Shown here in pieces: positions 1 to 40,867 of a DNA stretch of 40,867 nt (position 1 is its first letter; every line of letters begins with the position of its first letter). The notes beneath the pieces were generated by a model, which was not told the origin of the DNA, searched no databases, and worked only from the letters and a program-made list of their open reading frames with translations. The position numbers and the translations under genes were made by a program. Where the stretch lies: contig CANLAV010000006.1 of NCBI GenBank assembly GCA_947487905.1, forward strand, positions 1 through 40,867, given 5' to 3'. This stretch comes from Bacteroidota bacterium (GTDB taxonomy: Bacteria; Bacteroidota; Bacteroidia; B-17B0; Aurantibacillaceae).

Positions 1-529
1 AAACAAACCAGCCTAATACTCTTGTTGCTTTTGCAACTTGAGGACCTGCTGTTTGAGCTAATTTTGCAACTTCTCCAAACCAAACTAGGTATGCAATGTA
101 GAAGTAAGCAGCTCCAGAGATTACGCCCCATAAAACGCTTTGGTCTCTGTCGATTGTTTCTCCAAAGTAACCTGTTACAAGCATCACTATTGACGCAAAA
201 ATTAATTTCCACAATAAGCCAATTTTAGCTCCTGCTTTTTTAGTGATTAAATAAAATTCAACACACATTAAAGGAACAGTTAAAATCCAATCCACATATC
301 TAAAGAATGTTGGTGAGTCTCCAGTTTCTAAATTGTAACTTCTCATGTAGTAGTAATGAACTGCTGCAATAAAAGTAATTAAACCAGATACGAGTACTGA
401 TGTTCTCCATTTTGCAGATGTGTTGTTCAACTCAAAAAAGAAAAAAACTGATGCGGCCATCATTGCCATAGTACCAATAAAGAACGTGAATGCGACGTAG
501 TTATCGCTTGCAATTTTTAAATGCTCCAT
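1..529 (-). CDS. Proteorhodopsin (green-type, proton-pump motif), partial: 3' end lies beyond the left edge
   Basis: Reverse-complement reading from ATG at 529 gives 176 codons with no stop: MEHLKIASDNYVAFTFFIGTMAMMAASVFFFFELNNTSAKWRTSVLVSGLITFIAAVHYYYMRSYNLETGDSPTFFRYVDWILTVPLMCVEFYLITKKAGAKIGLLWKLIFASIVMLVTGYFGETIDRDQSVLWGVISGAAYFYIAYLVWFGEVAKLAQTAGPQVAKATRVLGWFV. Helix C RYVDWILTVPLMCVEFYLI matches the proteorhodopsin signature with the DTE triad. Confidence 0.95.
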   Translation of the reverse strand, partial: MEHLKIASDNYVAFTFFIGTMAMMAASVFFFFELNNTSAKWRTSVLVSGLITFIAAVHYYYMRSYNLETGDSPTFFRYVDWILTVPLMCVEFYLITKKAGAKIGLLWKLIFASIVMLVTGYFGETIDRDQSVLWGVISGAAYFYIAYLVWFGEVAKLAQTAGPQVAKATRVLGWFV

Positions 530-615
530 TTTATTTTGTTTTTAAATTTTCCTACTCTATTGGCTTTTCGGAATCCGCCTTTTAGTAAAACACTTATTAA
601 TAATTAAAGTTTAAA

Positions 616-647
616 TAAATTTAATTGTTTCATTTTAATTATCCAAA
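616..647 (-). promoter_or_regulatory. Possible Bacteroidota-type promoter for the proteorhodopsin gene (TTTG-N20-TAAATTTA on the minus strand)
   Basis: CAAA at 644-647 and TAAATTTA at 616-623 on the plus strand. This resembles the Bacteroidetes -33 TTG / -7 TAnnTTTG pattern, but the last base of the -7 box deviates in an AT-rich background. Confidence 0.22.
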
Positions 648-851
648 AAAATTAATAAAATAATTTACATTGAAGTTGTATTAATTTTGTAAATCTAATT
701 TTATTTAATATTTGTCGCATAAAATTAATATTTTGTCTAAAAAATATTAATTAATGGGTTAGAGCTTTATTCTCATTTTTTGCCTTTTTAATCGTTTTTT
801 ATTGCCCACGTTTTATTATTACAAACATATATTTAAAACATAAAACAAATC

Positions 852-1784
852 TTATTTCCCTATCTCTGTAATTTGTTTTTCTAAAAACATAATACCTTCT
901 GTAAAACTTTTTGGATTATAACCCAATTCTTTTTTTGCCTTATCAATAATGAAACCTGTAATTGGTGGGCGTTTGGCAGGTTGTTTAATATCAGCCGATT
1001 TTGATGGTTTAATTAATGATTTATCTAGTTTGTAATAGTCAGCCACTAAATGAGCTAATTCTAAAATACTTAAAAAATCTTTACCTGAAATATTATAAAT
1101 ACCTTGGGCATTTTTTTCAGCAATCAAAATACAGCCATCTGCTAAGTCTTCTGCAAGTGTTGGCGTTCTAAATTGATCATCAACCACATTAATAACCTTA
1201 CCTTGTTCTAAATTTTGTTTTACCCACAACACAATGTTGCTTCGGCTCATGCTATCAACAATGCCGTAAACCAAAACGGTTCGTGCAATGGCACAATGTA
1301 AGCTGCTTGCTTGAACTATTTTTTCAGCGGCTAATTTACTTTCAGCATAATAGCTTTGTGGATTCGGCGTTTCGTTTTCATCTAAAGGCCCATGAGTACC
1401 ATCAAAAATAAAATCGGTGGATAAATGAATAAAATGTGGATGGTAAGTTGAGTCTTCTTGTTTGAGTTTTTCTAAAGTCTTAATTTGATTTTCAACGGCT
1501 GTTACATTTAATAACCAGCACGCTTCTTTTTCTGTTTCGCAAGCATCAACATTTGTCATAGCTGCTGTATTAATAACTACATCTGGCTTATGTTTCAAAA
1601 ACACATCACTCACATTTTGTAAATCAGTTATATCTAATGATTCATACACGTAGCCATCTGTTTTAACTAATCTATTAGTGCCTCTTGCTGTAGCAATGCA
1701 AGTGATGTTTGTGTTGTTTCTTAATTTGTAAACTAATTTTTGTCCTAATAAACCATTAGACCCTGTAATTAAAATTTTTTTCAT
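852..1784 (-). CDS. SDR-family sugar-nucleotide reductase, dTDP-4-dehydrorhamnose reductase (RmlD)-like
   Basis: N-terminal GSNGLLGQKL Rossmann motif; RmlD-like NTAAMTNVDACE and YAESKLAAE segments. Confidence 0.8.
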   Translation of the reverse strand: MKKILITGSNGLLGQKLVYKLRNNTNITCIATARGTNRLVKTDGYVYESLDITDLQNVSDVFLKHKPDVVINTAAMTNVDACETEKEACWLLNVTAVENQIKTLEKLKQEDSTYHPHFIHLSTDFIFDGTHGPLDENETPNPQSYYAESKLAAEKIVQASSLHCAIARTVLVYGIVDSMSRSNIVLWVKQNLEQGKVINVVDDQFRTPTLAEDLADGCILIAEKNAQGIYNISGKDFLSILELAHLVADYYKLDKSLIKPSKSADIKQPAKRPPITGFIIDKAKKELGYNPKSFTEGIMFLEKQITEIGK

Positions 1785-1817
1785 GAGTAAATATAAATAG
1801 TTTGATTAAAATATATT

Positions 1818-2438
1818 TTATTTTTTTCGATTTTTTAAATAGGTTATCAAGACAGGAATGGTTGTGATCGTAATTAATCCAATAACAATATAGCCGATGT
1901 AATTTTCTATTTGCGGAAATTCTTTTCCTAAAAAAAATGCCAAGCTCGTTAAGGATGTAATCCATAAAATAGCGCCAACAATATTGTAAAACATAAAGCG
2001 TTTAAAATCTACTTGGATAACACCTGCTAATATAGGAGCAAAGGTTCTAATGATTGGTAAAAAACGACCTAAAATCAATGCTTTTCCACCATGCTTGCTG
2101 TAAAATAGTTTGGTTGTTTCTAAATGTTTTTTTCTAAATAAAAAGGTGTCTTTTTTCTGAAATAAATTTTCTCCTGTTTTTTTTCCAAACCAATAGCCGA
2201 CGATATTTCCTAAAACGGCTGAACAAATCAATAAACCAATCAATAAAAAAATAGATGTATTTAATAAATGTGGTTTAGTAGCACATAATAATCCTGAAAT
2301 AAATATGAGCGAATCTCCTGGTAAAAAAAATCCAATAAATAAGCCTGTTTCGGCAAATACGACAAATAGTAATAACCATAAGCCTCCGTAATGTATAATG
2401 CTTTCAGGGTTTGTCAGTTGTTTTAAGAATTCAAACAT
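1818..2438 (-). CDS. DedA/SNARE-associated family membrane protein
   Basis: Hydrophobic protein with ETGLFIGFFLPGDSLIFISG and GRFLPIIRTFAPILAGV motifs typical of DedA. Confidence 0.88.
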   Translation of the reverse strand: MFEFLKQLTNPESIIHYGGLWLLLFVVFAETGLFIGFFLPGDSLIFISGLLCATKPHLLNTSIFLLIGLLICSAVLGNIVGYWFGKKTGENLFQKKDTFLFRKKHLETTKLFYSKHGGKALILGRFLPIIRTFAPILAGVIQVDFKRFMFYNIVGAILWITSLTSLAFFLGKEFPQIENYIGYIVIGLITITTIPVLITYLKNRKK

Positions 2439-4256
2439 TTAAATCGTGTTTTGAATGTCAAACAATTTCTTTTTTTCGATACTTGCTTTTATATCGTCTA
2501 ACTGTCCTTTCGGGATGGAGTTAATTAATTTTTTCGTGTAGTCTGTTTGCGGATTCATATAAATAGAATCAGCTTCACCTAGCTCAACAATTTTCCCTTT
2601 ATTCATAACAGCCATTCTATCACTCATAAATTTAACCACACTTAAATCGTGCGAAATAAAAATGTAAGTGAATTTAAATTCGCGTTTTAAATCGTTTAAT
2701 AAATTTAATACCTGTGCTTGCACAGAAACATCTAAGGCACTCACACTTTCATCACAAATAATAAATTTCGGATTGAGTGCTAACGCACGAGCAATACATA
2801 CACGTTGTCTTTGTCCACCACTAAATTCATGTGGGTAGCGATTAAAATGTTTTTCTTCTAAGCCAACTTTTTTTAGTAGTTCTAAAACACGTTCTTTCCT
2901 TTCTTGAGTTGAACTTAACATATTATGGACCTGCATAGGTTCCATAATAGATTTCCCAATCGATATGCGCGGATTCAATGAGGAGTAGGGGTCTTGGAAT
3001 ATAATTTGCATATCTTTTCGCAATTCTCGCATTTCTTTTTGTGAGTATGCTAATACATTTTTTTGCTCAAAATATATTTCTCCTGATGTTGGTTCATTTA
3101 ATCTTAAAATGGTTCTTCCTAATGTTGTTTTTCCACAGCCACTTTCTCCAACGAGTCCGAGTGTTTCGCCTTCGTAAACGTCTAAAGTTACATCATCCAC
3201 TGCTTTTAACCAATCTGTTGTTTTTCCAAAAAAACTTTTGTTTTTAGGAAAATAGGTTTTGATATTTTTTATTTCTAATATTTTTTTTCTCGCATAAAGC
3301 TCTTTGTGTTCCGCTACTCGTTGTTCTTGTGATACAATAACGCTATTTATAGATTCACTTACGCTTTTTGCAATTTCAATCATATTTCCTTGGTCATCCA
3401 ATTTCATGAAGTCTGAAGAAACAGGTAATCGTAAAATGCGCTTATCTAATGGCGGTCTACACGCTAATAAACTTTTTGTATAAGGGTGTTGTGGATTTGT
3501 AAATATATCGAGTACTGGACCTTGCTCTACCACTTTGCCTTTGTACATAACCATGACTATATCAGCAAGTTCTGCAATGACGCCTAAATCGTGTGTAATA
3601 AACATAATTCCCATTTCATGTTCTTTTTGTAATTGAAGCATGAGGTCTAATATATTTTTTTGAACGGTTACGTCTAATGCAGTGGTTGGTTCATCAGCAA
3701 TTAAAATACGAGGATTACAGCTCATGGCCATAGCTATCATCACACGCTGTTTTTGTCCCCCCGAAATTTCATGAGGATATGCATCAAACATACGTTCTGG
3801 ATCAGGTAATTGTACTTGAGAAAATAGATGAAGTGTTTTTTGTTTGGCTTCTTTTTCATTTATTTTTTGATGTAAAATAATAGCTTCCATGACTTGGGCG
3901 CCACAAGAATAAACTGGATTTAAACTTGTCATGGGCTCTTGAAATATCATGGCGATTTCATTTCCTCTGAATGCGCGCATGTCCTGATTAGAAAGTGTTC
4001 TCAAATTTATAATACCATTGTTTTTGGAATGGTACAAAATTTCTCCACCAGAAACTCTCCCAGGAGGATTGGCTATTAACTGCATAATGGAAAGTGATGT
4101 GACTGATTTTCCAGAACCACTCTCTCCAACTATACCAATCGTTTCTCCTTTATGTAAGGTAAATGAAATGTCGTTTACAGCTTTTATTAATTCGTTATCA
4201 GATTTAAACTCTGTAACTAAATTTTTTACTTGTAGGAGTACTTCTTTTTCCATCAT
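2439..4256 (-). CDS. Duplicated-NBD dipeptide/oligopeptide ABC transporter ATP-binding protein (DppD-DppF-like fusion)
   Basis: Two Walker A motifs (GESGSGKS, GESGCGKT) and two signature motifs (ISGGQKQR, FSGGQRQR). Confidence 0.92.
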   Translation of the reverse strand: MMEKEVLLQVKNLVTEFKSDNELIKAVNDISFTLHKGETIGIVGESGSGKSVTSLSIMQLIANPPGRVSGGEILYHSKNNGIINLRTLSNQDMRAFRGNEIAMIFQEPMTSLNPVYSCGAQVMEAIILHQKINEKEAKQKTLHLFSQVQLPDPERMFDAYPHEISGGQKQRVMIAMAMSCNPRILIADEPTTALDVTVQKNILDLMLQLQKEHEMGIMFITHDLGVIAELADIVMVMYKGKVVEQGPVLDIFTNPQHPYTKSLLACRPPLDKRILRLPVSSDFMKLDDQGNMIEIAKSVSESINSVIVSQEQRVAEHKELYARKKILEIKNIKTYFPKNKSFFGKTTDWLKAVDDVTLDVYEGETLGLVGESGCGKTTLGRTILRLNEPTSGEIYFEQKNVLAYSQKEMRELRKDMQIIFQDPYSSLNPRISIGKSIMEPMQVHNMLSSTQERKERVLELLKKVGLEEKHFNRYPHEFSGGQRQRVCIARALALNPKFIICDESVSALDVSVQAQVLNLLNDLKREFKFTYIFISHDLSVVKFMSDRMAVMNKGKIVELGEADSIYMNPQTDYTKKLINSIPKGQLDDIKASIEKKKLFDIQNTI

Positions 4257-4313
4257 AATACCTTACGAATATAACTAAATCGATTTAAAACAGTGAAAGG
4301 CTTTTTCAACGCA

Positions 4314-5657
4314 CTAACCTTTATAAAATAGCCATTTCCCTAGCTCTTTCCAAGTTGTTTTTTTACCATACATTAAAATACCTGTTCGGTATATTTTACC
4401 GGCTAACCATGTGAAAAATAAAAAGCCAATTATGAGCATCACCATAGATAGAAGTAATTCCCACATTGGCACGCCAAATGGCAATCTTACCATCATAACG
4501 ATGGGCGAAGTTAATGGGAAAATGGAAAAGAATTGCGCCATGCTACTATCTGGATCTTTAATAATGCTCTGAGCAATAATAAAGCTTAAAATAAGTGGAA
4601 TAGTTACAGGCAAAATAAATTGTTGTGTGTCAGCTTCATTATCAACGGCCGAGCCAATAGCGGCAAATAAGGCAGCGTATAGTAAGTAGCCAAATAAAAA
4701 GAAAAACGCAAAACATACTATAATTTGACTGAAGTTTACTTTATCTAAATCATTAAATAAGGCAATGGCTTCATTGGGTGTTTCTACTTTTTCCATCTTT
4801 GTAATTCCAGCGGTTAAATCATTTTTCATGACTTTTTCTATTTGTGAATTTTGTTTCACCTTGTCCGCTAATTCATCTTTAAATAGAAAAGTAGTAATCG
4901 CAGTTTGAAGAACGAGCGTTAAAATAATCCATAAAATGAATTGAGTTAAACCAACTAAAGCGACACCTAATATTTTCCCAAGCATTAATTGAAATGGCTT
5001 TACAGAGGAAATAATAACTTCAACAATTCGGTTTGATTTTTCTTCTATTACACCACGCATCACTTGCGAGCCGTATAAAAATATCATAAAGTAAATGGCA
5101 AAAGCACAGCCGAAGCCAATACCCATATTTAGTTCTGTATTTGTTTTTTCATCTTTACCATCTTCAGTCACTTTTAAGGTTAATAGTTGCACTTGTCGGC
5201 GGGCATTATCAATTTTTTTTATGTCAATGCTATCTCCTTGTAAACGGTAATCAAACAAAATATTTTCCATTTGATTGGTTATATATTGTTCGGTGCTAAT
5301 ACCTGGTTGTTTTTTATAATATAATACTGGAGTTGTTTTTTCATCGTTTAAGGCATCCCCTTTTATTTCCATAATTAAATCAAAGGGACCATCTTTTAAT
5401 TTAAGTTTTGCACTTGCAATGGATTCCGATCCATAAGTAAATTTAATTTCGGTTGTATTGGTTAATTTTTCAATGAATAAACCACTGTGGTCGAGTACTA
5501 AAATTTGATGATCTGTTTTATCACGCATAGCCAGCCATACAGGCACAATTAAAACTCCTGCCATAAGAAGTGGGCCTAAAATTGTCATGATAATAAATGA
5601 CTTTTTCTTTACTCTTGAGAAGTATTCGCGTTGTATGATTAATACTAATTTGTTCAT
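4314..5657 (-). CDS. ABC-2 type transporter permease (NatB-like)
   Basis: N-terminal TM, large extracytoplasmic loop, GVIEEKSNRIVEVIISSVKPFQLMLGKILGVALVGLTQF motif; adjacent to ATPase gene. Confidence 0.85.
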   Translation of the reverse strand: MNKLVLIIQREYFSRVKKKSFIIMTILGPLLMAGVLIVPVWLAMRDKTDHQILVLDHSGLFIEKLTNTTEIKFTYGSESIASAKLKLKDGPFDLIMEIKGDALNDEKTTPVLYYKKQPGISTEQYITNQMENILFDYRLQGDSIDIKKIDNARRQVQLLTLKVTEDGKDEKTNTELNMGIGFGCAFAIYFMIFLYGSQVMRGVIEEKSNRIVEVIISSVKPFQLMLGKILGVALVGLTQFILWIILTLVLQTAITTFLFKDELADKVKQNSQIEKVMKNDLTAGITKMEKVETPNEAIALFNDLDKVNFSQIIVCFAFFFLFGYLLYAALFAAIGSAVDNEADTQQFILPVTIPLILSFIIAQSIIKDPDSSMAQFFSIFPLTSPIVMMVRLPFGVPMWELLLSMVMLIIGFLFFTWLAGKIYRTGILMYGKKTTWKELGKWLFYKG

Positions 5658-5696
5658 GTTTTAAAATAGATAAATAGTTGAATACGTAATTGTATT

Positions 5697-6647
5697 TTAT
5701 TCTGTAAAATAACTTTGAGTATTGAGTGCTGGTTTATTTTCAACAACTGAAATAAATATATCATTCATTGAAGGTACAATTTCGTGAAAAGAAATAATTT
5801 CAGCATTTTGCAGAACAGCCTCCAATAAAGCGTTTGGCGTTGTTTGACGGAGCAATTTAATAGTAAGTGTATGCACATCACCGACTGATTTTTTTTCAAG
5901 AATTTCGGCGCCTGCCCATAAAGCATTCGTAAAACCAATCAAATTTCCTTTGAAAATAACGTGGAATGTATTGCTCCTGTGTGCTTTTCTAATATCGCTA
6001 ACAGTCCCATCTAATATTTTCTCAGATTTATGAATCAAGGCAATGTTATCACAAAGTTCTTCAACACTGCCCATATTATGGGTTGAGAAAATGATGGTAG
6101 ACCCTTTTTCTCTTAACTCTAAAATTTCATTTTTAATGAGTTGTGCGTTAATAGGGTCAAAACCACTGAATGGTTCATCTAAAATTAATAGTTTTGGCTC
6201 ATGCAAAACGGTTACAATAAACTGTACTTTTTGTTGCATCCCTTTACTTAGCTCTTCTACTTTTTTATCCCACCAACTTTCTATTTCAAACTTTTTAAAC
6301 CAATGTATTAATTTTTCTTTGGCAATGTTTTTCTTTAATCCTTTTAATTGAGCCAAATACATCACTTGTTCGCCCACACTCATTTTTTTATACAATCCTC
6401 TTTCTTCGGGTAAATAACCAATATAATCAACATGTTTAGGGGCTAATTTTTCGCCACAAAAAATTACTTCACCGCTGTCAGGACCTGTAATTTGATTGAT
6501 AATTCGGATTAAAGATGTTTTACCAGCACCATTAGGCCCAAGTAAACCAAATATTGCTTTTTCGGGAATTTCTAAGCTTACATTTTTTAATGCTTGGTAA
6601 TTTCCGTAATGCTTATTGATGTTTTTTACTTCTAAAATTGAATTCAT
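5697..6647 (-). CDS. ABC transporter ATP-binding protein (NatA-like)
   Basis: Walker A GPNGAGKTS, signature LSKGMQQKV, Walker B LLILDEPFSGFDP. Confidence 0.9.
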   Translation of the reverse strand: MNSILEVKNINKHYGNYQALKNVSLEIPEKAIFGLLGPNGAGKTSLIRIINQITGPDSGEVIFCGEKLAPKHVDYIGYLPEERGLYKKMSVGEQVMYLAQLKGLKKNIAKEKLIHWFKKFEIESWWDKKVEELSKGMQQKVQFIVTVLHEPKLLILDEPFSGFDPINAQLIKNEILELREKGSTIIFSTHNMGSVEELCDNIALIHKSEKILDGTVSDIRKAHRSNTFHVIFKGNLIGFTNALWAGAEILEKKSVGDVHTLTIKLLRQTTPNALLEAVLQNAEIISFHEIVPSMNDIFISVVENKPALNTQSYFTE

Positions 6648-6729
6648 AGTATATTTAAAAATCTAAGTTATGATTTTTGTGTTTAAAAAGTATGTCCGTT
6701 TATCTTAAAATAAGTTATTTAAATTTGAA

Positions 6730-7914
6730 CTATTCAACATAAAAAGCCAATCCTTTTAAATATTCTCCTTCCGGAAAATTAGGCGTAATAGGATGATCGG
6801 CAGGTTGTGATAAGGTGTGTAACAATTTTAAATGTCTGCGAGATTCAATGGCTGCTGCTGTTACTGTATTATAAAATAATGCCTTGTCAATTACTCCAGA
6901 GCAAGAAAAGGTAAATAAAATCCCCCCTTTTTTGATATTTTGTAAAGCCATTTGATTTAAACGTTTGTAACCGATTACAGCATTATGAGATACGTTTTTA
7001 CTTTTTGCAAAAGCTGGCGGATCTAAAATAATGATGTCGTAATTTTTTCCATGATCTTTTAAATAATCAAAGGTATCAACTGCAAAGCCTTCGTGGTTTG
7101 TGGCATGATTCAAGATGGCATTTTTATCACATAACTCAATGGCTTTTTTACTCGAATCTACTGAATGTATGATTTCGCAGTTATTTTTTGCGGCATACAT
7201 ACTAAAACCACCTGTGTAAGAAAATGTATTTAATACACGTTTTCCTTTACTGTATTTTCCAAGCAATTCTCTATTATAACGTTGATCAATGAAGAATCCA
7301 GTTTTTTGTCCATTTATAAAATCGATGTAAAATTTGACGTCATTTTCAACTACAATTAAATCGCCTTGTAATTCTCCAAATAAATACTCGTTTGAAATGG
7401 ATGCGCCATAATTTGGTGGCAAAGTTTCCGAACTTTTATCATATACGCTTTTCAAAGCATCTCCATAAACTATCGCTAAAGCTTCGGTAATTTCTTTTCT
7501 GCATAAATGCATGCCAATACTGTGTGCTTGAAATACAATGTGTCCATTGTAAAAATCCATTATTAAACCAGGCATTCCATCGCCCTCTCCAAATACCAGG
7601 CGGTATACGTTTGTTTGTGGATTGTTTGCCAAATTTAAAAACTGACGGTATGTAAAGGCTTGATTTATTTTTTTAGTCCAAAATTCTGTGTTAATCTGTT
7701 GTTTGCTAAACGATATGATACGTGCAGAGATACTCGCTTTTTGGTATTGCGCCATTCCTAAAAACTGTTCTTTTGCCGAATATATTTCTACGATATCGCC
7801 ATCTGCTAAATTGGAATCCATGGTTTTGATAGCTCCCGAAAAAATCCAAGGATGAAAGCGTAATACAGGAAATTCTTTCCCATTGTGTAAGGTTATTTTT
7901 GGATAAGTTGTCAT
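6730..7914 (-). CDS. Class I SAM-dependent 23S rRNA (cytosine) methyltransferase, RlmI/PUA-like
   Basis: N-terminal PUA-like region, NTFSYTGGFSMYAA, DIIILDPPAFAKS and FSCSG motifs. Confidence 0.85.
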   Translation of the reverse strand: MTTYPKITLHNGKEFPVLRFHPWIFSGAIKTMDSNLADGDIVEIYSAKEQFLGMAQYQKASISARIISFSKQQINTEFWTKKINQAFTYRQFLNLANNPQTNVYRLVFGEGDGMPGLIMDFYNGHIVFQAHSIGMHLCRKEITEALAIVYGDALKSVYDKSSETLPPNYGASISNEYLFGELQGDLIVVENDVKFYIDFINGQKTGFFIDQRYNRELLGKYSKGKRVLNTFSYTGGFSMYAAKNNCEIIHSVDSSKKAIELCDKNAILNHATNHEGFAVDTFDYLKDHGKNYDIIILDPPAFAKSKNVSHNAVIGYKRLNQMALQNIKKGGILFTFSCSGVIDKALFYNTVTAAAIESRRHLKLLHTLSQPADHPITPNFPEGEYLKGLAFYVE

Positions 7915-7918
7915 GTAA

Positions 7919-7926
7919 CAAATGTA
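7919..7926 (-). promoter_or_regulatory. Candidate Bacteroidota -7 box TACATTTG upstream of the RlmI-like gene
   Basis: CAAATGTA on the plus strand matches TAnnTTTG on the minus strand, 4 nt from the annotated ATG (near-leaderless if used). Confidence 0.3.
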
Positions 7927-8014
7927 TGGCTTAATTAAGGTTTATTTAAGAATTTTAAAATAAAAATTAACTAAATTTACGTTTCAAATTTATATATTAT
8001 AGTTTTTACAAAGT

Positions 8015-8338
8015 ATGACAACATCTGAAATAAAATTAAAAGTGACGGTTGATGAAAATCAATTACCAGTTAAAATAGAGTGGGAAGCACCTGATGCTAA
8101 AGAAGGAAGTGTTTGTAAAAGTATGATGCTTGCTTTGTGGGATGAAAAAGAAAATAATACCATGAGAATTGATTTGTGGACTAAAGAAATGGGAATTGAT
8201 GAAATGAAAAAGTTTTTTCATCAAAACATTATGACTTTAACAGAAACCTATACGCGCGCAACAAACGATGAAGCCACGGCTAAAGAAGTACGCGAATTTA
8301 TGAGTGGACTCGGTAAAAAAATGGGAGTTTTAGCGTAA
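8015..8338 (+). CDS. gldC: Gliding motility protein GldC
   Basis: 107 aa, MTTSEIKLKVTVDENQLPVKIEWEAPDA...TMRIDLWTKEMGIDEMKKFFHQ, matches the GldC family. Confidence 0.9.
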   Translation: MTTSEIKLKVTVDENQLPVKIEWEAPDAKEGSVCKSMMLALWDEKENNTMRIDLWTKEMGIDEMKKFFHQNIMTLTETYTRATNDEATAKEVREFMSGLGKKMGVLA

Positions 8339-8406
8339 AATATTTTTTCTATTTATCAAATAAGAAATTATTTTATAGAACGTGTTTTTTTAAACTTTTG
8401 AATGTT

Positions 8407-8481
8407 ATGCCGAACTTGATTAGGCATCTTTTAAGTAATTAATTTTTATTGTTATGAGATTCTGAAACAAGTTCAGAATGA
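8407..8481. repeat. Paired REP-like palindromic elements in the gldC/mscL intergenic region
   Basis: ATGCC(8407-8411)...GGCAT(8423-8427), and TTCTGAA(8460-8466)-ACAAG-TTCAGAA(8472-8478) within GAGATTCTGAAACAAGTTCAGAATGACC. Confidence 0.5.
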
Positions 8482-8493
8482 CCTAAAATAAAT

Positions 8494-8525
8494 AAAGCTG
8501 AATAATTATTATTCAGCTTTTTTAG
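8494..8525. terminator. Bidirectional intrinsic terminator between convergent gldC and mscL
   Basis: Perfect 13-bp inverted repeat AAAGCTGAATAAT (8494-8506) / ATTATTCAGCTTT (8508-8520), flanked by A-rich and T-rich tracts. Confidence 0.85.
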
Positions 8526-8543
8526 TTTTCATTTTTTGTAACA

Positions 8544-8972
8544 TTATTTTTGTAAAGCGTCTCTAATTTCAGTTAATAAAACATCTGTACTTGATGGGAC
8601 AGTAGGTTCTGCAACTAGTTCAGCTTTTTTCATTTTATTCATTGCTTTAATAATCATAAACATTACAAATGCAACAACTAAAAAATCAATGGCAGTAGTA
8701 ATAAAAGCTCCCCATTGCACCGCAATTTCATTAACAGCTGCAGTTATGACAGCGCCACTAGCATCTTTCACTTCTGCAATGCCTTCTTTAATAACAATTT
8801 TTTTCTTTGTTAAGTCAATGCCTCCCATAAGTAAACCAACTAATGGTGAAAACATTTTTTCTACAAATGCACTAACTACTTTTCCAAAAGCAGCACCCAT
8901 TACAAATGCAATAGCCGTGTCTACTAAATTTCCCTTAAGAGCAAATTCCTTAAATTCTTTAATCATTCCCAT
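8544..8972 (-). CDS. mscL: Large-conductance mechanosensitive channel MscL
   Basis: MIKEFKEFALKGNLVDTAIAFVMGAAFGKVVSAFV signature. Confidence 0.95.
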   Translation of the reverse strand: MGMIKEFKEFALKGNLVDTAIAFVMGAAFGKVVSAFVEKMFSPLVGLLMGGIDLTKKKIVIKEGIAEVKDASGAVITAAVNEIAVQWGAFITTAIDFLVVAFVMFMIIKAMNKMKKAELVAEPTVPSSTDVLLTEIRDALQK

Positions 8973-9033
8973 TTTTTTGTGTTTTAGGTTAAATTGTATT
9001 TAAGGAATAACTTACATCTTTTGTGCCAAAAAA

Positions 9034-10035
9034 TTAATTATTGTCTAACACTTTTAATAATTCATCTAATTTTGGCGTTAATATTATCTCAGTACGTCTG
9101 TTTTTCTTTCTTGCTTCTGCTGTTTTATTTGCATCAATAGGAAAATATTCGCCACGACCAGCCGATGTAATTCGTTTAGCATCGGTACTTGAATTTTGTA
9201 ATAATATTTTTGTTACTGATGTTGCACGTATCACACTTAAATCCCAGTTGTCTTTGATGTCTCCATTTCCTTTCATTGGCACATCATCTGTATGGCCTTC
9301 AACTAAAATATTGATGTCAGGATTTTGTTCCAATACTTTCGCTACATTTTTCAATGCTTCTACACCTTTAGGTTCTACTGCTGTTTTGCCACTAGCGAAT
9401 AATAAGGATTCGTCCATACTCACATATACTTTTCCGTTTTTTTGAGTAATGGTTAATCCTTTATTTTCGAAATTAAATAAGGCATCTTGCAATTTCTTTT
9501 TCAAAGCTGCGGTTGCTTCGTCTTTTTTCTTGAGTACAGATTCTAATTCGTTTACACGAGCTTCACGAATTTTTAATTGTGCAGATAAGGCATCTAAATC
9601 TTGTTGTTGCCTATTTAATTTTGATTCTAATAAATTTAACTCATCTTGTTTTTTTAATAGTTGCTCTTGAGTTCCTTGTAATTTGCTGCTTAACGATGCA
9701 TTGTCTTTTTCAGAACCCGCTAACATGCGGTTGTATTTATCAAGTAATTGATCATTTACGAAGTTTAGTTTATCGTATTTGTTTTGGAGCAAACGTAAAT
9801 TTGTGCCAAGAATAGACGTGTCACGCTGTAAACCTAAGATGTCTTTTTCGTTTTTAGTTAAAGTTTCTGTAGCAGATTTCAGTTTATCTTCAGCTTCTTG
9901 ATTTGCTTTTTTTAAATTAGCGGATTCCGTTTCACAATTCGTTAGTTTTGTTTTTGTTTCTTCTAATATACGTTGTGGAACGCATGAGGAAATTAAAATG
10001 CTGAGAATGCAAATTGGATAAAATATCTTTTTCAT
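9034..10035 (-). CDS. OmpA-family lipoprotein with coiled-coil N-terminal region
   Basis: Lipobox LISSC, long heptad/coiled-coil segment, C-terminal OmpA domain NILVEGHTDDVP...RRTEIIL. Confidence 0.9.
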   Translation of the reverse strand: MKKIFYPICILSILISSCVPQRILEETKTKLTNCETESANLKKANQEAEDKLKSATETLTKNEKDILGLQRDTSILGTNLRLLQNKYDKLNFVNDQLLDKYNRMLAGSEKDNASLSSKLQGTQEQLLKKQDELNLLESKLNRQQQDLDALSAQLKIREARVNELESVLKKKDEATAALKKKLQDALFNFENKGLTITQKNGKVYVSMDESLLFASGKTAVEPKGVEALKNVAKVLEQNPDINILVEGHTDDVPMKGNGDIKDNWDLSVIRATSVTKILLQNSSTDAKRITSAGRGEYFPIDANKTAEARKKNRRTEIILTPKLDELLKVLDNN

Positions 10036-10052
10036 AGTTAATGTATTTATAA

Positions 10053-10060
10053 CAAATGTA
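10053..10060 (-). promoter_or_regulatory. Candidate Bacteroidota -7 box TACATTTG upstream of the OmpA-like gene
   Basis: CAAATGTA on the plus strand; matches TAnnTTTG; ~18 nt from ATG. Confidence 0.35.
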
Positions 10061-10148
10061 AAAGATTTTAGTCTTCAATTTTAGGACGAATGATTACTTT
10101 TCAACACCGTCCCCTGTTAAAAACATCACCATTATTTTACCGTAAAAG

Positions 10149-10943
10149 TTAGTTTACGAGTAACGCTTTGTTTAACCGTTGTACAATTAAATCAGCTACT
10201 TGAGAAAAATAAGTGTTAATTATTTTAGTTGGATTATTGACCTGAACTGGCATAGCGATTTCCGCAATTCCTGAATTTATTTCTTTCGCATCAAAGGTAT
10301 AAATGGTATAATGCACTATTATTTTTCTGTTGGAATCAGAACTAAAATCACCAGGAATAGCGTTGAATGATTTAATGTCTAATTCATTCACAAATAAATA
10401 TAAGTTCGTTTTATATTTTCCAGTTAAATAGGGTACTAAGGTTGCATTTTTTAATTTAGCATTCATGAAACGCGAATCACCATTTGTTTCAACACTCAAC
10501 TGACCTTTATTGACATTTTTATTTTCCTTATCGTTAGATGGTGCTTTGTATTTTTCTTGATTAGGTGTTTTTTGATATTGGTATGACAGGTATTGATATA
10601 TGTTTCCTAAATCTTTTTGAGTTTTTGCTGTGTCTTCCAACATATCAACAACACTCATTGTTCCTTTTAGTTTTTTATAAAGTTGCTCATTTAAACCATC
10701 ACGCATCATGGTTTTTATTTGTTTAGCAGATAACTTTGATTCTTGATTAATTTTTGCATCAATTTCACTTAAATACATTTTATTTTCAAATGGGATAAGC
10801 ATGATTTTGTTTTTTGATGCCGCATCTCTTTCTGTATTTTTTTTACCTGTATTCATTGTTTTTTCTTGCGCATGAGCACACGTTACAATGAGTAATAGAC
10901 TAAGTAAAAGGAAATTTTGAGTCACTAGTTTCATGGTATACAA
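10149..10943 (-). CDS. Hypothetical secreted protein (signal peptide; no family recognised)
   Basis: Complete ORF with N-terminal hydrophobic segment ending in CAHAQ; no recognisable domain. Confidence 0.7.
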   Translation of the reverse strand: MYTMKLVTQNFLLLSLLLIVTCAHAQEKTMNTGKKNTERDAASKNKIMLIPFENKMYLSEIDAKINQESKLSAKQIKTMMRDGLNEQLYKKLKGTMSVVDMLEDTAKTQKDLGNIYQYLSYQYQKTPNQEKYKAPSNDKENKNVNKGQLSVETNGDSRFMNAKLKNATLVPYLTGKYKTNLYLFVNELDIKSFNAIPGDFSSDSNRKIIVHYTIYTFDAKEINSGIAEIAMPVQVNNPTKIINTYFSQVADLIVQRLNKALLVN

Positions 10944-10972
10944 GCTGTTTTAGGGTTCTGAAAACAAATGGA

Positions 10973-12337
10973 TTATTTAAAGAAATGTAAAAAATCGTTT
11001 AAGTTAGCGTACAACATTAAGAACAATAAAAACGCCATACCTACATATTGTGCGTAAGTTAATACTTTAACACTTGGAGCACGACGTGTAATCATTTCAT
11101 ATAACGTAAATACAACGTGTCCGCCATCTAATGCAGGAATTGGTAATAAATTCATAAAAGCTAACACTACGGATAAAAACGCTGTGCGTGTCCAAAATTC
11201 TTCCCAAACCCATTCGTTCCCAAACATTTTCGACATCGATTTAAAACCGCCAATGTGTTTGTAAGCGCCAGTAGATGGTGTAAACATCATTTTAAATTGA
11301 CGCACATAAGATGCTAATTTATCGTAAGTCATCATCACACCCGCAGGAAAGGATTCGAAGAATCCATAAGTTTTTCTTTCCACACTGATTACACCAAGCT
11401 TTTCTAAATCTTCATTAGACGATGCCATGTGTGCTTCCATTTTACCTTCAGTGCTTACTTTAATTGGAAGAGAAATAGCTTTGTTTTCTCTTTCAATATT
11501 TAAAGTAATATTTTGCCCTTTAAAATTTGCTAAGTGTGTTTTAAACTCATCATTAAATGTAAAGCGAATAGAATCATTAATGCCCACAATTCGATCGTAA
11601 GATTTCAATCCACTTTCGCGATTTAAAGATGTTTGCGGAAATTCTAAAAACACGGCTGGTCCACGACCAGAAATAAAATTAATGTTTTCCGTTTTTGCAA
11701 TTTGATCTAAAAAATCTTTTGGTAATTTTAATTCTATGGCTTGTCCGTCTCTTTGTAATTGAACTGTTTTTCCCGTTAAAATATTAATTCGTAAATCATC
11801 GAAATAGGTTATTGGCTCGTTGTCCACCGAAATAATTTTATCACCTGTTTTAAAACCAACAGCCATACCTAAAGAATCAGTGCATTCGATGCCGCCTTTT
11901 AAACTACTCATCGGAATTTTCTTTTCTCCCCATGTAAATAATATCATGGCGTAAATAATGAATGCTAATAAAATATTAACGATGATACCTCCAAGCATAA
12001 CGATTAAACGTTGCCAAGCTGGATGTGCTCTAAATTCCCATGGTTCGGCAGGCTTGTTCATTTGTTCAGTATCTAAATTTTCATCTATCATACCCGCTAT
12101 TTGAACGTATCCGCCCATGGGGAACCAACCCAACCCATATTCGGTATCACCAATTTTCTTTTTAAAAATGGCAAAGTTTAAAACTCCCGGTAATGGAAAT
12201 AAGAAATCAAAAAACAGATAAAATTTATCCACGCGTATTTTAAACATACGAGCGGTAATAAAATGTCCAAATTCGTGAAGTAAAATAAGCAAACCTAAAC
12301 TTGCTATAAATTGTGCTATTCTGATAAATGTTTCCAT
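10973..12337 (-). CDS. rseP: RIP (site-2) metalloprotease RseP
   Basis: HEFGH active-site motif, PDZ-like middle, C-terminal NLLPIPALDGGH. Confidence 0.93.
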   Translation of the reverse strand: METFIRIAQFIASLGLLILLHEFGHFITARMFKIRVDKFYLFFDFLFPLPGVLNFAIFKKKIGDTEYGLGWFPMGGYVQIAGMIDENLDTEQMNKPAEPWEFRAHPAWQRLIVMLGGIIVNILLAFIIYAMILFTWGEKKIPMSSLKGGIECTDSLGMAVGFKTGDKIISVDNEPITYFDDLRINILTGKTVQLQRDGQAIELKLPKDFLDQIAKTENINFISGRGPAVFLEFPQTSLNRESGLKSYDRIVGINDSIRFTFNDEFKTHLANFKGQNITLNIERENKAISLPIKVSTEGKMEAHMASSNEDLEKLGVISVERKTYGFFESFPAGVMMTYDKLASYVRQFKMMFTPSTGAYKHIGGFKSMSKMFGNEWVWEEFWTRTAFLSVVLAFMNLLPIPALDGGHVVFTLYEMITRRAPSVKVLTYAQYVGMAFLLFLMLYANLNDFLHFFK

Positions 12338-12346
12338 TAGGTGTTT

Positions 12347-13528
12347 TTATTTTTTAATTAATTCGCTTGTTAAAATTCGTGTTTCTTTGTCGCATTGAAT
12401 GTAATCATCGATGCTTGGTGCTTTTATAAACGGCATTTTATCAATCGCGGAAGCTATAATATCACTCATTTGTAAAAAACCAACTTTATCTTCTAAAAAT
12501 GCTTGCACCACTATTTCGTTAGAGGCATTTAACACACAAGCTGTGTTTCCGCCTTTTTCCATTGCCTTATAAGCCAGTGCCAAATTTGTAAATGTATCGG
12601 TATCCGCTTTTTCAAACGTTAAATTTGGGTAATTTAAAAAATCAAAACGAGGGAAATTATTTTTGATTCGTTTTGGATACGTGAATGCATATTGTATGGG
12701 CAATTTCATATCAGGTACACCCATTTGAGCTTTCATACTACCATCGGCAAACTGTACCAAACTATGTACAATACTTTGCGGATGGACAATCACATCAATT
12801 TGATTGGGCTTTAAATTAAATAACCATTTGGCTTCAATCACTTCTAAGCCTTTATTCATAAGACTTGCCGAATCGATGGTAATTTTTGCACCCATCACCC
12901 AATTAGGATGTTTGAGAGCTTGTTCTTTTTTGACAGATGCTAAAAATTGTTTGTCTTTTCCTCTGAATGGGCCACCACTTGCCGTTAAATAAATTTTTTC
13001 AATGTCATTATCAAATTCGCCAGGCAAACATTGAAAAATAGCCGAGTGTTCCGAATCAACGGGATAAATATTAACCCCATTGTTATAAGCCATTTTGGTA
13101 ATAATATCACCTGCTACAACTAATGTTTCTTTATTAGCTAAGGCAATGGTTTTATTATATTTGATGGCATTGATGGTTGATGATAAACCCGCATAACCAA
13201 CAATAGCAGCCAACACCACATCAATGGTATCCATTTCTACAATTTGCTCAATGGATTTTGAACCCGCATATACTTTTATATCGTGCGTAAATAAAGCGTT
13301 TTTAACCGTTTCATATTTACTTTCATCACCTATTACAACCGCATTGGGTTTAAACTCAATGGCTTGTTTAATCAACAAATCCGCATTAGAATGCGCTACT
13401 AAAACTTCCACTTCAAAATGCTGAGGATTTTCTTTAATAACTTCTAAGGCTTGTGTACCGATGCTGCCGGTACATCCCATAATAGCAATACGCTTGGGAG
13501 TGATTTCTGTATGTGATGTGTCTGTCAT
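12347..13528 (-). CDS. dxr: 1-deoxy-D-xylulose-5-phosphate reductoisomerase
   Basis: IAIMGCTGSIGTQALEVI, ALANKETLVVAG, PVDSEHSAIFQCL motifs. Confidence 0.96.
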   Translation of the reverse strand: MTDTSHTEITPKRIAIMGCTGSIGTQALEVIKENPQHFEVEVLVAHSNADLLIKQAIEFKPNAVVIGDESKYETVKNALFTHDIKVYAGSKSIEQIVEMDTIDVVLAAIVGYAGLSSTINAIKYNKTIALANKETLVVAGDIITKMAYNNGVNIYPVDSEHSAIFQCLPGEFDNDIEKIYLTASGGPFRGKDKQFLASVKKEQALKHPNWVMGAKITIDSASLMNKGLEVIEAKWLFNLKPNQIDVIVHPQSIVHSLVQFADGSMKAQMGVPDMKLPIQYAFTYPKRIKNNFPRFDFLNYPNLTFEKADTDTFTNLALAYKAMEKGGNTACVLNASNEIVVQAFLEDKVGFLQMSDIIASAIDKMPFIKAPSIDDYIQCDKETRILTSELIKK

Positions 13529-13578
13529 AAAAGGCTTGTAAAAATGCGAAAAATTTAGCGATTTATGAAATATAATTT

Positions 13579-14259
13579 TTACTCATCGTCTTTGCCTGCT
13601 AATACCACAACGATTTCTCCTTTTACTGTTTTTGCTGTAAAATGTGCAATGAGTTCTTCTACCGTTCCTCTTGCATTTTCTTCGTAAAGTTTTGATAATT
13701 CGCGCGAAACAGATACTTGTCGTGTTGGAGATAAATACTCTTTAAATTCTTCTAACAATTTCACCAATCGAAACGGAGATTCATAAAAAATCATGGTACG
13801 TGTTTCTTCTTTTAAAGAAAGGAGTTTGGTGTGTCGTCCTTTTTTTTGTGGCAAAAATCCATAAAACACAAAACTGTCGCAAGGCAAACCACTATTTACT
13901 AAAGCTGGCACAAAGGCTGTGGCGCCTGGTAATGTTTCAACTTGAATGCCATTTTTTATACATTCTCGTACCAATAAAAAACCTGGATCAGAAATGGCTG
14001 GCGTGCCCGCATCTGATATTAAGGCAATGGATTGATTAGAAGAAATCATATCTACAATTTGCTTCACCGTTTCGTGTTCGTTGTGCGCGTGATAAGAGCG
14101 AAGTGGTTTTCCAATTTTAAAATGACGCAACAAATGAATGGAATTACGCGTGTCTTCAGCCAAAATTAAATCAACGGAATTTAATACTGTAATGGCTCTG
14201 AAAGTCATATCTTCTAAGTTTCCAATGGGAGTAGGAACGATGTAAAGTTTGGGTGTCAT
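13579..14259 (-). CDS. rsmI: 16S rRNA (cytidine-2'-O)-methyltransferase RsmI
   Basis: LYIVPTPIGNLEDMTFRAI, AEDTRN, LISDAGTPAISDPG motifs. Confidence 0.95.
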   Translation of the reverse strand: MTPKLYIVPTPIGNLEDMTFRAITVLNSVDLILAEDTRNSIHLLRHFKIGKPLRSYHAHNEHETVKQIVDMISSNQSIALISDAGTPAISDPGFLLVRECIKNGIQVETLPGATAFVPALVNSGLPCDSFVFYGFLPQKKGRHTKLLSLKEETRTMIFYESPFRLVKLLEEFKEYLSPTRQVSVSRELSKLYEENARGTVEELIAHFTAKTVKGEIVVVLAGKDDE

Positions 14260-14265
14260 TATTTT

Positions 14266-15693
14266 TTATTCTTTTAAATTAATTTTTTCATCACCTGTTT
14301 GATAAGGCAAATACGCAAATATAAACTGAAACATTTCTTCAGTTGATTTCATGCTTTTTATGCCATCACCTTGTGTTACTAGTTTTGGCGGACTGTTTGG
14401 ATTGTTTGGATTTTTGTTGGTATTATCAAAGGTTCCAAAAACGTTGATGGTTGTTCCTTTTTCAATTTTTATAGGATGTTGAAAGGTGTAATAATATTGC
14501 CATTTAAAATCCCATTTATTTATTTTAATTAGAGGAATAGTGTCTCCATTTGGTTTGATAGCAAAGGCCCAAAACGATTTGCCTAATAAGTGCATGTGTG
14601 GATTTATAGATAGCATTGAAATATCTGCATCTAATGTTGCTTTTGTAGTGAAGGTTTGAATTTGGTTGGGTTGTAAAATCAATTCTGGCTCAATGTTTGA
14701 AATACCAAACGTTCCTAATTGTGTTTCAAAAATGGGACGCTTTGGTTTTGGTCCATAAAAAATATTGATGTAAGAGCTGTCGAGCCTGTCTTTATTGGTT
14801 GGTGCGTAATGAATGCTTTTTATTAAAATGCTTGATGTTTTATTGACTCTGTAACCGCCAATGCCCAAAGGATAAGTTGGAGGCACATAACCAGGTAAGT
14901 AATAAACGGTGTTTGGTGTGAGAGTTGGAAATGTTCTGTCATCATTTAAAATATTCATATGCTGATACAATGCCTTGTAATCGCTATATTCATCTAAAGC
15001 ATAAGATAAACCCTGGCTGTTATTTTTTTTAGAATTTGATGAATAGTTAATCAAATGGCCATTAACATGATGTACGAATTTATGGTGTGATGGCACAAAT
15101 TCAAAGTAACGCACAAAGGTGTCTTTGCTAAATTGCATTGGCATTTTGATGATGTAAAAATAGTCTGTTCCATTTCCCTTTATCGGAATTAAATCTTTGA
15201 ACTGTATAACGGTATCGGGCTTGTCAAAATGAGAACCTTTATAAAAGGTTGGCGTACTTGGTATTTTTGTTGCATCGCCTAAAGGGGTTTTGTTTTCAAC
15301 CCAAACTTTTATGGTTTCAATTTCTTCATCTGTCAATAGGCGTTCGCCAATAAAATGAGTGTATGTGGCATCTGCAGGCCAAGGTGGCATGTAACGTGTT
15401 CGTGTTACAAATTTAATTTTATTAGCATATTTTTTTACGTCGTTGTAATTCAATAATTCAAACGGACCACTTTCTCCTGGCCTGTGGCAAGGCGTACAGT
15501 TTTTAAAAATAATTGGCGCAACATCCACAAAGGTTGGGTTAGTGATAGGATGTTTTTGAGACGTGTTATTGCTTTCATTGTTGCATGAAGTCAACAAGAT
15601 TATATTATAGGCACATAAAATAAGCATTGATAATTTAGCTATTTTCAAACAACTAAAATCAAACAACTTTTTTCTGAAATTACTCTTGTACAT
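14266..15693 (-). CDS. Lipoprotein with c-type haem motif plus copper type II ascorbate-dependent monooxygenase (PHM/DBH)-like domains
   Basis: Lipobox LTSC (C37), CTPCH (66-70), RYMPPWPAD, and putative Cu ligands HH208-209, H295, H366/H368 (HMH), M454 (TEEMFQF). Confidence 0.8.
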   Translation of the reverse strand: MYKSNFRKKLFDFSCLKIAKLSMLILCAYNIILLTSCNNESNNTSQKHPITNPTFVDVAPIIFKNCTPCHRPGESGPFELLNYNDVKKYANKIKFVTRTRYMPPWPADATYTHFIGERLLTDEEIETIKVWVENKTPLGDATKIPSTPTFYKGSHFDKPDTVIQFKDLIPIKGNGTDYFYIIKMPMQFSKDTFVRYFEFVPSHHKFVHHVNGHLINYSSNSKKNNSQGLSYALDEYSDYKALYQHMNILNDDRTFPTLTPNTVYYLPGYVPPTYPLGIGGYRVNKTSSILIKSIHYAPTNKDRLDSSYINIFYGPKPKRPIFETQLGTFGISNIEPELILQPNQIQTFTTKATLDADISMLSINPHMHLLGKSFWAFAIKPNGDTIPLIKINKWDFKWQYYYTFQHPIKIEKGTTINVFGTFDNTNKNPNNPNSPPKLVTQGDGIKSMKSTEEMFQFIFAYLPYQTGDEKINLKE

Positions 15694-18148
15694 ACACTCT
15701 TTTTACACGTGAAGAAATTCCAGTTAATACTTCATAAGGAATTGTTTCCATAGCTAGGGATAATTGATGAAGCTGTTCGTTAGTTTCATAAATAACAACA
15801 TCATCCCCTTCTTTGCAATTTAGACCTGTTACATCAACCATACACATATCCATGCAAATATTTCCTACGGTTTGGGCTGTTTGATTGTTTATTGAAACAC
15901 TAAAATGACCATTACCTAATTTTCTGCTGAATCCATCTGCATATCCTATTGGTATAGTCGCAATCGTTGTATCTTTTGTCATCATTGCATTTCTGCTATA
16001 TCCAACGGTGTCGCCGGCTTGTAAATATTTTAGTTGCGATATGCGTGTTTTTAACGTACTAATATTTTTTAGATGTTGTTTTTCAACGTGATTAAATCCG
16101 ATGCCATACATGCCAATACCTAAACGCACCATATTGTAATGAGCATGTTTAAAACGAGTGATGGCTCCCGAATTACAAATATGTTTTAAGGTGTGATATC
16201 CTATGGCGATTTCTATTTGTTGCGCTACATTATCGAATAATGAAATTTGTTTATGGGTATAATCATCAAAAGATTCATTGTCGCTCGCCACTAAGTGCGA
16301 AAAAACACTTTTCACCTGTAAACTTTTTTCTCTTTTTAAAAGTTCAATTAATTCAGGAATTTCTTTTTCTTCAAAGCCTAATCGGTGCATGCCAGTATCG
16401 AGTTTGATATGAATAGGATAGGGCCCTGCAATGGCTTTATTTTGAAGGGCATTTATAAATTCGTGAGCTACTTTAAACGAATAAATTTCGGGCTCTAGAT
16501 TATAATCAATTAAATCATCGTAAGAAGATTCCTCAGGACTCATCACCATGATTGGTAAATGAATACCAGCTTTTCTTAAATCAACGCCTTCATCTGTATA
16601 AGCAACAGCCAAATAATTCACGTTGTGATGTTGAAGCGTAAAGGCAATTTCCGAACTTCCTGCACCATAACCAGTTGCTTTAACCATGCACATGATGAAG
16701 GTTTCGTTACTTATTTGTGAGCGATAAAAATTTAAATTTTGAACTAAGCTATTTAAATTTATTTCTAAAATAGTATCGTGACTTTTTTGTTGAAATTGTT
16801 TACTGATGTTTTCAAAACCAAATCTGCGGGCGCCTTTTAATAAGAGGATAGCATGATGAAATTGTAAATTGAGATGTGTTTTTATACTATCTAAGAAATC
16901 AGTTGTGTTGTCAAAAAAGTAGCACTCACCTTTAAAGCTATTTTGTTGATGAGAAATTTCTTTTCCAATTCCAATCACAACATCTATGTTGAAGAAGTTA
17001 AGCAAAGCCGAAACCTCTTCGTATAGTTGCTTGGCAGGTTTACCACTTTGTTCAATGTCAGATAACACAACTATTTTTTTTCCACCGCGGTGCTGTTGCT
17101 TTTGATAATGCAAAGCAATTTCTAAGGAATTAATATCTGAATTATAAAAGTCGTTTATTAAAATACAATTATTGTTTGCCAATTTTAATTCTAATCGCAT
17201 TTCAACAGATTGCAAACTTTGCATTCTACTTTCAATTACTTCGTTAGGAATTGATAAATGTAACAAGGTGCCCCAACAAGTAATGGCGTTGTGAATGCTC
17301 GCTTTGTCAGTAAAAGGAATGGATATGCTATAAGTTTCTTTATTAAAGATGCCAGTAATTTTAGTGGCATGTAAATAAGAATCTATTTCTAAAATTTGTA
17401 GATTGGCACTTTCTTCTTCCGAAATGATAAATGCGTTTTTTACATATTGATGTATATCGTTTAATTGAGCATGAATAGATAACGCATTAATGATCGTTAT
17501 TTCACACTGTTTAAATAAAATTAATTTTTCTTTGAGTTTTATGCTTGTGTCTGTAAAGCCTTCGTCGTGTGCTGTTCCCAGAGAGGTTAAAATTCCGATA
17601 GAAGGTTTTATGATTTTTTCGAGCAAATTCATTTCTCCAATTTCAGAAATGCCAGCTTCAAAAATAGCTAGGTTGTGTTGACTATTTAACTGCCAAACCG
17701 ATAAAGGAACACCTATTTGCGAATTAAAACTTTTCGGACTTCGGCAAATAGTATAATCGTTTTTTAAGAGTTGATATAACCATTCTTTTACAATCGTTTT
17801 CCCGTTACTGCCAGTTATACCTATGGTTGGAATATTGAATTGATGGCGATGGTAGCTTGTTAGTTTTTGCAGCGCAGTAAGGGTGTCGTCAACTATAATA
17901 AAACACGCATCAGAAAATGGTTTGCAGTTTTCGGGAATGTAATTAACTAAAAATGTTTTAACGCCGCTTTGATATAGATGAAATAGGTATTGATGTGCAT
18001 CGTTTCTTTTAGAAATAAGTGCAATAAATAAGGTATGACTCGGTTCAGTTAACTGTCTGCTATCAATGAGTAAATGTTTAATGTCATGGTTTGAATGACC
18101 AATGCACTTAGCATTTAAAATTTCTGAAATATGTGTTGTTTTGTACAA
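15680..18148 (-). CDS. Bifunctional UDP-N-acetylmuramoyl-tripeptide:D-Ala-D-Ala ligase / alanine racemase (MurF-Alr fusion)
   Basis: N-terminal Mur ligase (GITGSNGKTIVKEW) and C-terminal alanine racemase (VKATGYGAG, KLDTGMHRLGF, RLGIGMYG). Confidence 0.93.
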   Translation of the reverse strand: MYKTTHISEILNAKCIGHSNHDIKHLLIDSRQLTEPSHTLFIALISKRNDAHQYLFHLYQSGVKTFLVNYIPENCKPFSDACFIIVDDTLTALQKLTSYHRHQFNIPTIGITGSNGKTIVKEWLYQLLKNDYTICRSPKSFNSQIGVPLSVWQLNSQHNLAIFEAGISEIGEMNLLEKIIKPSIGILTSLGTAHDEGFTDTSIKLKEKLILFKQCEITIINALSIHAQLNDIHQYVKNAFIISEEESANLQILEIDSYLHATKITGIFNKETYSISIPFTDKASIHNAITCWGTLLHLSIPNEVIESRMQSLQSVEMRLELKLANNNCILINDFYNSDINSLEIALHYQKQQHRGGKKIVVLSDIEQSGKPAKQLYEEVSALLNFFNIDVVIGIGKEISHQQNSFKGECYFFDNTTDFLDSIKTHLNLQFHHAILLLKGARRFGFENISKQFQQKSHDTILEINLNSLVQNLNFYRSQISNETFIMCMVKATGYGAGSSEIAFTLQHHNVNYLAVAYTDEGVDLRKAGIHLPIMVMSPEESSYDDLIDYNLEPEIYSFKVAHEFINALQNKAIAGPYPIHIKLDTGMHRLGFEEKEIPELIELLKREKSLQVKSVFSHLVASDNESFDDYTHKQISLFDNVAQQIEIAIGYHTLKHICNSGAITRFKHAHYNMVRLGIGMYGIGFNHVEKQHLKNISTLKTRISQLKYLQAGDTVGYSRNAMMTKDTTIATIPIGYADGFSRKLGNGHFSVSINNQTAQTVGNICMDMCMVDVTGLNCKEGDDVVIYETNEQLHQLSLAMETIPYEVLTGISSRVKRVYVQE

Positions 18149-18205
18149 ACTAAAAATGGGTTATTTCTTCTACAAAATAAGTCACTTTTAGGAGATTTCC
18201 CAACT

Positions 18206-18637
18206 TTATTGTTGTAATCTGTGTGATTTACGAATTCGTCTAATCCGCTTTTGTTTTTTTTCAACGATGAATTTTTTGTCGTGGTAGAATCTAGCAGGAC
18301 CACATTGGCAAAAGGAATCATGAATACCTTGCGGACAATGCTTGAATTTATGAAGTTTTGTAATAATAACAGTATCAATTTTGATTCTAGGATTTGTACA
18401 CTGGCAAATAAAATTATGAATACCTCTTGGGCAATATGATTGAATGCGTAATTGTTTTAATGAAATGGAATCGAAGTATTTTGTAGGATTTGAACATTGA
18501 CAAATAAACCCACCATGACCGGGATTGCCACGCGGGCAAATGTAGTTTGATGGAATTTCTTGGGCATAAAAAAAACCACTTCCAATTATTGTAAACACTA
18601 GTATAATTGAAAGTGGTAATTTCTTAAAAAACATCAC
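18206..18637 (-). CDS. Small secreted cysteine-rich repeat protein, function unknown
   Basis: Signal peptide ending FFYAQ; three repeats each with CP[RQ]G...CQC (C34/46/48, C69/78/80, C101/110/112); basic C-terminus. Starts on the last nucleotide of the response-regulator ORF. Confidence 0.7.
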   Translation of the reverse strand: MMFFKKLPLSIILVFTIIGSGFFYAQEIPSNYICPRGNPGHGGFICQCSNPTKYFDSISLKQLRIQSYCPRGIHNFICQCTNPRIKIDTVIITKLHKFKHCPQGIHDSFCQCGPARFYHDKKFIVEKKQKRIRRIRKSHRLQQ

Positions 18638-19344
18638 TAAGAATTTACTAATAATTTAAACCCTTTTCCATGAACGTTGACAATTTCTACTTTTGAATCA
18701 TCTTTCAAAAATTTACGAAGTTTGGCAATGTATACATCCATACTTCTTCCATTAAAGTAATTATCATCATGCCAAATAGTTTTTAGTGCAAAGTTTCTGT
18801 CTAATACATCATTTTTGTGAATGCATAGAAGTCTCATCAATTCGCTTTCTTTTGTTGTTAGCTTTTGTTCTTTATTATCAAGCATTAACACTTGATTTTT
18901 TGAATTAAAGGCGTAGGTTCCAATGCTAAAAGCTGAATCATCTGCATTATGAACGCGTTGCTTACTGCTTCTTCGTAGCACGGCGTTAACTCTTGCTAAA
19001 AGCTCCTCCATGCTGAATGGCTTAGTGATGTAATCGTCTGCACCAGCATTAAATCCTTCCATGGTATCTTCTTTCATGCTTTTTGCAGTTAAGAAAATGA
19101 TGGGAACATTTTTATCGGTTACTCTGATTTCTTTTGCAAGTGTAATGCCATCTTTTATAGGCATCATCACATCAAGCAACAGTAAATCAAACCCTTGTTT
19201 GCAAAATGCATCAAATCCTTTTTTTCCGTCTGTAGCCAGTTTTGTTTCAAATCCTTTTGCTTCCAAGTATTCTTGTAGCAAAGTCCCTAAATTAGCATCG
19301 TCTTCTACTAATAAAATTTGTGTTTTTACGTTGTCCATACTCAT
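18637..19344 (-). CDS. OmpR-family DNA-binding response regulator (RprY-like)
   Basis: Receiver domain (VEDDANLG, LLLLDVMMPIKDG, FLTAKS) and winged-helix C-terminus (SMDVYIAKLRKFL). Confidence 0.92.
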   Translation of the reverse strand: MSMDNVKTQILLVEDDANLGTLLQEYLEAKGFETKLATDGKKGFDAFCKQGFDLLLLDVMMPIKDGITLAKEIRVTDKNVPIIFLTAKSMKEDTMEGFNAGADDYITKPFSMEELLARVNAVLRRSSKQRVHNADDSAFSIGTYAFNSKNQVLMLDNKEQKLTTKESELMRLLCIHKNDVLDRNFALKTIWHDDNYFNGRSMDVYIAKLRKFLKDDSKVEIVNVHGKGFKLLVNS

Positions 19345-19360
19345 TTTTTTTAATTAGTTT

Positions 19361-20947
19361 TTAAATTACTTCATTGTAAGGCATTATTATTTTAAACGAA
19401 CTGCCTTTTCCTAATTCACTACTAACATTAATCGTGCCATTATGCTTAAAAACGACCGCCTGAACATAACTTAATCCTAAACCAAAGCCTTTTACGTTGT
19501 GAACATTGCCTGTTGGTACCCTATAAAACTTGTCAAATATTTTTCGTTGATCCTCTTTACTAATACCAATTCCGTTATCTTTTACGGTAATTTCAATACC
19601 ATTTTCTGTATCTTTTGTGGTAATAAGAATCTCTGGTTTTACTTGTGAATATTTTATGGCATTATCTATCAAATTGAAAATAATATTAGTGAGGTGTAAC
19701 TTATCTGCATTTATAACGTAATTTTTTGCGTTTAATTGTTTACTGATGATGCCTTCTCTTGCATCGATTAAAAGCTGCGTGTTTTGAATGGCAAGTTCTA
19801 TAATATCATGCACATCGTTTTCTGAGCGCTTGAGTTTAAATTCTCCTTTATCTAATATCGAAGTTTGTAAAATACTTTCTACTAAAATGCTTAAGCGTTT
19901 ATTTTCATCTCTTATCATTTGCATGAAGCGATTTTGCTTTTCTGGAGTTTTAGATACAGTTCCATCAATAAGCATTTCGCAGGCGAGCGAAATAGTACTA
20001 ATAGGTGTCTTAAATTCATGAGTCATGTTGCTAATGAAATCATTTTTAATATCTGATAATTTTTTTTGTTTGGAGATGGTGGAAATGGTATAGTAAAAAG
20101 CGAGAATGAGAATGAGAATAACCATGCCTGAAACACAGAGCATGAGCCACATTTTTTGGAGTAAGAAGTTTTTCTGATTAGGAAAATGCACACTTAAAAA
20201 TTGTGGCGTTACATATACATTGTTAGGTGATAAATTAATAGCAAAGAAACACAATACGGAATCGCAGTCCATTTGCGGTTCTTTATAATTACCATTTGTT
20301 TTCGAATCACCTAATTTGTTTGAAATAGAATATTTAAAATTTGTGGTAATGCCGCCGTCAATAAGTTCTTGTTTCAAAATTGTATCTAGCATAAGCGAAT
20401 CTACTTTTGGTTTGTAGTCTTTATAAACATTGATACTAATTAATTCATCGTATAAGTCATTTACAATTTCATTTTTATTTTGCATCAACTCATGACGTAA
20501 ATTCTCGAAATTTTTCGCTTGACTCACCCTGTCCTCTGTCTTTTCTATGGATTCATATGGTGTAAAATGATTTTTAGAATTGATTGAATCTCCAATAAAC
20601 TCTTTTTGCGACATTTTACTCGTTACAACACCACACGAATCAGTGCTTAATTCTTCAAAAATTCTTACTTGAACATCCTTCCCGCTAGGATTAGCAACCG
20701 TTTTTAATGCAGGTTTTGTTATTTTAACACCTTGCTTGCGGAGTTTTATTTTTTTAGAAATTTTGTTTGAATAGGCGATTTTTTCAAGTTTATTAGCTGT
20801 AGATTTTAAGGCTTCGTTGACTGAGCGTTCAAATTCTTCTTCTTTTAGTTTTACAGAACTTTGAATCCAATATATTTGAACGGCAATGAGTGCAACTAGC
20901 GCAACGCCAACTAAAACGGATATTATGCCTAAATTATACTTGCTCAT
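19361..20947 (-). CDS. Sensor histidine kinase (RprX-like)
   Basis: Two TM segments, H-box MTHEFKTPISTI, N-box NLIDNAIKYS, G-box VKDNGIGIS and GFGLGLSYV. Confidence 0.93.
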   Translation of the reverse strand: MSKYNLGIISVLVGVALVALIAVQIYWIQSSVKLKEEEFERSVNEALKSTANKLEKIAYSNKISKKIKLRKQGVKITKPALKTVANPSGKDVQVRIFEELSTDSCGVVTSKMSQKEFIGDSINSKNHFTPYESIEKTEDRVSQAKNFENLRHELMQNKNEIVNDLYDELISINVYKDYKPKVDSLMLDTILKQELIDGGITTNFKYSISNKLGDSKTNGNYKEPQMDCDSVLCFFAINLSPNNVYVTPQFLSVHFPNQKNFLLQKMWLMLCVSGMVILILILAFYYTISTISKQKKLSDIKNDFISNMTHEFKTPISTISLACEMLIDGTVSKTPEKQNRFMQMIRDENKRLSILVESILQTSILDKGEFKLKRSENDVHDIIELAIQNTQLLIDAREGIISKQLNAKNYVINADKLHLTNIIFNLIDNAIKYSQVKPEILITTKDTENGIEITVKDNGIGISKEDQRKIFDKFYRVPTGNVHNVKGFGLGLSYVQAVVFKHNGTINVSSELGKGSSFKIIMPYNEVI

Positions 20948-21019
20948 ACAGAGTAAATGTACTAAACTAAAAATTAGATTGTTTAGATGATTAACTTTTT
21001 TTAACGAAGGTGTTTAGTT

Positions 21020-22321
21020 TCATTGAAGGGCATCTGCCACAGTAAATGTACTTCCACCTATAAAAATTAAATCGTCTGACTTGGCTTGTTTTTTTGCCTC
21101 CGATAAAGCCATAGATACACTGATAAATTTCTTACCTTTTAAATCATGTTGTTTTGCTAATTCAAACAATTCTTTTTCAGGCAAGGCTCTAGGAATATTT
21201 GCTTTACAAAAATAATAAATAGCATTTTTAGGTAGCAGTTTTAAAATACTGGTTACGTCCTTATCATTAACAACACCAATAATCATGTGCAATTTTTTAT
21301 AAGAATAACGTTCGATGTTTTTTACAACTTCTTTTATGCCATCTTCGTTATGGCCCGTATCCGCTATTATTAAAGGCTTTTCACTTATTATTTGCCAGCG
21401 GCCCATTAAGCCAGTTAGTTTTTTTACGTGTTGTAATGCGTATAGAATATTTTCATCTTCAATTAAAAAGCCTTTATGTTTTAAACTGCTTATGCATGCT
21501 AAAACACCTTGAAGATTTTTTATTTGGTATGTACCTGTTAAATCAAGTTTATAAAGTTGTGCTTTATTAGCTGTTTTTTCTAGAAGTTCGATACACAGCA
21601 GTCCATCTTGAAAGTTATGCGAAAGCACTTTATATTGTTTATCCGCAAAAGTTATAGGTGCTTTTACGGATTGTGCTTTTGTATTAAAAACAGATAACAC
21701 TTCAAGTTGAGTTTGGCTAACAACAACTGGAACTTTTTCTTTTATGATACCAGCTTTTTCTGCTGCAATTAAAGGGAGCGTATTTCCTAATAAATTAACA
21801 TGATCGAATCCAATGTTTGTTATTAAACAGCATTGTGGTTTAATCACATTTGTAGAATCTAATCTTCCTCCTAAGCCAACTTCTATAATAGCAACATCAA
21901 CTTCTTGTTCTGCAAAATAATGAAAGGCCAATCCAACAGTCCATTCAAAAAAAGAAGGTTCAATGTCTTCAAATATGGTTTTATAGTTTTCTACAAATTT
22001 TACGACCTCTGTTTTTGGAATTTGTTTGCCGTTTATTTTAATGCGTTCTCTAAAATCTATTAAATGTGGCGAGGTGTACAAACCTGTTTTATAACCTGCT
22101 TGTTGTAATATGGCAGCCAACATGTGTGAAGAAGAGCCTTTTCCATTTGTACCGGCAACATGTACGCATTTAATTTTTTTTTCAGGATTACCTAAGGCTT
22201 TACAAATTGAAATGGTATTGTCTAGATTTGCCTTATAGGCTGCCGCACCTACACGTTGAAACATCGGTAGTCTTGAAAACAGATAATCAAGTGTTTGCGG
22301 ATAGGTCATTTTATTTTTCAA
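21020..22321 (-). CDS. folC: Bifunctional folylpolyglutamate synthase / dihydrofolate synthase
   Basis: HVAGTNGKGSSSHMLAAIL, YTSPHLIDFRERI, EVGLGGRLDSTNV motifs. Confidence 0.95.
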   Translation of the reverse strand: MKNKMTYPQTLDYLFSRLPMFQRVGAAAYKANLDNTISICKALGNPEKKIKCVHVAGTNGKGSSSHMLAAILQQAGYKTGLYTSPHLIDFRERIKINGKQIPKTEVVKFVENYKTIFEDIEPSFFEWTVGLAFHYFAEQEVDVAIIEVGLGGRLDSTNVIKPQCCLITNIGFDHVNLLGNTLPLIAAEKAGIIKEKVPVVVSQTQLEVLSVFNTKAQSVKAPITFADKQYKVLSHNFQDGLLCIELLEKTANKAQLYKLDLTGTYQIKNLQGVLACISSLKHKGFLIEDENILYALQHVKKLTGLMGRWQIISEKPLIIADTGHNEDGIKEVVKNIERYSYKKLHMIIGVVNDKDVTSILKLLPKNAIYYFCKANIPRALPEKELFELAKQHDLKGKKFISVSMALSEAKKQAKSDDLIFIGGSTFTVADALQ

Positions 22322-22364
22322 TTTGAATTTAAAGAAGTTTATAACGTAGTTGTTTATGCTTCAG

Positions 22365-23234
22365 TTAAAAACTAAATACAATGGTAATGGTTCCTTTTTG
22401 TTCGCCTTCCTGACCACTAACCGTAAATTTTGTGGCAAAAGCAGCTTGACGTGCAAGCGTTTTTAACATGGAACTATTGGTGTTAGTTCCTCTGCCATTG
22501 GCTTCTGCTTTAATAACTGTTCCGTTTTTGTCAACCGTTATTTCTACTACTACTTTACCTTCTTCTTTTGTATCTTTTGGTAATTGAGGTGGTTTAACAA
22601 CACTCCTTCCTGCTAGGCTAAATCCGTAACCGCCAGCACCTGGGCCGTTGCCTGGTCCATGACCCGGTCCGTTTCCGCCACCATCTCCTCCGCCTGTTCC
22701 GCCTGTTCCATGCGTTTTCGGGTTGCCATCAGGACTACCTTCATTACCAGCATGTCCGCTATTTCCATCACCACCACCATTTTTGCCTTTATTTTTTAAA
22801 GCATTTTCAGCAATTTTTTCAGCCATCGTTTTTTCTTTAGGCTTTACGGTTTCAGTTGGTTTAGTTGGTGTAATTACGGTTGTATGATTTTCAATTTTTG
22901 GCTTTACATCAGGAGCATCTATAACTTCCCCATTTTCGCTTGTAAAGATTGCTTCGTTCGATTCTGGGTTTGAAATGGGAGCTATAATTTCTGTGTTTTC
23001 TACAACGCTTGTTGCATCACCAATGCCATTATTTTCAATATTTCCAGTCCCTTCATTATACGTTCCGAAATTTATTTCCGTTCCGCCTCCGCCTCCTTCA
23101 GTAATAGGAAAGGGTGGGTTAGGTGTAATGATGATGTATAAAAACAAAAATAAAAATAATAAGGCTAAAAGGACCAGTGAGATAACACCAGAAATGAGTT
23201 TGTTTTTATTTTCTTCAGTTCGTGAAACTATCAT
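22365..23234 (-). CDS. TonB-like energy transducer with Gly-rich linker
   Basis: N-terminal TM, long Gly/Asn-rich spacer, C-terminal GKVVVEITVDKNGTVIKAEANGRG TonB-like fold; next to ExbD/ExbB genes. Confidence 0.82.
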   Translation of the reverse strand: MIVSRTEENKNKLISGVISLVLLALLFLFLFLYIIITPNPPFPITEGGGGGTEINFGTYNEGTGNIENNGIGDATSVVENTEIIAPISNPESNEAIFTSENGEVIDAPDVKPKIENHTTVITPTKPTETVKPKEKTMAEKIAENALKNKGKNGGGDGNSGHAGNEGSPDGNPKTHGTGGTGGGDGGGNGPGHGPGNGPGAGGYGFSLAGRSVVKPPQLPKDTKEEGKVVVEITVDKNGTVIKAEANGRGTNTNSSMLKTLARQAAFATKFTVSGQEGEQKGTITIVFSF

Positions 23235-23236
23235 GT

Positions 23237-23647
23237 TTACTTACCATTAGAAGGTTGTGTTGCACAAATCATTTTGCAATTTAGTTTATCTCCAATCTGC
23301 ATCATATCAATAAAGTCTTGATACAATAAATCTTTATCTACATGAATAACGACTGCAGGCTCCGTTCTACCAGAAATTTTTTCTGCTAATAATGGTTCTA
23401 AATCAGCAAACGAAACTTCTTTACTATCTATAAAATATTTATGATCTTTGGTAGCCGCAATATGAATAGGCTTTTTATTATTATCAATTTGGGTGTTTTT
23501 TTTCGAGCTAGGTAGATTTACTTTTATCGCATTAGGACTTACCATCGTTGATAAAATTAAAAAAAACAACATCAAAAAAAACATGATGTCGCTTAGCGAA
23601 TCAGTGCTTACTTCGGCGTCTCTATGTGCTTTTTTACGTAAACTCAT
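23237..23647 (-). CDS. ExbD/TolR-family biopolymer transport protein
   Basis: DIMFFLMLFFLILSTMV TM segment and VVIHVDKDLLYQDFIDMM. Confidence 0.9.
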   Translation of the reverse strand: MSLRKKAHRDAEVSTDSLSDIMFFLMLFFLILSTMVSPNAIKVNLPSSKKNTQIDNNKKPIHIAATKDHKYFIDSKEVSFADLEPLLAEKISGRTEPAVVIHVDKDLLYQDFIDMMQIGDKLNCKMICATQPSNGK

Positions 23648-23670
23648 TTTAATGAAAGTTTTAAATTATT

Positions 23671-23741
23671 AGTTTTTAGTGTTTAATAGTTTGGACTTTA
23701 AGTGTTTTTTATTAAAAACTTAATACTCAACATTAAAAACT
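23671..23741. repeat. Imperfect inverted repeat between exbB- and exbD-like genes
   Basis: AGTTTTTAGTGTTTAATA (23671-23688) versus reverse complement of 23724-23741 (AGTTTTTAATGTTGAGTA): 15/18 matches. Confidence 0.55.
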
Positions 23742-23743
23742 CT

Positions 23744-24475
23744 TTACTTACTTGGTTCGTTTAACATATCTAAAAATTCAATTTGACTTTCTTCCATACG
23801 TCGAGATAGTTTATCAATTCGGGCATTAATCCAATGGTAGCCAACAAATGCAATAACACCGACAACTAATCCACCTCCTGAGGTAATCATTTTTTGATAT
23901 AGACCTGATGAAATAACTTCAATTTCAACTGTTTTTGCTAACGAAATATCATAAAATATTTTAATTACTCCAATGATTGTTCCAATAAAACCAAACATAG
24001 GAGCAATTCTTCCAATGATATTTAATATTCCTAAATTCTTTTCAAGATGAGATAATTCTGCAGAAGCTTTTTTGTTCATGGCCTCTCTAATTTCTAACAT
24101 GTTTTGTCCGATGCGAGAAATGCCTTGTTCAATCATGAGTGATTCTGTTGAATTTACACTTTTGCATAAATTGCGTGCGTTAGCTAAATTTCCATTTGAA
24201 ATCATGTCCTTTAAACTTGGCATGAGCGTTGTATTTTTTTTACCCGCTTTCGAAATAACCAAAATACGTTCAATCATAACATAGAATGAAACCAACAGTA
24301 ATAATGCTAAAGGAATCATAATTACGCCACCTTTTGATACCATTTCGAAAAGTGATAATTGATTTGGCGGAAGTTCTGTTCCGGTTTCAATACCTGTAGT
24401 AATTGGCTCGGAAGCCATAGTTTCGGCAGCTGTAGCCATCACCGTGTTGCTAATTTGAAGAATGAATGAAAGCAT
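23744..24475 (-). CDS. MotA/TolQ/ExbB proton channel family protein
   Basis: TM segments plus APMFGFIGTIIGVIKIF and GLVVGVIAFVGYHWINARID motifs. Confidence 0.92.
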   Translation of the reverse strand: MLSFILQISNTVMATAAETMASEPITTGIETGTELPPNQLSLFEMVSKGGVIMIPLALLLLVSFYVMIERILVISKAGKKNTTLMPSLKDMISNGNLANARNLCKSVNSTESLMIEQGISRIGQNMLEIREAMNKKASAELSHLEKNLGILNIIGRIAPMFGFIGTIIGVIKIFYDISLAKTVEIEVISSGLYQKMITSGGGLVVGVIAFVGYHWINARIDKLSRRMEESQIEFLDMLNEPSK

Positions 24476-24498
24476 ATACTAATGAATTTTTATTTATA

Positions 24499-24506
24499 CA
24501 AAGTTA
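24499..24506 (-). promoter_or_regulatory. Candidate Bacteroidota -7 box TAACTTTG upstream of the exbB-like gene
   Basis: CAAAGTTA on the plus strand is an exact match to TAnnTTTG on the minus strand, 23 nt from the ATG at 24475. Confidence 0.4.
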
Positions 24507-24600
24507 ATGAGAAATGGTTGTGTAAATTAAACCAGAAACGATGTTTTAAACAGAATTGTGTTAGTATAATGTAATACGGAAGTAAAGGTTACAAAAATAA

Positions 24601-25398
24601 TTAAGCAGTTTGTTTATTCTGAAACGATTTCCAAATCATAAAGATTCCAATAAGTACAAATGGGATACTTAGGATCTGTCCCATGTTAATTGGCAACGAA
24701 GCTTCAAAACTTTCTTGATTTTCTTTTAGAAATTCAGTTAAAAAACGGAAGGTAAACATCAGTATGCAAAATAATCCGAACATGAATCCTTTTCCAAATT
24801 GGTCTCGTTTATTTTTCCATAAAGCATACATTATTAAAAATAAAAATACATAATAAAGGGCTTCATAAATTTGAGTAGGATGGCGCGGTAATAAATCAAT
24901 GCTTGGAAAAACAAAAGCCCAAGGCACTTGAGTTGGTTCACCAACGATTTCTGAATTCATTAAATTTCCGAAACGAATCATAAAAGAGGCAAATGGCACA
25001 ACAACAACTAATCGATCAAATAACCAAATCCAACTTTCTTTTGTTTTGAGACAATATAAAATCATGGCAACAATAATTCCAATTGCTCCTCCATGACTTG
25101 CTAATCCACCTTCCCATACTTTTAAAATGTCAAGGGGATTTGCCGAATAATAATCCCATCCATAAAACAAACAGTGTCCAACACGTGCTCCTAAAATGGT
25201 GCCAATCACGATATAAAGTGTTAATGTGTCAAGCTGTTTTTCTGTTCTTCCTTCTTGGCGAAAGATACGATTCATAAAAAAGTGACAACCTATAAATGCC
25301 ATAGCCCATGATAAACCATACCAACGAACAGGCCAATCAATTCCTGGGATAGTAAACATTTCGGGACTTGGATTCCAATGTATAAAATTTAATATCAT
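24601..25398 (-). CDS. lgt: Prolipoprotein diacylglyceryl transferase
   Basis: GLASHGGAIGIIVA and RFGNLMNSEIVGEPT motifs. Confidence 0.95.
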   Translation of the reverse strand: MILNFIHWNPSPEMFTIPGIDWPVRWYGLSWAMAFIGCHFFMNRIFRQEGRTEKQLDTLTLYIVIGTILGARVGHCLFYGWDYYSANPLDILKVWEGGLASHGGAIGIIVAMILYCLKTKESWIWLFDRLVVVVPFASFMIRFGNLMNSEIVGEPTQVPWAFVFPSIDLLPRHPTQIYEALYYVFLFLIMYALWKNKRDQFGKGFMFGLFCILMFTFRFLTEFLKENQESFEASLPINMGQILSIPFVLIGIFMIWKSFQNKQTA

Positions 25399-25422
25399 AA
25401 TAATTCGGTTTTAGTATTGGTT

Positions 25423-25758
25423 TTATTCTTCCATATCAATTCTAAATTGATGTAAAAATCTGTGTATAATAGGACTAAATAATACGGCGACACTAGTTAA
25501 AAAGGCTACGCCGCTATATATGGCATAAATTGAAGAAAATAGTTTGGCACTATCAGTTTCCGCTCTATCAACTGGACCCATTCCAGTTAAAATCATGCTC
25601 GCATTTAAAAGACTATCAAGCCATGGAATATTAAAAAAATAATGGTATCCCATAACTCCAATACCTAACGAAAACAATAAAAATAGCGTTCCTAAAGCAA
25701 AACTTTTAAATAGTTTTGAGAAAAAATGTTTCTGATAAGGTAATTTTTTTGTTGCCAT
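25423..25758 (-). CDS. Small 2-TM membrane protein with ion-channel-like topology, function unknown
   Basis: 111 aa: TM1, pore-loop-like WLDSLLNASMILTGMGPVD, TM2 running into FSPIIHRFLHQFRID. Confidence 0.7.
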   Translation of the reverse strand: MATKKLPYQKHFFSKLFKSFALGTLFLLFSLGIGVMGYHYFFNIPWLDSLLNASMILTGMGPVDRAETDSAKLFSSIYAIYSGVAFLTSVAVLFSPIIHRFLHQFRIDMEE

Positions 25759-25760
25759 GC

Positions 25761-26432
25761 TTAATCTAATTTAAAACAACAGTATTTAATATCTTCTCCT
25801 TTTGCTGTGAATAGTCCTTCGTAGTATGTTTTTATTTTAATTAATTCTTCTCTTTCGCTTGGACAATTTTTATACAAATCGTTTGTAGCAAAAAGTAATT
25901 CTAATTTTTTTTCTTGAATAACAGCCATCGTGTATTCATAAAAAAATGTATTATCTGTTTTTAAATGAATAATGCCACCAGGTTTTAATATACGTTTATA
26001 TCTATTTAAAAAATAATCAGGATTCGTAAGTCGTTTCCGCGCTTGATTTTTTTTTGGTTGCGGATCAGGAAATGTTATCCAAATTTCAGACACTTCATTT
26101 TCGGCAAAACAGTAGTCGATAAAATCGATGCGTGTTCTTAAAAAAGCAACATGGTTCATTTTATTTTCTAAAGCGAATTTTGCGCCTGTCCAAATTCGAT
26201 TGCCTTTAACATCTACTCCAATGTAATTTTTAGATGTGTCATTTGTTGATAAGCCAATAGTGTATTCTCCTCGACCACAGCCAAGTTCAACTACGATTGG
26301 ATTAATATTTTTAAATACCTCCGAATGCCATTTTCCTTTTTTGGGAAATCCATCTTCTAAAATATCATGATGAAACGCAAATGTATTTTCGAATGAATTT
26401 AATTCGGCGAATTTTTGAAGTTTATTTGGCAT
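25761..26432 (-). CDS. trmB: tRNA (guanine-N7-)-methyltransferase TrmB
   Basis: VELGCGRGEYTIGLS, WITFPDPQPKKNQARKRL, HLKTDN motifs. Confidence 0.94.
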   Translation of the reverse strand: MPNKLQKFAELNSFENTFAFHHDILEDGFPKKGKWHSEVFKNINPIVVELGCGRGEYTIGLSTNDTSKNYIGVDVKGNRIWTGAKFALENKMNHVAFLRTRIDFIDYCFAENEVSEIWITFPDPQPKKNQARKRLTNPDYFLNRYKRILKPGGIIHLKTDNTFFYEYTMAVIQEKKLELLFATNDLYKNCPSEREELIKIKTYYEGLFTAKGEDIKYCCFKLD

Positions 26433-26527
26433 ATTAAAATATAGGATACAAATTTATCAAAATCCTAACAAATTAATAATATCATTTTTAAATCTAAATT
26501 ATTACATTCGTGTATTAAACACTATTT

Positions 26528-27958
26528 ATGAAATTTAATTATAACAAAACGAAGATAGTTGCCACTATGGGGCCATCTACAGAAAACATTAATGTACTAG
26601 AGGAATTATTTAATGCTGGATTGGATATTTGCCGAATTAATTTTTCACATGGAGATTATGAGCCAATTAAGCATGTGATTGATAACATTAGAATTTTAAA
26701 TAAAAAATTAAATCGAAATGTTGGAATATTGGGCGATTTACAAGGTCCTAAATTAAGAATTGGAAAAGTAAAAGATAATGCCATTGATTTAGTAAATGGT
26801 CAAGAAATAACTATTACTACTAAAGAATGCGAAGGAACTGCTGAAAAAATATTTATAACGTATCCTCAATTTCCTCAGGATGTTGCTGTTGGTGAATTAG
26901 TTTTAATTGATGACGGGAAAATAACATTGAAAGTGTTAGACACAAACAGAAAAGATGAGGTTCGTACGATTATTATTGCAGGGGGCATTTTATCATCCAA
27001 AAAAGGTGTGAATTTACCTAACACAAAAATTTCTTTACCATGTCTAACGTTAAAGGATTTACGTGATTTAGATTTTGCATTAGAAAACAATTTCGAATGG
27101 ATTGGTCTTTCTTTTGTAAGAAGTGTTACAGATATTATTGAGTTGAAAGATATTATTCGTTCTAAGAAAAAGCATGCTCGTGTTATTGCTAAAATAGAAA
27201 AGCCAGAAGCTGTAAATGAAATTGATAAAATTATTGAAGTAACCGATGGTGTTATGGTTGCTCGCGGAGATTTAGGAGTAGAAATGCCAATGGAACAAGT
27301 TCCGTTATTGCAAAAAATGATTGTCAGTAAATGTTTAGTTGCATCAAAGCCTGTTATTATTGCCACACAAATGATGGAAAGTATGATTACAAGTTATACG
27401 CCAACACGTGCTGAGGTTAATGATGTAGCAAACGCAGTTTTAGACGGCGCTGATGCTGTTATGTTGAGTGCAGAAACATCTGTGGGAAGGTATCCAGTGA
27501 AAGTCATTGAGTATATGCGAAGAATTATTACCGAAATTGAAAATGATGATCGTATTTATTATAAGGAGCATAAGCCTGAATTAAAAACAATTACTTACAT
27601 AACAGATAGTATTTGTCATAATGCCTGTGTTATGTCAAAACAAGCGGGAGTTACAGCTATAATATCGATGACCCATAGTGGTTATACCGCTTTTAAATTA
27701 AGTAGTCATAGGCCAAAAGCAAACATATATATATTTACCGATAATCAAACATTGTTAAATGCCTTGAGTTTAGTTTGGGGTGTGCGAGGTTTTTATTATG
27801 ATAAATATGAAAGCACAGATGACACTATTAATGATTTAAAGTTATATATTAAAGAGGGTAATTTTGTGAAGGCGGATGATTTAGTTATTAATTTAGCGAG
27901 TATGCCTATGAAAGAAAAAGGAAGAACGAATATGCTTAAGTTGAGCTACGTTCAATAG
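26528..27958 (+). CDS. pyk: Pyruvate kinase
   Basis: TKIVATMGPSTEN, ICRINFSHGD, VMVARGDLGVEMP, IATQMMESMI motifs. Confidence 0.96.
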   Translation: MKFNYNKTKIVATMGPSTENINVLEELFNAGLDICRINFSHGDYEPIKHVIDNIRILNKKLNRNVGILGDLQGPKLRIGKVKDNAIDLVNGQEITITTKECEGTAEKIFITYPQFPQDVAVGELVLIDDGKITLKVLDTNRKDEVRTIIIAGGILSSKKGVNLPNTKISLPCLTLKDLRDLDFALENNFEWIGLSFVRSVTDIIELKDIIRSKKKHARVIAKIEKPEAVNEIDKIIEVTDGVMVARGDLGVEMPMEQVPLLQKMIVSKCLVASKPVIIATQMMESMITSYTPTRAEVNDVANAVLDGADAVMLSAETSVGRYPVKVIEYMRRIITEIENDDRIYYKEHKPELKTITYITDSICHNACVMSKQAGVTAIISMTHSGYTAFKLSSHRPKANIYIFTDNQTLLNALSLVWGVRGFYYDKYESTDDTINDLKLYIKEGNFVKADDLVINLASMPMKEKGRTNMLKLSYVQ

Positions 27959-28000
27959 TTTATCTAATTTACATGACTGAATTTTACGATATATTCAAAT

Positions 28001-28028
28001 AAAAAGAGTTGCTAGTCAATTCTTTTTG
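28001..28028 (+). terminator. Intrinsic terminator downstream of pyk
   Basis: AAAAAGAGTTG (28001-28011), loop CTAGT, CAATTCTTTTT (28017-28027); 11-bp stem with one G-U wobble and U-rich 3' arm. Confidence 0.65.
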
Positions 28029-28103
28029 TGTTTATGATATATTTTAGGTCTAATTATTAAAATTCGTTTTCAAAAATGTATCTTTACCTTCTAAATTAAA
28101 TAA

Positions 28104-29894
28104 ATGAAGAACATACGAAATTTTTGCATCATTGCTCATATCGATCACGGAAAATCAACATTAGCTGATAGGTTATTAGAATATACAAATACCGTATCTA
28201 AGCGTGACATGCAAGCTCAAGTGCTTGATGACATGGATTTAGAAAAGGAAAGAGGGATTACAATTAAGAGCCATGCTATTCAAATGGACTACAGTTATAA
28301 TGGTGAAAAATACATTTTAAATTTAATTGATACACCCGGTCATGTTGATTTTAGCTACGAAGTTTCTCGATCAATTGCCGCTTGTGAAGGTGCTTTATTA
28401 ATTGTTGACGCAGCACAAGGCATTCAAGCACAAACCATTTCAAATTTGTATTTAGCCTTAGAACATAATTTGAAAATAATTCCCATTTTAAATAAAATCG
28501 ATTTACCTAGTGCTGAACCAGAAATGGTAAAAGATCAAATAGTTGATTTGCTGGGCTGTGACAGAGAGGAAATCATGTCAGCTTCTGGTAAAACAGGAAT
28601 GGGTGTTCATGAAATTTTAGAGGAAGTTGTAAATAGAATACCAGCACCTAGTGGAGATGCAAACGCACCATTGCAAGCGTTGGTTTTTGACTCTGTGTTT
28701 AATTCTTTTAGAGGAATTATTGCGTATTTCAGAATTTATAATGGCAGCATTAAAAAGGGTGAAAAGGTTAAATTTTTTAATACCGGAATGGAATATAATG
28801 CCGATGAGATTGGCGTATTAAGATTAAAGCCTGAGCCTCGTGATGTTGTTAAAACAGGCGACGTTGGATATATTATTTCTGGGATTAAAGAAGCGAAAGA
28901 GGTAAAAGTTGGAGATACCTTAACTACAGTTGCGAAACCCTGTCCTGAAGGAATACATGGATTTGAAGAGGTAAAGCCAATGGTTTTTGCTGGCATTTAT
29001 CCAGTAGATACTGAAGATTTTGAAGAATTGCGTTACAGTATGGAAAAACTTCAGCTTAATGATGCGTCATTAACTTGGGAAGCTGAATCTTCATTAGCCT
29101 TAGGTTTCGGATTTCGATGTGGATTTTTAGGAATGCTTCATATGGAAATTGTTCAAGAACGATTAGAGCGTGAATTTAATATGACGGTTATTACAACAGT
29201 GCCTAACGTATCGTATATTGCCTATCAAACGAATGGAGATGTAGTTACTGTAAATAATCCAAGTGATTTGCCTGATCCAGCTCGAATTGATTATATTGAA
29301 GAACCATATATAAAAGCAAACATAATTACAAAAGCAGATTTTATAGGCCCTGTTATGAGTTTGTGTATTGAAAAAAGAGGACTTATTGTTACTCAAAATT
29401 ATTTAACAGCAGATAGAGTAGAGTTAGTATTTGAAATGCCCTTAGGTGAAGTTGTTTTTGATTTTTTTGATCGATTAAAATCAATTTCAAAAGGCTATGC
29501 TTCTTTTGATTACCATCCAATAGGTATGAGAGAATCTGATTTAGTTAAACTAGATATTCTTTTAAAATCAGAACCTGTTGATGCATTATCTTGTTTGATA
29601 CATAGAAGTAATTCATATCATTTTGGTAAAAAGATTTGTGAAAAATTGAAGGAATTAATTCCTAAACAGCAATTTGAAATCCCTATTCAGGCAGCTATTG
29701 GAGCAAAAATTATTTCTCGTGAAACTATTAGTGCGATGCGAAAAGATGTTACTGCAAAATGTTATGGTGGAGATATTAGTCGTAAACGTAAATTGTTAGA
29801 AAAACAAAAAGAAGGTAAGAAGAGAATGAAATCTGTAGGGAATGTTGAAATACCTCAAAGTGCGTTTATGGCAGTTTTAAAATTGAACGATTAA
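28104..29894 (+). CDS. lepA: Elongation factor 4 (LepA)
   Basis: [42 protein letters not shown]-terminal LepA domain [22 protein letters not shown]. Confidence 0.97.
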
Positions 29895-31447
29895 TTTTTT
29901 TCTTCTTTATAACTAGCTAGCCAAATAAATAGGGTGTTGAATATTCCAAAAAAAGTTAATCCTGCTTGACTTTCAAGGGTATCTTCGGTTAAAAATGAAA
30001 GCAAGATAATTAAAATAAAAGGCCAATATAATGGGTGCAATTCTTTTCGTAATTTTAAAGCGGGAATAATAAGGTAGCCTATAAAAAGAAAAAAGCCGAA
30101 TAATCCAAACGCAACCATAATAGCGAAGTACTGATTATGACATTTTAATCGCCATTCTTTAATAAGTTTGGATTGAGTTTCATTATAAGCTTGATTAAAT
30201 GAAACTTGAATATCTCCAGTTCCTACGCCCAATAGTGGATTTTGTTTAATGATGTATAAAGCTGTTTTCCAGAATTCTAAACGCATTGATAGTGTATGTC
30301 CTGAAGGATTTTCGTCCCTTTTATAACCGTTATACTCCCAAATAAGTTCTCTCCATTTTTGTTCTAAACCTGTATTATTTGCGTATTTGTAATTAGACAC
30401 GCCATTTTCAATGTGCTTGATGTCATCAAAGTCCAAGTGATTTATTCCAATCGAATCTTTTGTCAATCCTTTACTTGACATATAACGGTAAATTGTGAAA
30501 CGTAAGTTATTTCCTTTATGATCGTATTCATTAAAATTTAGTTTACTGCGCTTTTCCCATTCTTTTTTTAATTCAGCATCACAAAAATTGACGGTAATTA
30601 AATTTCCATTTTCTGCCAAATTCAGAGTTGTATCTTGAGCATACAAATTATTGTTGGCCGTTGTCTTTAATAATTGGTTGTAAGGGTTTAGTGGGTGTTT
30701 ATTATAGATAGTTAAATCTGATTTTATTTTTAGGAAGCTTAAATAACTTAGGCAAATCAATGATGAAAATACAATGAGGTTAACATATTTATTGACATAT
30801 TTCAACATGTAAATTATAACGAAAGTAGTTGCGACAACCACTAAAATAATAAGACCTGTTGCCATTTGGAATGTTAGCATAAAGTATAATAACCATATTA
30901 TTAATGGACTTGCCAATATTATTGTTTTTTTTGAAAAGGAAAAATAACATATTGATAGGATAGTAAAAGCTATGATAATGGAAAAGCGAATGTGTGACAT
31001 GAAAACTGAGGCATCTCTGATATCAATGATTTTTTTATATGTTATTCCATTATAAACCAGAAAGCACCAAACAGAACTAATTACAACGCTAGCTATAAAA
31101 AAATTAAAAAGCCATTCAAATTCTTTGGCGGACAAAGGTTTTGTTGAGAGAAAAATAATAGCAAAAATAACTAATGGGACCTTGGTTTTCAAATCATTTA
31201 ATCCGGCATAAATATCGCTTGTATAAGTAAAGCCAATTATATGTAGAATAAATACAGAACATAGAATATAGAAATAAGGATTTGAAAAAATAGACTTTAA
31301 TTTTTCAGTGTATCTTTTTTCTAAGAACCAGTTGAGTCCTAATATAAATTGTGAAATACTGATTAGCGCAGATCCAAATAATAAACCTGAAAATAGACTT
31401 ATCAATCCAAATAAAAAAAAACGTCTGTGCCAATTTTCTGAAAACAT
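29891..31447 (-). CDS. O-antigen ligase/polymerase (Wzy_C) family membrane protein
   Basis: Polytopic protein with [19 protein letters not shown] and [17 protein letters not shown] motifs. Confidence 0.82.
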
Positions 31448-31572
31448 GGGTTTAACTTCTGTATTTTATTTAACGAAAAGTTGTGTGAATTATTTCTCTT
31501 ACTTTAGTATTAAAATGCAAATATGATTTGGTGTTTCTGGTGAATGAGTTCGTATCGATTTATATAAAAAAA

Positions 31573-32577
31573 TTAGTTTAATTGTTCCCATAACATATCT
31601 TTTAATTGAGATAAGTTGTAGCCAGTTTGCGAAGAAAAGAAAATATAAGGAATTTTAAACTTTCCTTTCATGCGTTTATTTAAATCTTTTTCTAATTCAG
31701 TAATTAACTCTTCATCAATCGTATCGCATTTTGAAATAGCTAGAATACGCTGTTTGTCTAATAATTCAGGGTTATATTGTTTTAGCTCATTTAATAATAT
31801 TTTATATTCTTCATAAATATTATCACTTTGGCAACTTACTAAAAATAGTAAACTTGAATTTCGTTCAATATGTCTTAAGAAACGCACACCTAAACCTTTG
31901 CCTTCACTTGCACCTTCAATAATTCCTGGAATATCAGCCATCACAAAACTTTTGTAATCACGATAAGCGACAATTCCTAAATTAGGCGCTAGTGTTGTAA
32001 ATGGATAATTAGCAATTTCAGGTTTTGCTGCAGAAACCACAGATAGTAAGGTTGATTTTCCCGCATTTGGAAAACCAACTAAACCAACATCTGCTAAAAT
32101 TTTAAGTTCCAAAATAACCCATTCATTCCTACCTTCCTCACCAGGTTGAGAATATCGTGGCGTTTGATTGACAGGATTTTTAAAATGTGTATTTCCTCTT
32201 CCGCCTTTTCCACCGGGCATTAAAACAATTTCTTGACCTTCTTCTGTTATTTCACAAATAAATTCACCTGTTTCCGAATCACGTGCAATTGTTCCTAATG
32301 GCACATCTAATATTTCGTCTTCACCTTCTTTACCTGATTTATTTGCAGAGCCACCATCACCGCCAGCTTCAGCAATGATGTGCTTTCGGTATTTTAAATG
32401 TATGAGTGTCCAAAATTGTTTATTACCACGTAATATGACATGTCCACCTCTTCCTCCATCACCACCATCTGGCCCTCCCATCGATGTAAGTTTATCTCGG
32501 TGTAAGTGTGTAGAACCTTTTCCCCCTTTGCCACTTCGGCAACAAATTTTTACGTAATCAACAAAGTTATTATCCAC
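31573..32577 (-). CDS. obgE: GTPase Obg/CgtA
   Basis: Gly-rich Obg fold ([14 protein letters not shown]), [23 protein letters not shown] motifs. Confidence 0.96.
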
Positions 32578-32649
32578 TTATATTTAGTTTTTAGCTATTA
32601 GTTTTAGTTATAAGTTAAAGAACTATAGAACCAATACTTTAACTGTAAA

Positions 32650-33849
32650 TTATTTTTTCTTTTTAATTATTTTTTTAGCAACAACTTTTTTCTTCGCTAC
32701 TGCTTTTTTTACTAATACTTTTTTTGGCATTGATTTTTTAATAACTTTTTTGGGTACAGTTTTTTTAATAGTAACTTTTTTTAATGGTTTTGTGATTTTT
32801 TTTGCAACTGCCTTTTTAGTTATTTTTTTTGTCGCAACTTTTTTCACTATTACTTTTTTAGCAAGCACCTTTTTTACTGGTTTTTTAGCAATTGCTTTTT
32901 TAATAACTTTCTTAGCAATTACTTTCTTAACTATTTTTTTAGCAGCGGTTTTAACCACTTTTTTAGGAGCTGGCTTAGTGATTTTTTTAGTTGCTATTTT
33001 TTTAGCAACTTTTTTAATTACTACTTTTTTAGTAGGGGTTTTAGTTGCAATCTTTTTAATTGGCGCTACTGCAGTTATTTTTTTAGAAACTATTTTCTTA
33101 GGAACCTCTTTTTTTATATTTTTTTTAATTTCAGGTTTTTGTTTGATTTCAGATTTTCTAACTTCTTCAATATCTTGTTTTAATTCTTCTGAAATTTCAG
33201 TTGCAACTTCAAAATCATTGATCGTTAAATCTAAATGTTCAATGTCGTTTTCGAGATTTGTTAGTTCAATTTCAGCTTTAACAAAAATAATACGTTGTAT
33301 TAATTCATTAAAAATTTGATTGATAGAACCAATTCCATCTATGGAATGAAACTTAGATTGCTCGGAATAATAATTCTTAAGCGGCAACGTTTTTGTATTG
33401 TATTCGTTTACTCTATTTCTTATAATGGATTCGTTTTGATCATCTGGTCTTCCTGATTCTTTTCCTCTTAATAGTAAGCGTTTTATCAACTCTTCATTAT
33501 CAACTTCAAGTGCCAACATAGCTGAAATAGCTGTGCCTTTTTTTTGTAATAAATCATCTAAGGCCACCGCTTGCGCTTGCGTACGCGGAAAACCATCAAA
33601 TATAAAGCCATTAGATTCAGGATTTGAATCTAATTTCGATTCAATCATACCAATAACAATTGCATCACCCACTAAATCACCCTTATCCATTAATTGCTTG
33701 GCTTCTAACCCTAATTGTGTTTGCTTAGCAATTTCATTGCGCAAAAGATCACCAGTAGATAGATGAATTAAACCATATTTTTCAATTAATTTTTCAGATT
33801 GCGTTCCTTTACCTGCGCCTGGAGGTCCAAATAAAACAATGTTTAGCAT
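32650..33849 (-). CDS. adk: Adenylate kinase with long lysine-rich C-terminal extension
   Basis: Residues 1-~190: MLNIVLFGPPGAGKGTQSEKL...GFIFDGFPRTQAQA, short-LID Adk. Residues ~191-241: charged linker. Residues 242-399: 67 Lys of 158 with recurring KKxxKKxxx. Confidence 0.93.
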   Translation of the reverse strand: MLNIVLFGPPGAGKGTQSEKLIEKYGLIHLSTGDLLRNEIAKQTQLGLEAKQLMDKGDLVGDAIVIGMIESKLDSNPESNGFIFDGFPRTQAQAVALDDLLQKKGTAISAMLALEVDNEELIKRLLLRGKESGRPDDQNESIIRNRVNEYNTKTLPLKNYYSEQSKFHSIDGIGSINQIFNELIQRIIFVKAEIELTNLENDIEHLDLTINDFEVATEISEELKQDIEEVRKSEIKQKPEIKKNIKKEVPKKIVSKKITAVAPIKKIATKTPTKKVVIKKVAKKIATKKITKPAPKKVVKTAAKKIVKKVIAKKVIKKAIAKKPVKKVLAKKVIVKKVATKKITKKAVAKKITKPLKKVTIKKTVPKKVIKKSMPKKVLVKKAVAKKKVVAKKIIKKKK

Positions 33850-33873
33850 ATTATTCGTTTTTAAATTTATTTA

Positions 33874-34440
33874 TTATTTTAATACAAAAATTTCTTTCAT
33901 ATTTCTTCCTAATCCGTCGTAATCTAATCCGTAACCAACAACAAACGCATTTGGAATTTCAATTCCTACATAATCTACTTTAATGTCTTTTTTGTAGGCT
34001 TCAGGTTTTAATAAAAAGGAAGCTACTTTTATTTTTTTAACTTCTTTTTTTGTTAAAAGGTTGACTAATTTTTCTAAAGTTATCCCTGTATCAACAATAT
34101 CTTCAACAATGACTACATTTCTTCCCTTTATTTCTTCTGTTAGGCCAATCATTTCTGTAACAGTTCCAGTACTCGATGTACCATGATATGACGCTAATTT
34201 AATAAACGAAATTTCACATTCAATGGTTACCTCTTTTAATAAATCTGCAGCAAACATAAATGAGCCATTTAATACAACTAAAAATATGGGCTTATCATTT
34301 ACTAATTCAAAGTTAATTCTTCCAGCAATTTCCTTTACACTTTCCAATATTTTATCAGAAGTGATATAGGGAATAAATGTTTTATCTTTTAGTGTTACGG
34401 ATTGCATTGGAGGTTTTAAAAACACAAATATAATAAACAA
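33874..34440 (-). CDS. hpt: Hypoxanthine phosphoribosyltransferase
   Basis: VVLNGSFMFAADLL and VVIVEDIVDTGITLEKLV PRPP-binding motif. Confidence 0.93.
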   Translation of the reverse strand: MFIIFVFLKPPMQSVTLKDKTFIPYITSDKILESVKEIAGRINFELVNDKPIFLVVLNGSFMFAADLLKEVTIECEISFIKLASYHGTSSTGTVTEMIGLTEEIKGRNVVIVEDIVDTGITLEKLVNLLTKKEVKKIKVASFLLKPEAYKKDIKVDYVGIEIPNAFVVGYGLDYDGLGRNMKEIFVLK

Positions 34441-34552
34441 TTTTGGAGTTTAAAGCCTTTATATTCAAGCTTTTTTAATTTGTTTAAGTACTTTTTAATA
34501 TTTTAAATAAGGGGCAAACCTTTCCATATAAATTTACTTACATTTACACGCT

Positions 34553-35899
34553 TTGAAAACGTATTTAAAAAATAATCACACAAGGGAAACTGTTTATCTC
34601 TCTATACCTCTTGTTTTAACACAAGTTGGGCATATTGTAACAGGCATGGTCGATACTTATTTTTTAGGAAAGATTGGTAAGACCGAACAAGCGGCTTGTA
34701 TATTATCTAATAATTTATACATGTTGTTATTGGTTTTTAGTATTGGTATGAGTTATGCTTTAACTCCATCTGTTACCGAAGCTTTTGTTAAGCAAGATGA
34801 TAAAGAAAAAGCATCTTTATTTAAAAATAGTTTATTCGTAAATATCATTGTTAGTATTTTTTTGTTTTTAGTGCTCTTTTTTTCTTCGCCACTTCTCGCT
34901 TACATGCAACAACCGGCCGACGTGGTAAAATTGGCGATTCCTTTTTTTGACGTACTTATTTTTTCAATTATTCCGGTTACATTATTCTTTGTATGTAAAC
35001 AATATACGGAGGGATTAAGTAACACGCGAGCTGCCATGTATATCAGTGTCATTGGAAACATTATTAATGTTATTTTGAATTATGTCTTAATTTATGGTAA
35101 ATTAGGATTGCCAGCTTTAGGTTACATGGGCTCTTGCTGGGCTAGTTTTATTGCACGTTTATTCATGGGTATTGGTTTTTTAGTTTTTGTCTTTAATCAC
35201 AAACAAATCAATTCATTTGCTAGTCATTTTAAATCAGTAGTTATTTCTAAAAAACAAAGTTGGATTTTGTTTAAAGATGGATTAGCCTCCGCATTTCAAT
35301 TTACCGCTGAAGCCTCCGCATTTGTTGTAGCAGGCTTAATGGCTGGTGTTTTCGGTAAAGAACAAATTGATGCACACGGCATTGCGTTGAGCATGGCAGC
35401 ATTTACCTATATGTTTGCAAGTGGTTTAGGAAGTACAACAACCATTAGAGTTGGAAATTATTTAGCGCAACAAAATTTAGTTCAAGTGAAAAATGCCATA
35501 TATCATTCTTTCAAATTAAATTTACTAATAATGGGTTTCATGGCACTTGTCTTTATTACCTTAAATAAAATATTGCCTCTTATTTTTAGTGATGATGCTG
35601 AAATTATATTAATTACATCTAATTTATTATTATTTGCTGCCGCTTTCCAATTGTTTGATGGTTCTCAAGTTGTTGCAGTTGGAGCTTTGCGCGGTTTAGA
35701 AGATTATAAATACCCAACACTCATTGCTATGATAGGTTATTGGATTTTAGCTTTACCTTTGTGTTACATGTTTGCGTTTTATTTTCAAATGGAGGTATAC
35801 GGGGTATGGCTAGCATTAAGTATTAGTTTAGGACTTGTTGCTGTTTTTTTATTTTTAAGACTACAACATGTTTTAAAAAATAGATTTCTGAACGCTTAA
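34553..35899 (+). CDS. MATE-family efflux transporter (predicted TTG start)
   Basis: Polytopic 448-aa ORF, IPLVLTQVGHIVTGMVDTYFLGKIG and MATE-like repeat topology; first codon TTG at 34553. Confidence 0.9.
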   Translation: MKTYLKNNHTRETVYLSIPLVLTQVGHIVTGMVDTYFLGKIGKTEQAACILSNNLYMLLLVFSIGMSYALTPSVTEAFVKQDDKEKASLFKNSLFVNIIVSIFLFLVLFFSSPLLAYMQQPADVVKLAIPFFDVLIFSIIPVTLFFVCKQYTEGLSNTRAAMYISVIGNIINVILNYVLIYGKLGLPALGYMGSCWASFIARLFMGIGFLVFVFNHKQINSFASHFKSVVISKKQSWILFKDGLASAFQFTAEASAFVVAGLMAGVFGKEQIDAHGIALSMAAFTYMFASGLGSTTTIRVGNYLAQQNLVQVKNAIYHSFKLNLLIMGFMALVFITLNKILPLIFSDDAEIILITSNLLLFAAAFQLFDGSQVVAVGALRGLEDYKYPTLIAMIGYWILALPLCYMFAFYFQMEVYGVWLALSISLGLVAVFLFLRLQHVLKNRFLNA

Positions 35900-35900
35900 A

Positions 35901-36719
35901 TCATTTCAGTTTCCCAACCCAATGAGGGAAGTTTGTTAAATGAGATAGATCCGGTTTACTTTCAAATAGTCCAAATACAGCGCTACCACTTCCACTCATA
36001 CAGGCATAGGTCGCTCCATACTGATACAATTCTTCTTTGATTTTTTTAATGAGTGGAAATTTAGAAAAAATAGATTCTTCAAAATCATTGTGTAATACTG
36101 TTCTCCATTCGCTTATCGGTTGAGAAATAATTTCCGAGAGTTTTGTCGTATGTTTTTTTGGAACAACAAGGCGATAAGCATCTTGTGTATTACTATGTAA
36201 ATTGGGGTAAATAATGGCAATCCATAAATGAGATAAATCTAATTGTATAGGTTCAAAGACATCGCCTTTTTGTGTGGCTAAAACGGGTTTATTCTCAATA
36301 AAAAAAGCACAATCGCTTCCTAGTTGTTTAGCGATTTCTAATCTCGTTGTAACAGTTAGCCCTAAATCAAATTGCGTATTCATGAGGTTAATAAAAAAGG
36401 CTGCATCTGCACTTCCTCCGCCTAGACCTGCTCCCATTGGTAGCGTTTTATTTAAAAATACATCAATAGATGGAACTGTAATTTTGTCTTTTATTAAATA
36501 ATAGGCTTTATATAATAAATTATCGGTTGTGTTTCCACTAATAGGTAATCCGCTTAAATGAAGGTTAAATAACGTTGACGATGTTTTATTTTCGATAATT
36601 TCTAGAGCCTCACACCAAGGCACAGGATAAAAAATAGTTTCAATATTGTGATAGCCATCATTTCTTTTTTCTGTGACGCGAAGTCCTAAATTTATTTTAG
36701 CGTTTGGGAAACAAATCAT
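35901..36719 (-). CDS. ispE: 4-diphosphocytidyl-2-C-methyl-D-erythritol kinase
   Basis: NAKINLGLRVTEKRNDGYHNIETIFYPV, LPMGAGLGGGSADAA, MSGSGSAVFG motifs. Confidence 0.95.
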   Translation of the reverse strand: MICFPNAKINLGLRVTEKRNDGYHNIETIFYPVPWCEALEIIENKTSSTLFNLHLSGLPISGNTTDNLLYKAYYLIKDKITVPSIDVFLNKTLPMGAGLGGGSADAAFFINLMNTQFDLGLTVTTRLEIAKQLGSDCAFFIENKPVLATQKGDVFEPIQLDLSHLWIAIIYPNLHSNTQDAYRLVVPKKHTTKLSEIISQPISEWRTVLHNDFEESIFSKFPLIKKIKEELYQYGATYACMSGSGSAVFGLFESKPDLSHLTNFPHWVGKLK

Positions 36720-36730
36720 CTTACTCCGTT

Positions 36731-37216
36731 TTATTTCGACTTTTCAATGGTGATTCCAAAATCCATAATAAGCGGTAGTGGATTTATACGCATACCCTGT
36801 TCAAATGAAAAATGATAAGTTCCTACCTCAGGAAATCGAATATTTTTTGTTACTAAAATTTTATTATCAAAAATATCACCTGCACCATCTCCAATCCATT
36901 CTCCTTTGCTATTTGCTAAAATACATTGCAAGGTGTCAATGCTTTTTTTTCCGTTCGGATAGGTAGTGGTTAAAAAGACGAACAAATTACTAAATGGATA
37001 CGCGTCAGCATGCCTTACGTTGAGGTAAATATTATTTAATGCATTATTATCTGTAACCTCAACATCGTAGTTTAATTTATTACTTTGTTCCCAACCTGTT
37101 TCTGGTAAAGTGGTGTATTTACTATATACTGTGGATTGATTACATGCTGTAAGTACCATCGTTAGTAATAATAAAAATAAAGGCGTCTTAGCCTTAAGCA
37201 CTTGGAGGATTTTCAT
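36731..37216 (-). CDS. gldH: Gliding motility lipoprotein GldH
   Basis: Lipobox LTAC; NVRHADAYPFSNLFVFLTTTYPNGK and GTYHFSFEQGMRINPL match GldH. Confidence 0.88.
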   Translation of the reverse strand: MKILQVLKAKTPLFLLLLTMVLTACNQSTVYSKYTTLPETGWEQSNKLNYDVEVTDNNALNNIYLNVRHADAYPFSNLFVFLTTTYPNGKKSIDTLQCILANSKGEWIGDGAGDIFDNKILVTKNIRFPEVGTYHFSFEQGMRINPLPLIMDFGITIEKSK

Positions 37217-38591
37217 TTTTTGGTTTTGGTTTATGATTGTGTACTGGAACTTTTCTTGGACCTTGTTGTTTAGGACTTGTGTTTTTGTTTGGATTAGCTG
37301 GCCCTGTTTGTTGGTTTGGCTTGTTTTGTTGCGAAGGTCTTGGCGTTTGAGCGTTTTGGTTTGGATTTACTTTTTTTTGTTGATTTGGATTTGAGGTTGG
37401 AGTAGGCTTAGCACTCGTATTTGGTTTTGCGTGCGGCTTACGATTATTTTTATGTTTGTTGTTTGATTTTTTACGATCATCAAATCGAGTTAATGAATCC
37501 TGGCCAACTACATTTTCATAATCTGGTAATTTCACTTCAGCTAAATCTTTAAATTGCTTCGGTTCTAATAAATCAGCAGGCTTTTTATCTTCAGCATTTA
37601 ATTGTAAAATTTCTTTTGTTCTTGCAATTGAAAGAGGAATAAACACATCTGGTTCACTGGTGTAACTCCACCAAACAATGCGTTTGAAAATATCTGTTTT
37701 TTGATGAAAAGCAAATCCTTTTTCTGTTGCAAGTCGCTTGTTGTCTATTTGAGGAAACTCTTTTAAAGCATCTAAATAACTATCTAGTTCATAATTTAAA
37801 CAGCATTTTAATTTACCGCACTGCCCTGCTAATTTTAATGGATTTAACGATAATTGCTGGTAACGTGCCGCAGATGTTGATACGGTTCTAAAATCATTTA
37901 ACCACGTTGAACAGCACAATTCTCTACCACATGATCCAATAGCGCCTAATCGCGCAGCTTCTTGTCTTGCGCCAATTTGTTTCATTTCAATGCGAACTTT
38001 AAATTCGCTAGCCATTACTTTTAATAGTTCTCTAAAATCAACACGACCATCAGCAGTATAATAAAAAACAGCTTTACTTTTATCGCCTTGGTATTCAACA
38101 TCGCTAATTTTCATTTGCAAGTTTAATTTTAAAGCCAAAGTCCTAGCTTTAAACATAGCATCTACTTCTAAACCTTGCGCCTCTTTCCATTTATCAATGT
38201 CACTTTGTTTAGCCTTGCGGTATATTTTTTTTATTTCCTCGCTATCGTAATTCATGTTTTTCTTTTTGAGTTGAATTTTAACCAATTCACCCGTTATAGA
38301 AACAACACCAATATCATGCCCTGGAGAGGCTTCCGTAGCAACTACATCACCAACATTTAGAGTTAAATCATTGACATTACGATAAAATTCTTTTCTAGAA
38401 TTTTTAAAACGAATTTCAACCAAATCACAAGGCGATTGGCCTTCAGGCAGACTCATGTTACCGAGCCAGTCAAATACATTTAATTTATTACAACTTCCAC
38501 CTGTTCCGCACGATCCATTATTGTTGCAACCGTTTGGTATTCCTGTTGAATTATTATTTCCTCGTCCCGAAGAACAACTTGTACACGACAT
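37194..38591 (-). CDS. ricT: PSP1-domain protein RicT/YaaT-like, with Cys-rich N-terminus and N/P/Q/K-rich C-terminal tail
   Basis: PSP1 core (VFYYTADGRVDFRELLKVMASEFKVRIEMKQIGARQEAARLGAIGSCGRELCCSTW, CGKLKCCLNYE). Confidence 0.9.
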   Translation of the reverse strand: MSCTSCSSGRGNNNSTGIPNGCNNNGSCGTGGSCNKLNVFDWLGNMSLPEGQSPCDLVEIRFKNSRKEFYRNVNDLTLNVGDVVATEASPGHDIGVVSITGELVKIQLKKKNMNYDSEEIKKIYRKAKQSDIDKWKEAQGLEVDAMFKARTLALKLNLQMKISDVEYQGDKSKAVFYYTADGRVDFRELLKVMASEFKVRIEMKQIGARQEAARLGAIGSCGRELCCSTWLNDFRTVSTSAARYQQLSLNPLKLAGQCGKLKCCLNYELDSYLDALKEFPQIDNKRLATEKGFAFHQKTDIFKRIVWWSYTSEPDVFIPLSIARTKEILQLNAEDKKPADLLEPKQFKDLAEVKLPDYENVVGQDSLTRFDDRKKSNNKHKNNRKPHAKPNTSAKPTPTSNPNQQKKVNPNQNAQTPRPSQQNKPNQQTGPANPNKNTSPKQQGPRKVPVHNHKPKPKNENPPSA

Positions 38592-38776
38592 ATTTTTATT
38601 ATTATATTAACTAACTTATTAAGAGTTAGCAATAGATTTATTTTAATTAAAACTTAAATACGAACTTGTTTTTAAGTTGGATAAATATACTCAATTTTTT
38701 AAAATTAATTTCTTGTAATTTTTCCAATTTTAAACGGCTAATACTTTATATTTAAACCTTAAAAAGTAATAGTATT

Positions 38777-39526
38777 ATGATCGTATTTATAACAGGTGCA
38801 ACATCGGGTATTGGAAAACAAACAGCAATTGAATTTGCTAAACATGGTTATAACCTAGTGATAACAGGCAGAAGAAAAGAACGTCTGATTGAATTGAAAA
38901 AAGACATTGAAACAAAATATAAGGTTGATGTTTTAGATTTGTGTTTTGATATTACCAATCAAAAAGAGGTTGAGTATGCTGTTCTTTCTTTATCAGATAA
39001 ATTTCAACACATTGATATTTTAATTAATAATGCAGGCTTAGCTGCTGGCATGGCTCCAATTCAAGATGGGAATTTAAGTCATTGGGAAGCTATGATTAAC
39101 ACTAATATTAAGGGTTTATTATATGTTACCAAATGCATTTCTACTAAAATGATTGAACAAAAAAAAGGACACATCATCAATGTCGGTTCTATTGCAGGTA
39201 AAGAAGTGTATGCTAATGGAAATGTGTATTGTGCCACCAAACACGCCGTTGACGCCTTAAACAAGGGGATGCGCATTGATTTATTGCCTCATGGCATAAA
39301 AGTCTCTGCCATAAATCCCGGTATGGTTGAAACCGAATTTAGTATTGTTCGATTTGATGGTGATGAAGATCGAGCTAAGAAAGTGTATGAAAACATAGTG
39401 CCTTTAAAACCTGAAGATATTGCTGAAACCATTTATTGGATGGCAACACGCCCTGCACATGTAAATATTAATGATTTAATTATCATGCCAACTATTCAAG
39501 CAAATGCAACTACTGTTTTAAGGTAA
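38777..39526 (+). CDS. SDR-family NAD(P)-dependent oxidoreductase (YdfG-like)
   Basis: FITGATSGIGKQTA, NNAGLAAG, YCATKHAVDAL motifs. Confidence 0.9.
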   Translation: MIVFITGATSGIGKQTAIEFAKHGYNLVITGRRKERLIELKKDIETKYKVDVLDLCFDITNQKEVEYAVLSLSDKFQHIDILINNAGLAAGMAPIQDGNLSHWEAMINTNIKGLLYVTKCISTKMIEQKKGHIINVGSIAGKEVYANGNVYCATKHAVDALNKGMRIDLLPHGIKVSAINPGMVETEFSIVRFDGDEDRAKKVYENIVPLKPEDIAETIYWMATRPAHVNINDLIIMPTIQANATTVLR

Positions 39527-39597
39527 GTTTTCCCTATTTTTTGTTTGATGTTGTTTCATACAAAAGATAGAAATGTAATTATGATTAAAAAAATTAC

Positions 39598-40867
39598 TTA
39601 CAAAGGAATGTTGCCGTGTTTTTTCTTTGGCAATACATCTACTTTATTTTCTAACATTTTAAAGGCCTTGATTAATTTTTCACGCGTATCTTCAGGTTTA
39701 ATCACTTCATCAACGTATCCTCTTTCAGCTGCTCTGTATGGGTTTGCAAAATGCTCGATGTATTCTTTTTCTTTTTCAGCTAGTTTAGCAGCAGGGTCTG
39801 AAGCGGCAGCAATTTCATTTTTAAAAATAATTTCAGCAGCGCCTTTTGCACCCATCACAGCAATTTCAGCAGTAGGCCAAGCATAATTCATGTCCGCACC
39901 AATGTGTTTACTATTCATCACATCATAGGCACCACCGTATGCTTTGCGCGTAATCACCGTAATACGAGGAACTGTTGCTTCACAAAATGCGTACAATAAT
40001 TTTGCACCATTGGTAATAATGCCATGCCATTCTTGATCAGTACCTGGTAAGAATCCTGGTACATCTTCAAACACTAACAAGGGTATATTAAAGCAATCGC
40101 AGAAACGAACAAAACGAGCTGCTTTTGTTGATGAATTATTATCTAATACGCCTGCTAAAAATGCGGGCTGATTCGCTACAATACCAATGCTTTTTCCTGC
40201 TAAGCGAGCAAAACCAACAACGATATTTTCTGCGTAATTTTTATGTACTTCTAAAAAACTACCTTCATCAATAGTGCCTTCAATAACTTCTCTAATGTCG
40301 TAAGGTTGATTGGCGTTTTCTGGAATGATATTATTTAAAGCTGTTCTTTTTTCATTTCCATTACTTTCGTATGGCACGCTTGGCGCATCATCTTCGCAGT
40401 TCTGAGGCATGTAGCTCAATAGAGCTTTAATGTTGTTAATGCATTCAATTTCGTTGGCACATGAAAAATGCGTTACGCCCGATTTTGATGAATGGGCAGA
40501 AGCTCCACCTAACTCTTCAGAGGTAACTTCTTCGTGCGTGACTGTTTTTACAACGTTTGGCCCAGTTACAAACATGTAGCTCGTATTTTCAACCATCATA
40601 ATAAAATCTGTAATGGCAGGGCTATAAACAGCGCCACCAGCGCAAGGACCCATAATAGCAGATAATTGAGGAATAACTCCCGAGGCTAATGTGTTTTTAT
40701 AAAAAATATCTGCGTATCCTCCTAACGACACAACGCCTTCTTGTATACGTGCACCACCGCTATCATTTAAACCAATTAATGGCGCTCCATTTTTCATGGC
40801 TAAATCCATCACTCTACAAATTTTTTCAGCATGTGTTTCAGATAATGAACCTCCAAATACAGTAAAG
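39598..40867 (-). CDS. Acyl-CoA carboxylase beta subunit (PccB-like carboxyltransferase), 5'-partial at the right edge
   Basis: GLNDSGGARIQEGV, GPCAGGAVYSPA, PGFLPGTDQEW motifs. The frame stays open past the track start at 40812 (FTVFGGSLSETHAEKICRVMDLA), so the true start is outside the window. Confidence 0.94.
   Translation of the reverse strand, partial: FTVFGGSLSETHAEKICRVMDLAMKNGAPLIGLNDSGGARIQEGVVSLGGYADIFYKNTLASGVIPQLSAIMGPCAGGAVYSPAITDFIMMVENTSYMFVTGPNVVKTVTHEEVTSEELGGASAHSSKSGVTHFSCANEIECINNIKALLSYMPQNCEDDAPSVPYESNGNEKRTALNNIIPENANQPYDIREVIEGTIDEGSFLEVHKNYAENIVVGFARLAGKSIGIVANQPAFLAGVLDNNSSTKAARFVRFCDCFNIPLLVFEDVPGFLPGTDQEWHGIITNGAKLLYAFCEATVPRITVITRKAYGGAYDVMNSKHIGADMNYAWPTAEIAVMGAKGAAEIIFKNEIAAASDPAAKLAEKEKEYIEHFANPYRAAERGYVDEVIKPEDTREKLIKAFKMLENKVDVLPKKKHGNIPL

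Follow-up and report, generated by a model that had tools for sequence, protein, structure and literature searches.

A Bacteroidota-type proteorhodopsin gene and its probable partner, a CrtY-Blh fusion gene predicted to supply retinal

The stretch of DNA analysed here (hereafter the window, 40,867 nucleotides) is contig C6 of a 2.45-Mb draft genome of a Bacteroidota bacterium, assembled in 205 contigs, 95% complete and with an estimated contamination of about 4%. At its left edge the minus strand carries an ATG-started frame of 176 codons (529..2), open at the window edge, which matched the Pfam Bac_rhodopsin model (PF01036) with an E-value of 1.7e-30 and solved proteorhodopsins with an E-value of 8.6e-70, values that exclude a chance match. 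An earlier note, made from the letters alone, had proposed an edge-truncated proteorhodopsin on this strand and had dismissed the plus-strand ORF listed there as spurious. Both proposals were borne out: nothing supports the plus-strand ORF (22..228, 68 aa), which lies inside the rhodopsin gene. The frame itself, Pfam, PDB matches and the alignment together assign residues 1–176, that is helices A to about E/F, to positions 2..529, and an NCBIfam search returned no name for the fragment. The codon of His58, the counter-ion partner equivalent to His75 of proteorhodopsin (PR), lies in the 176-aa frame at 356..358 (minus strand), in a column conserved in 50 of 51 alignment rows. The helix-C motif D80...T84...M88...E91 (PR D97/T101/L105/E108) was located at 257..292, also on the minus strand, by alignment of homologues. 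His58, Asp80 (22 residues further), Thr84, Met88 and Glu91 occupy the same columns in the homologues, exactly as the note had placed them. We take the motif residues to provide the proton acceptor, the spectral tuning site and the proton donor. Their roles were also drawn from PMC8386455.

Upstream of the rhodopsin gene, an intergenic region without annotated ORF (530..851) separates it from a sugar-nucleotide reductase gene (852-1784, minus strand). The remainder of the window carries several other minus-strand genes of some individual character. A 475-aa protein (14266-15693) shows a CxxCH-type motif near its N-terminus and a weak match to a copper type II monooxygenase C-terminal domain; a Mur ligase is joined to an alanine racemase in a single 822-aa ORF (15680-18148); and a 143-aa protein with three CPxG...CQC repeats (18206-18637) has no Pfam match. 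An adenylate kinase (32650-33849, PF00406 over residues 6-165) extends into a C-terminal tail of roughly 190 residues, Lys/Ala-rich with KKVAKK-type, histone H1-like composition, again with no Pfam match.

We then considered the kind of rhodopsin encoded. The D/T/E triad together with Met at position 105 predicts a green-absorbing proton pump. The same prediction is used in PMC8386455, where Leu or Met at 105 is described as common in green types. The key columns of the window rhodopsin read HDWTMEDK and are identical in 44 other alignment rows; in the six most distant rows the tuning site is Leu, and the DTE pattern is missing from one of these. In the tree the protein fell within a 19-row DTE group (support 98/96); the Flavobacteriaceae rows stood outside this group, and the six xanthorhodopsin-like or Na+-pump-like rows were distant. 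The residues, the family model and the tree all support a DTE proteorhodopsin whose tuning site holds Met, for which outward proton pumping and green absorption would be expected from the residues. The label 'SAR86-type' given in the note had to be abandoned, since the best PDB match scored 237 bits and the SAR86-like green proteorhodopsins in the PDB 133 bits, and Bacteroidota homologues are far closer, with identities up to 96%. Recent horizontal transfer is unsupported as the cause of the 88–96% identity to near relatives: dS is above 1 (silent sites near saturation) for a dN of 0.03–0.10, and the high identity is explained by purifying selection. The closest characterised type is the flavobacterial green proteorhodopsin (DTE, Met105; PDB 9jou/9jov), which shares with the window protein the HDWTMEDK residues, the full length and the proximity of a retinal-synthesis gene, and from which we saw no functional difference. 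Identity is about 60–70% to Flavobacteriaceae rows and 88–96% to a group of mostly lake Bacteroidota. The proteorhodopsin is in these respects an ordinary member of a known pump type.

The missing C-terminus was sought in the draft genome with PF01036, which gave two matches and no more, one at the window edge (profile 4-171) and one at the right-hand end of contig C73 (profile 173-221). The latter piece (C73:11725..11534, minus strand), identified by profile search and alignment, encodes 63 residues, starting LVGWAIYPLGYILG and ending DIVYNIADAINKIGFGLVIYALSRNSED, which make up residues 177-239. It carries the helix-G DxxxK motif, D219 and the Schiff-base lysine K223 four residues apart, so that the lysine which the note had expected outside the window is indeed present. 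The two pieces meet at codon 176/177, overlapping by one base, and between them every residue is present once; the joined gene has 239 codons, no premature stop and, aligned with 29 relatives, neither gap nor indel at the junction, and the 239-aa product exceeds the Bac_rhodopsin cut-off in both pieces, that is over its full length. We infer the join of C6 and C73, which no read spans. Alternatively, the pieces might belong to separate rhodopsin genes or to more than one strain in the bin, and an overlap of at most one base and the contamination of about 4% leave some room for this. We nevertheless regard it as very unlikely, given that the genome has just two rhodopsin pieces, complementary at codon 176/177, and that a genome of the same genus (G072, loci L007/L123) carries the rhodopsin and then the fusion gene described below, in the same order on a single contig.

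On C73, on the same strand and 74 bp past the rhodopsin stop, we found an ORF of 685 codons (C73:11459..9402) with two Pfam domains, both far over cut-off. Residues 18-387 match the lycopene cyclase model (Lycopene_cycl, PF05834, profile 1-377 of 380) and residues 434-680 the Brp/Blh beta-carotene 15,15'-dioxygenase model (PF15461, profile 3-266 of 267). The neighbouring blh gene that the note had suggested beyond the window is hence present, not as a separate gene but as the C-terminal half of a CrtY-Blh fusion. No lycopene cyclase and no Blh other than this fusion was detected in the draft genome; htpG follows the fusion in the opposite direction. Elsewhere, contig C24 carries crtI, crtB and a NUDIX (idi-like) gene in a single run, and two polyprenyl synthases are present in the genome. 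Together with the fusion, these genes make the route from isoprenoid precursors to retinal appear complete. No CrtZ-like beta-carotene hydroxylase was found in the genome; the sole FA_hydroxylase match, a 296-aa sterol-desaturase-like protein, was rejected as a candidate.

To follow the spread of the fusion, it was used as query against 85,462 species genomes, yielding 79 loci. Single ORFs with both domains are the rule among them (about 66 after removal of duplicates). Hosts are mostly aquatic Bacteroidota, including marine and lake Flavobacteriales, Crocinitomicaceae, Cryomorphaceae and others, and fusions also occur in genomes whose records bear the labels Ignavibacteria, Kapaibacterium and Chlorobiota. 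Of 398 genomes sampled evenly across the phylum, 59 carried Blh, mostly unfused; in five, the present genome included, it lay in a frame of 650-687 residues. A second Blh fusion type in G323 (958-aa frame) was rejected, as the BCD domain was the only one found; the remaining part resembles an extended open frame of GC-rich DNA. In the Blh tree, a single clade (100/99) unites the 68 fused rows with one unfused row (L128). The CrtY tree likewise groups the fused rows together (95/96); the apparently 'separate' CrtY rows inside this group are truncated contigs (L060, L063, L068) and a frameshifted copy (L072). At L128 (genome G038, 7851-9773), a rhodopsin 96% identical to that of the window is followed by a Blh without CrtY half. 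Since rhodopsin and Blh are kept and a separate CrtY lies on another contig, G038 most likely lost the CrtY half of the fusion.

Both domain trees fit what seems to be a single origin. In 17 of 18 unfused loci with both genes, crtY directly precedes blh on the same strand and the frames overlap, and such a pair would be the natural ancestor of the fusion. Bacteroidota with separate crtY and blh beside a proteorhodopsin use the same enzyme families and share the order rhodopsin, crtY, blh (e.g. L136), but make two proteins where the present genome encodes one polypeptide and where the fused forms are a single clade. The overlapping arrangement also means that a single frameshift could fake a fusion, and in a draft of 205 contigs the ORF might be suspected to be an assembly or sequencing artefact, two adjacent genes misread as one. 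This is hardly credible, since about 66 loci from independent assemblies hold an uninterrupted fusion ORF of 650-720 codons. These ORFs fall into a single clade in the trees of both domains, and their linkers can be aligned and are similarly long. In close pairs dN/dS was 0.05–0.39 for both halves, indicating purifying selection, to which the linker is usually less subject than either half.

No solved relative of the fusion was retrieved by sequence search. The AlphaFold2 model of the same-genus homologue L007 was confident over both halves (pLDDT 90, pTM 0.84). In a fold search with this model, the N-terminal half corresponded to an FAD-dependent enzyme fold, e.g. geranylgeranyl reductase, as expected of a CrtY; the matches listed were FAD enzymes only, all on the CrtY half. 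The C-terminal half is all helical. In the marine 66A03 Blh, four histidines (H21, H78, H188 and H192) are needed for activity (PMC9227343). Three of them seem to have counterparts, judged by motif, in H441, H492 and H607 of the present protein. The fourth, in the HxxxH motif, is S611 in the present protein and G, S or A in all fused rows. It is also absent from unfused Blh proteins of the same class encoded beside proteorhodopsins, hence its absence would be no specific argument against activity. All fused rows have H441, H492, H607 and H673, and unfused rows nearly always do; H673 is shared by every aligned row. H529, E532 and W612 never vary within the fused clade but do so in most other rows.

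A simple model of the locus would be as follows. The N-terminal CrtY half, with its FAD fold, would cyclise lycopene to beta-carotene; the C-terminal, membrane-helical Blh half would cleave beta-carotene to retinal, and the fusion would help to pass the intermediate directly from one half to the other. Retinal would then bind K223 of the pump. We are confident that the locus encodes a green-tuned outward proton pump of Bacteroidota type, probably co-expressed, from a presumed common transcript, with a bifunctional CrtY-Blh that would supply its retinal. The fit of the two gene halves, the key residues, the intact fusion ORF, its apparent single origin, purifying selection and the association with rhodopsins are demonstrated at the sequence level, and both enzyme activities of CrtY-Blh are predicted from sequence. 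Three points speak against this reading: the rhodopsin C-terminus and the fusion lie on a contig other than the window, by a join that we infer; one histidine essential in the 66A03 Blh (HxxxH) is not a histidine here; and relatives that have a second CrtY or lack the CrtY half, described below, show that the fusion can be dispensed with.

We further examined whether the fusion is dedicated to the pump. Many fusions adjoin a rhodopsin gene, and of the 19 fusion genomes whose fetched flank lacks a rhodopsin, 17 encode one at another place. None was found in the two genomes G501 (L016) and G495 (L056), either because these drafts are incomplete or because retinal is used otherwise. At loci L042, L043, L083 and L124, and at L047, L061 and L065, the rhodopsin gene either follows the fusion or precedes it on the opposite strand, and the gene order of the cluster is thus not fixed. 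A second, separate CrtY accompanies the fusion in G072, G006, G039 and G009, and G038 has most likely lost that half of the protein; the fusion is hence not essential. The fused cyclase is the only one found in the present genome and in G077, G128, G292, G308 and G408, absence from a draft being weak evidence.

These data bear on two readings. The fusion may be real without any channelling, fixing only a 1:1 ratio of the enzymes or with its CrtY half serving general carotenoid synthesis, and we give this slightly less than an even chance. As the fusion is the only cyclase found in the genome, every cyclic pigment would depend on it, and G038 manages with CrtY and Blh as separate proteins. Against this, no CrtZ-like gene was found in the present genome, and a separate CrtY retained alongside the fusion in several relatives suggests that the two have different tasks, although neither observation settles the matter. 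More tentatively, lycopene may be accepted and beta-carotene passed directly from CrtY to Blh within the one protein and, in the six genomes with no second cyclase found, cyclic carotenoid may be made essentially for the light pump only.

The adjacency of rhodopsin and blh is well known (PMC5932025). In the protist Thecamonas trahens, a CrtI-CrtB-CrtYc/d-Blh fusion has been proposed to lead directly to retinal (PMC10016063). It resembles CrtY-Blh in having a cyclase followed by a C-terminal Blh within one protein; it differs in being eukaryotic, in its CrtYc/d-type cyclase instead of the FAD-fold CrtY, and in carrying CrtI and CrtB too. The two fusions look independent and convergent. A bacterial CrtY-Blh fusion was not found among the open-access papers searched; subscription papers and preprints, outside this scope, may note one. 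The CrtY-Blh fusion seems to be the main interest of the locus, as a retinal-synthesis architecture apparently new for bacteria.

Surveys that count crtY and blh by separate profiles can count this one gene twice. CrtY-Blh is also a bifunctional part ready for use in retinal production. Without retinal a proteorhodopsin cannot serve its purpose, so that retinal supply is a point of control over how heterotrophic bacteria use light. With a fusion of apparently single origin, kept with or without a second cyclase, channelling from carotene to retinal becomes testable, as does the separation of pump supply from photoprotective pigment: the contrast between genomes with and without a second CrtY can test whether the fused CrtY serves pigment as well or retinal only.
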